Source: Isotricha intestinalis
Taxonomy: Eukaryota > Ciliophora > Litostomatea > Vestibuliferida > Isotrichidae
Reading direction: 5' to 3'
NCBI GenBank assembly: GCA_023807065.1
Contig: JAJJLU010000002.1
Span: 26,058-90,057, forward strand
Length of the DNA stretch: 64,000 bases
Shown here: in pieces, positions 1-64,000 of the stretch
Numbering within the stretch: the first letter of the stretch is position 1
How the letters are laid out: the number at the start of each line of letters is the position of its first letter
Translations under genes and position numbers: made by a program
Notes under the pieces: generated by a model
What the model was told of the DNA's origin: nothing
Seen by the model: the letters and a program-made list of their open reading frames with translations, nothing else
The model's database searches: none

Positions 1-70
1 TTTTATAAATTGACTAAATAAAACAACAAAAAAAATTCTTATATAATTTATTCAAAAAAGTAAAAGAAAA

Positions 71-1873
71 ATGAAAAATCTTCCCATATATAATAAAATA
101 GAAGAAATTTTAGAAAATCCAGGAATATATATATTTAAAGTAGATAATAATGAAGAGCACATTCAAAAAAAATCACAATTATCAAAAGATAATATGAAAA
201 GTATAACGAATTCCATAAAAATGTGTTTTCAGAAAATTTCAGATGATTTAGATAAAAGAATTCAGAATTCAGAATATTTATATCAAATTTCTTCTAAATT
301 AAAAAGATTTGGAAGAAAATTTAATTTTCCAGGATTACAAGTAGTTAATATAGATAGAGAAAAATTAAATTTTTTTTCTTATTTTCCAAATCATTTTTTA
401 ATTTGTGAAAAATCAGATGGAGTTCGTTATTTATTAATATATTTTAAAAATGGAGTTACTATTTTATTAGGAAGAAATTTAGAATTTTTCCAAGTTAAAT
501 TAACAGAACAATTTAGTTATAATTATAAAAATTCTTATTCTAATTGGAATATTGTTCATTTTTTAGACGGAGAATTAATTTTAGATGATATTAAGAATAA
601 TAATAATGAAGTAAAAGGAAATGAAATTATTTTAGAAGGAAAAAAAAAAGCAGTTAATTTCTTAGTTTTTGATGCTATTGTTATTGATGAAAAAAATATT
701 GGTTCATATCCTTTTTATGAAAGATTAAATTGTTTAAGTCGATTATTTCAAGAAATAAAAATGAAAAGAAAACAAATAGTTTTTAAGAATACTTATTTTA
801 CAAAATATAATAAAGAAATAAAACATTCTTTTATAAATTATGATAAATTAACAAATGAATTAATAAAAGATTTAAACCCAACTCATAGTTTTAATAATAA
901 AAATCAATTAAAATTTTCTATTTCATTATTTATGAAAGATTATTTTACTTTAGAACAAGTAGAAATTGTAAAAAATATTATTCCAAAGCTTCCACATCAT
1001 AATGATGGAATTATAATAAATACAAGTGATTATCCTTATTATTCTGGTCAATCAACAGAAATATATAAATGGAAACCAAATGAACAAAATACAATTGATT
1101 TTGAAATTAAATATAATAAAAAGAACGATATTTATAATTTATTTGTTTCTGGGGATAATAATTTAATTAGTGTTGGTCAATTAAGCTTTAAAGAAGATTC
1201 AGATGATAAAAAAAAATTTTTATCTGGATTTAATGAAATAAATGTTAATATTGCAGAATGTTTTTATGATAATACTTTATATGATTCTTTTACTAATAAA
1301 GTGGGAGGATGGAGATTTAATAGATTTAGAAATGATAAAGGAACTCCAAATTATATTAAAACTTATGAAAATATATTAGTTTGTTTAAAAGAAAATATTC
1401 ATATTGATGATATTATTAATATTGTTAATCAAAATAAAAATAAAAATGATTTTGTAAATGATTTAAAAAATGCTAATGATAGTATTAGTAATGCTATTTG
1501 GAATAAATTTTTTAAAGTTCAAAAAGATTTAGATTTTGATGATGATTTTGGTTATGGAGATGTTTTAATTGAAGAAAAAAAACCTAAAAAAAATGTAAAA
1601 GATACTAAAAATATAATAAAAGATAAAAAGACTCCTGAAGATAAAAAAGAAGAGTTAATTGCTAAGAAAAGAAAAAGAGAACAGGAAAAAATTGAAAAAA
1701 AATTAACGGAAGAACAATTAAAAAAACATAAAAATGAAGAAAAGATAAATAATTTTAATGAGACTTTAGGATTAATAAATAATACTAAAAGTAATTTAGT
1801 AACTAATAATAATAAAAATGAAGAAGATGATGAAGAATCTTTAGGTTCTTTTGATGATGGTTATGATGATTAA
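71..1873 (+). CDS. mRNA capping enzyme, guanylyltransferase (nucleotidyltransferase superfamily)
   Basis: 600 aa. This enzyme transfers GMP from GTP to the diphosphate 5' end of nascent mRNA through a lysine-GMP intermediate, and should act in the nucleus. The GTase motifs appear in order: motif I EKSDGVRY with the nucleophilic Lys near residue 114, motif III LDGELIL near 166, a FLVFDAI block, motif IV NDGIII near 310, motif V IYKWKP followed by NTIDFE near 332, and motif VI with WRFNRFRNDKGTPN near 420, which belongs to the OB fold. Residues about 495-600 are a Lys/Glu/Asp-rich charged tail that is not part of the catalytic core. There is no fused RNA triphosphatase domain before the GTase, so the first capping step must come from another protein. 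The ATG at 71 is the first in frame and follows an A-rich leader. Assignment is firm from the ordered motifs. Confidence 0.93.
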   Translation: MKNLPIYNKIEEILENPGIYIFKVDNNEEHIQKKSQLSKDNMKSITNSIKMCFQKISDDLDKRIQNSEYLYQISSKLKRFGRKFNFPGLQVVNIDREKLNFFSYFPNHFLICEKSDGVRYLLIYFKNGVTILLGRNLEFFQVKLTEQFSYNYKNSYSNWNIVHFLDGELILDDIKNNNNEVKGNEIILEGKKKAVNFLVFDAIVIDEKNIGSYPFYERLNCLSRLFQEIKMKRKQIVFKNTYFTKYNKEIKHSFINYDKLTNELIKDLNPTHSFNNKNQLKFSISLFMKDYFTLEQVEIVKNIIPKLPHHNDGIIINTSDYPYYSGQSTEIYKWKPNEQNTIDFEIKYNKKNDIYNLFVSGDNNLISVGQLSFKEDSDDKKKFLSGFNEINVNIAECFYDNTLYDSFTNKVGGWRFNRFRNDKGTPNYIKTYENILVCLKENIHIDDIINIVNQNKNKNDFVNDLKNANDSISNAIWNKFFKVQKDLDFDDDFGYGDVLIEEKKPKKNVKDTKNIIKDKKTPEDKKEELIAKKRKREQEKIEKKLTEEQLKKHKNEEKINNFNETLGLINNTKSNLVTNNNKNEEDDEESLGSFDDGYDD

Positions 1874-2588
1874 AATATAATAATATTTATATTAAACTAA
1901 AAAAAAAAATTTAAAAAATTATATTTTATATATTAAAGGAGAATAAATCATCCAAAAAAATAAAAAAAAAGTTATGAGATAAAATTAGTATTTTTAAAAT
2001 TACAATTATATATTTTAAAGTATCTAATTTAGAAGCATTATTGAAAACTTTTGATTCATATTAGTATATATTTCAATAATCAATTCAATATAGATTATTA
2101 TAATTCGATAAAAAAGTATTTAAATATAATAAAATATAAAAAACTTTTATTAATATATAAAAAGTTTAAAAATTCTTGATGGAATGGACAATTATTCTTT
2201 CTACATTTTTTTAAAAGAAATTTAAGTTATATCTCTTTGAATGAATATTATTTAATTGTTTTTATCTTTACTTTATGATACTATTAATTTTTGAAAAGGA
2301 GATTTAAAAACATTCCTTTTGTTTCTCATTATAATATTATTTTCATTTGAATTTTGTCCACAAATCCTTTTTTAAAATCTAAGTAACAATATAATAAAAT
2401 TTTATTGAAAAATTTACATTCTGAAATTACAATGAATTTTTATTGAATTAACTTAAGTTAATACAAAAAGAATCAAGAGTTTCTTTAAATTGATTGATGT
2501 GAGATGAAATAATAATAATTATTTTACTGTCATTTAACTCTCAATAATATTTTAAATATTAAAAAGAATAATAAAAATAAATTATAAA
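1874..2588. other. Intergenic, no gene recognised
   Basis: This 715-base AT-rich stretch lies between two plus-strand genes. It should hold the 3' UTR of the capping enzyme and the promoter of the next gene. No open frame, repeat or RNA fold is convincing here. Confidence 0.5.
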
Positions 2589-3143
2589 ATGTCAAATAGA
2601 CATTCTTTGGAAATAATAGAAGATAATAAAAAAACTAAAAATCACAATCATGAAAATATAAATTTAAATCAACATCAAAATGAAATATCATTAAATACCA
2701 ATTCAAAAACCAAAAAAAATAATATATCAAAAGATTACAATGAAAATAAAATTTCAAATTCAAGTTATTATAATAAGGAAAATAATGATAATGATATTCC
2801 AATCGATAATTATAATATTGATAATAATATGAATAAGAAATTATTTGATAAAACAGATTGGATAGAATATAAAAATTTTTCTTTGACACTTTCAATAATT
2901 TGTTTAATATTTAATATATTTTTACCAGGAATTGGTACAATAATTGGTATTTATGGAATGAATGAAAAAAAAATAAAAAAATCTTTTGTATGTACTGGAA
3001 TATGTCAAGTTATTTCTTCTTTTTGTTTTGTTGGATGGTGTTATGCTCAATGTACTTCTTGCTTTTATATTGCTGCTGCCAATTATGGGAAATCTTTTGA
3101 AGAATTTATACAATTTGAAAATATTAAAAATGATAAAAGTTAA
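2589..3143 (+). CDS. SPEC3/Stum-like small membrane protein
   Basis: 184 aa. Residues 1-95 are Asn/Lys-rich and probably disordered and cytoplasmic. Residues about 98-170 form two hydrophobic segments with the pattern seen in the SPEC3/Stum family: a LPGIGT turn after the first helix, a paired-Cys stretch (FVCTGICQ), then FVGWCYAQC at the second helix. Family members are associated with cilia in sea urchin and with mechanosensory neurons in fly, so a ciliary or mechanosensory membrane role is plausible but inferred. The C-terminus (about 20 residues) is polar. The gene stands alone on its strand with long flanks. The family call rests on a short conserved block and is moderately certain. Confidence 0.65.
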   Translation: MSNRHSLEIIEDNKKTKNHNHENINLNQHQNEISLNTNSKTKKNNISKDYNENKISNSSYYNKENNDNDIPIDNYNIDNNMNKKLFDKTDWIEYKNFSLTLSIICLIFNIFLPGIGTIIGIYGMNEKKIKKSFVCTGICQVISSFCFVGWCYAQCTSCFYIAAANYGKSFEEFIQFENIKNDKS

Positions 3144-3305
3144 ACACATTTAAATTAGTTTTAATATTTATTATTTATTTTTTTTGTAATTATAATAAAA
3201 TAGTTTTTATTTTTAAATAATCTTTTTAATTCAATTTTCATTTTTTTAAATAATTTTATATTTGATTTTTAAATCAAATAAACTCTAAAATTAAATATTA
3301 ACTAT

Positions 3306-5507
3306 TTAAAATAATTTAATATCTTCATTAATAATTCTTGGAATAAGATTCAAATAACCAAATTGATTAATTTCCTTATGACTTAAATTAATATTGATAA
3401 TAGAATGACTGGTTTTATAAGGACTATTATTAATTAGCATTTTTAATCCTAAACAATCTTCATTATATCCTCTTAAAAATTTATCATTTTCAGAATAAAC
3501 ATTAATAATTCTTCCTCCAATATTATTTAAAATATTAGGAAATTTATCTATATTTAAATCAGTAGCAGCTCCAATAAAAATAACATCATTTAAAACATCA
3601 TCACTATCAATTTTAGAAGAAATTTTATTTAATTCAAGTAAGCAATGTTTAATTACATGACAACCTACTGAAAAACCAATTAAATTAATACATTGGAATT
3701 TAAATATTGTTCTTGAAGTTATTATATATGCTAATAATTTACCATAAAATTTAGCTACTTTTTTATTATAAAATATTTCTGAAGAATTAATATTTGTTTG
3801 CCATTCATATGTATAAAAATCACAATTTGAATTTTTATTTTGATATAAGTAAGAATTTAAATTTTGGAATTGAATATTATTTGAAAATTTACCATCAATT
3901 AAAATAGAAATTTGAGTTGAAGTTTTATATACACTTACTGGAATTAAAGATAATTGTTTTATATCATATTTGATTAATGAATGAATACTTTTTGCTTTTT
4001 TTGAAAGTAAAGATAAAGGAATTTGAAATTTAATAGGTATATTTATATTTAAAGGTAAATTAAATCCTCCTGATTCAAAAACTTCGCTTTTTTGTTTAAT
4101 AAATTTACCTAAACTATTTGATATAACATTTACTTCTAAATCATTTAATGTCGTGTCTTGACTATTTGAAAGATTTGTTAATAATTTTATTAATTTTTCA
4201 AATTTAATTGTTTCTTTTTTTTGATTGTTTGCATCATATAAAATTTTAGTATATGATTTTAATATTTGTTGATAAATAAAACTTTCTAAATAATAATTGA
4301 TTTCAGTACTATCAAAAGTTAATAATAAATGAATTAAAAATTGTCTTTCTTTTGATGAAATTTTTAATTTAGGTAAATTTGGGATTTGTTCTTTCTCTTT
4401 ATTTGAATTTAAAACTGAAGAAAGTGAATTTAACATGATTGAAAATGAAAGAATAAAAAATAAAAATTTCTCGTTTGAATTTAATTTGTTTAATATTTCT
4501 TCTTTAATATTATTTAAATCTTTTTTAATTTCATCTTCATCTTTTATTTCAATGATTTTTCTAAATTCATTAACAATATCATTAAATTTATCTTTTAATC
4601 CTAATGAAGTAATATATTTTTTTATATTATTATATATAATTTTTTTATTATTTTCATTGTTGTTAATATATTTCCAATTACATAAAATAAATATTTTAAA
4701 AAATAAAATTTTTTCTTCTTGTTCAAAAATACTTTTATCAAAAATTTCAATTTTACCATCAATAATTTCTTGAAATTTAGTTTTTAAATAATTAAATTTA
4801 TCACTTTCAAGAAAAGGATCATGATCAACTTTAAATTGATATAAAAAAACTAAAATTTCTTCAACTTTAAATTTAAATAATTGTTTAACAGGATAAATAA
4901 TAAAATTTGGAATTGTTTCGAATTGAATTTTTTTTTTTACATAATTGAAACCAAGATTTAAAACAGAAGTTTGTGTTCTTTTTAAAATTTCTTTTTTTTC
5001 TATTCCAAAATCTTTTCCTTCATCTTTAAAAAATATTTTTTTTATTTCTCCAATTATATCTTGAGTAAAATAAAATTCAAATAAAGCATTTAAAACATCT
5101 TTTTCATAAGCACATTTTTTTTTTAAAATAATTAAGTCTTTTTCATTAAAGAAATGATTATAAAATAAATTATGAATTTTTTCAATATAAGAAGTTTCTT
5201 TAAAAGATTTTGTTGTAAATATATTTTTTTCAATGGAATTATAATTAATTATTTGTTGTCTTACATCTTCTATACTTTCTAAATTTTTAAATTTCTCATT
5301 TATTTCTTCAATTAATTTATTAAAAGAATTATCATTATTTATTTCTTCTTTTTTAATTTCTTCTTTCTTTTCTTCTATAATTTCTTCTTTTTTTTCTTCT
5401 ATAATTTCTTCTTTTTTTTCTTCTTTAATTTCTTCTTTTTTTTCTTCTATTATTTGATTTACATTTTCATCTTCTGTTTTTTTATTTTGTTCATTTGTAT
5501 TATCCAT
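3306..5507 (-). CDS. DUF726 / TMCO4-like alpha-beta hydrolase protein
   Basis: 733 aa. The C-terminal third has the DUF726 fold signature (human TMCO4, yeast Mil1): a lipase-type nucleophile elbow GFSVGCHV near residue 609, then VIFIGAATDL, then a GGRIINVYSENDKFLRGY block that is very characteristic of the family. These are membrane-associated hydrolase-like proteins and their substrate is not established. Residues about 10-55 are a Glu/Lys repeat (EEKKEEI-type units), probably a charged helix. The middle is helical with Lys/Glu-rich segments. The initiator ATG at 5507 lies only 58 bases from the divergent start at 5566. The family call is good, and activity is inferred only from the GxSxG motif. 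Confidence 0.8.
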   Translation of the reverse strand: MDNTNEQNKKTEDENVNQIIEEKKEEIKEEKKEEIIEEKKEEIIEEKKEEIKKEEINNDNSFNKLIEEINEKFKNLESIEDVRQQIINYNSIEKNIFTTKSFKETSYIEKIHNLFYNHFFNEKDLIILKKKCAYEKDVLNALFEFYFTQDIIGEIKKIFFKDEGKDFGIEKKEILKRTQTSVLNLGFNYVKKKIQFETIPNFIIYPVKQLFKFKVEEILVFLYQFKVDHDPFLESDKFNYLKTKFQEIIDGKIEIFDKSIFEQEEKILFFKIFILCNWKYINNNENNKKIIYNNIKKYITSLGLKDKFNDIVNEFRKIIEIKDEDEIKKDLNNIKEEILNKLNSNEKFLFFILSFSIMLNSLSSVLNSNKEKEQIPNLPKLKISSKERQFLIHLLLTFDSTEINYYLESFIYQQILKSYTKILYDANNQKKETIKFEKLIKLLTNLSNSQDTTLNDLEVNVISNSLGKFIKQKSEVFESGGFNLPLNINIPIKFQIPLSLLSKKAKSIHSLIKYDIKQLSLIPVSVYKTSTQISILIDGKFSNNIQFQNLNSYLYQNKNSNCDFYTYEWQTNINSSEIFYNKKVAKFYGKLLAYIITSRTIFKFQCINLIGFSVGCHVIKHCLLELNKISSKIDSDDVLNDVIFIGAATDLNIDKFPNILNNIGGRIINVYSENDKFLRGYNEDCLGLKMLINNSPYKTSHSIININLSHKEINQFGYLNLIPRIINEDIKLF

Positions 5508-5565
5508 TTATATAATATAATAATAATATAATCAATAATAAAAAAACGAAAAATAAAATATTATA
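5508..5565. promoter_or_regulatory. 58-bp shared region between divergent genes
   Basis: Two genes start in opposite directions at 5507 (minus) and 5566 (plus), leaving 58 bases that must hold both 5' leaders and any shared promoter. It is almost pure A/T with no motif I can name. Confidence 0.5.
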
Positions 5566-6351
5566 ATGTCGTTATTTTTTTCAAAAATAAAAAACTGTAC
5601 AAATATTAAATCTAGAAATTTCATTGTCACAGGAAGTTTTACTGATAAATTGCTTCAAAGTTCTAAAAGTTGTTCTCATTTAATTTCAAAGGAAAACAAT
5701 AAAAATTTTCTGATCGAAAATAATAAAATTGAAAATAGTAATATTGAAGATTTTATTAATAATAAAAATGATATTTCTGATATTTCAATTGATTTTAAGG
5801 ATAATGTTTTAAATTTATTTAATAATTTTAAAGAAGAAAAAAATAAAAAAAATAATATCGATATTAAAATTCCAAAATTAAATTTCAATAAATGTTCTTC
5901 TGCTTCAAATTTTATTGAGAAAAAAATAAATGAAAAAAAAAATTTATTAAATGTAAAAAATATTTTTCCAAATAAAAAAAATTATTTACAAGATTCATTA
6001 AACAAATTTTATTTGAAATTGAATAAAAAAACTTCTTTATTTAATAATTTAAAAAATTCACAAATTAAATCAAATCGATTTTCATTTTCAAATTTAAATG
6101 ATAGATTAAAAAATATAAATAAAATTTTTGAAAAAAATAAAGAAAGGAAAAGTAATTCTTTAATCAAAATTAATGAAAAGAAAAAAGAATTAGAAAAAAT
6201 ATTTAAACAGGATTCTTTACCTTCTTTTAAACCACTTTTATCATCAAGAATTCATCAAATCAATAAATTTAAAAAAACAAAAGATTCAATTGAATTAAAA
6301 GAATATAAAAGAGGTTTTAATACAACAAGAAATATTTCTATTTTATATTAA
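5566..6351 (+). CDS. Hypothetical Lys/Asn/Ser-rich protein
   Basis: 261 aa, not recognised. It is basic (Lys-rich) and rich in Asn, Ser and Phe, with no signal peptide, membrane segment or Cys pattern. Residues about 180-225 (after NKIFEKNKERK) look like a short charged helix. A conserved-looking C-terminal stretch contains SFKPLLSSRIHQINK and ends with RGFNTTRNISILY. It is transcribed divergently from the DUF726 gene through a 58-bp gap. The frame is open throughout with normal codon use, so I take it as a real gene of unknown function. Confidence 0.6.
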   Translation: MSLFFSKIKNCTNIKSRNFIVTGSFTDKLLQSSKSCSHLISKENNKNFLIENNKIENSNIEDFINNKNDISDISIDFKDNVLNLFNNFKEEKNKKNNIDIKIPKLNFNKCSSASNFIEKKINEKKNLLNVKNIFPNKKNYLQDSLNKFYLKLNKKTSLFNNLKNSQIKSNRFSFSNLNDRLKNINKIFEKNKERKSNSLIKINEKKKELEKIFKQDSLPSFKPLLSSRIHQINKFKKTKDSIELKEYKRGFNTTRNISILY

Positions 6352-6546
6352 AGAAAAAGGTTTTTATTTTTTAAATGATTTATAATTCTAAAATAAATAT
6401 ATTATAAATATAAAAAAACATTCAATATTTATGTTTAAATAAAAATATTTTATTAAAAAATAATAATTAACTATTTATAAAGAATATCAAAATTTAATAA
6501 AATCTAAAATATATAGATTAAAAATTAAAAATTCTATATAAAAAAT

Positions 6547-8904
6547 ATGATTCCAACAAAATTTAAACAAACATCAGAAATAAATTTGAAGTCTAAATTA
6601 TTAGAATATTTTATAAAATTAGATATTAATAATGAACAATTAATTACTTTTATAACTCAATTACAACTAAATAGAAATGTAATATCAAATTTGAAAATGA
6701 CATATTACACTTTAGAAGAAGTAGAGAGACTAAGAACAATTTTAACAGTTTATATTAGTGATTTAAATGCTTTAAAATCAAAAATTTCTTTTGGAAATTC
6801 TAATGGGATAAATATTGAATTTATTTGGAATGATACAATAAAAAATAAAAAATGGAAATCTAAAAATATTGAATTTGAATATTATAATTCAATATTTAAT
6901 TTAGCTTCTTGTTATTTTATGATTGGAATTTTTAGATTAAATAAATTAGAAAGAAACAATTCAAATGATTCTATTATAATTAAAAATTTTAGATATGCTA
7001 ATTATTTATTTGATTTAATTAAAAGAGAAGCTCATCAAAAAATAGAAAAAGAAAATTTACCTTATGATTTAAATCCTTATTGTGCAAAATTATATTCTAT
7101 TTTTTCAATAATAAAATCTCAATTAACTTTTATTGAACTTGGAGAAAGACAACAAAAATATTTTGAATATTTAGGAAAAAATTATAATGGAATTTCAAAA
7201 TTATATAAAAATTGTTATGAATTATGTATAAAGGAACCTTTAATTAATATTGTTGATAAAATATATATTAAATATTTATATAATAGAATTTTTTATTATA
7301 AAGGGAAAATGTATTTAAAATTAAAAGAAAAAGAAATAGAATCATTTAACAAAGATGGTAAAAGATTTAAATATGCTTTATCTTATCAAACTTTAGCAGT
7401 TATAAATTTACAAGAATGTCAAAAAACAATAAATGAAGTTTCTATTTATACTAATGTTAATGAATTTAATATATTCTTGGAAAAAGAAAAAAAAGAAAGA
7501 GAAGATATGAATTACAAAAATAAAAATATTTATCGTGATGGTGAAATTGATTTATCTAAAGAAACTATAGAAGAAGTTATTAGAGATCAATCTTTAATTC
7601 CACAAGATTTATTCATTGAAAATATGAAACCTGAAATTAATAGTGATTATTATAATAAGATAATAATATTAAATAATATCATTGACCCAAAAATAAAAAT
7701 GAAAGTATATTCTTTTAGAGAACAAATGAAACAATATTTTACATTAAATATTGCCAATTTAGAAAATGAAATTTCAATTAATTCATTTATAAATTCTTTT
7801 AATCTTCCAAAGAGATTAACATCAAATGATGAAGAACAGAATTTATCTTTTGATATTCAAATTCCTTTCAATTTATGGAATAAAATAGAAACAGTTCAAA
7901 ATTTAGGAGGAATTACAGGTTTATTAACAGCTATTCAAAATATAATAAATCATTCAGAATATACATTAAAAATATTAAATGAAACTTTATATGAAATGAA
8001 TTCTGAAGAAAAAGAAGATTTTTCTTTTAGAAATCAATTTGGAAAAGATAAATGGATAATAGTTCCTTCAAATGAATTAAACAAAAATATTGTAATGAGT
8101 TTAAATAATCATATTAACAATTTAAATCAAATGAGTGTATTAAATTTTCAACAAAAAAATGATGTTTTAAATAATTCAGAATATTTTCAAATTTTAAGTG
8201 AATCTCAAGGAACCTTAAACCAAAGAATTCCTGGTTCAAAAATTATTAAAAATAATTTAAATAAAGAAGAAAATGAAACTAAACAAAAAATATTATTTTT
8301 AAAAGATTTAAGTCAAAAGAATGAAAAATTGAAAAATTCTGTTTTTAATTATATTGAAAATGATAATAAAATTATTCAATTATTTTATGATGAAAAATAT
8401 GATGAAAAATCTATTTTTAATTCTCAAAAAGCTATAATAGATTTGAAAATAAATGAATTGAAAAAAAAATCTGATGAAATTAAAAATTGTGAAAATGAAA
8501 TAAAAGTATTGATTTCTAAAATTCCTCCTCCAGATAATAATATTCAAATTCCAAAAGAAGCACAAAATTTTTTTAATAATTTAAATGCTTATGCTGATTT
8601 TTTTATTAAAAAATATAATAAATTTAAATCAGCTGGTGAATATTTTGATAATTTACATAAAGAAATATATAAAATTATTAAAATAGCAAAAGAATTTTTA
8701 GATAAAAGAATGGTAGAAAAAAAAGCTTTATTTAAATATTTAACTGGGAAAGAATATGATAATTGGAAAAATCCTCAAAATAATAATAACAATAAAGTTA
8801 ATACTAATGATACTAATGCCTTTTTAGATCCTAATAATAATATATTTACTAATATGAATGTTTTTAATGGACTTTCTTCTTCTTATATACATGGTTTTAA
8901 ATAA
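6547..8904 (+). CDS. BRO1-domain protein (ALIX/Bro1 family)
   Basis: 785 aa. Residues 1 to about 390 match the boomerang-shaped BRO1 domain. The start MIPTKFKQTSEINL resembles the family N-terminus, SIFNLASCYFMIGIF is the conserved helix near residue 117, and LPYDLNPYCAKLYSIF near 175 precedes another core helix. The rest is long helical sequence of V-domain type, ending with a helical block (about 670-735) that includes EYFDNLHKEIYKII. BRO1 proteins bind ESCRT-III and act in multivesicular body sorting, membrane repair and cytokinesis on the cytoplasmic face of membranes. The tail is Asn-rich, and I see no proline-rich C-terminus of the ALIX kind. Family membership is confident; the ALIX versus Bro1 subtype is not resolved. 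Confidence 0.85.
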   Translation: MIPTKFKQTSEINLKSKLLEYFIKLDINNEQLITFITQLQLNRNVISNLKMTYYTLEEVERLRTILTVYISDLNALKSKISFGNSNGINIEFIWNDTIKNKKWKSKNIEFEYYNSIFNLASCYFMIGIFRLNKLERNNSNDSIIIKNFRYANYLFDLIKREAHQKIEKENLPYDLNPYCAKLYSIFSIIKSQLTFIELGERQQKYFEYLGKNYNGISKLYKNCYELCIKEPLINIVDKIYIKYLYNRIFYYKGKMYLKLKEKEIESFNKDGKRFKYALSYQTLAVINLQECQKTINEVSIYTNVNEFNIFLEKEKKEREDMNYKNKNIYRDGEIDLSKETIEEVIRDQSLIPQDLFIENMKPEINSDYYNKIIILNNIIDPKIKMKVYSFREQMKQYFTLNIANLENEISINSFINSFNLPKRLTSNDEEQNLSFDIQIPFNLWNKIETVQNLGGITGLLTAIQNIINHSEYTLKILNETLYEMNSEEKEDFSFRNQFGKDKWIIVPSNELNKNIVMSLNNHINNLNQMSVLNFQQKNDVLNNSEYFQILSESQGTLNQRIPGSKIIKNNLNKEENETKQKILFLKDLSQKNEKLKNSVFNYIENDNKIIQLFYDEKYDEKSIFNSQKAIIDLKINELKKKSDEIKNCENEIKVLISKIPPPDNNIQIPKEAQNFFNNLNAYADFFIKKYNKFKSAGEYFDNLHKEIYKIIKIAKEFLDKRMVEKKALFKYLTGKEYDNWKNPQNNNNNKVNTNDTNAFLDPNNNIFTNMNVFNGLSSSYIHGFK

Positions 8905-9443
8905 GAAAAAATATTATTAAATAAATTTTTTTTAAAAAATAAAAAAAAGCACATTACTTATTAAATAATAGAAAATAATTTAAAATCCATCTCAATTTCC
9001 AAAAGGAAAAAATATATTTAAACACAAAAGAATTAGGAGTTATATTTTTTTATTCATATTAATATAAAAAGAATTATATTTATTTCCTTTCACAAAACAA
9101 AATTTCCAAGAAAATATATATATGTATAAAAAATAATTCTCAAATATCATTTTATAATAAAATATAGGATGTATTTTTTCCTATTTGATACCCAAATAAT
9201 AAAATAATTCATTTATATTAATATTATTTATCATAATAGATTCAATAATCTAAAAATTATTAATTTAGTAATTGTTCAATTTGTGACTAATTTATAGAGT
9301 AAAATTAAAATCAATATTAAATTTGTGGTATATTTTGATTATGTTCTTTGATTTTAGAATTTTTAGTTAATTATTTTTTTAATATTTAGTATTTTCATTT
9401 ATATTTATATAAACAATGAATTTCAAAATAATAAAAAAATTAA

Positions 9444-9586
9444 CCCCATAATAATTTTATAATTATAAATAAATTAAAAAATTGATTTCCCATAAAAAGA
9501 GATAAGTATTTCATATTTTTTACTTAATTATTATTTTTAAAATTCACCCCATAATAATTTTATTATTATAAATAAATTAAAAAATT
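9444..9586. repeat. 40-bp direct repeat, two copies 103 bp apart
   Basis: Copies lie at 9444-9483 and 9547-9586, each starting CCCCATAATAATTTTA and ending with AAATTAAAAAATT. They differ at one base of 40 (A at 9461 versus T at 9564). This looks like a recent local duplication in non-coding DNA. Confidence 0.8.
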
Positions 9587-9714
9587 CTAACTATAATTAA
9601 AAAAAAGGGTTTTTAATATTTTATTATTTTTAAAATTTATAATTCATAATTTTATTAAATTAAATAATAATTATCTATTAAGTGGAGGTTAATTGATTAG
9701 GAATAAAAAAAGGA

Positions 9715-9970
9715 ATTATTTGAAAAAGAGTTAAAAGTAATTCATAAAATTTCGATTCATAATCAAGTTATTGAAATTTTAGAATTAAATAAATATATTT
9801 TTTTCACAAGAGACCAATCTTCACAATAATAACAGCTTCTTTTGATGAAAAAATTAAAATATGGGAATTTTTAAATAATAATAGTAATAATTCTTATATT
9901 AATAATATTCAATATCAATGTATTTCATTTTTCAAATTCAATTAAATCAATTAATGCATTTTTTATTACC
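9715..9970 (+). pseudogene. Relic of a WD40-repeat gene
   Basis: Two reading frames here give pieces of WD40 repeats. One reads KVIHKISIHNQVIEILELNK, like the strand and turn before a repeat. After a frameshift near 9822 the next frame reads IITASFDEKIKIWEF, a textbook repeat end (S-D-K-I-K-I-W). Stops and further shifts follow (a FSNSIKSINAF piece near 9940). No start codon or complete propeller remains. I read it as a decayed gene copy rather than an exon, because no GTAA/TAG pair restores the frame. Confidence 0.65.
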
Positions 9971-10725
9971 TTTAAATAATCAAAATTAAAATCTTTTAAA
10001 TCTTGTTTAAAATAAATTTAAAGAAGAATTAACACAAATATAAAATTCAATAAAAAGCATTTATATTTCTTTATGAAATTTAGATTCATCAAATCAATAT
10101 TCAATACGATTAAAATCTTTGTGAATATAATTGTTTATGTTGTTTTAATTATATTATTATTGATATTGTGAAAAAGATTTTAATTATTGAACTTTATTTA
10201 TAAAAGATAAATTATTGTAAATTATTGGATATATATTAATTATAAAATATTCATTTAGACATTTGTTTGTTCTGATTTATTTATTAGGAAATGGGATTAT
10301 TAATATTTTTTTATAAAAATATGGGAATTGAAAATATATTCTATATGTAATTTGTTAAATATTTAGTATGGAAATTTACATTAAATTTTTGCTATTTCGT
10401 TTTTTTCCTTTTTCCTTTTTACTTTTAATTTTTATATTTTATGCGCATATTTTAAAAAAGAGAGATATTCCAAAAATGTATTTTAATAAAATTATTAAAT
10501 AAATAAATCAAGAAAAATACAATTAATAATTATATATTTAGTAAGAATAAAATATAATATATATTCTTTAGTTAATATATTTATTCGTTGTTTCTTAATA
10601 TGTTTATGTGAAAATTTTTTATGAAATTTAAATAATAATTAATATTCTTCAATTAATAATAAAAATTATATTATATAAAAAATATTCACATGAAAAATTT
10701 CTTAAAATAAAATTAATTTAAATAT

Positions 10726-13044
10726 TTAATCAACATCGCTATCTGAATCATCTTCTGAATCATCATCTTCATCATCATCCTTTTTTTCTATAATTTCTTC
10801 TTTATATTGCCATCTTTGGATTAAAATTTTAAGCATTTTTTTAAAAGGTAATTCTATAAAAGCATAAATATAAATTGAAAAAATGATAAGAAATGTTCCA
10901 CAAACTAAAGAATAAAGAATAATATTAATATCCGAAAATAAAATCCTAGCATCACTCATATAAATCACATTTAAAATTATAATATTAATGATTAAAATAT
11001 AAGTAAAATAAAATTTATTTAACATTAACCATAAATTATTGCTTAAAAAATCAATAATTAAATTTAATCCTTTAATATAAAAAATAAGAGCAATTGAATG
11101 AATAATAATAACATAAATTTCATTATCAAAAATTAAAAATTTATTTAAAAATGAATTTTGAATCATTTTGTCTAGATCTTCATCCATAAATATATAAATT
11201 GAACAAGAAATAAAGATAGCAATAATAATTTGAAAAAAAACATAAAAAGAAATTAAATAATTACCACATGATTTATAATAATTAACTATTTTACAAGGAA
11301 TTATTAAATAAGGTTTATTCTTAATTTCATTTGATTCATTTATATTTGAAACTACAATTCCTTTTTGAATGGTGAAATTAATTGAACCAAAAAACATTCC
11401 AATTAAAAAATAAGATAAATTAAAAATAGGATTTGTCATTAATTTTCCATAATCAAAAAAATAATAAAAAATCGTAGGATAAAAATCACCCAAAATTAAA
11501 CAAAAAATAATTTTAAACACATAAATAATCAAAGTTAAAAATATTAAAAATTTATCATTTCTAAATTTAAATTTATAACAAAAAAAAAAAATAAAAGTTC
11601 CAATTAAAAAAAAAATAATTTCATTATTAACAATCCATAAATAATCAAAAATATTTTGATCAATTCTTGAGCTTCTTTTAAAAGAAAAAGAAGGAATAAA
11701 AAGGAAAGATAAAAACAATTCCCAAATAGGAGGTTTATCACAAAAATATTCGCCAAAAAAAAACCAAACAGGATTATCAAACTTTTTGAATAAAGTAAAA
11801 AGAGAAAATTTACAAAACAAAATAACAAAGATGAGCATAAAATATTTATGACTTTGATATAAAATAAAAGGAATTAATTTCATATGTTTATCACTTTTAT
11901 TATCAAAATAACACATTAATTTATAATTTAAACAATAACCAGAACAAGAAAATAAAATTGAAGGACAAAATTTTATTCCAATTGTAAAAATAGGATAAAT
12001 ATAACTATTAAATAAATTAGATAAAGAAGATTTTCCAAGTAATCTTAATGGAGAATTAAATAATGCAAAAAAAGTAAATCCTAAAATTAAAAGTAACATT
12101 GAAATTCCTCTTATTCCCTTTATATATGTTAAACCACTATAATTATTTATTTTTGTATAGGTTAATTTAAAATTTAATAATTCTGATAAATTTTCTTTCC
12201 AATTAAAACATTCTTTTATTTCTTTATTTGCAAACTTTTTTCCTATTGATTGTCTTCTTTCTTTATTTTCAGAAAATGAAAAAAAAAATTGATATGTAAA
12301 AAATACAATTAATATATATATTAATAAAATAACAAAAGGAATTATTTTTAAGAAATCTTTTAGTTCAAAATCCTTTGATTTTTCATTTAAGAGAATTCCT
12401 TTTACATTTTGTATTTTTTTTAAATCCAAAACATTATTTATATTTAAAACAGTAGAAAAAAACATTGAAAATAAATCTTTTACAGAACAATTATCATTTT
12501 TTGGAATACATAATCCTAAAAAATACATTTGTTCATCAAAAGAAGAAGAATATTTTTTTGTTTCATTTGATTTATCAATAATAACTATAAAATATTGTGT
12601 ATCTTGTTTTATAAATCTATAACTTTTTTTATAACATTGAGCATATAATCCTAAATCATTTTTGTTTTTTGATGAATCACTTAATAATTTTAGATAATAA
12701 AAATTTGAAATTTCTTCTGTCTCGTTTCCAAATATTGATTGTAAATAATCTATACAGTTTTTTTTGATTGGAGCACTATCATTTTTTAATTTATCATAAT
12801 TATTTAATAATCTTTGAAATTGTACTCTTAATATATCAAAAAGAATATCTATTGGTTCTTTAAAATTTTTATTTTCATTATTTAAGTCTTGAAGAACAAC
12901 GTCCGTTAAATTATTATTTAAATCGTATTTTAATTGTAAATCTAATTCATTTGATTTTATTTTTGAAAATGAGATTATGATGAAAAATATTAAAAAGAAA
13001 TATAAAATTTTGAAAGAATATAAAATTAGATTCGACATATACAA
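10726..13044 (-). CDS. NRF-6-like membrane acyltransferase (acyltransferase 3 fold)
   Basis: 772 aa. An N-terminal signal segment (about 5-28) is followed by a lumenal or extracellular domain (about 30-235) with spaced cysteines in NCIDYLQSIFG, AQCYKKSYRF, GLCIPKNDNCSV, the layout of the nose-resistant-to-fluoxetine N-domain. A first membrane helix is near 240-262, then a multi-pass acyltransferase-3 region (about 310-745) opening with YIKGIRGISMLLLILGFTFF. In most family members that helix carries a conserved His (LGHT-like); here the position is Phe, so activity is doubtful. The C-terminal 20 residues are almost all Asp/Glu/Ser. Family members move or modify lipids or drugs, but this one's substrate is unknown. 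Family call is good. Confidence 0.8.
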   Translation of the reverse strand: MYMSNLILYSFKILYFFLIFFIIISFSKIKSNELDLQLKYDLNNNLTDVVLQDLNNENKNFKEPIDILFDILRVQFQRLLNNYDKLKNDSAPIKKNCIDYLQSIFGNETEEISNFYYLKLLSDSSKNKNDLGLYAQCYKKSYRFIKQDTQYFIVIIDKSNETKKYSSSFDEQMYFLGLCIPKNDNCSVKDLFSMFFSTVLNINNVLDLKKIQNVKGILLNEKSKDFELKDFLKIIPFVILLIYILIVFFTYQFFFSFSENKERRQSIGKKFANKEIKECFNWKENLSELLNFKLTYTKINNYSGLTYIKGIRGISMLLLILGFTFFALFNSPLRLLGKSSLSNLFNSYIYPIFTIGIKFCPSILFSCSGYCLNYKLMCYFDNKSDKHMKLIPFILYQSHKYFMLIFVILFCKFSLFTLFKKFDNPVWFFFGEYFCDKPPIWELFLSFLFIPSFSFKRSSRIDQNIFDYLWIVNNEIIFFLIGTFIFFFCYKFKFRNDKFLIFLTLIIYVFKIIFCLILGDFYPTIFYYFFDYGKLMTNPIFNLSYFLIGMFFGSINFTIQKGIVVSNINESNEIKNKPYLIIPCKIVNYYKSCGNYLISFYVFFQIIIAIFISCSIYIFMDEDLDKMIQNSFLNKFLIFDNEIYVIIIHSIALIFYIKGLNLIIDFLSNNLWLMLNKFYFTYILIINIIILNVIYMSDARILFSDINIILYSLVCGTFLIIFSIYIYAFIELPFKKMLKILIQRWQYKEEIIEKKDDDEDDDSEDDSDSDVD

Positions 13045-13619
13045 TCAACAATAAAAATTAAAAAAAATAACACAAAAAAAAAGTGAAATTAAATAAAATA
13101 TAGAAAAATATCAAAAATAAATATTAAAAAATATAAATTACTTTCTCAAATAAAAAATAATAAAAACATGAAGCAAAACATATTTATTTAAATTGAAATG
13201 AAAGAGAAGAATCAATAATAAATAGTGGAAAATATTATATTGTATTTAATATTCTAAAAATACAAATTAAATTTTAAGGAATTAAAAAAATAATAAATGT
13301 ATATTCCAATTTTTCCTTGTTGAGTCATATGAAATCATCTGATTGATGAATATATATAACTCATAAATATTTGTTAAAATAAATTAATATTTTTAACAAA
13401 ATTAAGGGATTGTGGAGTAAGTAAATAAAAAAATGTTTATTTATTTTTTAAAAAATTATATCAAATTTATATATTATTTTGGGTTTTTGAAATTATAAAA
13501 AAAAAATTTTTTTTATTGCTAATATTTTTCTTATCGAATTGTTTACAATTTTTTTTTCTATAGACTTTTATTCATAATAAAAAAAATTAATACTAATATC
13601 TCCTAAATAATAAAAAATA
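13045..13619. other. Intergenic, no gene recognised
   Basis: 575 AT-rich bases between the acyltransferase start and the 3' end of the next minus-strand gene. No frame, repeat or RNA signature could be supported. Confidence 0.5.
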
Positions 13620-14696
13620 TTAATCATTTTTTTTAATTACAACAATTTTAGAAGGAATACTATTATTAGAATTATAATTATTACCATTATTTGAGATTTT
13701 ATTTGAATTTCGTAAATTTAAACTTACGAATTTATCACTTAAAGTTTTTTGGTTGAAAGAATTATTTAATTTATTTTTTCCTTTACTCTTTCTATTATAA
13801 ATTTCTTCCATTTGAATTTGCTCATCGTTTTCTAATTTTTCATAATTATCAACAACATTTTTATATTTAGAAATTAAATATTTTGCAAAAGGAGTTACTT
13901 TATTTTTTTTTTCTTCAAAATCATATGAAAATTTTTCATTGTTAAAAATATTATTTATAATATTATTTTTTTTATATTTTTCTTTTAAAGCACTTTTACT
14001 TCTTTGAAAAATATTTGGAGATGATTTATTTAAATTTTGACTATAACGCAAATTAATATAATGTTTTTTATTTGAATTTATTTGAGTAGTTAAAAAAGAA
14101 TTATTTGGTAAAGTATAATAATTATCTAAAGACATATTTATTATTTTTTCATTAATTTTCTTTTTTGATAATTGTTGACTTATTTTTGATTTTATTCCGT
14201 TAATTATTTTTGGTAAATTATTTTTGGTTTTTTCAATGGAATTTTTTTTATTTTTTTTTATTTCTTTTTTATTATCTTGTTTTGAAAAATTTAACTTTGA
14301 ATTAATAGAATTATCCTTCTTTTTTTTCGAAGAAATTGAAAATGAATTTTTATTTGGTGTATTATATAACTTATTTAATATTGAAAATGAATTTTGATGA
14401 TTGTAATTTAATATAAATTTTCTTTCATTTATAAATGATAATAAATTTGCAATATTTTTTGAAAGAATTGATAAGTTTGACTGGATTAATTCATTTATTT
14501 TATTTTCTTCTTCTTCTTTTATTATTTGAATCAAAAAATTTAATTGTGATATTAATGTAGATGTTAATGATGATAAAAAATTTTGTTTAAATTCATTTAA
14601 AGTTGGATTTAATATCATAGTTACTGTATTATAAGATGATATTAAATGGTTATAATGTTGTTCTATTAATGAAAAGTTTGAATTTTCAGAATTCAT
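13620..14696 (-). CDS. Hypothetical Asn/Ser/Lys-rich protein
   Basis: 358 aa, not recognised. Residues 1-105 look helical and ordered (MNSENSNFSLIEQHYNHLIS to about NIANLLSFINERKF), with an acidic KEEEENK turn. The rest is low-complexity Lys/Asn/Ser sequence with scattered short motifs such as VTPFAKYLISKYKNVVDNYE near 265. No signal peptide or membrane segment. Together with the other Asn-rich unknowns on this strand it may be a cytoskeletal or cortical protein, but that is a guess. Confidence 0.6.
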   Translation of the reverse strand: MNSENSNFSLIEQHYNHLISSYNTVTMILNPTLNEFKQNFLSSLTSTLISQLNFLIQIIKEEEENKINELIQSNLSILSKNIANLLSFINERKFILNYNHQNSFSILNKLYNTPNKNSFSISSKKKKDNSINSKLNFSKQDNKKEIKKNKKNSIEKTKNNLPKIINGIKSKISQQLSKKKINEKIINMSLDNYYTLPNNSFLTTQINSNKKHYINLRYSQNLNKSSPNIFQRSKSALKEKYKKNNIINNIFNNEKFSYDFEEKKNKVTPFAKYLISKYKNVVDNYEKLENDEQIQMEEIYNRKSKGKNKLNNSFNQKTLSDKFVSLNLRNSNKISNNGNNYNSNNSIPSKIVVIKKND

Positions 14697-15088
14697 TTAT
14701 TTTTGTTTTTTAAACTTATAATTATTTATAAAAAAATAAAATTAATTAAAATATTTTTTGTATTTGATATTTTAATATTAAATCAATATAACTTCATTAA
14801 GACAAATATATATAATTTCAAAACTTCTTATTTTAAAATTAATAGTTGCTAATTTTATAAAATAATTAAATTAATTTATATAAAGCATAATAAATAGGTA
14901 AATTGAATTTAAGATTATAGTTTAAAAAAGAAAAAAATAATATATTTTATTAACATAAATATTAATATATAATTTTTTAATAACTTCAAGTAATTGTAAA
15001 ATTTTAGTAATAAAAAATTAAAGAAAATCTTATATCAAAAAATGATAATTTGAAAATAAGAATTTTTGATTTTAATATTAAAGAAATT
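14697..15088. other. Intergenic between the microexon gene and its downstream neighbour
   Basis: 392 AT-rich bases after the predicted stop of the trypsin-like gene (15089) and before the start of the next minus-strand gene (14696). The 3-nt exon spacing seen above 15117 does not continue here. Nothing else recognised. Confidence 0.5.
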
Positions 15089-17277
15089 TCAATCTTTTTG
15101 TAGAAAAAATGAATATCTAAAAATAAACATAAATATTATACTCACTATAATGAATATTATAAAATATTAACCATCTAAAAAAGGTAAAAAATAAGTTACT
15201 TTCTACAATTATAAATTATATTACGAACTAAATTGAGAAATATAATTTACCATCTATTTTTTATTTATTTTTTTATACTTACTATTAAATATATTTCTTT
15301 TATGTTTTACCGACTAACATTATATTATTATACAAACTAATATTAATCTTTTTATATTCTTTACGCACTATAATATAATAAAAAAACTAAAATTCAAACA
15401 GTCTATAATTTATATAATTAAATTTTTTTTACTTACTATATTATTTTTATTTTAAGAATGACTTTCTGTGATTTTATTATATCTTTTACTTTCTGTAATA
15501 TTATTATTTAATTCTAACTGTCTAAAATAGGATAATTTCCATATATTTACAGACTAAATATTTAAATTTTATTTTATACAATCTATGATGTTTATTATTT
15601 TATTTCTGACTTACTATAAATAAAATTAAATTTATTTCTTACTAACTTTAAGAATATTATCAATTATTTCTTACAAACTATAATAATATTTGTTAATTTA
15701 TTTCTAACGAACTAAATTATTTTTCTTCAATTTTCTTACAATCTAAAATATTATGAGTTCAAATTATACCCACTATTATATTAGTAAATTTATTACATTC
15801 TTATGAAATTTTTTTATTTTTTTCTTACGTTCTAAAAGAATATTATTAATTAATTTTTACAAACTATAATCATTTCAATTCATATTTTACCGGCTATAAT
15901 ATTATTATTTATTTTATACTTCCTAAAATTTTTAATTTCTTATTTACAGACTAGATATTTTATTTTTTTTTTTACTCACTGAAGAAATTATAATTTTTAC
16001 TTACGGCCTAAATATAATTCTTATTAATGTTTTACTCACTAATAAATCATTAATTTATTATTTACTCTCTTAAATAAATTTTATTTATTTTTACAGACTG
16101 TAATATTATTATCTTTTTTATTACTAACTTTTATATAATCAATTATTATTTTTTACAGTCTGAAAATCAATATTAATAAATTTTTACAGTCTATAATATT
16201 TTTCATTTTTATTAATTACGAACTTAATAATTTATTTTTTTTTACTTCCTATATAAATATTATAATATTGATATTTCTTACCCACAACAATTATTTTTTA
16301 TTTTTTTTATTTACTTACTATATTTTATTGTTAATCCTTACAAACTTTTATTATTTAGTATCTTACCAAAATTCTTTATTTTCTTCAAATTGATCTTCTT
16401 CATATAAAGGATAATCTTTATTATTATATTCATAACTTCCAATTGGTTGAAATTTTATGGTTTTGCTTTTTTTAAAAATCTTTCTGGGATCTTTGTCTTC
16501 TTTTTTTGTGTTCATCATTAAATTAGTTCTATAAAAATCAGCAGGATTATTAGAAAGTCTTCTTTCACTTAATATTTTTTTTTTTTCTTTATAATTAAAA
16601 AATTGTTTTTCAATATCTTCAATAATATGTTTCATTAAAATTCCTTTGTTTAAATTTTTCTCTTTTCCACAATGAATACCAATAATTTTTAAATTTCTTG
16701 TATCTAAACATATAGGAGAACCAGAAGAACCACTTTCAGTACTAATTGAATGAATTATTTGATATTCATTTTGAATTTTATTTAAATATCCTTCTGCAAA
16801 TGAAACTCCATTTCCTCCTGGATTTTGTATAATAACAAATTCATCATTTATATATTCTTCTTCTGGATTATCAATATCAATATTTTTTTCTACTTTAAAA
16901 AAATTATTAAAATTATCTTTATCTAATATTTCAATTGCTGTGTAATCATATTTTAAACTTGTGCTAAAAAATCTATTTTTAGGATTTATTTCTTTTATTT
17001 CTTTTTCATATTCTATTTTTATTGGTGAATCTTTTTTGTCTATAATATGATTATTTGTAAATAGAAATTTCATTAATTCAATTTTTTTGTCAAAATTATT
17101 TCTTATTTTTAATTCACAAAAAAAACCAGTTCCACTTGTTTCATTAACCATTATTTTACAAATTGCAGAAAATTTTTTTTTATATCTTTCAACTGCTCTT
17201 GCATTTATTGGTTTTTGGTTATTGATAATTAATTCTGGTTTAAAATTATTTTGTTTGTTTTTCTTCATTTTTTTCAA
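15089..17277 (-). CDS. Trypsin-like serine protease with a C-terminus encoded by 3-nt microexons
   Basis: The main exon (16367-17277, 303 complete codons plus TG) encodes a trypsin-2 type domain with an intact triad: FTNNHII (His77), KYDYTAIEI (Asp111) and TESGSSGSPI (Ser185), then IIGIHCG. There is no signal peptide, so it is probably cytosolic. Read straight, the frame ends at TAA 16363-16365, but those bases are inside GTAAG, a donor like the real introns of this window. Below it lie 41 candidate exons of 3 nt, each bounded by AG (one by TG) and GT, and a last exon 15089-15116 ending in TGA. The joined tail is open: it starts CF, passes through LLYLDEPDLNR and GFSFYKFLQKN, and ends CSKCEYSFFLQKD, with a CxxC. 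Total 353 aa, or 352 if the TG-flanked triplet is skipped. The protease call is firm. The spliced tail is inferred from the frame and splice signals alone; the alternative is a 304-aa protein ending at 16363. Confidence 0.8.
15117..16366 (-). other. Array of 42 tiny introns separated by 41 three-nucleotide exons
   Basis: On the minus strand the pattern AG-NNN-GTAA recurs about every 30 nt. Microexons, in transcript order: 16342-4, 16315-7, 16282-4 (TG acceptor), 16246-8, 16220-2, 16188-90, 16157-9, 16125-7, 16095-7, 16066-8, 16036-8, 16005-7, 15976-8, 15948-50, 15920-2, 15891-3, 15861-3, 15829-31, 15797-9, 15770-2, 15740-2, 15709-11, 15675-7, 15643-5, 15611-3, 15580-2, 15551-3, 15519-21, 15490-2, 15463-5, 15433-5, 15400-2, 15365-7, 15334-6, 15311-3, 15279-81, 15251-3, 15225-7, 15200-2, 15172-4, 15142-4. 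Introns are 20-33 nt (mean 26.8, sum 1127). Donors: 30 GTAA, 6 GTAT, 3 GTTA, 2 GTCA, 1 GTTT. Acceptors: 30 TAG, 6 AAG, 5 CAG, 1 TTG. All introns are phase 2. Intron sequences differ from one another beyond the ends, so this is not a simple recent tandem repeat. Confidence 0.85.
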
Positions 17278-17485
17278 TAAACAAACTTATTTTTTTTTAG
17301 TGTTAATAATTTTGTTTAAACTAATTTTTTATTTTATATTTTAATATTTTTATTATTTTATTTAATATATTATTATAACAAAATACTTGAAAATATTTTA
17401 CTTATGAAAAAATAATCAAGTAAAATAATATATAATAATTACATGAAATATTTTATAACAAACATTAAATATTATCAAATAATTT

Positions 17486-18343
17486 TCATTTATTTATTTC
17501 AAATTCATTTACATCAAAATCAAAAGTTATTTTTTCACATAATTCATTTAAACCATAATTATTTTTAACAGAAATTTCAAAATGAGAAATTTGATTATCA
17601 TTACAATAATTAATAATATTTTCATTATTATTTCCTAAATCTTTTTTATTTCCAATAAAAATAATATTAGACAATTCATGATTATTTTTCATTTTATTTT
17701 TTAAATTATTTTCATATATTTCTTTAATAAAAATAAAAGAATCTTGATTATTTATTTCATATATTAAAATATAATAATCAATTTGACTTTGAAACATTTC
17801 TTTTAAATTTTCAAATAAAGGAATATGAAAACTAATATTATATAATCTATTATTTAAATTAACTCTAGAAAGATAATTTTCATCATTTTTACTTTCAATA
17901 TAATTGTCTTTAAATTTATCTTTACTAATTTTTGAACCAAATGAACTTTTTCCAACTTTATGATCTCCAATTAATAAAATATTAATATATGTTCTATTTA
18001 AAAAAACAGATCTTCTTTCAACAGTATGACTTTTTACTTTTTTTCTTATAACATTATTAAAAGAATTATTGGTATTTTTTGAATTTGGAGATAAACTTTT
18101 ATTTTCGAAAATTTTACTTTGAGGAGAATTTATTGATGTTCTTTCTTCTGTTGTTTTTGAATTTCTTTTATTTCCTTTTATAAAAGAAGTCGTTCTTCCT
18201 AATTTTTGCTTTTTATTTTTTTTCTGAAATTTTTCCTTTTTTGTTGTTTGTTGTGTACTTTCAATTTCATTTACTTTTATTATATTTTTATCTTCTATTA
18301 TTTCATTTCTTTGATGACAATAACATAAATTTGCATTTCCCAT
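17486..18343 (-). CDS. Divergent Ras/Rab-like small GTPase with N-myristoylation signal
   Basis: 285 aa. It begins MGNANLCYCHQ, a candidate N-myristoylation site with nearby Cys for palmitoylation, then has a basic, Ser-rich disordered stretch to about 110. The GTPase domain follows: P-loop LLIGDHKVGKSS near 131, the guanine motif FIGNKKD near 234 (NKxD), and ISVKNNYG near 257 in the place of the SAK motif. The G3 motif (DxxG of switch II) is not visible: where DTAGQE is expected the sequence reads ISFHIPLFENLKEMF. Lack of the Asp/Gly pair suggests weak or no hydrolysis. There is no C-terminal prenylation Cys; membrane attachment would be N-terminal. Call of the GTPase fold is good, the subfamily is open. 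Confidence 0.75.
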   Translation of the reverse strand: MGNANLCYCHQRNEIIEDKNIIKVNEIESTQQTTKKEKFQKKNKKQKLGRTTSFIKGNKRNSKTTEERTSINSPQSKIFENKSLSPNSKNTNNSFNNVIRKKVKSHTVERRSVFLNRTYINILLIGDHKVGKSSFGSKISKDKFKDNYIESKNDENYLSRVNLNNRLYNISFHIPLFENLKEMFQSQIDYYILIYEINNQDSFIFIKEIYENNLKNKMKNNHELSNIIFIGNKKDLGNNNENIINYCNDNQISHFEISVKNNYGLNELCEKITFDFDVNEFEINK

Positions 18344-18447
18344 TATAATATTTTTTATTGTTTAAATTATAAAATAATTATTATTTTTAATTAATATATA
18401 ACAATACTTTATAAATTTTGTTTATAAAATATAAAAAATTATTATTT

Positions 18448-19578
18448 TTAAGAATCGATTTCTAATTCATATTCAATTATTAAATCTCTGTATTTATTTT
18501 TAAAATGCGAAGATGACATTTCTGTTAATGAATTAGGTCTTTTTTCATTTATTTTTAATTTTTTATTTTTTATCAAATGATATAATAATTGTTTTTGTGT
18601 TAATCTATTTAAAATTTCTGAGTTTGTTACAACTAATTGATTTATATTATTTGTTAATTTTGTTGATTTTATTATTTCTATTTTTTTTATTTTCTTATTT
18701 TTATATGAATATATCCTTTGAAAATCGTTTATTACTGTATTATTTTTTTTATTATTTATATTATCATTATTGTCTGAATTGTTAAATAATAAATTACTAT
18801 TATTTACAGAAATAGAATTTGATTTTTTAATATGGTTTTTTTTTATAGACTTTATATTACTATTATTATTATTTAATTTATCTACTTTTGTTTGTTTTAT
18901 ATTCGAAAATATTAATTTTTCATTGTTTTTTAAAATATTTGAGTCTGATATAAATTTATTAAATGAATTAATTTCTTTATTTATATTATTTTCAGTATTA
19001 ATTCTTTTACTTGATATAATATTTTTTGATAAATCATTTGTGTTATTCTTACTTTTTGAATTATAATTAAAGGAAGAAGAATAAATTTTTCTTTTTATAT
19101 CTGCTGAAAATACTCTTTTAACTTTTAAATTTTTATTTTTTTCAATATTTTTTTTTGGATATTTATCATTATTCTTTTTTAATTCTTCCTTTGTTTCTTT
19201 AATAAATTTCTTTTTATTCAAATTTTTCTTTTCTAAAGAATTACTTTGAGTAAAATTTTTTTTTTGAAAATCCATTGAACTTACTTTCGAACAATTATTA
19301 TATATTAGAAATTTTTTATTAATATTTCTTGAAGATATTACTTTATTAATATCTTCTCTTGCTTTATTATAGTATTTATTTTTTTTCTTTTCTAAAAAAG
19401 AATCTATCCAATTATTTGAATTATTATTTAAATGAAAACTTCTTTTGATTGGTGTTTTCTCAATATTTTCATTTAATATATTCTTTTTATCTTCTTTTTT
19501 TTTTGTTCTTTTTGATAAAAATTTTTCAAGAAATCTTTTTGAAGAAATTTCATTATATTTTTCATAAAATTTCTTCAT
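18448..19578 (-). CDS. Hypothetical Lys/Asn-rich basic protein
   Basis: 376 aa, not recognised. Very basic, with Lys, Asn and Ser making up most of it. Repeated short KKNxxKK-type runs dominate, and there is no membrane segment or Cys cluster. The C-terminus from about 300 is more ordered: STKLTNNINQLVVTNSEIL, then TQKQLLYHLIKNKKLKINE, ending with an acidic YELEIDS. It lies 104 bases downstream of the GTPase start and is read in the same direction. Reality is supported by an uninterrupted 376-codon frame; the function is unknown. Confidence 0.55.
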   Translation of the reverse strand: MKKFYEKYNEISSKRFLEKFLSKRTKKKEDKKNILNENIEKTPIKRSFHLNNNSNNWIDSFLEKKKNKYYNKAREDINKVISSRNINKKFLIYNNCSKVSSMDFQKKNFTQSNSLEKKNLNKKKFIKETKEELKKNNDKYPKKNIEKNKNLKVKRVFSADIKRKIYSSSFNYNSKSKNNTNDLSKNIISSKRINTENNINKEINSFNKFISDSNILKNNEKLIFSNIKQTKVDKLNNNNSNIKSIKKNHIKKSNSISVNNSNLLFNNSDNNDNINNKKNNTVINDFQRIYSYKNKKIKKIEIIKSTKLTNNINQLVVTNSEILNRLTQKQLLYHLIKNKKLKINEKRPNSLTEMSSSHFKNKYRDLIIEYELEIDS

Positions 19579-19721
19579 TTAAAAAAATAACAATAAAACT
19601 TATAAAAAAATAAATAAAAAATAAAAGAAAATAATAACTTCAAAACTAAAAATTCAAATAAATAAATATTTTAAAAATAAATTCTACTATGAAATTAAAG
19701 AAAATAAAAAAAGAATATACA

Positions 19722-21701
19722 TCAAATATTAATTTTAAAATTTCTTTGTCTAGGCATTTTAGTTCTAATACCATCAATAATACTACTTCCTAATTCTCTT
19801 AAAAATTCATTTCTTTTAGGTTTACGTTGTCTTTTAGATTGTCCTTCATTATTATCTCCTTGATAATTTGATCTTTGACTTCCCCAATTTTTAGTTTTAA
19901 TGATATTAGTATTAAAATTATTTATTTGTGTCATATCTAAATTTCTTTTACTTAAATTAAAGAAACTTTGATGAAATAAATTTCTATTATTTATACTTTT
20001 ACTTTCATATTCATCTACTTCAGTTAAATTTCTCATTGAATCAAGTTCTAATTTCAATGATGTACTTAAAATTTTTTTTTTATTCATTTTTATTGTATCA
20101 TCTAAATTTAAAGTTAAATTGTTTTTAGAATAATTTAAAAAAGGATTATTTGATGATAATAAAGGATTTGAAATATTTAAATTATTTCCAATAGAATATG
20201 TATAATTTTTATTAGGAGAAAACTCTCTTTCTGAATTAAGAGTATTATAATTATTATTAGAACTATTTAATAAAGGATTACTCATTAAATTATTATTACT
20301 AACTAAATTATTATTATTATTTATCTTAGTATTACTATTATCTAAAATATTATCATTGCTTGAGTTGTTGTTATTAATTTGTTCTTTTTCTTCTAATTTC
20401 TTAATAGAATCATTAAAACTTGTTTTTAACATACTTTGATTTTGAAGAGGAACAAATTCATTTAAAATTTTATCATAATCTTCTAATGAAGTTTTATTAA
20501 AAAATTTACTAAATTCCATATTTCCACCTTTACTTTTTTTATTTTCTTGAATTTTAACTCCAACACTTGGTTTCATTATATCATAATTACTTCCCATTGG
20601 AATTATTTTTTCATTATTATTTATTTTTTCATTTAATTTTTCTTTAAATGGATCTATCACTTTATCTGAAGGATTCATTATTACTCCATTTTCATTTTTT
20701 GTTTCGTGAAAATTTGGCCTTTCTTTTTTTTTTGGAAGCTCTAATTTTTGATAATTTAAATTTTTAATATTATTTTTTAATAATGTGAATTCTTTTGCTA
20801 AATGATCTGTTTTTAATGGTTTAAATTTTAATATTGTTCCTTCAGAATCAAAAGTAAATTTTGTAAAATCAAAATTTTTTTCTTTTTTTTTTTGATCTTT
20901 TTCCTTTTCTTCTTTTTCTTTTAATTTTTCTTCTAAAATTTTTTGTTTTATTTCTTTTTCCCTTCTAATAATAAATTCATTCATTTCTCTTCTTAAATCT
21001 CTTATATTTTCAACATCTTTTTCATCTCTAAAATAATCTTCATTAACATTAGGAATATCAAAAGATTCAATTGGTAAAATAATATTTTTTTTTTTTTTAT
21101 CTATAATATCATTTTTATTAGTATTTTGATTATTATTAGTATTAATATTTTCTTTATTTAAATCAAAAGTATTTCTAAGAGTGCTTTTTCTTTCAACTTT
21201 TTTAATATCATTTGAATTTAAATTAGAATCTTTTTTTTCATTAATTACATTTTTACTTTCATTTAATTCTTTATTTTCTTCAATATTTTTTTCAAAAGGA
21301 ATATTCATTTTAATCATTGTACTCATACATCTATCTTCTTTACCTAAATTAGGTTCTTCAATTTCTATCCAAGTATTTTTATCATTTAAATAATTACTAA
21401 AATATAATTCATTTTCATTTTGTTCTGAATGAAAAATATATTTTTGAGATAAAATTGGTCTTATTTGATCTTTTATAAAATCAAAACAATATTCTCCCAT
21501 TCTTGTCTCTATTTCATTACTTTTTGATTTTCTTATTGATAATGAGATTATTTTATCTATTAATATTTTTATTATTGCTTCTGAAGGAATTGAATATTTT
21601 GATTCTTCTTCTATTTGATTGTGATCTATTGTTTCATTTAAATCTTTCTCTTTTTGATTTTGATTTTGATTTTCAGTTTCTTTTTCATTCTGTTTCGACA
21701 T
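19722..21701 (-). CDS. Hypothetical protein with conserved-looking N-terminal domain
   Basis: 659 aa, not recognised. After a Gln/Asn/Glu-rich leader, residues about 38-130 look folded: a helix (IPSEAIIKILIDKIISLSI), then GEYCFDFIKDQIRPIL, then WIEIEEPNLGKEDRCMS. Residues about 225-300 hold a charged helix (EKDVENIRDLRREMNEFIIR followed by Lys/Glu repeats, likely coiled coil), then FDFTKFTFDSEGTILKFKPL. The remainder is Asn/Ser-rich and low complexity, ending with basic patches SKRQRKPKRNEFLRELGSS and KMPRQRNFKINI. No membrane segment. The layout recalls large axonemal or cortical accessory proteins, but I cannot name a family. Confidence 0.6.
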   Translation of the reverse strand: MSKQNEKETENQNQNQKEKDLNETIDHNQIEEESKYSIPSEAIIKILIDKIISLSIRKSKSNEIETRMGEYCFDFIKDQIRPILSQKYIFHSEQNENELYFSNYLNDKNTWIEIEEPNLGKEDRCMSTMIKMNIPFEKNIEENKELNESKNVINEKKDSNLNSNDIKKVERKSTLRNTFDLNKENINTNNNQNTNKNDIIDKKKKNIILPIESFDIPNVNEDYFRDEKDVENIRDLRREMNEFIIRREKEIKQKILEEKLKEKEEKEKDQKKKEKNFDFTKFTFDSEGTILKFKPLKTDHLAKEFTLLKNNIKNLNYQKLELPKKKERPNFHETKNENGVIMNPSDKVIDPFKEKLNEKINNNEKIIPMGSNYDIMKPSVGVKIQENKKSKGGNMEFSKFFNKTSLEDYDKILNEFVPLQNQSMLKTSFNDSIKKLEEKEQINNNNSSNDNILDNSNTKINNNNNLVSNNNLMSNPLLNSSNNNYNTLNSEREFSPNKNYTYSIGNNLNISNPLLSSNNPFLNYSKNNLTLNLDDTIKMNKKKILSTSLKLELDSMRNLTEVDEYESKSINNRNLFHQSFFNLSKRNLDMTQINNFNTNIIKTKNWGSQRSNYQGDNNEGQSKRQRKPKRNEFLRELGSSIIDGIRTKMPRQRNFKINI

Positions 21702-22341
21702 TTTTTTTTATTGAATTTTTTTCATAAAGTTTTTTTTTTTATATTAAGGAAATTATTATATAATGAATTGTTTTAATATAATTCTTTTTTTATAGATTAA
21801 ATATTTTAATCATTTAATTGATTTTAAACATTTTTGATAAAGTTTTTTCATCAATAAGAAATTAATATTATAGATAATATAATATCATCATTATAAAATT
21901 TTCCAATATTTTAAATAACTTTTATAATTTTTTCTTATTCAAAAAAGTTTTAAAATTATATCTAATTATTTTTTATCTTTTCAATTTTCGAATTATATTT
22001 TGATGTTTTCGTAAAGTTTTTTATTCTGAATTATTATTTTCATTTTTTGAGTTGTTTTTTTATCGTTTCATATTAAATAATTGTTAGAATTTAAACATTT
22101 ATTTTTATCATAAAATTTCTAAAGTTAATGAATATATAATTTATCAGAATACTTTTTTCAAAATTTTGTTGAAAAAAATAAATCACCTTATTTTTTAAAT
22201 TAAACTTAATTGAATTATTTTTACCCTTTACCTGATTAAAAAAAAATATTTTTTTTAAAAATTTTTTATTTAACTTAAAAGGAATTGAAATTTATAATAA
22301 TAATAAAGTAAAGGCACAAACCAACAAAAATAAAAAATTAT
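21702..22341. other. Intergenic, no gene recognised
   Basis: 640 AT-rich bases between the start of the 19722-21701 gene and the 3' end of the phosphatase gene. Long T and A runs; no supported feature. Confidence 0.5.
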
Positions 22342-23478
22342 TTAAACATTCATTAAAACATTTGAAGGTACATTACTTAATAAATTTTTTTCAATTTCTT
22401 CCATAATGCTTTTAAAATTAAAAAAATGTTCATTAACTTTTCTAACATCTTGAGCATTCGAAAGAAATCCAATTAAATAATTTAAAACATTTAATAATTC
22501 CATATCACTTTTATCACCATAAAAAGAATTAATTAAAATTCCATTAGATATTTGATTCATAAAAGAATATAATGAATTATCAACAATTATTACATTTTCC
22601 ATATTTTGAAAAATTGAAATATCTTTTATAAAAATTTGATTATTAATGTTTAAACAATCATTTCTAAATAATATTTCTTTAAATATATTTCTTTCTGGAT
22701 CTATTAAATTAATTATTGAATTGCAGTAATTTATTGTTGATGCTGTATAAATATATAAATCAAATTTTTCTTTTGCAATTTTTAAAAAATCAAATAATCC
22801 TGGTCTTAAATATATTCCTACTGAATAATTTATATTATTATCATCATTAAAATTTATTATTCCATCATAATTATTTAATAATTTAAATTTTCCTTCAAAA
22901 TCTGAATGAATTAAAGTTTCATCAAGGTCTAAAACTAAAATTTTTTTTTCATTATTATTATTCATTTCAATATTATGATTATTGCTATTTTTTTCATTAA
23001 TAATATCATTATTGTTATTATTATCATTATTAATATTATTATTATTAATATTATTGTTATTATTATTAATATTATAATTATTCTTATTATATTTCAAATC
23101 ATTATTATTATTTTTTTCTTTTTCAATATTCTCTTCTTTTTCATCTTTGATTTTCTTTTCATTTTTTCCCTTTTGAAAATCTGAATTTTGATTTTGTAAA
23201 AATTGTTTAATTAAAATAATAGAAGTTAAAGTATTAGTAACATAATTTTGATAATTTCCAGCATAATTAAAAGAAGAATCAATAATAGGAAAATCAAAAA
23301 CCATTTCTACCATAGAGCCAGTGATAGATTTGGTTACATTTTTTTTCATTTTTGAGTCTTTTCCACTTTTTGGTGAAAAAGACTCATTTAAAGAGTCATC
23401 GTCAAAAATTCCAACACTTACTATAGGATTGGTATATTTTTGAGACTCCTCTTCATTTATTTCATTAGTGGCTCTCAT
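22342..23478 (-). CDS. FCP1/SCP-type (HAD) protein phosphatase
   Basis: 378 aa. The HAD phosphatase core begins at about 180 with KKILVLDLDETLIHSD, the DxDx(T/V) motif whose first Asp is the phosphoacceptor. It continues with YLRPGLFDFLKIAKEKFDLY, YTASTINYCNSII, a FRNDC block and NVIIVDNSLYSF, as in CTD small phosphatases and Dullard. These enzymes dephosphorylate the RNA polymerase II CTD or other Ser-phosphoproteins. The N-terminal 180 residues carry an acidic/Ser region and a long Asn homopolymer (about 128-178, encoded by AAT repeats). There is no BRCT domain, so it is SCP/NIF-like rather than full FCP1. No membrane segment was seen. Assignment to the family is strong. Confidence 0.88.
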   Translation of the reverse strand: MRATNEINEEESQKYTNPIVSVGIFDDDSLNESFSPKSGKDSKMKKNVTKSITGSMVEMVFDFPIIDSSFNYAGNYQNYVTNTLTSIILIKQFLQNQNSDFQKGKNEKKIKDEKEENIEKEKNNNNDLKYNKNNYNINNNNNNINNNNINNDNNNNNDIINEKNSNNHNIEMNNNNEKKILVLDLDETLIHSDFEGKFKLLNNYDGIINFNDDNNINYSVGIYLRPGLFDFLKIAKEKFDLYIYTASTINYCNSIINLIDPERNIFKEILFRNDCLNINNQIFIKDISIFQNMENVIIVDNSLYSFMNQISNGILINSFYGDKSDMELLNVLNYLIGFLSNAQDVRKVNEHFFNFKSIMEEIEKNLLSNVPSNVLMNV

Positions 23479-23969
23479 TTAATTATATTTTTTTTTTGTT
23501 TATTTTTATTTATTTAGTAAAATTTTTATTTTGTGTTTTTTTGGTTATTTTTTTTTATTTATTTGATAATGATATTTTTTACAGGTTTTTTATACATATT
23601 TAATTTCTTTTTGTTATTTTTATTTTTTTACATTTTTATTTTGATCCTTATTTTTTTTTTTATTTGTTTTATTTTTTTTTTTTGTTTTTATAAATAAAAT
23701 AATATATCAAATAAAAAAAATTATACAGTTTAATTTTTTTTTTTCCATTATTTGAATTTAAATTAAATCAAATTTATATTATATTATCAATATAAAAATC
23801 AAATCTTCTCTACAAAAATCCTAAAAAACATTTTTGAAATATTTAAAACAAAAAAAAAAGAAAATAAGGACAAAAATAAAAAAAATAAATAAAAAATTTA
23901 AAATACTTTTTATTAAATCTTCAAAAATAAAAAAAACAAAATTTAAACTTTATAAAAACAAAAAATGAA
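23479..23969. other. Intergenic, T-rich, no gene recognised
   Basis: 491 bases between the phosphatase start and the RBX1 stop, dominated by long T runs on the plus strand (A runs in the transcribed sense). Should include the phosphatase promoter and RBX1 3' UTR. Nothing else supported. Confidence 0.5.
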
Positions 23970-24266
23970 TCACATTTTTTGAAATTCCCAATCTCTATTA
24001 TCCAAAGGACAAACAGGCCTAGTTTTAAGCCATTTAGTAATGCAATGATAATGAAAAGTATGATTACAAGTTCCCCATGCAACAGGACAATCAATTGTTT
24101 GATGATTATCTTGAAGAGCTTGACATTCTATACATGGATCTTGAACATTATTTTTACATATTGCACATGTATCTATGTGAACATCCCATGCCCATAATGC
24201 TACTGCTGTCCATTTTTTAATTTTAAATATTTCTTCTTCTGGGTTTTCTGTTTTTACTGGTTCCAT
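23970..24266 (-). CDS. RBX1: RING-box protein 1 (RBX1), cullin-RING E3 ligase subunit
   Basis: 98 aa, close to the usual length of about 108. It is the RING-H2 subunit that recruits the E2 (or NEDD8 E2) to cullins. The diagnostic RBX1 layout is complete: the cullin-binding strand [13 protein letters not shown], then [20 protein letters not shown], a [17 protein letters not shown] helix, and [17 protein letters not shown]. All zinc ligands of the extended RING are present. It stops with TGA shortly after WEFQ, so only the short terminal tail differs from other RBX1 proteins. The residues after WEFQ and the poor N-terminal conservation are normal. Very confident; the alternative paralogue RBX2 is less likely from the [13 protein letters not shown] block. 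Confidence 0.96.
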
Positions 24267-24696
24267 TATTTTTTTATTTTTTATATTTTTTTTATTTAAA
24301 TTTTTGTTTTTTTGGAAAAATAAATTTTAAGTTTTTGATAATATTAATATACTTTTATTATATTTTTTTAAAATAAATATAGAAACCTATTAATATTTAC
24401 AATTCGAGAATATATTAATATTTCTCAAATTATCAATATATCATATTTTTTTTTTATATTTCAAACATACTTAAACACAATATAATTTCATCTAAAAAAT
24501 AAAAAAAAGAAATTTATTTTCAAATTTTTTATAATAATATTATTTAATCACAATTAAAAACCTGAATATTATCAAAACGATCCATTAATATAAAAAAGTT
24601 CTAAAATATAAACAGTAAAATAAAAAAATATGCCAAATAAAAAAAATAAAAAAAACCAAAAAAATAATATACCAATAAAAAATTTCCAAAAATTTT
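24267..24696. other. Intergenic, no gene recognised
   Basis: 430 AT-rich bases holding the RBX1 promoter and the 3' flank of the kinase. No frame or repeat is supported. Confidence 0.5.
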
Positions 24697-25617
24697 TCAT
24701 TCCAACAAATTTCTAATTCTAATAGCTTCATTAAGAGCAGTTTTAGCATTAAATCTCCTAGCAGGATATTTTTCTAATAATCTCATACATAAATTCCTAA
24801 TATCTTCATGAGCAATAACATCAAATTGAATATCTTTTTCTAAGACTTCATTATCAATATCTTTATCTTCACCCTCAGTACTAAAAGGTTGACAACCAGT
24901 GGCCATATTAAAAAGAATGACCCCAACACTCCATAAATCAATTTTTTCACTATAAGACCATTTTTGTATTATTTCAGGAGCAGTGTATATTGGAGTTCCA
25001 AAAAAATCATTCATAAATCCTGTTTTTGGTATATGACATGCAAAACCAAAATCTATTAATTTTATTATTGGCTTTTTTTCCTTATATTCTATTAAAAAAT
25101 TTTCTGGCTTTAAATCACGGTGAACAATGTTTAATTCATTATGCAAATATGATATTGTACTCAATATTTGAATTAAAAAATCCATTGTTTCTATATTATT
25201 TAATTTTCCTTCTGAGGAATTTAATATATATTCAAATAAATCTCCTCCTTCTACTAATTCCATTATGAAACTTATTGTTTTTGCATCTTCATATATTTCA
25301 TATGTTCTTATTATATTTTTGTGATTCATTGATTTTGAAATTTGTACTTCTTCTGTTATATGAATATAATTTTTTATCGTGTTTTTATTTACTCTTTTAA
25401 CTGCAAAAGTTTGGCCTTTTAAATTAGTCGCTTCACATACTATTCCACTTGAACCTTTCCCTAAATATTCTTCTTTTAATTTATAATATTTTGTTATATC
25501 ATCTTTTTTTGTATACCTATCTGGAAAAAAAAAATCACCGTCTTTTGTTGTTTTTATATGAAAATCACTGTTTATTGTTATTTCTTTGGTTTTTGGGTCT
25601 GAGGAACAAGTACCCAT
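24697..25617 (-). CDS. CAMK/CDPK-type Ser/Thr kinase without EF-hands, N-myristoylatable
   Basis: 306 aa. It starts MGTCSSDPK, a candidate myristoylation and palmitoylation site. The kinase domain fills about 44-305: Gly loop LGKGSSGIV, VAIK-Lys in FAVKRV, the helix C Glu in HITEEVQIS, gatekeeper region FIMELVEGGDLFEYI, catalytic VHRDLKPENFLIEY, DFGFACHIP, and GTPIYTAPEI. HRD, DFG and APE residues are all present, so it should be active. It resembles the kinase half of calcium-dependent protein kinases, but the gene ends (TGA) right after the C-lobe helix with no junction helix and no EF-hands. I looked for an intron leading to EF-hands downstream and saw none. Probably a membrane-tethered kinase; the substrate is unknown. 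Confidence 0.9.
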   Translation of the reverse strand: MGTCSSDPKTKEITINSDFHIKTTKDGDFFFPDRYTKKDDITKYYKLKEEYLGKGSSGIVCEATNLKGQTFAVKRVNKNTIKNYIHITEEVQISKSMNHKNIIRTYEIYEDAKTISFIMELVEGGDLFEYILNSSEGKLNNIETMDFLIQILSTISYLHNELNIVHRDLKPENFLIEYKEKKPIIKLIDFGFACHIPKTGFMNDFFGTPIYTAPEIIQKWSYSEKIDLWSVGVILFNMATGCQPFSTEGEDKDIDNEVLEKDIQFDVIAHEDIRNLCMRLLEKYPARRFNAKTALNEAIRIRNLLE

Positions 25618-26078
25618 TTTTTTATATTTATTTTACTTTGGAAATAATATTTAAATACAATGAAAAAAATCAAACTTCAAGTAATTCAATAGTTATTAAA
25701 TAGTAAAGTCAAATCATACATAAAAATATAAAATTTATCATATATAAAATAGGATTTTATAATATATATAAACGAATTAGTTGTTAAATAATTATTTCTT
25801 TTGTTTTTATCTTTCAATTATTGTTTTATATAGTAAAATGATTAATTTCAAATTATATATTAATTCAATTAGCAAATTTAAATATATTATTTTTTTTTTC
25901 GAGAGAAATTTAATTTTAATTATAAAAAATTCTATTCATAAATTAATTTATTATATTCTTTTGAAAAGATGAAAACCAAAAATTGATTTTTATTTCAATA
26001 AAATATTTTTTAATTTTAATAAATTTTTTTTGTTTAATGAATAAATTGATATTTGATAAAGTGGAAAATATTTAATAA
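25618..26078. promoter_or_regulatory. Divergent intergenic region
   Basis: 461 bases between the starts of the kinase (minus) and the TmcB-like gene (plus), so both promoters should lie here. It is AT-rich with no motif I can name. Short open frames here have no coding character. Confidence 0.45.
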
Positions 26079-29000
26079 ATGAAAAAAGAAAATGAACAAG
26101 AATTACTAAATTTAAAATTAAACATAAACAAAACCTCAAATAAAGCAAGTAATTTAGTAAATGGAATAAAATCTCATTTTTTTCATTTAATATATATTTT
26201 AATCCAAAATCAAGCAGATGATATTTTTTTAGAATCAATTTTAATAGTATTTCAATTTATTCAATTAATTTCATTTCCTTTATGTGATATATTTAAAGAT
26301 GGTTGGAAAAAGAAATATTATAAAACAATAAGTTTATTTTTTCAATATTCAACAATAACTCCAATTTTTGAAGGAAATAACAAAATATTTATAGTAATGT
26401 ATTTTTTTGTAATTATATATGTAATATTTAATATTGTAGTATTTTCATATGGAATGTTTTTAGTTTCGAAATATCAATTAAAATCAGAATTTTTAATTGA
26501 ATTATTAATAAAAATATTTAAATTTGATTCTGTTATTTTTCTTCCTATAACAAAAATGTTATTTTCAGTTTATGGTTGTGAAAATAAAAGAATGAAATAT
26601 GCAAATGATATAAAATGTTTTAAAAGCATTCATTGGGGACTTTGTATAATAAGTGGAATAATGTTGATAATATACTTATATATATCTGTTATTGTTCATA
26701 TTATTTTTTATGAATTTCACCCTTCTAAAAGAGCAATAATGGCAAAATTAATTTCTAAAACAGATACTCAATTAATAATTATTAAATTTATTCTAGTTTT
26801 TTTATATCAATTTTTTCCAAAGGAAGATTTATTACTTTCTTCAATTACTTTAATTTTTGGAATTTTATTCACATATGAATTTTGGAAATATAAACCTTAC
26901 TTTGATAGATATATTACTAATTTATTATTAATTATGTATTATACTTTTGCTTGGTGTTGCTTTGTTTGTTTTTTAAGTTTAGTTTTAAAAAATAGTTCTT
27001 TTCAAGGAGGAATGCCAATGTTTATTTTAGGCAGTTTAATTATTATAATGGGGACTGATTATGTTACTCCGAAATATTCTTTTGAAGAAATTTTAAATTT
27101 TGCTGATATTAAATCAGAATATGAATTTTTAAAACATATTAAAATTTTTTTAAAAATTGTTGAAAATTCTGAAAAAGATATTAGAGCAAGAGATAATATA
27201 ATTTTATTTGGTTATATTACTGAATTTGAAAAAACTTGTGCTGATGAAAATTGTGCTTTAAAACATTTTATGAATGAAGATTTTAGTCAAGATAATTTAT
27301 TTGATTCTAGAATATTTTTATTACAACATGCAGAACTTTTATATAAAACTGCATTAACAAAATATCCAAGTTCTGTAAGATTAAGATTATCTTTTGGTTT
27401 ATTTTTATATGATAAATTAAATAAAAAAACAAAAGGTCAAAAAGAAGTATTTTCTATGAAAAATCAAATTGTAAATTTGGAAGATTCATTTTTAATATAT
27501 AGAGTAGAAAGATATATGGAAGATTCAACAGATAACAATTTAGATAATGATGGTTTAGTTTCTTCTATAACATATAAATCAATATTAAATTCATTTAAAA
27601 ATTTAATAAGTAAAATAACAGTAAATTATATAGAATTTTGGTCATTATTAGCAGTTTCTGAAGATAAAAGAGCAGATAATTTTCATAAAATGAGTTCAAT
27701 AGGAAATAAAATATCTCAAAGTTTAGAAGAAATAAATAAAACTTTTGAAACTTTAACTAAAGTTAATCCTTCTGATCCAGATGTTATTAAATTATATTCT
27801 CAATTTTTATCTGAAGTTACTAATAATCAAAAAAAAGCTACTTTATATAATAATAAATTAGATGAATTGGAAATGAAGAAAAATAAATACGATGAAAATA
27901 ATTTATATACTTTAAATTATAAAGGTTTATCAAGATATGAAGATAAATATATAGTAATTTCAGGTCAAAATTCTATTTTTGGAAATATTATAAATTTATC
28001 TCCTTCTGTTTGTCATTTATTTGGTTTTACTAAAAATGAATTAATAGGACAAAAAATTGATTATATTATGCCTGAATTATTTCAAGTTCCACATAAAGAA
28101 ATTTTACATGAAAGATTAGAAGATTTTAAAAAACATGCTATTGCAAAAAGAAAAGAAATTGTTCCTAATACTCATTCAATATTAAAAGATGTTGTTTCTT
28201 TTGGAAATAATAAATTAAAATATTTAGTTCCTATTAAATTAAAAGTTGGATTAGTTTCTACTGAAGAAGGAGAAATATTTTTTATAAGTAAAATATATGA
28301 AAGTGAAAATATAAATAAAAAAAGTGATTTTGAATCTTGTATTGTTTTAACTGATACTAATTTAATTATACAAAATTTTAGTCCTGAAGGACCAAAATTA
28401 TTAAATTTAAATTCTTCAGTGATAAAAAATAATATTGAAATAACAGAATATATAAAAGAATTTAATGAAAAATTTTTAAAACATATTGTATTAATTGAAG
28501 ATCAAGAACCTTTAAAAATAAAGCAAATGAAAATTCATTTATTAAATAAATTATTTAGAAATAGAAGTAAAATAACATGGAAATATGATGGAACATTAGT
28601 TGATGCAAGTTATAAATGGAAAAATTATAGTAAAATTTTTGATAATTCTATTCCAAATGAACATGGAATTAATAAAATGGAAATATCAAATAGTGTAAAA
28701 AAACTAAAAAATAATAATAATATTTCTTCTCCTAGAAAATTAACTGCTCTACCAAAAAAAATAATAAGAAGTCCTGAAAAAAATAAAACCAAAAAAACAA
28801 AAGATATTCATTTAAATAATAGTTCAAGTAATATAACAAGTAATATTCAAATAATAAATAATAATATAGATTTTAATTCAAACATTGGAACAAAAGTTGT
28901 TTCTTTTACTCCAAAAAATTCAAATTCTAATTTAAACAATAATAACATTAATGTTTTAAGGGCAAATTCAATATTTTTAAAAGGAGAAGAATTTTATTTA

Positions 29001-30932
29001 TCTATTGAAGATGTTTTAATTAACCATAAACAAATTGGATTTATTTTTATATTTGAAAGACCAAAAACAACTCAAAAAGAATCCACAATAATAATATCTC
29101 CAACATCAAAACCTTCTTTTAAAAATCAAGTAAATTCACTACATTTAAAAAATTCATCATCTAATTTATCTAAATTTAACAATTCAAATAATATGAATAA
29201 CCCAATTAATATAGAGCCATCATTTATTCCAATATTAAATGAAGAAGATGAATTTATAATCAATATTCAAAAAATGGCTTTTACTCAATTTAAACCTAAA
29301 AATTATTCTAATAATGAATTAAAACAATTAGCAGTTAAAAAATTAGCGACAATGACTGGATATAATTCTAATGATAAATCAGAAGAAAATGAAGAATTAG
29401 AAAGCAGTTATTCTTCAAGTGATTGTGATTATGATGATGATTCTATTGATATTAAAAGTGATAATAATAATCAAATGTTAAAAAGAGATGAAAGCAATGT
29501 TTCTAAGAAAAATCATTTATTTGATGAAAAAAATAATATTGATGATTATTATCATATTGATATTTCCAAAATCACTTATTGGATTTATGATTTTAAAAAT
29601 GGAGGAATTGATTTTGTCAAGGATAATGAATATAAAATTAATCCTGTTGAACAAAAAACAATGGAATATAAAAGAGAGTTAAATGAAAACACTGAATTTA
29701 CTAATAATGATAATAAAAGTGATTCAGCTAAAAATAATAATAAGAAAAAAAATAGTGAAAATGAAAATGAAAATATTTTTTATGATGAAAAACAAATTTT
29801 ATTAAAACAAATTAAACAAGCTTTAAATAATAAAGAAACTCATTCTTCTATTATTAAATTATGTCTTGCAAGCTTTGTAATCTTTTTAATAATAAGTGCT
29901 TCTGCAATTTTATGTTTAATTGCTTTTTTAAGTGGAAAAAATAGTTGTTCTAAAAGTTATAATATATTATCTAAATCAATATTATTTCATAAAAACATTT
30001 TAGTAACTGTATTTTATATTCGAGAACTGTTAATAATTAAAAGAGATGAATACACTAATATTTATATACCAAATAAGGAAGATTATTTCAAAAATATTTC
30101 TTCAACTTGTTATGATTATTTTGTTGATTCAATATATTTATTATCAAATTTATCTACTTCTGTTGAAACTTTAAGTAAAAAAAATAAGGAAAGATTACAA
30201 AATAAAGAAATTAGTTTAGATATAATTGATTTTGAACATTCTACAAGTAAAGATATTAAAATTAAAACTTATAAATTAACTGTTTTTTCAGCTTATGATG
30301 AATTAATTGCTTCTTTATATCATATTTCACAAATTGACGTTGAAAAAATTAATTCTTTTTGTGATAATGTTTATTATTATATGAGGAATTGTTTAAATTC
30401 AATTGAAACTGAATCTAATGAATTAATAGAAAATTTTTTAGATGAATTTTATAAAACAACAAAATCAAAAAAACAGTTCATTATTATTTGTATGGGAACA
30501 ACAATTTTAGCATATATTATTTGTTATTTTATTTTTGTTTATTTTTATGAATTAGTAGAATTAAAAAAAGAAAGTTACTTATCTGTTTTTTATGAAATAG
30601 GAAATATTTTTATATATAATTCCTTAATGAAATGTGAGAAATTTTCTCAAAAATTACAAATTGAAAATGACGGTGTTAATCAAGATAAACTTTCTTTTGA
30701 AGAAGATTCAGAAGAATATTATTCTCAAAATGCAGAAAATTTACTTACAAATTCATCTTCAAATGAGATAAAATCGAATAATAATAATCAAATGAAAAAT
30801 CAAATTAAACATACAGAAAAATCAAGTCATCATACAACAAATAAAAAAAAAGGAATTTTAATATTATGTTCATTGTTAACATATACTTTAATAACATATA
30901 CTTTTTTTTATTTTATAAACGAACAGATATAA
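26079..30932 (+). CDS. TmcB-like (tiny macrocysts) PAS-domain multi-pass membrane protein, 5' part of an interrupted gene
   Basis: 1617 codons. Residues about 45-335 form several membrane helices. Residues about 400-625 have the soluble block typical of this family (FLLQHAELLYKTALTKYPSS, FGLFLYDKLN). A PAS-like domain at about 627-750 contains NIINLSPSVCHLFGFTKNEL, then IGQKIDYIMPELF. After an Asn/Ser-rich linker there are more membrane helices near 1264-1287, 1466-1490 and 1588-1610. Such proteins are very numerous in ciliates and related to Dictyostelium TmcB; they are thought to be sensory, but no ligand is established. The frame meets TAA at 30930 just after the last helix. The next 880 bases continue the protein (see the following entry), so this gene is probably broken or misassembled at about 30919-30990. 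Confidence 0.8.
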   Translation: MKKENEQELLNLKLNINKTSNKASNLVNGIKSHFFHLIYILIQNQADDIFLESILIVFQFIQLISFPLCDIFKDGWKKKYYKTISLFFQYSTITPIFEGNNKIFIVMYFFVIIYVIFNIVVFSYGMFLVSKYQLKSEFLIELLIKIFKFDSVIFLPITKMLFSVYGCENKRMKYANDIKCFKSIHWGLCIISGIMLIIYLYISVIVHIIFYEFHPSKRAIMAKLISKTDTQLIIIKFILVFLYQFFPKEDLLLSSITLIFGILFTYEFWKYKPYFDRYITNLLLIMYYTFAWCCFVCFLSLVLKNSSFQGGMPMFILGSLIIIMGTDYVTPKYSFEEILNFADIKSEYEFLKHIKIFLKIVENSEKDIRARDNIILFGYITEFEKTCADENCALKHFMNEDFSQDNLFDSRIFLLQHAELLYKTALTKYPSSVRLRLSFGLFLYDKLNKKTKGQKEVFSMKNQIVNLEDSFLIYRVERYMEDSTDNNLDNDGLVSSITYKSILNSFKNLISKITVNYIEFWSLLAVSEDKRADNFHKMSSIGNKISQSLEEINKTFETLTKVNPSDPDVIKLYSQFLSEVTNNQKKATLYNNKLDELEMKKNKYDENNLYTLNYKGLSRYEDKYIVISGQNSIFGNIINLSPSVCHLFGFTKNELIGQKIDYIMPELFQVPHKEILHERLEDFKKHAIAKRKEIVPNTHSILKDVVSFGNNKLKYLVPIKLKVGLVSTEEGEIFFISKIYESENINKKSDFESCIVLTDTNLIIQNFSPEGPKLLNLNSSVIKNNIEITEYIKEFNEKFLKHIVLIEDQEPLKIKQMKIHLLNKLFRNRSKITWKYDGTLVDASYKWKNYSKIFDNSIPNEHGINKMEISNSVKKLKNNNNISSPRKLTALPKKIIRSPEKNKTKKTKDIHLNNSSSNITSNIQIINNNIDFNSNIGTKVVSFTPKNSNSNLNNNNINVLRANSIFLKGEEFYLSIEDVLINHKQIGFIFIFERPKTTQKESTIIISPTSKPSFKNQVNSLHLKNSSSNLSKFNNSNNMNNPINIEPSFIPILNEEDEFIINIQKMAFTQFKPKNYSNNELKQLAVKKLATMTGYNSNDKSEENEELESSYSSSDCDYDDDSIDIKSDNNNQMLKRDESNVSKKNHLFDEKNNIDDYYHIDISKITYWIYDFKNGGIDFVKDNEYKINPVEQKTMEYKRELNENTEFTNNDNKSDSAKNNNKKKNSENENENIFYDEKQILLKQIKQALNNKETHSSIIKLCLASFVIFLIISASAILCLIAFLSGKNSCSKSYNILSKSILFHKNILVTVFYIRELLIIKRDEYTNIYIPNKEDYFKNISSTCYDYFVDSIYLLSNLSTSVETLSKKNKERLQNKEISLDIIDFEHSTSKDIKIKTYKLTVFSAYDELIASLYHISQIDVEKINSFCDNVYYYMRNCLNSIETESNELIENFLDEFYKTTKSKKQFIIICMGTTILAYIICYFIFVYFYELVELKKESYLSVFYEIGNIFIYNSLMKCEKFSQKLQIENDGVNQDKLSFEEDSEEYYSQNAENLLTNSSSNEIKSNNNNQMKNQIKHTEKSSHHTTNKKKGILILCSLLTYTLITYTFFYFINEQI

Positions 30933-31067
30933 TTATTACGCTAAATTTACTTTTTATGGTTCAAATTATCAATTAAAATATTATATCCTTTAATTGCTTT
31001 AAGAGAATATTATTATGATCCTTTAGAATCAGTTCAAGGAATTTATGCAAAAGATTTTATAGAAAAA

Positions 31068-31814
31068 TTGTTAGAAGATTTTTATATTGAATCAAGAGAT
31101 GATATAAATGAATTAAGATTAAGTTTACTTCATTTACCAAAAAATTTCCAAGATTATTATAATAAAATGTATTCTTCTTCTCTTTGTTATACTATTGAAG
31201 AAATTTTTATAAATTATCCTAATGAAAATTATCCTAATTGTTCTTATTTTTATTCTGGAACTATTGAATATGGTTTAAGAACTATTTATAATTATTATCT
31301 TGAAGAAATTAGATATTTAAAAACAATGATGCAAAATCAAATTGATTTAATTCATAAAAGTAATTATTTCGATAAATATAATTCTACTTTAAAATTTACT
31401 ATTTTTGAAGATGCTATTGGAAATGATGATGTTAAAAATGAAGAAGAATATAAAAAATTAGATCCTATAAATTTATTTAATCTTGAATCACATAAACAAT
31501 CTTTTATTATTTTTAGAAATGTTATTAAAATTGCTGCTGAAAAAATTATTTCTTATTTAACGAGTGATGTTGAAAAACAAATGAATAATAATTCTTTTAT
31601 TGGATATATTTTAATTTTTGTTTTTATTGGAATTGTTTTTTTCGGTTTTATTTTAGGTTGGATTCCCTTTGAAATAGGAGAAAATGAAACTATATATAAA
31701 ACAAAAAATATGCTTTCTATAATTCCTAAAGAATTATTAACTACTTTACCACATATTAAAATTATGCTTGGATTAGAACATCAAAAAAAAGAAAATAAAA
31801 AATTTAAAAAATAA
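31068..31814 (+). CDS. 3' remainder of the TmcB-like gene (separate open frame after a disruption)
   Basis: 248 codons from the first ATG, but coding-like sequence begins earlier at about 30922. Frame 2 of the local sequence reads NRYNYYAKFTFYGSNYQLK up to a stop at 30991, while the frame of the downstream piece picks up at PLIALREYYYDPLESVQ near 30987. The upstream gene and this piece share the same phase, so two compensating indels (near 30919 and 30987), or two TAA codons read in frame, separate them. The piece has an extracellular-like domain with Cys pairs (SSLCYTIEEIF, NYPNCSYFYSG) and one membrane helix near its end (IGYILIFVFIGIVFFGFIL), as expected for the C-terminus of the family. 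No GTAA...TAG intron repairs the break. Confidence 0.6.
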   Translation: MLEDFYIESRDDINELRLSLLHLPKNFQDYYNKMYSSSLCYTIEEIFINYPNENYPNCSYFYSGTIEYGLRTIYNYYLEEIRYLKTMMQNQIDLIHKSNYFDKYNSTLKFTIFEDAIGNDDVKNEEEYKKLDPINLFNLESHKQSFIIFRNVIKIAAEKIISYLTSDVEKQMNNNSFIGYILIFVFIGIVFFGFILGWIPFEIGENETIYKTKNMLSIIPKELLTTLPHIKIMLGLEHQKKENKKFKK

Positions 31815-32429
31815 AACTTTTTCATTTGTATCTACAATTTCAATTAATTTTTGTTAATTTTTTTGTAATTTCTTTAATATGAATAATATTATATTATATT
31901 CTATTTAATTATATTATTTTGGCTTTGTTTAAAAAATATATAATTTTGGTGTGTAAATTCTATTTCTCTATTAATGAAAATATTCAAAATCTTGTATATT
32001 CAATAAAAATTTTAATAGGAATAATATCATTTTAACTATATTACTTTAATAAATTAACTCTGTAAAATTCTTAATTAATTCATTATAAGAATTATAAAAT
32101 AATTTTTATTATTGTTAATATTTACAAACATAAAATTATGATTTTTTTTGGTTTAAAATTTGAGATTGAAAATATTTCTGTAGTGAAGACACTCTAATTA
32201 TTGGGACAAGAATACAATATTATTTATATTGTATTTTTTTGTTCATTTATTTTTATAGATATTAATTTTATCATATATTATTTTATTTTAAATAAACATA
32301 AATTCAAAAACATTTATTTTTTCCCTTAATTTTTAAATATAAATAAATAAATAATTTAATTTTTTTTCAAAAATTTTTTATTAATTTATTTATTTATATA
32401 AAGTAAAGTAGGAGATTATAAATTTGATA
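31815..32429. other. Intergenic between convergent genes, no gene recognised
   Basis: 615 bases between two convergent 3' ends. One slightly less AT-rich patch at about 32165-32215 does not resemble any RNA I can name. No coding frame is supported. Confidence 0.5.
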
Positions 32430-33098
32430 TTATTTATTTTTTTTTTTTTTGAAACAACAAGTGAAATCTGTATTGTTACTTTTTTTATTTTGTTTATTAT
32501 TTTCTTTATTATTTGTAAGTTTACAATTCATATTCATCATTTTTTCCATTTTTTTCGTCATTTTTTCACAATTAGAATTAATTTGATTAAAATTAAATTT
32601 TTCGTTTTTAAATAATTCATTATGAGAATTATCCATTAAACAAGCATTATCTAAATTATTTCTACATTTATAATAATTATTTTCATAATTATTTATAAAA
32701 TTTAAACTTTTATCATTTTTAATAATATTATTATAAACAAAATTATATTCTTTTTCATTTTTTTTTTGACTAATAGTTGGTCTTTTATGTTTGAAAAAAC
32801 TTGATATATATTCTATATTTCTATAAAAAAATTACAAAAAAAATAATGAAATAATATAAAATTTATTTTACTCATTTATACTATTATCATTTTCTCCATT
32901 ATATTTTTTATCAATTTCTTTTCCTTCTAATTGACTCAAATTCAAAATTATATTATTTAGATTATTATTTAATTGTTTGTTTGTTTCTAATTTAGTTTTA
33001 AGAGAAACATTTGATTCAATTTTATTATGAGAATCTCTTTTAGAAGATTGGTCTTTTGTATCTCTATATTCTGTTTGATCTTGATTTTCATTTTCCAT
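32430..33098 (-). CDS. Hypothetical protein, two exons
   Basis: 205 aa after splicing, not recognised. Exon 1 is 32872-33098 (75 codons plus GA); the apparent stop after NSINE is in the donor GTAAAA. Intron 32821-32871 is 51 nt, GTAA...TATAG. Exon 2 is 32430-32820 and continues with NIEYISSFFKHKRPTISQKK; the joined frame is open to a TAA at 32430. The protein is Asn/Lys-rich and polar, begins MENENQDQTEYRD, and has Cys at its end (FTCCFKKKKNK), which with the flanking lysines could be a lipid-anchor site. No membrane segment. The continuous frame across a canonical intron is the evidence that the two pieces are one gene. Confidence 0.6.
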
Positions 33099-33591
33099 TC
33101 AAAAGAAAAATAATTTTTATTTAATTATGATAAAAATTCTTTGAGAATGAATATAATCCATTTTAAAAATTTATTGTTTTAATTATTTATTCAAATTGAT
33201 TTTTCTATTATATGAGTGAAAAAATTTAAAGAGTTTTAAAGATAATATTTGAATTCTTTTATGTTTAGTGAAAATATATAAGTGTTTACTTTGGTAAAAT
33301 ATTTTTTTATTTTTTAAGTCTTTTATAATAAAGATAGTTTTTTAAATAGAAAAATAACTTAGAAACAAGTGAAAAAAGATTTCAACAAAGATATGACTCA
33401 AAAGTGTTTTTATTAAGATTCGATTAATAGAAAATAATATTAGTAAAATAATATTTTATCATTGATAATTAATAAAATTTAAACCAATTATCATTTATTT
33501 AATATAAATATAAAAAATGTAATAAAAAACCTTTAATAAAATATAATAAAAACACACCTTCATAGACAATAAAAAATAATAAAAATAATAA
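33099..33591. promoter_or_regulatory. Divergent intergenic region
   Basis: 493 bases between the starts of the minus-strand hypothetical gene and the PP2C gene; both promoters should be here. No motif or gene could be supported. Confidence 0.45.
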
Positions 33592-34713
33592 ATGGGAGGA
33601 ACAGAAGGAAAGCGTAAAAAACAGAACAAAAAGAATGAAAATGAAGTGAAAAATATATTTGGTTTCACTCATGATGGAATAAAATCTTGTGCGGGTCAAG
33701 ATACATATCACTACTTTGGTTTCGAAGTGGAAAACACGAACATAAAATTTATGGGAGTATATGATGGTCATGGAGAAAAAGGGAAAGAAGCGTCATCATA
33801 TGTAGAGAAGGAGATAAAGAAATTAGTATCAGATAATAAAAATAAAATTAGAAAATGGTCTCTACAAGCAAATTCTCGTGAAGTTATAACAAAGCTTTTT
33901 GTAGAAGGATATAAAAAAATTCAAAACCAAATGAAGAAACAAGATGGAATGTTCGAATTAAGTGGTTCCTGTTGCATATCTGCACTTTTAATCGACAAGG
34001 TCTGTTATGTGATCAACCTCGGTGACTCAAGAGCTGTGATTGGAGGGAAGCTCATTGACAACATATTTGCTATCCAAATGAGCATTGATCATAAGCCATC
34101 TCTCCCTGAGGAGATGGAGAGGATAAAAAAGAGTGGAGGTGAAGTTAAGAACATGGCTGAAGGAGGCGGTCCAATGAGAGTTTATAAACTTAATGACCCA
34201 AATCCTGGTCTAGCTGTAGCCAGAAGCTTAGGTGACTGCTATGGACATGAGTGTGGAGTGAGCGAGGAGCCTCAGGTGTCCTATAGGATTCTCGAGGAGA
34301 CTGATGAATTCATTGTTATGGGGTCTGATGGTATTTGGGATGTGATGAATAGTGTGGAAATTGTAGGATATGTTTTTGAAAGAACTACTGATAAAGTTAA
34401 TAGAGTTGATAAAGATAAAATTGCTGAGGAAGTAGTTGAGGAATGTAGGAAAAGATGGATTATCATTAATAAGTTTAAGGATAATCAAGTTATTGAAAGA
34501 ATTAAGAATGATCCTAATTTAGATATGACTACTAAAACTAATTGCATTCAACAATATATTAAACAAGTTCAAGAACAATGTAATTTAGATAGAAGTGCAC
34601 AACCTACAGCTGCAGTTCAAAATATTGCTGCCTTTCAAAATAATGCTGAGGAAAGATTCACTGGGAAACATAATATTGATGATATTACTTGTGTTATTTG
34701 TTTTTTTAAATAA
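33592..34713 (+). CDS. PP2C-type (PPM) Ser/Thr protein phosphatase, N-myristoylatable
   Basis: 373 aa. PPM metal-dependent phosphatase. Motifs in order: GFTHDGIKSCAGQDTY, the metal-binding FMGVYDGHGEKG, SGSCCISALLID, VINLGDSRAVIGG, SIDHKPSLPEE, GLAVARSLGDCYGH, FIVMGSDGIWDVM, and a final HNIDDITCVICFF carrying the last metal-binding Asp. All catalytic aspartates appear present, so it should be active. MGGTEGKRKKQNKK at the start is a candidate myristoylation site followed by a basic patch, as in other protist PP2Cs. The middle of the gene (about 33960-34330) is much richer in G+C than the ends (26 of 60 bases at 34021-34080), which stands out sharply in this window. Strong family call. Confidence 0.93.
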   Translation: MGGTEGKRKKQNKKNENEVKNIFGFTHDGIKSCAGQDTYHYFGFEVENTNIKFMGVYDGHGEKGKEASSYVEKEIKKLVSDNKNKIRKWSLQANSREVITKLFVEGYKKIQNQMKKQDGMFELSGSCCISALLIDKVCYVINLGDSRAVIGGKLIDNIFAIQMSIDHKPSLPEEMERIKKSGGEVKNMAEGGGPMRVYKLNDPNPGLAVARSLGDCYGHECGVSEEPQVSYRILEETDEFIVMGSDGIWDVMNSVEIVGYVFERTTDKVNRVDKDKIAEEVVEECRKRWIIINKFKDNQVIERIKNDPNLDMTTKTNCIQQYIKQVQEQCNLDRSAQPTAAVQNIAAFQNNAEERFTGKHNIDDITCVICFFK

Positions 34714-34819
34714 GGTTTTTTTATTATTTTATATAGGAATTTGTTAGATTTTTGATTTTACTCAAATTTTATTTTATTTTTATTTTTATATTTTTATTTT
34801 TTTAATTTTTTTTATTTTT

Positions 34820-36031
34820 ATGATTTTTGGAATTTGGACTTTTATTTTTGTTAAAGAGATTTATTGTGGGGATGATGAAATAAAATATTTATTATTTAAT
34901 TATAATTCAAATAATGAAAATTTAATAGAAACAACAATCACATTAAATTCAGAAATATATATATTACCAATTGATATTAGTAGTGAAATAACTTGGATAA
35001 ATAAAACATATAATATAAATCCAAAAAGAGAAAAACCTTCAATTGAAAAATTTTGTTTTATTTTTGATTATAATGAAAAAAAAAATGACTTTATATTTAA
35101 TAATGGGAACATTAGAATTAATCCAATATATTATTATGAAATAGATTATTTCAATAATGAAAATTGTCCTTATAAAGGAATTTTAGGTTTTAGAGATTTA
35201 AATCCAGATTATAGTATTTTAAATTCTTTCCGTAAAACTTTTATAATGAATACAACTTTTAGTTTAACAAAACTTGATAATAATTTAATTGAAATGAAAA
35301 TAGGAAATCATTTGAATTATATTGTAAATAATGAAGAAAAAATAATTAAGTGTGATTTAATTTATGATGAAAAAAGAATGTCTGTTCTTCAAGGAATAAT
35401 TATAGGTAATTTAGATAATGAAAAAAAAAGATATAATGTAAATTATATCACTTCTTCTGATAAAAGATTACATATTATTAATAAAAATATTACTTTTGAA
35501 TCTATTCAAAAATATATTTTTGCTAGAAAACAATTTATTGATTTTTTAAAAAATAATCTTTTTGATTCTTCTATTAAAAATAATATTTGTAAATATGAAA
35601 AAAGAACAAATTTTTTTGGTTTTTTTTGTTCTAATCAAATTATAAATAATTTTCCTAATATTTCTTTTATAATAAGTGATTCATTAATTCAATTTACTTC
35701 AAATGAATTATTTGAAAAAATAGATGAAAATAATTATGTTTTTATTATAGTGAATAATGAAAATGATAATAATAAAATTTGGAGATTTGGACATATATTA
35801 CTTAATAAATTTAATAATATTATTTTTGACCCTTTAACAATTTATTTAGTTGGAAACGATATTGTTGAAAAAATAAGAATAATTGAACCTTTTGATCCTT
35901 ATGAAGAATCTAAAAATAATTTAAAATATTTAATTACTTTTTGTATATTTATAATTATGAATTTAACAGGAATTATTACTCTATTAATTTCTCTTTTTAA
36001 AGAAAAAATATTAGTTATTCCTAAAATATAA
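34820..36031 (+). CDS. Aspartic-protease-like (pepsin fold) membrane protein, probably inactive
   Basis: 403 aa. Signal peptide (about 1-16, MIFGIWTFIFVKEIYCG), one C-terminal membrane helix (about 373-395, LKYLITFCIFIIMNLTG region) and a short cytoplasmic tail. The lumenal part has the outline of a pepsin-like protease. ITLNSEIYILPIDISSEITW occupies the place of the first catalytic strand, where active enzymes have DTGSS-W. CPYKGILGFRDLNP matches the DGILGLG loop. Neither a first nor a second DTG/DSG is present, so catalysis is unlikely. A similar gene lies at 60821-62095. The start ATG at 34820 is the only one giving a signal peptide. Fold call is moderate; inactivity is inferred from missing motifs. 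Confidence 0.65.
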   Translation: MIFGIWTFIFVKEIYCGDDEIKYLLFNYNSNNENLIETTITLNSEIYILPIDISSEITWINKTYNINPKREKPSIEKFCFIFDYNEKKNDFIFNNGNIRINPIYYYEIDYFNNENCPYKGILGFRDLNPDYSILNSFRKTFIMNTTFSLTKLDNNLIEMKIGNHLNYIVNNEEKIIKCDLIYDEKRMSVLQGIIIGNLDNEKKRYNVNYITSSDKRLHIINKNITFESIQKYIFARKQFIDFLKNNLFDSSIKNNICKYEKRTNFFGFFCSNQIINNFPNISFIISDSLIQFTSNELFEKIDENNYVFIIVNNENDNNKIWRFGHILLNKFNNIIFDPLTIYLVGNDIVEKIRIIEPFDPYEESKNNLKYLITFCIFIIMNLTGIITLLISLFKEKILVIPKI

Positions 36032-36236
36032 TGTTTTAATTATTTTAAATTATTTAATTTTATTGTTTTCGTTTTTCAAACCAATTATTTATTTTATTTA
36101 AATTGTCAAATCTCAATAATTATTATTAAAGAATGAAAAGATATGAAAACAATTAATCAATATTAATTTTTATTTAATATTTGAAATAATTATATTTTAA
36201 AATATTTATAATATTAATAATTATATAAAAAAATAT

Positions 36237-39200
36237 ATGAATAGACAAGACGAAAATAATCAATATCAAAATAATTATTCACGAAATATACTTCATATTG
36301 ACAAAATAGAAGATATTTTAATAATAAAAGATCCAGATGAAATGGATAATAGAATAAATAAAAATATGGGTAATGTTCATAAAATATTTTATTCTTTTCT
36401 TAAAAAAATATTATACAATGTAATTACAATTTCAAAAGAAGAAATAGATAATTTCATTTATACTTTAAAATTTGTAGATACTTTAAATTTATTTATTCAA
36501 AATCAAACTTTAAAAACTTTATTAGATTACATGAAATCTATATATGATAATGCTAAGAAATTAAGTAATAATTTTGAATATAAAGAATTAATATTGAAGA
36601 AAATAAAATATACAGAAATGACAGTAATATTTTATAAAAAAAGAATATTTAAAAATTTATATTTTGGAGATGGAAGAATGTTAGGAAAAGAAATAGAAAA
36701 TAATTTAGAACAAGTAACAAGAGGAGGAAAATTTGATCAAATTATTTTTAAACAAATGCAAAATTTATTTTATGTTGTTCAAGGAAGAATAGAAGAAAAT
36801 AAAAGAAATGAATTACAAAATAAATTTTCAGAAATGAAAAATTTAAGTATTAAATATAAGAAACAAAGATTAAATCAAGGAAATTATTTTGAAGATTATG
36901 ATTATTCAGATTATAAAAATTATTCTAATGCAGGAAATAATTTATATGATTATAATGAAAATTTTTATGATAATAGAAATTATTATGAAGAAGATTATAA
37001 TAATAATTATTATAAAGATTCTTCAAGAAGATTTCATAGACATTCTTATAGAAATAATACTTATAATTCAAATTATTATATTAAAAAATATTATGAAGGA
37101 GAAGAAAAAGAATTTGAAGGTAATTATAAAAATAATAAAGAAAATAATGAAGATAATGATGATAAAAAAAATGATAATATTGAAGTTATTCAAAATGTTG
37201 TTCAAGGAAAAAATTATTATAATAATGAATATGGAAGATACAGGAATTTAAATAGTAATTCAAATCCAAATTTACAACAAAATATTAATACTGGATATAA
37301 TAGTAATTATAGAAAAGGAAAAAAAATTCAAAAGCAAAGAGGAATTACTTTAGTTGAAGTTCCTTTACCTAATTCAATTGTTCAAAATGAAGAAAATGAA
37401 AATAATAATAATGATAATAATAATGATAATAATAATAATGAAGATAATAATAATAAGGAGATTGTTGAACAAGAAGAAAATAATGTTGAGAAATATCAAA
37501 ATAAATTTTATTATAATAATTCTAATTATAAACAAAATTCATATAATAAAGGAAATTATTATAACAATTATCATCATAGAGATAATTATTATTATAATAA
37601 TTATTATAATAGTCAAAATAATTTACAATCTGGAAATAATTCTGATAGTAATAGTTATTATAATAATAGAAGAAATAAGAATTATTATCAAAATATGAAT
37701 AAAAAAAGAGATTTTTTTGAAGTGAATGATTTAACAAAAAATAAAAATAAAACAGAAGTTAAAGAAGAAGATAATAAAATTAAAACATTAACATTTAATG
37801 AAAATAATGAAAATATTGAAAATAATGAAGATATAAAAGAAATTAAAAATCCTGAAAATAAAGAAAATAATGAAGATATAAAAGAGATTAATAAAATTGA
37901 AAATATAGATAATAATATCATGACAAATGATATAGAAATTAAAAAAGAAAATCTAAATGAAATTAATAAAGAACAATCAAAAGATGAAAAAACAATAGAA
38001 AATCCAAAAAATGAAGGTGTAGAAGAGAATGATGAAAAAATAGAAATTAACATCCCAAAAAAAATAAATTCTACAGAAAATAATATTGAAGATAATAATA
38101 ACACAGAAAATAAAAATACAGAAAAAATAAAAGAAGAAAACACAGAAATAGAATATAAAATATTAAAACCAATTCCAATAGAGAAAATAAATTTTAATCG
38201 AAATTTCTTAACTCCTTCTCCAGATACAATTTCAGCACCAAGATTAGATAATTCAGATGATAATTTAGATAATATTCATAATCAAATTGATGAAGAAGAA
38301 TCTTTAGAAGATGAAAATTCAGAATCTGAAGATTTAAATATTAATGATGAAGAAATTCAACAATTTAATCAATTTATTTCTGAAAGTTTAGTTGGAAGTA
38401 ATAAAGAAAATTATTATTTGAACACTAATAAAAATAATAATATTATTTTTGATGAAAATGAAAATTTTGATGATGAATTAATTAATGAAATTAATGAAAA
38501 AGAAATTGAAGATGAAATTCAAGAAGAAATAATTAATAATGTTATTAATGAAGATGATGAACAAGAAACTTATGAAGAAAAAATAGAAGAATTTATTAAA
38601 GAAAAAATTGCCTTAGATTCAATTATTCATTTAGCACAAAAAGAAATTATAGATGAAGAAGAAAAAAAATTAAATTTAAAAAAAGATGATAATAATAATA
38701 ATGGAAATATTTATACTAAAGCAGCAAAAGAAGTTAATGCTGAATTATTAGAAAATATTAAAAATAAATTAAGTGCTGATTTTAAAAATAAAATTGTTAC
38801 TCCTAATTTTATTTATTATCCTACTGGTTTTCCAGGGGGAAATACTTCTATGTTTGATAAAGATTTTCTACAAAAAATTATTTTTTATAAACAAAATTTT
38901 AATAATAAAATTCCTTTAAATAATTATATTATGAATAATATGCAATTTTTAATTAGAGGAAAAGATGCTATTTTAAAAAAAGAATATTTGTCTTTAAAAA
39001 TTGAAGAATTTGAAAACCCAAAAATAATATGGAATAATTTAAATAATTTTGAAAATAAAATTATTATTCCTCTTTATCAAAGAATAAATTATAATGTAAA
39101 TAAAAAAAGAAAAATATATCATTATACATTTAATAAATATAATAAAATTATTCAAAAAGTATTATTAAAAGACAAAATATTAAAGAAGGTGAAACCATAT

Positions 39201-40079
39201 GGTTCATATATGAATAATTTTTTAATAGATTATGGAGATATTGATATTTGTATAGTTCCAAAATGTGAAATAATAGAATTTGGAGAATATTTAGAAAAAA
39301 TAAAAGAAGAAATAGTATCAAAAAATATAGCAGAACATAAACTAACACATCATACAGGAAGATATTTATTACTAAAATTAAAAGATAATCAAACTAATTT
39401 TATAATAGATATAACAGTTCATACTATGTTACCTATTTTAAATACAAATCTAATTCGATTATATTCTTTATTTGATCAAAGATTTCATATATTAGGTTTA
39501 TATATTAAACATTGGGCAAAAATTAATAAAATTCATGGTGCTGCTGATAATTATTTAAGTAGTTATGCTCTTTTATTAATGTTAATTCATTTTCTTCAAA
39601 AAATCGTTGAACCAAAAATTCTTCCTAATTTACAAAAAATCGATTTTAATCAAGAAAATATTTATGAATATTATTATAATGGTGAATCCATTAAAACTAA
39701 TATTTATTATGAAGAAGATTTAAATAAAATTAAAGCTTATATGAATAAAATTAATAAAGGACAAGAAAATAAAGAAAGTGCTGTTAATCTTTTAGTTAAA
39801 TTTTTTGAATATTATTCTTATTTTTTTAACAGTGAACAAAAAATTTCTATTAATAAAGATTTAAATGAAAGTGTTAAATTAAATAATGATAATATTGCTT
39901 TTTCTATTGAAGATCCTTTTGATAAACAACATAATCCAGGTAAAAGTATGACTATTAATTCTATTCAATATTTAAAGTTTGTTTCTGCTATGAAAAGAGA
40001 AGTTAATTTCATTTTAAATGGAGAATATGTTAAAAGATTAGAAAAAATATTTAATAGTGGAAATTTAATGAATGTTTAA
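36237..40079 (+). CDS. Non-canonical poly(A)/uridylyl transferase (TENT, Cid1/Trf4 type)
   Basis: 1280 aa. The catalytic nucleotidyltransferase core is near the C-terminus: GSYMNNFLIDYGDIDICIV near 995 gives the G-S box and the two metal-binding aspartates (DxD), and NFIIDITVHTML near 1055 supplies the third. The PAP substrate-binding domain follows (LFDQRFHILGLYIKHWAK, AADNYLSSYALLLMLIHFLQ), then a PAP-associated block with LLVKFFEYYSYFF and FSIEDPFDKQHNPGKSM. It should add A or U tails to RNA; the His that often marks U-preference in Cid1 cannot be assigned by eye. Residues about 220-720 are a very long Asn/Tyr/Glu low-complexity region. The N-terminal 200 residues look helical and may bind partners. 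Strong family call. Confidence 0.85.
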   Translation: MNRQDENNQYQNNYSRNILHIDKIEDILIIKDPDEMDNRINKNMGNVHKIFYSFLKKILYNVITISKEEIDNFIYTLKFVDTLNLFIQNQTLKTLLDYMKSIYDNAKKLSNNFEYKELILKKIKYTEMTVIFYKKRIFKNLYFGDGRMLGKEIENNLEQVTRGGKFDQIIFKQMQNLFYVVQGRIEENKRNELQNKFSEMKNLSIKYKKQRLNQGNYFEDYDYSDYKNYSNAGNNLYDYNENFYDNRNYYEEDYNNNYYKDSSRRFHRHSYRNNTYNSNYYIKKYYEGEEKEFEGNYKNNKENNEDNDDKKNDNIEVIQNVVQGKNYYNNEYGRYRNLNSNSNPNLQQNINTGYNSNYRKGKKIQKQRGITLVEVPLPNSIVQNEENENNNNDNNNDNNNNEDNNNKEIVEQEENNVEKYQNKFYYNNSNYKQNSYNKGNYYNNYHHRDNYYYNNYYNSQNNLQSGNNSDSNSYYNNRRNKNYYQNMNKKRDFFEVNDLTKNKNKTEVKEEDNKIKTLTFNENNENIENNEDIKEIKNPENKENNEDIKEINKIENIDNNIMTNDIEIKKENLNEINKEQSKDEKTIENPKNEGVEENDEKIEINIPKKINSTENNIEDNNNTENKNTEKIKEENTEIEYKILKPIPIEKINFNRNFLTPSPDTISAPRLDNSDDNLDNIHNQIDEEESLEDENSESEDLNINDEEIQQFNQFISESLVGSNKENYYLNTNKNNNIIFDENENFDDELINEINEKEIEDEIQEEIINNVINEDDEQETYEEKIEEFIKEKIALDSIIHLAQKEIIDEEEKKLNLKKDDNNNNGNIYTKAAKEVNAELLENIKNKLSADFKNKIVTPNFIYYPTGFPGGNTSMFDKDFLQKIIFYKQNFNNKIPLNNYIMNNMQFLIRGKDAILKKEYLSLKIEEFENPKIIWNNLNNFENKIIIPLYQRINYNVNKKRKIYHYTFNKYNKIIQKVLLKDKILKKVKPYGSYMNNFLIDYGDIDICIVPKCEIIEFGEYLEKIKEEIVSKNIAEHKLTHHTGRYLLLKLKDNQTNFIIDITVHTMLPILNTNLIRLYSLFDQRFHILGLYIKHWAKINKIHGAADNYLSSYALLLMLIHFLQKIVEPKILPNLQKIDFNQENIYEYYYNGESIKTNIYYEEDLNKIKAYMNKINKGQENKESAVNLLVKFFEYYSYFFNSEQKISINKDLNESVKLNNDNIAFSIEDPFDKQHNPGKSMTINSIQYLKFVSAMKREVNFILNGEYVKRLEKIFNSGNLMNV

Positions 40080-40461
40080 AATTATTTATTTTTAAAGTTT
40101 TTATTTGAATAAAAACTTGAAATCTGATTTTATATTTATTATTTTATTTATTCATTCATTTTATTATAAAAGAATCTTTTACTTTAAAAAAATAAATATA
40201 TAAAAATTAAAAAAAAATTTAAATAATATAAACATGAAAAAAACTAAAACATTATATTATTTTTTAATATATATCAAATATAAAGAAAAAGATCTTCTTA
40301 ATTATATATTTAAATTATTTATTGTTATATTATTTAATTAGTTAAATTTTTATTTAGATAATTTTTAAATTAAAAAAATTGTTACATTTTTTTTATCAAA
40401 AGGAAATATTTAAAATAATATAAAAAATATTAAATTACTTTAAATAATAAAAGAAATAACT
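40080..40461. other. Intergenic between convergent genes
   Basis: 382 AT-rich bases between the stop of the nucleotidyltransferase and the stop of the next minus-strand gene. No supported feature. Confidence 0.5.
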
Positions 40462-41274
40462 TTAATATTTATTATAATTATAATCATAAGAATAAATAGG
40501 TCCCATAAACCATTCATTTTGTAAAAAAGGATTATTATTTTCATTTTTAGTATATTTAGTTTTTTCATCAAAAAAAAGTGAAGTTTGAGTAGAAAAAAGA
40601 ATTTTTTTTTTTCTTAAATCAGTCATTAATTTAGAAGTTTTATATTTACTATCAACAAATTGATGAATATTATCATAAGTTCTTCCTTCATAAGTGAAAT
40701 TTTTTATTGTTTTTTCATCTAAAAAAGTATCTAATCCTTCCATTTTCATTTTACTATTTAAATTATTAATGTTATCTTTTTCGCTTTTAGAAAAAAGTCT
40801 TTTTGGTTTATATCTTTCTTTATATAATTGATTTATTATTTTTTCTGTTATTAAACCTTTTTTAGGAAAAAATAATATTTGAGAACTTTTATAAAATTCA
40901 TTTTCTAATTGTGTGTTTGGTATTTTTTCTATTAATGATGTTTCTATTTTATATAAGTAATCTCTATTTAATTCTTTTAAATCTAAATAAATTTCTTTTG
41001 GAGAATAATCTTTATAATATATTAATTCTTGTTCATTTGGATAATGTTCTTGTAAAAAATTTGCTTTTATTATTTTGGAAAATTCTGATAATTGAATTAT
41101 TTTTGTTTTATATTTTAAATTTTGAAATTGGATATTTTTTTCTATTATTTTTTCAGTTAAAAAAGTATCATTATTAATTATCAATAATTGAAAATAATAA
41201 TTAATATTAACATACTTTTCCTTAGGATTCCTATTAACCTTAATTAACTTAATTTCAATTTTATTTTTCTTCAT
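40462..41274 (-). CDS. Hypothetical protein
   Basis: 270 aa, not recognised. It is basic with a good proportion of hydrophobic residues, more like a folded protein than the Asn-rich unknowns nearby. Noticeable segments are YYFQLLIINNDTFLTEKI near 26, FLQEHYPNEQELIYYKDYSP near 74, QILFFPKKGLITEKIINQLY near 132, and a C-terminal FLQNEWFMGPIYSYDYNYNK. No signal peptide, membrane helix or Cys cluster. It lies 119 bases below the stop of the VSR-like gene, read in the same direction. Might be a structural or ciliary protein, but this is not supported by any motif. Confidence 0.6.
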   Translation of the reverse strand: MKKNKIEIKLIKVNRNPKEKYVNINYYFQLLIINNDTFLTEKIIEKNIQFQNLKYKTKIIQLSEFSKIIKANFLQEHYPNEQELIYYKDYSPKEIYLDLKELNRDYLYKIETSLIEKIPNTQLENEFYKSSQILFFPKKGLITEKIINQLYKERYKPKRLFSKSEKDNINNLNSKMKMEGLDTFLDEKTIKNFTYEGRTYDNIHQFVDSKYKTSKLMTDLRKKKILFSTQTSLFFDEKTKYTKNENNNPFLQNEWFMGPIYSYDYNYNKY

Positions 41275-41393
41275 TTAAAAAAATTTAAAAAAAAAAGAAT
41301 AAATTCTATAAAGTAAAAAAATATATAAAATATAATAATTTACTTAGAAGAATAATTTTTCTCTAAAAAACTAATAAAATTTTCTAAATCTAA

Positions 41394-42891
41394 TTAATCA
41401 TTAACCAATTCCAATTTATGAACAGTTCCCAAAACATTACCATCATTTCCTTTTCCTTCTTGAAAAGCTTTATATTGACTAATAGCTTTCATAGCTTGTT
41501 CTTGAATTTTTTCATTAATAGCATTATCTAATCCAATTTTAACCATTCTTCTATAACATAAATAAGAAAAAATTAAAAGACAAACAATAATTAATATAAT
41601 AGTTAAAATTAATCTACTTGCAAAATTTGAATCTCTATTTTTCCATTCTTGAATTGCCATATTGCATTTTCCTTCTTCATCATCAATAAAAGCATTACAT
41701 ATACTTGAAAAAATTTGTTTTGCTGAGAAACTACCTTTATATTTAACACCATTTAATATTATTTCAGGAGTTGAGAAAATTCTTTTTTTTTTATAATATT
41801 CATAATCATCTTCTATTTTCCCTTCTCCTTCTACTAAATTATTTAAACAATCATTTAATTGTTCTTCATCTATTTTTAAATTTTTTATTACATTTAAAGA
41901 ACATGTTTCAGTAAAATCTAATTTATTTAAATCTGCACAATCATTTGTAAATTTAATCATATAATTCCAAAAAGTATTTAAATCAAAAGATTCAAAAATA
42001 CAACTTTGTCTTAAATTTTCTAATAGAATTTCTCTTGGATTATTTATTCCTATATTAAAATTTGGAGTTGTACAATAATGAAAATCTTTAATACAAGGAA
42101 ATTTAGAATTAGCATTTAATTCATTTGTAGAATGTTCATTAATATAATTATTATATTTTAATCTAGGAGTGAAAATTAATTTATCTTCAATTTTATTTTT
42201 AAACCATTCAAATTCTTTAAAAAAATTTAAAGTTCTAATATCATCACTACGATAAAATAAATCGAATTTAACATTTCCATCTTTTTTAACTCCTGAAAAT
42301 TTAATAGAAATAGTTATATTTTCATAAAAATCATTATCTTCATTTTCTCTATAATATTCTTTAATTAAATTGGCAAAATCTTTCCCAATAATCATAGTAG
42401 GAATTTCAACTTTTTCTCCAATTAAATCATCAACATTATATTCTTCATTAATATTATTAGAATCAAAAGCTAAAAGCATTGCTCTTCCTCCTTTAGATTG
42501 AACATTATAAGCTTTTTCAGCATATTTACAATTTGTAGAATGATCAACTAATACAATTGGAACATAATCTGATATTTTTTCTTCATTTTTATTTTCTATT
42601 TCTGTTGCTTTTGAAATATCACACCAATAATTTGTCCCGTCTGTTTGCTTATTTATTGTTATGTAACCATATATTGTTTTTCCATAAGGGATTTCTCCAA
42701 AGTTTCCTACTTCAGATATTATTCCTATTTTTTTTTAAAAATGTTATATAAAATTTTTATATATAGTTTTTTTGGGTTTTTTTACTCATTTTTTTAGACT
42801 TTTCTACAAAACTTTTTGGACTTAATATTGTTATTTGAGATTTTATATTGCTTATTAAGGTTAATGATATTATTATTGGGATTTGAAACAT
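41394..42891 (-). CDS. Vacuolar-sorting-receptor-like type I membrane protein (PA domain)
   Basis: 478 aa after splicing. Exon 1 (42786-42891) encodes a signal peptide, MFQIPIIISLTLISNIKSQ. Intron 42725-42785 is 61 nt (GTAA...TAG), phase 1. Exon 2 (41394-42724) begins in ISEVGNFGEIPYGKTIYGY, matching the start of the plant VSR luminal domain. A protease-associated domain follows (YVPIVLVDHSTNCKYAEKAY, SKGGRAMLLAF), then a Cys-containing second luminal region with QSCIFESFDLNTFWNYM and ETCSLNVIKNL, which resembles the thioredoxin-like part (STPEIILNGVKYKG). One membrane helix at about 408-430 is followed by a cytosolic tail. Such receptors carry soluble cargo from Golgi to lysosome-like compartments. 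Unspliced, the frame would start at an internal Met (42479) and lose the signal peptide. Confidence 0.78.
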
Positions 42892-43053
42892 TTTTTTTTT
42901 TAAATATTATTTTTTTTTTCTTTTTTTTTTTTTGGGTTTATAATATATTCTGAAAAATAATTTATTTTTATTTGTTTCTTAATTTTTATTTTAATATATA
43001 AGTTTTATTATAAATTTTTATTTATATTAAGTTTTATTTATAAATTTATTTTT

Positions 43054-44361
43054 TTAATGTTTTTTATTTGCTTGAGTTCTTTTGATGATTTTTTTCTTTT
43101 CTTTTTTAGACAATTTTTTATTTTCCCTTTTCATTTTTTTTTCTAACTTCACTTTATCTTTTCTTTCTTTTTTACTCATTCCTTCAAAAGGGTCGAATTT
43201 TTTTCTTTTTTCTTTTTCTTCTTCTTCTTCTTCTTCTTCTTCGTTTTCTTCACTTTCCTCAATATCATCATCACTGAAAATACCTTGAGCTTCTCTTTCT
43301 TCTTTTTCTTTAACATGTTTAACTAAATTTTTCATAGCAATATCAAGATCTAAATATGGACTTAATAAATCAATTCCTTCTTTAACTAAATCAAATGGAA
43401 CTTCAAATTTAGAGAATAAATCGTTTTCTTTTTCTAAATATTTATTATCTTCTAATAATTTAATATGATTTTCTTCTCTTTTTAAATTAATATAATCTTC
43501 TAAATTATCTTTTTTAATATCTTTATTGACAATAGCATCATAAAATTGTTGATCAGAAATGACTAAAATATTATTTTTAGAAAAGAATTGATTAATATTA
43601 TGACAATCTCTTTTTAAAAAATAATCAGCATTAACATGATTTAATTCAACGGCTTGAGCAACATCAATAACAAAAATTTTTTGATTATAATAAAGTAAAT
43701 TATATTCACTAAAATCACTATGAATTAATTTACAATCATGATACATAGTTTTCATAATAGATAAAACTTGAAGGTAAATATTATTTAATTCTTCCATATT
43801 ATCAATAATAGCATCTTTTAATCTAGGAGCAGCATCACCATTACTTCCAATAAATTCCATCATAATTAAATTACTTTTAAAAGCATAAGGCACAGGACAA
43901 TTAATATTTTTTTGTTTTAATCTTTTTAAATTTCTTATTTCTTTTTCAGCCCATAAAGCAACCATTTTTCTTGGATTACTTTTACAATAACCATTTCTCC
44001 ATCTAAATTCACCATTAATATATCTTTCTCTATCTTTAAATATTAATATTGATGTTTTATATATTTTAACTGCAATTTCTCTATTATTATCATCTGAATC
44101 TAATGTTCCTTTTCCTTTTGCATAATATACATTTGCTTCTTTTCCTGTTGAAATACATCCATTAAATTCTCTTATTAATCCACTTTTTTTATATTTTGCT
44201 ATTATTCTGCTTATTCGAGCATCTAATACTTGGTCTATTGTTTGATTATCTGATTTGTCTTTCTCTCTAAATAAATTCTTTGTTGTTTTTATGTGGATTT
44301 CTTTCAGTTGGTTTGATTGCTTTGTTTTTAAATTTAATTCTTCTATGTCGTATTCTTTCAT
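43054..44361 (-). CDS. RIO1: RIO1 atypical protein kinase/ATPase
   Basis: 435 aa. RIO1 acts in late maturation of the small ribosomal subunit. Family-specific motifs are all visible: GCISTGKEANVYYAKG (flexible P-loop, about 89-104), IAVKIYKTSILIFKDRERY (nucleotide-binding Lys and RIO1 signature), GEFRWRNGYCKSNPRKMV, WAEKEIRNLKRL, VPYAFKSNLIMMEFIG, catalytic KLIHSDFSEYNLLY and metal-binding VIDVAQAVELNH. The tail has an acidic Glu run (about 372-390) followed by a basic Lys-rich end, as in other RIO1 proteins. The gene is complete, intron-free and of normal length. Confident; RIO2 and RIO3 are excluded by the STGKEANVY and VIDVAQAV forms. Confidence 0.95.
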   Translation of the reverse strand: MKEYDIEELNLKTKQSNQLKEIHIKTTKNLFREKDKSDNQTIDQVLDARISRIIAKYKKSGLIREFNGCISTGKEANVYYAKGKGTLDSDDNNREIAVKIYKTSILIFKDRERYINGEFRWRNGYCKSNPRKMVALWAEKEIRNLKRLKQKNINCPVPYAFKSNLIMMEFIGSNGDAAPRLKDAIIDNMEELNNIYLQVLSIMKTMYHDCKLIHSDFSEYNLLYYNQKIFVIDVAQAVELNHVNADYFLKRDCHNINQFFSKNNILVISDQQFYDAIVNKDIKKDNLEDYINLKREENHIKLLEDNKYLEKENDLFSKFEVPFDLVKEGIDLLSPYLDLDIAMKNLVKHVKEKEEREAQGIFSDDDIEESEENEEEEEEEEEKEKRKKFDPFEGMSKKERKDKVKLEKKMKRENKKLSKKEKKKIIKRTQANKKH

Positions 44362-44886
44362 TTTCTTTTTTTTAGTTTTTGGTTCTTTAATTTTATTTTT
44401 AATTATTTTTTCTATGATTTTATATGGGTTTATAATTTTATTAAGGAGAGATTTTATTAGCTTATTTTTTTAAATAAATATATTATTTTTTTTATATATA
44501 TATTTTATTATTGTAAATTCACAAAAAAATCCTGTTCCATATGGTTTATCTCCTGTTATTACTTTACAAATATCACTAATTTTTTTTCATATCTCTTTGA
44601 TGCTCTTAAAGATATTATCTTTGAACCATCATGTAAATATTATTCGAATAAGAATTTTATTTCTTTCATTTCTTTAAATCATTTTAAAATGAAATGAATA
44701 TTTAAACACATAATTCTTTAAAAATTAATATTACAAATGACTTTTAATAAATTCAAATATTAAAGTCCTTTTCAAGAAAATTAATTTCATTGAAAAATAA
44801 ATTTTAAAATTTTAAAAAATTTAGTTTGAATTTGAAAATAAAAAAAATAATAAAATCTAAAAAAACATTTAAAAAAAAAATAAATA
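44362..44886. other. Intergenic interval with a protease gene fragment
   Basis: 525 bases between the RIO1 start and the myosin stop. It contains the RIO1 upstream region and, on the minus strand, a decayed trypsin-like fragment listed separately. Nothing else supported. Confidence 0.5.
44505..44669 (-). pseudogene. Fragment of a second trypsin-like protease gene
   Basis: From the ATG at 44669 the minus strand reads MKEIKFLFE, a TAA (44640-44642), then YLHDGSKIISLRASKRYEKK. After a one-base shift in an A-run near 44584 it continues ISDICKVITGDKPYGTGFFC and EFTIIK. This matches residues about 25-60 of the trypsin-like protein at 15089-17277 (ARAVERYKKKFSAICKI, then SGTGFFCELKI). The catalytic part is absent. 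It is a truncated relic of a paralogue. Confidence 0.75.
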
Positions 44887-47800
44887 TTATTTTTTTCTTC
44901 CTTTATTTCCTTTCCTAACTTTATTAATATGTTTCTCAGCAATAAAATTTTCAATATTATCAATATTAGAAGGATAAATATCTTTCATATTCCAATTAAC
45001 AGTTAAATTATTTAACATCATATTTAATTTATTAGGATTATTAAGTTTTAATTTTAAATTTCCAGTTTCTGCAACAGTAGCATATAAAATACTCATACTT
45101 TTACTATAAGTATGATTAATTTTAACAATTTGATGATTATCAAAAGAGAATAATTCAGGAATTTTATTTTGATAAAAAAATTCAATGGGATAATCTTGTT
45201 GTTGAATGTCTCCATTAGTTCCACACCAAAAAATTTGTCTTGTTTCAGTTAAAAAAACAGTAGATCTAAAACCACAACTAACTTGTAAAATATTATTTTT
45301 CATTTTTGAAAATTTAATATCATTTAAAAATGGAATATTCATATTTTTTAAATTATTTGTTCCTAATTGACAATTAGTATTACAACCCCAAGAATAAGCT
45401 TTATTATTTCCTTTACAAGCTGAATGTTTATATCCTGTTGAAATTTGTTGAACTTTAATTTTATTATCTACAAAATATTTTATTAATGTTGGATAATTTC
45501 TATCTATAAAATCACCATGTCCTAATTGACCATATTTATTATTTCCAAATGAATATAAATACCCATTTGTTGATAATAATAAACAAAAATCTTTTCCACA
45601 TTCTATATTAGAAAATTTTATGTCTGGAATTGATATTTCATATGGTGTTTTATTTAATGAATTTTCACCATTTAATATATTTGATGATAATAAGATTATT
45701 GTTCCTTTTTCTGTTAATAATATATTATTTTTTCCTGATGATGACATATCTATTATATTTGATTTTAAATTTATATTTGATGGATTTTCTTTTATTATAT
45801 TATTTACTAATGTTGGAGTATATATATTTCTTTTTTTTAATATTCCTAATTGATAATTATTATTTGCTCCAAAAACATATAATTTATTGTCTTTGGTTAA
45901 TATCATTGTATTATCATCTCCACATTTAATTTTCCTAATATTATAATTATCAATTATCATAGGAGAATTAATATAATAAAAACTTTTAAATTTATCTAAA
46001 GAAAAATTATCATCATCATCATCTCCGAAAATATTTTTTTCTTCTTTAATATTTTCTATTTCTGAATCAAAATCGAAATTTTCATCTAATTCACTTGAAA
46101 AAGTAGAATCAATATCTTTAAAGCAAATATTTTTTTTTTCTTTAACAGGTTCAAAATCATCAAATAAATAATTATTATCTTTATTCATATTAAAAGAACA
46201 ATTTCCATTTCCATTCCAACCCCAAGTAAAAGTTTTTCCGTTTGAATTAATTAAACATGTATAAAATTCACCTACTTCAATTAATTGAATTGGAGTATTT
46301 TGATTAATATTATGTTTAATAATTTCTTGATAAGTTTCTGACCATGGATTTTCATATATTTCATCTAAATTTATTATTGAATCTAAATCTAATATATGAG
46401 CAAAAAAATTCAATTTTGGCTCTTCATATGGAGAATGATTTAAATATGATATTTCAGTTAAAATTGAAGGATTTAAATTTTTTAATTTTTTATCATAAAA
46501 TCTTTGGTTTTCTGTTTTTAAAGTTGATTGAGATTCATTTAAATTATTATCTATTTGACTTTCTGGAAATAAATTTGCTGATGAAATATAATTTGCTTCT
46601 TCAAATTTATTTTCTTGTTCTTCTGTGAATTCTCTTAATCTTGTTTCTATTATATGTTTCATTAAATATCTTCTTTTATAAGCCCCTTGAATTGTTCTTA
46701 CTTTTTCTCTTATATTTAAATACCAAGTTCTAAATTTTTTTATTTTAAATAATCCTATAAATTTATCTACTGCTTTTTGCTTTATTAATATTACATTCAT
46801 GAAATAATGTTTTTTAAAGTGTTTTTGTATTTTTTTACATTGAATTTCTTCTTTTAATATTTTTCTTCTATTTTTTATATTTTCATATATTTCTCCCATA
46901 TTTACTTTTGTCATATAAGAACGAAAATGTTTTTGAAGAAAAATTATTGATGGAATTAGAGTTGATTCTATATATTTTTCTATTCTTTTTTCTAGAATAT
47001 TTTTAACTAATTTTCTATATTTTAAATATTTTTGATGTTTAAATGAACTTACATAATTTGTTATAATATATTTAGTTTGTAATATTTTTATATATGTTTT
47101 TTTTGATTGAATTTTAATATTCGAAACATAAAAAAATCTTTTTAATCTTTCAATTTTTTCCTTAAATAAAACACTATTATTTTTAACAGTTAACATTCTA
47201 CTTTTAGTTTGTAATATTTTAGTAACTTCTCTGATTTTATTCATTCTATTAATATAAGCAAATAATTTATAATTTTGTTCCAAAGTATAAATAGCCTTAT
47301 AAAAATCTCTAAAAACTTTTCTAGGTTGAATTCCTCTATAATAATTAGTAATTTTAGTAACTTGTTTTTGTTTAATTTCCAAAGCTTTTCTTCTTGCATT
47401 ATCCATATCATCACAAAATTTTTGTTTCATTAAAATAACAGTTTTACCAAATAATATAAAATCTTCTGAATAATTAGGAATTAACATATTTGTCATATTT
47501 TTACACCAATCTGTAATTTGTGGATTATCTTCTTTAACATCTTTATAAAATAATTTTCCTTGAAAATCACAAGCATCTTCATATCTTAAATAATATTCTA
47601 ATTTAGTTTTTATAACTGGAAATCCTTCTTGTCTTATTTTTATTGTATCTAAAACTCCCATATATTTAATTTGTTGAAGAGAAAAAAAAGGAACGAAATA
47701 ATTTTTTTTTTTCAATTCATTTGGTTTTAAACATCTTATATAATGTCTAACACATTGTCTTAAAGCATGTGCTAAATTATCCATATCACTTCTAAATTTT

Positions 47801-49929
47801 CCTCCTAAATATTTTTCTTTTTTTCCTTTTGTACTTTCATCTTCTTCTCCAATGACACTTTTTATTAAATTATCTTTAATTGAATTTACTGAATCTTTCA
47901 TTCTAATTTTAAATTCATCTAAATTTTTAGTGCAAAAATTAATAATAGTATATTCAACATCTTTAGCAGTGTGAATGATAATAAATTTTTCTTTAAATTT
48001 TAAAGAACTTTTTACTGAAGGATTATTTTTTAAAGTGGAAAAAATTTTTGATAATAAATTCATATCTTTTTGTCCAACATTACATTCATTATCTAATTGA
48101 TAAAAAATTCCAGTAGGAAATTTACCCATAGCATCTAATATTGGCATATTATCTCTAAATTCAATTTTTTTAAAATGATCTTTTAATCCTTCTCTAATAA
48201 ACATATTTTCAATTTCTTTAAATATATCTTCAACATATAAATTTTGTAATTTTTCATTAGCATAATTAATACAAAATTGTTCAAAGGAATTTTCTTTAAA
48301 ACATTCAAAACCAAATATATCTAATAAACCTATATGTTTTACTTCTGGATCATTTTCTATTGATTCTCTTTTTGATTCATCAAATAATGTTGTGTTCATC
48401 TTTTTTACTAAATAATTGAATAATCTATTATACATTTCTTTTGAAAATGTATCTCTAAATGCAATACAATCATTTAATTTTAAATCTGATTTTATTGTTT
48501 CTCCTTTTATTATTCTTACATTATATAAAAAACAATCTGAAAATATATTCATATCTATATTTAACATTTGAGAAACCTTTTCTTGAATTTTTTTTCCTTT
48601 ATCACTTATATGACATTTATCTTTTGAAGGTTCTTCTATAAAATCTATATTTCCACAAAATAATATTCCCATTGTTAATTGAATTACTAAATTTATTTCT
48701 TCATCTTTAAAATTAGTATTAACCATTCCTTCAATCATTTCATAAAAATTAAATACATCATTAATCCTATCAATAGCATAAACATCACTTTTTAAATAAT
48801 TAAAATCTTCTAATTTAACTTCTTTAAGTTCATTCAAATTCATAAAATTTTTAATATTAGTTTCATTTAAATTATCTCTAATATATTTTTTAGAATTATC
48901 TTGTAATTTTAATCCCATATCTTCTATTTTTTTGAAAACATTATCATAATTGAATTTTTCTTTTATTATTAAATTAATACCTAAAACAATTTGATAAAAA
49001 ACATGATAATTTCTTTCACCAGTAGCTAAAGAGCAAACTCTACTTTTTTCTAATAAATAAGTTTCCATAAAAGCACCAACAATTTGTTTAGTATTAATAT
49101 TAATAAATATTTTAATATATTTTCCAAATCTACTTGAATTATCATTCCTAACAGTTTTAGCATTTCCAAAAGCTTCTAAAACTGGATTACAAGCTAAAAT
49201 TTTATCTTCTAAACTTATTTCTTTTTTTTCATTTTTATTACCAAAATAATATGCTATAAATTTCATACATAATTTTGCACATTCTGTTTTACCAGCACCA
49301 CTTTCACCAGAAATAACTAAAGCTTGATTTTTTCCTATATGAATTAAATCATATATTGTGTGCATTGTTGTATCAAAACAATGAGGATGTCCTCTAATAA
49401 ATTTATCTATTGAATTTTCATTACATAAATTTATTATTTCATCCATTTTTTCTTGAGTATATAAACCAGGAATTATTTGATATGGATTTACTATAATTAA
49501 AGTTTCTCCTACATTTGTAAATATTTCATCTTTATTATATCTATTTTGAATATTTGTTAATAAATCATTTGTATTTATTGGTGATACTTCTGCCATATCT
49601 TCAACATATATTTTCTCATTTTGACATATACGAGATACATTTCCTATTTTAATTTTGTCGGATTTTTCATTTCCATCAAATTTTATTTCTACGTATATTT
49701 CTTTATTTTTCGCTTTCTCATTTGGATATATTACTTTTACTACTTTTCCCTATACTTGTTTTATATATATATATATATGGTTTTTAATATATATTTTTAG
49801 TTATTAGATTTTTTATTTTGAATTTTTTACTTTTTTAAAGGGATTTTCTGTTAAATCATTTACTTTTTCCATTTCTGCTAATACTTCTACACCTTCTGGA
49901 AATTCTTCTCCAGGTTTTTTTTCAGACAT
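44887..49929 (-). CDS. Unconventional myosin with IQ neck and C-terminal RCC1-repeat domain
   Basis: 1653 aa after splicing. Exon 1 (49831-49929) gives MSEKKPGEEFPEGVEVLAEM and ends at FKK; intron 49750-49830 is 81 nt, phase 0; exon 2 is 44887-49749. Residues about 34-80 form an SH3-like N-domain. The motor has P-loop GESGAGKTE near 181, switch I NDNSSRFGKY, switch II DIFGFECF and an actin-binding stretch with ALRQCVRHYIRCLKPN, so it should be an active actin motor. Several IQ-like helices follow, e.g. VTKITNYYRGIQPRKVFRDF. The tail (about 1190-1620) has RCC1/ATS1-type blades: EVGEFYTCLI, FTWGWNGNGNCSF, YVFGANNNYQLG, YSFGNNKYGQLGHGD, YSWGCNTNCQLGTNN. RCC1 tails on myosins are known in alveolates (Toxoplasma MyoH). 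Cargo or microtubule binding by the tail is inferred. Confidence 0.92.
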
Positions 49930-50354
49930 TTATTTTTTTTTTAAATGATTTTTTTTGGAAAGGTGAATAAAATATTTTTTGTTTTAAATATTAAATTAAT
50001 GAATAATTATTTGTTAATGAAGAATAATTTCTTATATTTTATTATTCTTTGTGTTGTTAATGAATATTTAAAAGAAATTGAATTAAAAAAGATGAATTTG
50101 AAAAAATTATAAATAAAAGCGAATGGAAAAACATAAAAAAAATAATAATAATATATCTAATGAATAAAATATTTTTTTTTCTTCTAAATTATGATTGATA
50201 AAATGGTTTTTATTAGACTAAAAACCCTTCTAATTTTTTAAGTAAAATAATTGAGAAATTTTTGTTTATGAAGAAATTACTTTCCTTTTTAATTAATTTA
50301 AATAAAAAAAATAAATGAGAAAAATCAATAATAAATTCCCTTTTATATAAAATC
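49930..50354. other. Intergenic, no gene recognised
   Basis: 425 bases between the myosin start and the stop of the next minus-strand gene. AT-rich; no frame or repeat supported. Confidence 0.5.
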
Positions 50355-51709
50355 TCAACATTTACTTTTAAATTTTTCTAAAGAATGATCAGTTCCTAAA
50401 TAATTATCACACATTTTGAAAATTTTTTCATCAGAAATAGATTGTAAAGTAACATGAGTAGTTTGTTGATAAGCAGCTTTAACAGTTAATTGTTCACTAG
50501 CCAAAGAAAATTTATCTGTACTTAAATTACTTATATTTTTACTATTATTTTTATTTTTTTTGTTTAAAATTTTATATCTACTTTTTTGTTTTGATATATA
50601 TGATTCTATTGATTTACTTAAATTTAACTTATTATAATTTGATATTTCATATTTTATAAATGAATTATTATAATTTCTGTTTGAATGAGTTTTATTGTTT
50701 TTTGAAAAAGATTTTGTTAAAAATAAATTATTAAATTCTTTATTCCTAATTTTTAAATCATTAGAATTTTGAAATGAATTAAATCTAAAAACATTTCTTG
50801 GATTTATCTTATTAATAGTATTATTTAAATTATTGTTTTTAATGTTATTGTTAAATAAAATTTTTTGATATTTTATTGGAATTGCAGTTTGAGATTTTTT
50901 TGTTTGATTAAATGATAATTTAGACTTTAAATCTGAAAAATTATTATTATAATAATAATCTATTTTTTCATTATTTGAAGGTGAATTTAAACTTTTTGAT
51001 AATTTATTATAAAAAGAAGAACTTTTTGAATTAAATAAACTTTTTTCTGATTGCTTTAAATTATTATTTTGATAATTTTCAGAATCACATTTATTTAGAT
51101 ATAATAAACTTAAATTTTTTGAATATTCATTTTGGAAAAAATTTCTTTTTTGTCTATTATATTTATTGATTTTATTATTTAAAAGAAATGATTCATTATT
51201 ATAATTTGAAAAAAAACTTTTATTTGTATTTGGATGAAAAGTGTAATTTTCGCTTTCTTTAATTTGATATAATAATTTTAAAGCTTGTAAATAACTTTCT
51301 TTATATTTATAATCTTCATATAGTCTATTAAAAGAATTTGCAAAATAAATATCAGTTATGTTTTGTTTTTTTTTCATTAAAATAGTTCTCCACTTATTTA
51401 AATATTTATACTTTATTGCTTTTATGTTTCTTGAATAAATTCTTATTATTTTTCTTAAAAGTTTTGATATTTTAATATTATCATTCAATATAAAATTATC
51501 ATAAATATTACATGCTAATTCTATATTAAATAAAAAATTATATATATTATTTTACTTCTTGGATCTTGTTTAATTAATATTTGATATATTGTTTCATTTA
51601 ATGATTTCTTTTGATATATGTTTTCTAATTTTATTAAAAGATCATTTCTATTTTGATATATTCCATTTTTTTTTAAAAACCAAGTAAAACTGTTAAAACA
51701 GTTTTTCAT
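50355..51709 (-). CDS. Hypothetical Asn/Ser-rich protein, two exons
   Basis: 439 aa after splicing, not recognised. Exon 1 (51556-51709) starts MKNCFNSFTWFLKKNGIYQN and ends in DPRS-like coding at a GTAAAA donor. Intron 51521-51555 is 35 nt (GTAA...TAG). Exon 2 (50355-51520) continues LACNIYDNFILNDNIKISKL with the frame open to TGA or TAA at its end. Residues about 60-105 contain IRIYSRNIKAIKYKYLNKWR, which resembles the Trp-Arg helices of centrin- or calmodulin-binding proteins. From about 150 it is Asn/Ser/Lys low complexity. The last 50 residues look ordered (SEQLTVKAAYQQTTHVTLQS, CDNYLGTDHSLEKFKSKC). A role at basal bodies or cortex is possible but unproven. Confidence 0.6.
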
Positions 51710-51971
51710 TTTCTCCTAAAAAAAAATTAAAAAAAAAATAATTGAAAATTTAATAAAATTCAAAATAAAAAAATAAATAATTTTAATATTGATAATAAGT
51801 ATAAATTAGAAAAGATTTCCTATTTACTTATAAATTATGGATTAAATTATTAATTTCACTTTGAATTTTAAATATTTTAAATAAGGATTTTCTAAATATT
51901 TATTTATATTTAAATATAAATTATTTTTAATTTTAATAATTAAATTTAGTTATTTTTTTTTGATTTTTTAA

Positions 51972-53660
51972 ATGGAAATTGATTTAGAAAAATATTCAAA
52001 TTTTATTATTGGATGGAAAGATAGTCATTTTACAATTTCTAAAGATTCTTTAATTTATTATAGTTATATTAATCATAATACAATTCATATTTATCATTTA
52101 TCTGATTTATATTATTCTTTTTTTACTTTAGATAATAATAAACTTATTATAAAAATACCAAAAAAAAATTACAGTGATGATATTAAATTAAAACCAATTG
52201 AAAATATGGATGAAATAGAATTTAGATTGTTTCTTTTTTATTTGAATTATACTAAATTAAGCTTAGAGGTTAATATAGATTGTTTTAATTATTTACAAAT
52301 TGAAAAATATAGTTTAAATACTAAAGAAATATATTTAAATATGAATTTATATGTCACTGAAAAATATTATAAAGAAATAATAGGTAATATTAATAAAAAA
52401 AAATCTGAAGCAAATTCTTATTTAATTATAATGAAAAAACAATATTTTTTAGGGGAAAAAAGTTCTTTTTTAGATGAAATTTATAATGATTTAAAAGATT
52501 TAAATGAAAAAATGTTTAACAATAAAAAATTAAATGAAATTTCTTCAAATGAAATTGTAGAAATAAATACTTTAAATAAAATGAAAATAGATAATTCAGA
52601 AAATAATAAATATCATTTAGAAAATATTGATAAATTAAGACAATATTATTTATCTTTAATAAGATTATTAATTGAATTTAGAAGAACAATTTTTGAAAGA
52701 TTAATTACTTCAAATTATAAAATTTATACAATTTCAAATATAACAGATAATAATATTAAATTTAATAAATTAGATATTGTTTCTAGATTTATTTTTATTA
52801 AAGAAGGTGATTTAAAGATTAATGATTTAGAAAAAAAAAATGAAGAATTAGAAAATAATAAAAAAGATTTGTTAAAATCAAATGAAAATTTATTAAAAGC
52901 TTTAAAAAATTATATTAAAGAAAATAATTACCAATTATACTATTGTTTTAAATGTGGAAATATTATATCAAAAACAGATATAAAAAGTTCAAATTGTAAT
53001 TATGATAAAAATTGTCAAAATAATATTTCTTATTTTTATTGTAAATTATGTCAAATTCATTTTTGCAATTATTGTATTTTTTTTCCTAAAAATTTAAAAT
53101 GTTTAAAAGGACATTTTTACAAACCAAAATTACAAAATATAAAAAATTTATCTTGTTCTTTATGCGACAATCAAAATTTAAATAATGAATGTTATTATAT
53201 TTGTGATCAATGCAATGACATAAATATTTGTTCTTATTGTTATGATAAAATAAAAAAAAATATTACTTATGAATATAAGTGTGAAATATGTAATAATTCA
53301 TTATTATGGAGAAAAGGATTAATTAAAAAATGTAATAAATGTAATTTCATTACAAAATGCTTTTGGTATTGTTTTTTTTGCAAAAATTTTTATTGTCCAA
53401 ATTGTTTTCAAACAGAAAAAAATAAATGTGGATTAAATCATAATTTAATAGAAATAAATTTAAATCATGATGAAGAAATAAATAACAATTTTACAGAAAG
53501 AAAAATAAATAATGATAATCATATAAATGAAATATTATATAATTATAAAATGTTAAATAGAACAAATTGTGATATTTGTCATAAAAAATTTAGTTTTAAA
53601 TATTATATTTGTGTAAGATGTTTTTATATAAAATGTCAAGCATGTTATAATAAACAATGA
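51972..53660 (+). CDS. Cys-rich zinc-binding protein (DC1/ZZ/B-box-like fingers)
   Basis: 562 aa, ending with TGA. The first 300 residues look like a folded, mostly helical domain followed by a short coiled coil (about 285-315, Lys/Glu/Leu-rich). From about 320 there is a run of CxxC pairs: YYCFKCGNIIS, YFYCKLCQIHFCNYC, LSCSLCDNQ, YICDQCNDINICSYC, YKCEICNN, CNKCNFITKCFWYCFFC, NFYCPNCF, and finally NCDICHKKF with YICVRCFYIKCQACYN. This spacing fits several treble-clef fingers of the C1-like or ZZ type, which usually mediate protein contacts. No RING-type E3 arrangement or PHD pattern is complete. A zinc-binding scaffold is the safest description. Confidence 0.7.
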   Translation: MEIDLEKYSNFIIGWKDSHFTISKDSLIYYSYINHNTIHIYHLSDLYYSFFTLDNNKLIIKIPKKNYSDDIKLKPIENMDEIEFRLFLFYLNYTKLSLEVNIDCFNYLQIEKYSLNTKEIYLNMNLYVTEKYYKEIIGNINKKKSEANSYLIIMKKQYFLGEKSSFLDEIYNDLKDLNEKMFNNKKLNEISSNEIVEINTLNKMKIDNSENNKYHLENIDKLRQYYLSLIRLLIEFRRTIFERLITSNYKIYTISNITDNNIKFNKLDIVSRFIFIKEGDLKINDLEKKNEELENNKKDLLKSNENLLKALKNYIKENNYQLYYCFKCGNIISKTDIKSSNCNYDKNCQNNISYFYCKLCQIHFCNYCIFFPKNLKCLKGHFYKPKLQNIKNLSCSLCDNQNLNNECYYICDQCNDINICSYCYDKIKKNITYEYKCEICNNSLLWRKGLIKKCNKCNFITKCFWYCFFCKNFYCPNCFQTEKNKCGLNHNLIEINLNHDEEINNNFTERKINNDNHINEILYNYKMLNRTNCDICHKKFSFKYYICVRCFYIKCQACYNKQ

Positions 53661-53759
53661 AAAAAATGTCAAATATATATAAATTAATAAATAATTATTA
53701 TCTAAATATATCATATTTAATTTGGTATAAAAAAATAAAGAAAAAAAAACAAAAATAAA

Positions 53760-56112
53760 ATGAATGAATTTAGCGAATCTGATTTTTTTTCAAAAAATGA
53801 TATTCAAAAATTACAAAAAGAAAGGGATCAAGAAGTAGAAATAAGAGAAAAATTAAAAAAAGCAAGACAAGGTTATTATGAAAAAGTGTAATAATAATAT
53901 TATATAATTATTATAGTGATGCTATTCAAGCTTTAGCCGATGATATTTTAAAAACTAAAGAAATGATTGAAACTAAAAATTGTAAATATTTTTTTATATA
54001 TTTTTTTTAGCTAAATATTTAAAAGATATTCAAAAAAGAATTAATAAACTTCCTGATGTTGTTAAAGCAAAAGATCCTAAAACAAATAAAATTATTGAAG
54101 AACTTGAAGAAGAAAATAATAAATTTATTAAAATTAGAAATGATTTATTATTTAATTATGGTGAACAAAAAGATAATACAAATGATAATAATAATAATAT
54201 TGATGTTATTGAAGAAGTTCCAGAAGAAGAAAATTCAAATATGGAAGAAAATAATGTTGATAAAAATTTATTGGTAAAAAAAAAAAGTCAAATACCAAAA
54301 AAAGATATAAATTGGTTTGATAAAACTATAAATTTCATATATTGGTTATTACCTTTATATAGTAATATTACATATTTAAAATATAATTTTAATTCAACAA
54401 TATGTTATCTTTTTGAAAGTATGAGATTTATATTTTTAATTTCTGCTGGAACTTGTATAATATATATAATATTAATATTTAATCATTTATCAAATGGAAA
54501 AAAATATAAAGGGAATGATAAATGTAAATATGGATTTCCTTGTCATTGGTTTTATTCTTCTTATGATATAAATGAATTTAATAAATATTCTGTTTCTTAT
54601 GGAGTTTGGATTATTGTTTATTTTTCTTGTTCTTTTATTTTTTATTGTGTTATGTATTCTAAAAATTATCAAGAAAATATTTATAGAAATAATAATAAAT
54701 ATCAAACTATTTCTGCTCATTTTTTCAATTCTTGGAATTTTCAAGTTATTAATAATAAAAGAGCTAAATTTGAATCAAATGATATTTATTCAGATTTAAA
54801 AGAAGCAAAAAATGAAATTTTTTTAAAATATAATGGAAAAATGAAGAAATATAAATGTAGACATAAATGTTATTTTTTCTGGGCTAATTTCATAGCAGTG
54901 ATTTTAGAAATAGTATATTTATTATTATTATCTTATTCATACAATATAAGAAATACATTAAGAAATACTAAAAAATTTATAAATAAAGCAGAATCAAAAG
55001 ATAGTATTGCAGATTTTGTTTTTTATATAATAGTAATAGGCTCTTTTTTCTTTTTCCCATTTATAATTTCATTGACAGTAAAATTAGAACCATATAAAAA
55101 AAGAGAAGATGTATATTTAGTAAAATCATTTAAGAAAATAATTACAGTAATATTAGGTTTAATATTATTTTTCTTAGAAGAAGTTTCATATACTTTAAAA
55201 GGAAATCAAAATAAAAATTTAGATAAAGCACCAACTTTTTATAATTGTCCAGGGAAATATTTAAATAAAACTGCTGAAACAAATTTAGATTTAACTGGAT
55301 ATACTAAAATGAAAGGAAATGAATATGCTTCTTGTAGAGAAGATGCTTTTGCTGTAAATTTTTTTTTCATATTATTTTCTTATATTTTATTATATTTTCT
55401 CATTGAACTTATACAATTGGGTATTTATAAAGTATTATGTAAAAAAAAATTATATGAATTTGATCCTATTTACACTTTTGTTAATTTCTTTTTTATCAAT
55501 GTTTTATTTTCATTCACTATTATTTTTTTCCCTGTGATTTCATTAACATTTCCCTTTGTAATGTTTGGATTATTTAAATATGAATTTTATAAATTGAAAT
55601 TATTTGCAAATTGTAAATTTGATGAAACGAGTATAAAAAATTTATCAAATGCGAAAAAGATTTTGAATTATTTTTTTATATTTAATTTATTAACATTATT
55701 AGGAATAACATATTTATATGCTACAAGATTACCTCATTTTAATCAAATAGCATGTTATAATAATGGAAGTGAAACAATAATGGCAATTGTTAGTGATAAA
55801 ATATGTGGTCCTACTTTTTATAATGGAAGAATTTCTTTTGGAATGTCTTTTAGAATGAGAAGCGCTTTTTTCTTTGGTTGGATTTATCGTTTAAGTAGAG
55901 AAGCTATTTCTGTTATGATTTTACTTTCTATTATTTTTATCATCTTTATTTATAGGAAATATACTCCCAGTAAAGATTATTATGATTTTGTTATTAATAA
56001 GCAAATTGAACTTTTAGATACTTTTCAATTGTTGTATCAACAAATTTCAAAAAGAGATTTCATTACCAAAAATTTATTGGCTGTTGTTAAGGAAGATACG
56101 AAGGAAGATTAA
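53760..56112 (+). CDS. TMC-like (transmembrane channel-like) membrane protein, three exons
   Basis: 764 aa after splicing. Exons: 53760-53887, 53917-53981, 54011-56112; introns of 29 nt each (53888-53916 and 53982-54010), both GTAA...TAG. The joined N-terminus MNEFSESDFFSKNDIQKLQK is helical and charged. About eight membrane helices follow. The C-terminal half matches TMC family landmarks: a Cys-Arg-Glu stretch YASCREDAFAVNFFFI in place of the CWET motif, EFDPIYTFVNFFFIN, FFPVISLTFPFVMFGLFKYE (the FxPLLP-like helix), LKLFANCKFD and CGPTFYNG. TMC proteins form mechanotransduction or leak channels. Pore activity here is inferred. The family call is moderate; anoctamin-like topology is the alternative. 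Confidence 0.65.
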
Positions 56113-56254
56113 TTTTTCCGTTTTTTGTTTAAGTTTTAATTGTTAAATTTTGTTATAAATTTAATTGTATTTTTTTTTTATTATTATTTTTCCAAAAAAA
56201 TAAATAAAGATAATAATAACATATGAAAAAAATAACTTAAATAAATAAAAAAAT

Positions 56255-59138
56255 ATGGGAAATGGCTCATGTTGTCAAGGTAAAAATTAAAAAATATATT
56301 AAAAAAAATATAGCACAGAAAAAAATAGGAGAAATAAAAGTAGAAAGTAATTTATTAGATATAAAAAAGAATGAAAACTACGAAAGCAAAGAGCACAAAA
56401 ATTCAACATCAATAACTAAACCAACCAATGAGAAAAAAGAAATTAGAGCATTAAATTTAGAAAAGCAAATAGCATTAAAAAGGAGTGGAGAATATATATT
56501 AAATCATATTTATCAACATCGAAAAAGTTTAAACCAAATAAAAAAAGAAGGAAAAGATTTTAAATCTACAATTGAATCTCAATTTAATAAAATAGAATCA
56601 TATGAAGAAATAAAAGAAGAAGATTTAAATAATTTTAATCATATAATGACAAAAGAAGAAGAAAATCAAATAAGAAAATCATTAAGAAATCATTTTGTTT
56701 TTAAAGATATAACAGAAGATGTTTTAAATTTAATTATTAATGAATTAATATATTGTGCTTTTGTAAAAGATACTATAATATATAAAGAAGGTGATGATGG
56801 AAATTTTTTTTATATTATTTCTAATGGAAGTGTTGAAGCAACTGAAAAAGGCAAATTTAAAAAAAAATATATTCAATGGGAATGTTTTGGAGAATTAAGT
56901 TTAATTACTCAAAATAAAAGAGAAGAAACTATAAAATGTTTAGAAAATGTTTCTGTTTTTACTATTGATGGTATTTCTTTTAGAGATATTCAAAAAAGAA
57001 TTAATGAAAAAATATTAAAAGAAAGATTTAATTTCTTAAATACTATTTCTATTTTTGAATCACTTGATAATATTAGTAAATATAATGTTGCTCAGAAAAT
57101 AAAATTAAAAGAATTTAAAATTAATGATAAAATTATTAATAGAGGAGATATTGGAGATAATTTATATATTATTAAAGAAGGTTTAGTTTCTTGTAGAATT
57201 GGAATTAAAGAAGTTAGAAAATTAGGTAATAATGATTATTTTGGACAAAATTCTATTTTAATTGATGTTAAAAGAGGAATGGATATTATTTCTATTCAAA
57301 AAACTTTATGCTATGAATTATCAAGAAATGATTTAAAAGATGCATTAGGAAAAGATTATATTGATGTTATTTTATTTTGTTTTTTTCGAAATTGTGTTGA
57401 AAAAAGTGATTATTTAAAAATAATATTTAATGAAAGTATTCTTCAAGATATTTTCAAATCTTTCAAAATAAAAATATATAATAAAGATGAGAAAATATAT
57501 CAACCATCAAGTCAAGATAAATTAAAAGCAAATAATAAAAGAATGATAGCAGTAGTTGAAGGTTCAATATATAGGGAAAGTAATAATGAATTAATAGCAG
57601 AAAAAGGAAAAATTATTGGAGAAGAAATATTTAAAGATTATAATAATGTTATACCAGAAGATTTTATTGCTCATCCTGATTGTATTTCTTTAGAAGCTTC
57701 AATATTAAGTTTATCTAAAGTTATGAAAATAGATTTAAATCAAGAAAAACCATTAAATTTATTAAATAGAATTGGTAAATTAAAGAAATTATCTTTATTT
57801 AGAAATTTGTCTGAGAAAACTTTAGAATTGATTGCATCAAAATTAAAAAAAATGAAATATGATGAAAATTCAATAATTGTAAATGAAGATACAATAGGAG
57901 ATACATTTTATTTAATTTCAAAAGGAAGAGTAAGAATAACAAAAAATGGAATTTATATAAGAGATTTAGAAAGTGGAAATTGTTTTGGAGAAAATGTTTT
58001 ATTAATGTCTGGAGTTAAAAGAACAGCAACTGTAACTTCAATTGATAAAGTTGTATGTTATGCTTTATCAAAAACTGATTTTGATATAATATTAACTGAT
58101 AAAAATATGAAAAATCACTTATTGAAAAAATTTGCTTTACAAGATACTTCAATTACTTTAAAAGATTTACAATATATTAAATTTTTAGGAAAAGGAAAAT
58201 TTGGTTCTGTTTCTTTAGTTCATAATAAAAAAAATATTTATGCAATAAAAGCAATATCAAGAAAAAGTGTAGAAAAGCAGAAAATATTAGCAAAATATTT
58301 TGTAAATGAAAGAAGAGTAATGTTAACTTTAGATCATCCATTTATAGTAAAAATGGTAAAAAGTATGAAAAATGATTTATTTTGTTTTTTATTAATAGAA
58401 TATGTTCAAGGGAAAAGCTTAGATGAATATCTATCTCAAAGAATTCAGAAAAAAAATATATTTGAGACTCAATTTTACATAAGTTCAATGTTATTAATGT
58501 TAGAATATTTACAAAAGAAATTTATAGCACATAGAGACATTAAGCCAGCAAATATAATGATAGACACAAACGGATATTTAAAAATGATAGATTTTGGAAC
58601 AGCAAAAGTATTAACTGATTATACTTCAACTGTTATTGGAACACCACATTATATTGCTCCTGAAATTTTACAAGGAAAAGGCTATTCTTTAAGTTGTGAT
58701 TTTTGGTCTGTTGGAATTTGCATGTTTGAAATTTTTTATGGATCTTATCCTTTCGGAAATTTCGCTAATGAAGTTATTGAAATTTATAAAGAAATTTTAT
58801 ATAAGGAAATTACATTTCCTAGTGATAATGAAAAAGTTAAATTTGTTAATTCTTTTATTAAAGATTTATTAACTAAAAAAGTCAATTTAAGAATTTGTAA
58901 TGTTAGTAATTTAAAAGCTAAAGAATTTTTTAAAGATTTTGATTTTGAAAAATTAAAAGATTTTAAAATTGACCCCCCTTTTTTACCTAATAATAATAAT
59001 GATTTGAGTAGTTATTTAAAACAAGATAATCCTTATGAAAATTATGTTGCTCAAGATAATTATGTTGGAAATGGAAAAAAAGATAAAGATGATTATATTC
59101 CTCCTGGTTATGATAGAAATTGGGCTGATGAATTTTAA
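56255..59138 (+). CDS. cGMP-dependent protein kinase (PKG), four cyclic-nucleotide domains, N-myristoylatable
   Basis: 949 aa after splicing. Exon 1 is only 25 nt (56255-56279) and encodes MGNGSCCQ plus G; intron 56280-56313 is 34 nt (GTAA...TATAG); exon 2 is 56314-59138. This start gives an N-myristoylation and palmitoylation site, as in apicomplexan PKG, whereas the unspliced ATG at 56262 does not. cNMP domains lie at about 137-245 (CFGELSLITQNKREET), 254-365 (YFGQNSILIDVKRG, weak), 384-480 (degenerate) and 504-615 (CFGENVLLMSGVKRTAT). The kinase starts near 628: LGKGKFGSVS, IYAIKAISRKSV, AHRDIKPANIMID, IDFGTAKV, GTPHYIAPEIL, and an AGC C-tail (RNWADEF end). Catalytic residues are complete. 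Ciliate and apicomplexan PKGs share this four-domain plan. Nucleotide preference is inferred. Confidence 0.93.
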
Positions 59139-59496
59139 ATTCTTTTTTTTCTCATATTTTTTATTAAAATATTTTATTCTTATTTTTTGTTGAATTTGTT
59201 TTTGATGTTTGTTTGTGAAAATGATTTAATTAATAATTTTTCTGATTTTTATTTGTTTTGTTAAATATTTGTTTTTTATAATGATGATTTTTACAAATTG
59301 AGTTTATTTTAAATAATATAATAAAAAGTAATATTATATGTATTTTTATTACTTTACTAATATAAATAAAATAGAATATTCAATTTTATTATTTGATAAA
59401 TATTTTATATGAATCAATATATTCTAATTAAAATATAAAATAAAAAACCTAAAAATTAAAAAAAAATAAATGAAAAAATAAGAAAAAAAACTCTTT
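59139..59496. other. Intergenic between convergent genes
   Basis: 358 AT-rich bases between the PKG stop and the FHA gene stop. No supported feature. Confidence 0.5.
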
Positions 59497-60569
59497 TTAT
59501 ATATTTGAATATTTACATTTAAATAAATTTTGATTAGATTTAAAAATCATATCATTAATTATTTCAGTTTCAACATTTAACATTAACCAAGTTCCGTTGG
59601 TGGAAGGTTTAATAATATTAATTTCATTAACATAACCATCTTGAATAACCCAATGAGAATTATTTTTAAAAAAAACAGTACAATGTATTTTACTTAATAA
59701 ATTATCTTGAATAATAATATAATTATTACTATCTCTTCCAATAAAAATTTTATTTTGAACTAAAGGATTAATTAAAACTTGTTCTGAACGTAAAGTTCCA
59801 CTAAAAATTTTTAATCTTAATATTTTTAAAATATCTTTTTCTTCATTATTATTATTTCTTTCATCATAGGTAAAAACAATATAAGAATTTCCAATATTAA
59901 TTAAAAAATTATCCGTTATTATTGTATCATTAATTAATTTTTTAAAAGTTCCAAATCCACATCCTAAATCTAAAATATAATATTTTAAATTATAAGGATT
60001 AAATTTAATTTGGAAATGTTTTCCAATAAATTTTTCTTCAAAGTATTTTTCAATTGGTTTTAAAATAAAATCAACTTCATTTTTTTTTTCATTAGGATAA
60101 TAACCAAAATATGAATAACCATCCTTTTTATTTCTATTTGATTTTATCATTCCATATGCATTTATTTTTATTATTTCTCCTTTTTTTAATGTATATGATC
60201 TTATTATTTCTAAATTTAATTTTGGTGATTTTTTAAAAACTTTTTCTAATTCTTTTATATATTTTAAATCTATTTCATTCTTTTTTTTTGTTATTTCTTC
60301 CATATGATTATAATTATTTATTCTATTTTCATCTTTTGAATTTAATATATCTTTTAATTCATTATCTGGTAAATTTGCTAAATATTGACTTTGAAGAAGT
60401 TGTTCTTGAGATAATATTATATTTGTTGTTGGAATTATTATATTTGAATTATTTTCTGTTAATGTTTTTGTGTGATTAACTTTATTTTCATTTTTTATTA
60501 TTTTTGATGTTCTTGTACAACACTATTATTATATTATATTAATTTATTTACTGGGTCTATTATTCCCAT
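59497..60569 (-). CDS. FHA-domain protein with N-myristoylation signal, two exons
   Basis: 347 aa after splicing. Exon 1 (60552-60569, 18 nt) encodes MGIIDP; intron 60523-60551 is 29 nt (GTAA...TAG), phase 0; exon 2 (59497-60522) continues with CCTRTSKIIKNENK, creating an MGxxxxCC acylation signal that neither exon shows alone. An N-terminal polar region (to about 95) is followed by a domain of about 120-200 (YSYFGYYPNEKKNEVDFI, YYILDLGCGFGTFKKL). The FHA domain is at about 265-335 with its conserved residues FIGRDSNN, LLSKIHCTVF and KPSTNGTWLML. FHA domains bind phosphothreonine, so this is likely a membrane-anchored phospho-reader. The earlier ATG at 60303 would lose the first 80 residues. 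Confidence 0.85.
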
Positions 60570-60820
60570 TTTAAAATTTTTATTTGAATTTTATTTATTT
60601 TTCTCAAATAATAATTGATTTTTTTTTATAATCATATAAAATGATTCTGTTGGTATTATTATCTATGAATGTTTTAAAATAATTTTTTATTTTAAATTAT
60701 TTGAAAAAAAAATGTACCAATCAAAGATATAATTATTTAATTTTATTTTTTAATTTTTAAATAAAATCGATTTTAAATAGAATAATTATTTTCTTTATTT
60801 TTATTTTCAGAAATATTTAA

Positions 60821-62095
60821 ATGAAATGTGTATTTATTCTTATATTAATTACTTTAAAATGTCTTTCAATTAAAATTCCTATTTTAATAACTCCAAATAC
60901 TACTCAAACTGATCTTTCAGTCAAATTATCTCCTTATCTTTCAAAAATAATAAATAAATTACCTATAATAAATTTATGTATTGGAAACCCAATTCAATGC
61001 TTTTCTTTATCTATTGATTTAACTTTATATTATACAATTTTACAAGATAATGATATAGAACATAAAATTTTTAATAAAAACTTTAATAAAAATTTATCAA
61101 ATACCTTTAAATCAAATAATAATACTTTTAATTTTTTTTTCCAAAATTTTTATATAACTACAAATATTGTTGAAGATGAAATTACTTTAAAATTAAATAA
61201 TAATGATAATATTCAAATTAAAAATAAATTTCCTTTTGGTTTAATTAAAACAGATAAAAAAATGGATAAAGTCTTAATTGATGGTTTTATAGGATTAATT
61301 AGAAATTATACTTTAAAAAAAGAAAATTATAATGAAACATTTAATTTAATAAATTATATTTATAAAAGTAAATTTCCGAATTCAAATTCAAAAATATTTT
61401 CATTAAATTATAAAAGTGATAATAATGGAAATATTAAAGGAGGAGAATTTTCAATAAATGAAAATAATAAATATAATAAATTTTGTATAATTAATGAAAC
61501 AAATAATTTAATTGCAAAAGACGAAAAATGGTTTTGTGTAATTAAATATATATCAATAAATAATAAACAATTAAATTTTACTTATAAAATTTATTTTCAT
61601 TCTTTATCTCCTTTAATTAAAATTCCAAGAGAAGCAGGAATGTTTATTTTAATAAATATGATGAAAAAATCTAATAATTTATGTAAAATAATTTCTGAAG
61701 ATAATACAAATAATTTTTTAATTTGTCCTTTTGATTTTAATACTAAAAAATTTGATGATATTGAATTTCATTTTGATAATATTAATTATTATGTTATTAG
61801 ACCTGAATTTTTATTCGAAAAAATCCACTTTAAAGGAAAAGATATTTTAATTTTTAAAATTATTACTTTCGAAATTGAAGGTAATGATTTTATTATTGGA
61901 ATTCCTGGTTTTATTGAGAATAAAATTATCTTTGATATGAACAATAAAATCGGCTTTATTCCCTTATTTATTTCAAGAAAAGAAGAATTAAATATTCTAA
62001 TTAAAAATATTTATATTATAATAATTATTATTTGTATTTTAGGAATAATAAATTTATTTTATTTGAAATTAATACAAAATAATAATTATTTATAG
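60821..62095 (+). CDS. Aspartic-protease-like (pepsin fold) membrane protein, probably inactive
   Basis: 424 aa, ending with TAG. Signal peptide (about 1-17, MKCVFILILITLKCLS), a C-terminal membrane helix (about 393-415, IYIIIIIICILGIINLF) and a short tail. The lumenal part follows the pepsin-like outline: INLCIGNPIQCFSLSIDLTL sits where active proteases have IGTPPQ followed by DTGS, and LIDGFIGLIRNYT matches the flap-proximal DGILGLG. FIIGIPGFIENKIIFDMNNK resembles the late strand with ILGDPFLR followed by an Asp-rich turn. Catalytic DTG/DSG are both missing, as in the 34820 gene. It is the last intact gene before the telomere. Fold call is moderate. Confidence 0.68.
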   Translation: MKCVFILILITLKCLSIKIPILITPNTTQTDLSVKLSPYLSKIINKLPIINLCIGNPIQCFSLSIDLTLYYTILQDNDIEHKIFNKNFNKNLSNTFKSNNNTFNFFFQNFYITTNIVEDEITLKLNNNDNIQIKNKFPFGLIKTDKKMDKVLIDGFIGLIRNYTLKKENYNETFNLINYIYKSKFPNSNSKIFSLNYKSDNNGNIKGGEFSINENNKYNKFCIINETNNLIAKDEKWFCVIKYISINNKQLNFTYKIYFHSLSPLIKIPREAGMFILINMMKKSNNLCKIISEDNTNNFLICPFDFNTKKFDDIEFHFDNINYYVIRPEFLFEKIHFKGKDILIFKIITFEIEGNDFIIGIPGFIENKIIFDMNNKIGFIPLFISRKEELNILIKNIYIIIIIICILGIINLFYLKLIQNNNYL

Positions 62096-62160
62096 TTTTA
62101 ATTTTATTTTTATTCTAAGAAAAAAATTAAAAAGTAATATCAAAAAAAAAAAAATGTGAA

Positions 62161-62455
62161 AAAAATAAAATATATATTATATACTCATCATAAAGCAAAA
62201 TTAGAAATTAAATTAGATAGAAATAATAAATTTTCTAAAATAATTAATGAAGATTTTGAAAAATAATGAATGAATTATGGGAAAAATATTTTAAATTGAC
62301 CATTCTTTTAAAAAAAATAAATTTAGAAAAAGAAAAAATTGATGAAATTATATTAGTTGGAAGTTCTTCAATTAAAAAAACTTAAAAATCATTTTAAAAT
62401 CAATTTTACAAAATTTAAATATTGATAAAATTGTATCTCAAGGAGCTCATTTTGT
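62161..62455 (+). pseudogene. Relic of an Hsp70-family gene (substrate-domain border)
   Basis: The plus strand gives KAKLEIKLDRNNKFSKIINE, then (after stops at 62262-62268 and a frame change) MNELWEKYFKLTILLKKINL, EKEKIDEIILVGSSSIKKT, and after another shift LKIILKSILQNLNIDKIVSQGAHF. These correspond to the Hsp70 block with the IDEIVLVGGSTRIPK signature and the DEAVALGAA signature that follows. The ATPase start and the whole substrate-binding domain are gone. It overlaps the end of the Cys-rich relic on the other strand. Mild uncertainty remains because the signatures are degenerate. Confidence 0.65.
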
Positions 62456-62459
62456 GGTA

Positions 62460-63816
62460 ATCCTAAATGAATTATTGAAGAGGGTGAAGATAAGAAAATT
62501 ATAGCACCACATTCTTCATAAACATCTACATATGTATTTTTTGATGTTAATATTCTATTATTATAACATGATATACAATTATTAATTTCTATTCCATTAT
62601 ATGATTTACATGTTTCATAACATTCTAATATTTCTTTTAATGATTCATCATAATATATATTTTCTTTTGAGCAAATGTTTATCATTTAATAATACTATTA
62701 TTGTATAATCTGTATTATATATTATTATTCCTTTATATATTTCATAATTTAAATAATTAACTGTTATATTTAAATAATCTAAATTAAAATAATCTTTTAA
62801 TATATTTTCACAATTTTTTAAACCAATGTTATATAAAATTATCATTTTGAATAAAATTATTAGTTGATGTAAAAATATATGATTGTGTTTCATCATCATT
62901 AATTAAAATTTGATTATAATATATATTAATATTATTAGAATAATATATTTCATCTAATTCATTATCAGTAAATGTAGTATAACATTCTTAATTAACTGTA
63001 CATTTTTTACTACAATAACTAGGATAAATATTCAAATCTATCGTTCCATATGAATCAAGATCTACATATTTACCAAGGCTTAACAAAAAATATATTTTAT
63101 CAAAAAAATAAAAATTACTAGAATTAACAATATATTTAATTTCTTCATTACAATCATAAAAAATATTAAACTCAATTTCATGATTTATATCAACTATTTC
63201 AACATCATCATCTTTAAAAAAATAAAGAACATTATAATTATTTATAATATAAGCATTAGATAAATCTTATTCAATATATTGAAAAAGATAAAAAGTATAA
63301 TCATTGGTAATAGTTTGAATTAAATGTAAATAAGTAAAAATAAATTCATCTTCATTATTAGGAACAGTAAAATGATTACCAATATATGTATTTTCATAAA
63401 CTTCATAAGGACCATAAGTATATCCAATTTCATAATATAATTCTATAAATTCCTCTTCTTGTTTCTCTGAATATACTTCAAAAATTTGATTTCTTCTAAC
63501 TCTAATATTATATGAGAATAAATCTTCATTATTTTTTGTATTAAAACTAAATTCATTTCCATTACTAAATAGAGTTACTCTTTCTGCAATTCAACCAACT
63601 GATTTTGTTTTTAATGTTGCAATTGTTATAAAACTCCTATCATTTCAGTAAAATTTATTGCTCTAAAATAATATTGTTTTTCTGTGTCTAAATTTATTTC
63701 ATCTTTATTAAAATATCAGTACAGTAATCATCTCATAATAAATCCAATTTTATATGAATATGAGGTTCGATTATTGTTATAAATAAGAATATTATTAATG
63801 AATATACAATTAACAT
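62460..63816 (-). pseudogene. Decayed gene for a secreted Cys-rich surface-type protein
   Basis: From an ATG at 63816 the minus strand encodes a signal-peptide-like start (MLIVYSLIIFLFITIIEPHI), then long coding-like stretches broken by stops and shifts. Open pieces include RVTLFSNGNEFSFN, EEEFIELYYEIGYTYGPYEV, LDLNIYPSYCSKKCTV, CYTTFTDNELDEIYY, IGLKNCENILKDYFN, and a final ECYETCKSYNGIEINNCISC (furin-like or TNFR-like CxxC spacing). In-frame stops lie at 63591-63593 (TGA), 63267-63269 (TAA) and 62988-62990 (TAA), with frameshifts near 63700, 63620, 62840 and 62690. The 3' end is cut where the Hsp70 relic begins. It most resembles Cys-rich ciliate surface or membrane proteins; the family is not named. 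Confidence 0.65.
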
Positions 63817-63961
63817 TATTGAAATTTAATTATATTATCTTATTATAATATAATTTATTTTAATTTTTTAAAATTTTAACTCTTAATACTTTTAAATTTA
63901 TTTTTTAATTTTTGGAATATTTCAATTTTCTAAAATATTTACTTATTTATTTAATTTTTCC
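63817..63961. other. Subtelomeric AT-rich segment
   Basis: 145 bases of A/T-rich sequence between the relic gene and the telomere. No gene or repeat was recognised. Confidence 0.5.
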
Positions 63962-64000
63962 TTGGGGATTGGGGATTGGGGATTGGGGATTGGGGATTGG
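63962..64000 (+). repeat. Telomere, 7-nt unit TTGGGGA
   Basis: Five perfect copies of TTGGGGA (63962-63996) and a partial TTGG end the window. The G-rich strand runs toward the end, as in a right chromosome end. Its complement is the CCCCAAT unit. Ciliate telomeres usually have G4T2 or G4T4; this 7-nt form with an A is unusual. It marks the chromosome as macronuclear (or a healed end). Confidence 0.95.

Follow-up and report, generated by a model that had tools for sequence, protein, structure and literature searches.

The 3' part of a protease gene on the minus strand of the window, a stretch of 64,000 nucleotides at the end of contig C2 in a genome assembly of 57.3 Mb and 2153 contigs, very probably consists of coding sequence into which a spliceosomal intron is placed every three bases, each exon of the array then amounting to a single codon. 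Splicing is deduced here from the DNA, and arrays of such predicted one-codon exons are a recurrent architecture of this genome, beyond one gene. The features of the gene model and the repeat at the contig end are as follows:

16367..17268, minus strand: exon 1, 902 nt, from the ATG to the TG of a split Cys codon (Pfam Trypsin_2, gene model, homologues)
16363..16365, minus strand: apparent stop TAA ending the unspliced ORF (TGG TAA), inside intron 1 (TG|GTAAG)
16345..16366, minus strand: predicted intron 1, 22 nt, GTAAG...AAG (gene model)
15142..16344, minus strand: predicted array, 41 exons of 3 nt separated by 40 introns (site count, gene model)
16282..16284, minus strand: predicted exon 3 (TGG), with the sole non-AG acceptor of the window array (TTG, 16287-16285)
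15142..15253, minus strand: predicted exons 37-41 (ATG TTC AAA ATG TGA), Cys-Ser-Lys-Cys motif across split codons
15117..15141, minus strand: predicted last intron (42nd), 25 nt (gene model)
15089..15116, minus strand: predicted last exon, 28 nt, with the last base of a split Glu codon, YSFFLQKD and the stop TGA at 15091-15089
63962..64000, plus strand: telomere-like repeat (TTGGGGA)n at the contig end

A preliminary description of this DNA had counted 41 AG-NNN-GT units on the minus strand between 15089 and 16367. Analysis of acceptor-donor spacings returned 40 strict sites in that region, with 0-2 sites for each of 12 other spacings (0 to 12 nt). The 41st unit, TGG at 16284-16282, has the exact 3-nt spacing but the acceptor TTG, and it explains one apparent 66-nt gap between strict sites. 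Its spacing, spacer lengths and coordinates were borne out: three bases separate acceptor and donor in the 40 strict units and in the TTG unit, the introns of the gene model measure 20-33 nt like the spacers described, and the positions given were exact, with exon 1 closing at 16367, the last exon opening at 15116 and the stop codon of the spliced frame ending at 15089. GT donors were found in 42 of the 42 introns and AG acceptors in 41. In 1000 first-order (Markov) shuffles of the region, AG-N3-GT occurred 4.3 times on average and 12 times at most, and the longest chain at intron spacing reached 4 units, versus 38 in the real region, where 2 further units lie beyond the TTG unit. Shuffles of the whole window (n = 20, both strands) gave a longest chain of 3, and the real window contained, on both strands, no second chain of at least 3 units. 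Based on the shuffles and on the scarcity of other spacings, a chance origin of the window array was rejected.

In the spliced model, 902, 123 and 28 nt join into 1053 nt read in one frame of 350 codons, ending at the TGA 15091-15089, and the predicted product of 350 residues has the tail CFNGNSLLYLDEPDLNRLTIGFSFYKFLQKNKLAFRKCSKCEYSFFLQKD. The frame stays open too if the TTG unit is skipped (CFKNSLL..., read from the triplets). The protease nature of exon 1 was indicated by a match to Pfam Trypsin_2 (1.3e-6; 29.7 bits for a cut-off of 27.6), and NNH and SSGSP, which are presumably catalytic, were invariant in 30 aligned sequences. The unspliced ORF is complete as well and ends at Trp 301, followed by TAA. 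Of the 42 introns, 30 open with GTAA and interrupt a codon behind its second base; as their retention would bring an immediate TAA, the long form of the protease needs those introns removed. The open spliced frame, the stop soon after the last intron and motifs common to other arrays all support the run of 3-nt exons announced in the preliminary description. When the order of the window triplets was shuffled, however, the frame was open in 14% of cases, which is not significant, and the window array is therefore not decisive by itself.

Comparison of the window array DNA with its own genome gave 67 matches at 64 to 100% identity, self included, and a second array used as query gave 66. All 67 rows of the first query and 56 of the 66 rows of the second, ten weaker rows being excluded, fell into 61 clusters on 55 contigs. 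Triplet arrays were present in 25 of the 25 fetched stretches, which had been chosen for resemblance to an array and are not an unbiased sample; chains of at least 4 triplets were found in the first 20 of 20 and likewise in the further 5 of 5. The longest array (C1893:11244-7463, L021/L041) was modelled with 108 introns, all GT-AG, and 107 exons of 3 nt, and its frame meets no stop until shortly past the last intron. At C1364:4909-6982 (L022), the model comprised MSE and 66 triplet codons, the stop codon itself being a triplet exon; this would be a small, zinc-ribbon-like gene modelled almost wholly in 3-nt exons. The genome search for the protease listed 51 matches, and 14 of the top 31 had an array-query match within 2.5 kb downstream. 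At L025 and L040, arrays come after ORFs that read, by inspection and not by profile, as protein kinases, and ORF and array are inferred to form one gene in each case. Contig C2 has a second array (L035, C2:23398-24151) on its opposite strand, to the left of the window, with the tail CFKCGVMVP...CPKCK|YIF. Five arrays (L017, L024, L025, L028 and L033) were located at contig ends, where near-identical introns perhaps break the assembly; in that case arrays may be undercounted. No relatives were found among viral contigs, in a search that may leave out near records.

In 20 array-bearing stretches, chains of at least 5 units were obtained with 3-nt exons alone (44 chains, 739 units), the 14 other exon sizes from 1 to 15 nt giving no such chain. 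Under a flat prior on exon length from 1 to 60 nt, with an intron model trained on 3-nt chains, 674 of 811 exons measured 3 nt and 8 measured 6 nt, while lengths of 26-37 nt formed a second hump that resembled skipped units; a prior favouring 3 nt gave 973 exons of 3 nt out of 986. In four tails (L024, L026, L027 and L028) a single 6-nt exon was observed, the rest measuring 3 nt. Modelled introns measured 20-40 nt across the arrays and followed GT-AG in 938 of 1009 cases. The other 71, at least one of which occurs in 16 of the 23 modelled arrays (the TTG of the window included), mostly display AT, GA, GC or TT donors or TG acceptors with the 3-nt spacing kept, and reflect either true splicing tolerance or assembly errors. 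They count against the splicing reading in that the spliceosome would have to tolerate them.

The coding nature of the triplets was evaluated in eleven arrays directly preceded by at least 49 open codons, by which the frame is fixed from upstream. In ten of them, none of the 338 spliced codons was a stop in the upstream-set frame, whereas the other frames had 42 stops in 348 codons and 30 in 338; the eleventh, L031, was left out because of a doubtful modelled first intron (the implied frame holds 9 stops in 70 codons), one stop being left in its likely frame. G+C contents at codon positions 1, 2 and 3 were 0.40, 0.28 and 0.19 in the ten arrays and 0.31, 0.23 and 0.08 in ordinary ORFs of the window, and this gradient in the arrays fits coding sequence. 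It is worth noting that codon position 1 of the C1893 tail reaches a G+C of about 0.59 (L021), versus 0.31 in ordinary ORFs. For all 23 modelled arrays, two of which are the halves of C1893, the frame was picked by fewest stops, so that the resulting figures are partly circular: 5 stops in 1003 codons, one of them being the end of the C1364 gene, versus 79 in 995 and 135 in 1010 in the other frames. One or two stops are left in the chosen frame of L031, L039 and L040. Codon use of the 23 arrays correlated with that of ordinary window ORFs at a Spearman coefficient of 0.85, versus 0.62 and 0.67 for the other frames.

Several tail types could be distinguished among the predicted products. Exon 1 of type a was found in the window and at L023, L026, L027, L029, L031 and L035-L037, and the nine arrays behind it all have a CxxCx end and a last exon starting with YxF; L024 and L028, for which no exon 1 was seen, show the same ending. 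In the 8 of 8 type-a genes with a clear end of exon 1, the terminal W would become C-F upon splicing, the Cys codon straddling exon 1 and the first triplet. Between the start and end motifs, type-a tails differ widely in length and sequence; the second Cys of CFxC occurs in 4 of the 8 clear tails and is missing from that of the window, which counts against the splicing reading. For the window tail, a metal-binding role may perhaps be proposed. A second tail type, CxxCxYxFWxGE, was found at L030, L032, L038 and L044, with looser variants, such as CNNCHYQFWRGQ and CTKCGYQYYNGEE, at L022 (minus strand), L040, L043, L045 and L046. A third, at C1893, L033, L034 and L047, looks coiled-coil-like by inspection. 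The residues of each CxxC are carried by separate 3-nt exons, and conservation of the motif is hard to explain without splicing.

No profile of known families matched the tails above any cut-off, no homologue of the C1893 tail or of the C1364 product was returned by the predicted-protein search, and the window tail had no match among proteins of its own genome, in a search without positive control. From 5.8 billion predicted proteins, 779 homologues of the window gene were retrieved, and its spliced form was not among the best 120 of them; as such proteins mostly come from gene finding on DNA, the absence of this form, of the C1893 tail and of the C1364 product is weak counter-evidence. Among the same best 120 of 779, 33 proteins end exactly in W, 22 in LR, 12 in NE, 10 in NK and 10 in KK, ends which read-through of TG|GTAA, AG|GTAA, GA|GTAA and AA|GTAA donors could yield; their genes may thus carry arrays as well. 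Six further proteases of the genome were also fetched. A protease ORF was found in five of them (no ORF of L052 passed the filter), and none of the five carries an uninterrupted tail of array type. By inspection, the protease runs into leucine-rich-repeat-like sequence at L048, L050, L051 and L053, and into Hsp70-like sequence at L049, suggesting that this protease family swaps C-terminal modules.

Two other readings of the arrays have to be weighed. Ciliates, to which the organism very probably belongs, are known to cut out DNA located between coding pieces, and the spacers might be internal eliminated sequences of a germline version shown by the assembly. A somatic version without spacers should then exist. 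Spliced DNA of two genes, combined in a query of 936 nt, retrieved no contiguous tail from the 57-Mb genome, with an assembly that is perhaps incomplete, while both genes were matched at 100% in exon 1 and in the last exon (one exon-1 paralogue was matched as well). The window array also shares its contig, which ends in a telomere-like repeat, with ordinary uninterrupted genes, and the GT and AG borders of most spacers given above are an intron signature, so that DNA elimination appears highly improbable. The arrays could alternatively be non-coding tandem repeats placed behind a protease ending at Trp 301, with meaningless triplets. The complete unspliced ORF with its plausible end, the 33 homologues ending at W and the weak tandem repeats seen by TRF in the window array region are in line with such a view. 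However, a conserved TG|GTAA donor would likewise be read as TGG TAA, with W as the last residue, and the absence of stops in the upstream-set frame, the G+C contents by codon position and the CxxC motifs recurring across genes all speak for codons, leaving this second reading scarcely credible.

Under the preferred reading, that of one-codon exons joined by splicing, exon 1 would stop in mid-codon (TG|) and a spliceosome comprising U1, U2 and U6 would take out 42 introns of 20-33 nt. Each intron would presumably be recognised across itself (intron definition), because three bases leave too little room for exon definition. Every removal would extend the upstream exon by one codon, in a presumed stepwise order, and the outcome would be the protease of 350 residues, with Cys-x-x-Cys-Glu-Tyr-Ser-Phe near the end of its tail. 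Without splicing, the ribosome would meet TAA directly after Trp 301. U2, U6 and U1 RNAs were detected in the same genome (E values of 1e-30, 7e-28 and 1e-16) and between them carry the stretches ACTTACC, GTAGTA and ACAGAG, which we take to be the canonical working stretches. These RNAs look ordinary, and intron definition as proposed fits with them. As candidate branch-site motifs of U2-type introns, ATAAT, TAATA and AATAA were only modestly more frequent in 321 introns from diverged arrays than in shuffles.

The introns themselves fall into sequence families. Fifteen modelled arrays had enough introns of the same length for comparison; in 12 of them, interior identity ranged from 0.79 to 0.98 (about 0.5 expected), and three consensus families were recognised, each common to several arrays; introns of the window array and of L029, L031, L034, L035, L037 and L040 are too diverged for such identity. 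One 33-nt consensus had 81 copies in the genome at no more than 2 mismatches (0 for the reversed control), all on ten contigs also matched by the array search. The origin of the arrays, a question apart from splicing, could be sought in tandem duplication of whole intron-plus-codon units. L032, with introns diverged at the start and near-identical further on, is in favour of it, as is L043, the predicted product of which repeats SWVK and LGDEE, such that blocks of units may duplicate; at L023 and L036, pairs of identical introns have a matching triplet behind them in 19% and 17% of cases, versus 8% of all pairs. Over the ten arrays with fully identical intron pairs, however, the same triplet follows in 0 to 19%, versus 7 to 13% of all pairs, and L022 (plus strand) and L033 have a common 27-nt intron consensus (pair identity 0.89) despite a triplet agreement of 0.32 per base. 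With near-copy introns in many arrays, and triplets about as different as random pairs, simple duplication of units does not explain the arrays and is judged unlikely. Either intron copies enter coding sequence at every codon, or they homogenise without the codons, or the codons diversify extremely fast.

A more speculative proposal, which we put forward tentatively and to which we give somewhat less than an even chance, is that some process places copies of a short intron at each codon-length, along a three-base ruler, and leaves the codons undisturbed. As every exon is one codon, skipping of any unit keeps the frame, and skipping could then produce combinatorial tails. The array might also act as a gate, incomplete splicing giving the short protease and complete splicing the long one.

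The arrays can be compared with several known systems. Isolated microexons (1-30 nt, in animals, plants and fungi) are, like the array exons, far below usual size; to our knowledge, they occur alone or in small numbers only, whereas 41 (window) to 107 (C1893) are predicted here in direct succession. A one-nucleotide exon has been reported in Fusarium (PMC12940212) and a 3-nt exon is named in a Drosophila study (PMC8042270). Micro-exon genes combine a conventional exon with tiny exons in multiples of three and form a multigene family, as is the case here. They have been reported in rice, among others (PMC6600660). In the window, 41 consecutive very short exons are modelled after an exon of 902 nt. 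Micro-exon genes of schistosomes have tiny exons of varying size, with exon skipping in their transcripts. Exons of the arrays are instead uniform (3 nt in 674 of 811 under the flat prior), their introns measure 20-40 nt and are near-copies within many arrays, and it is for want of variability in exon size that the arrays were not classed as micro-exon genes.

Introner-like elements, described in fungi (PMC4457414) and Amoebophrya (PMC7789003), are another point of comparison. As in the present genome, near-identical intron families are found in different genes, the window array itself being diverged. Known introners insert at scattered sites, in contrast with the intron copies of the arrays, which come after every three bases. 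Introns of 15-16 nt in Stentor (PMC9505925) are very short spliceosomal introns, as those of the arrays would be, and the terms 'microexon' and 'exon length' are absent from the text of that paper. No description of such one-codon exon arrays was found in the titles and beginnings of abstracts listed from the open-licence literature.

Regarding the host, the litostome Muniziella is reported to have the telomere repeat (CCCCAAT)n and the standard genetic code (PMC11316547). The repeat (TTGGGGA)n of the window contig is the same repeat, and long ORFs of the window are open under table 11; the two characters point to a litostome ciliate, which by that kinship would probably live in a gut. Other genes of the window are in keeping with a ciliate, among them one for a myosin that carries RCC1 repeats, one for a kinase with cyclic-nucleotide domains and one with a sub-threshold Spec3 match.

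If the splicing reading holds, these arrays push exon size down to one codon, repeatedly and within one transcript, and raise the question of how a spliceosome removes 42 to 108 adjacent introns lying three bases apart; they would make intron definition directly testable. As gene finders would break off at the first intron, many of these proteases may stand in public databases without their tails, and small genes like that of C1364 would be invisible to ordinary gene finders. That identical introns separate codons of different sequence suggests that introns are gained or homogenised in some as yet unexplained way. A process working with a three-base ruler, if true, would amount to a new way of gaining introns and to a new kind of gene architecture.
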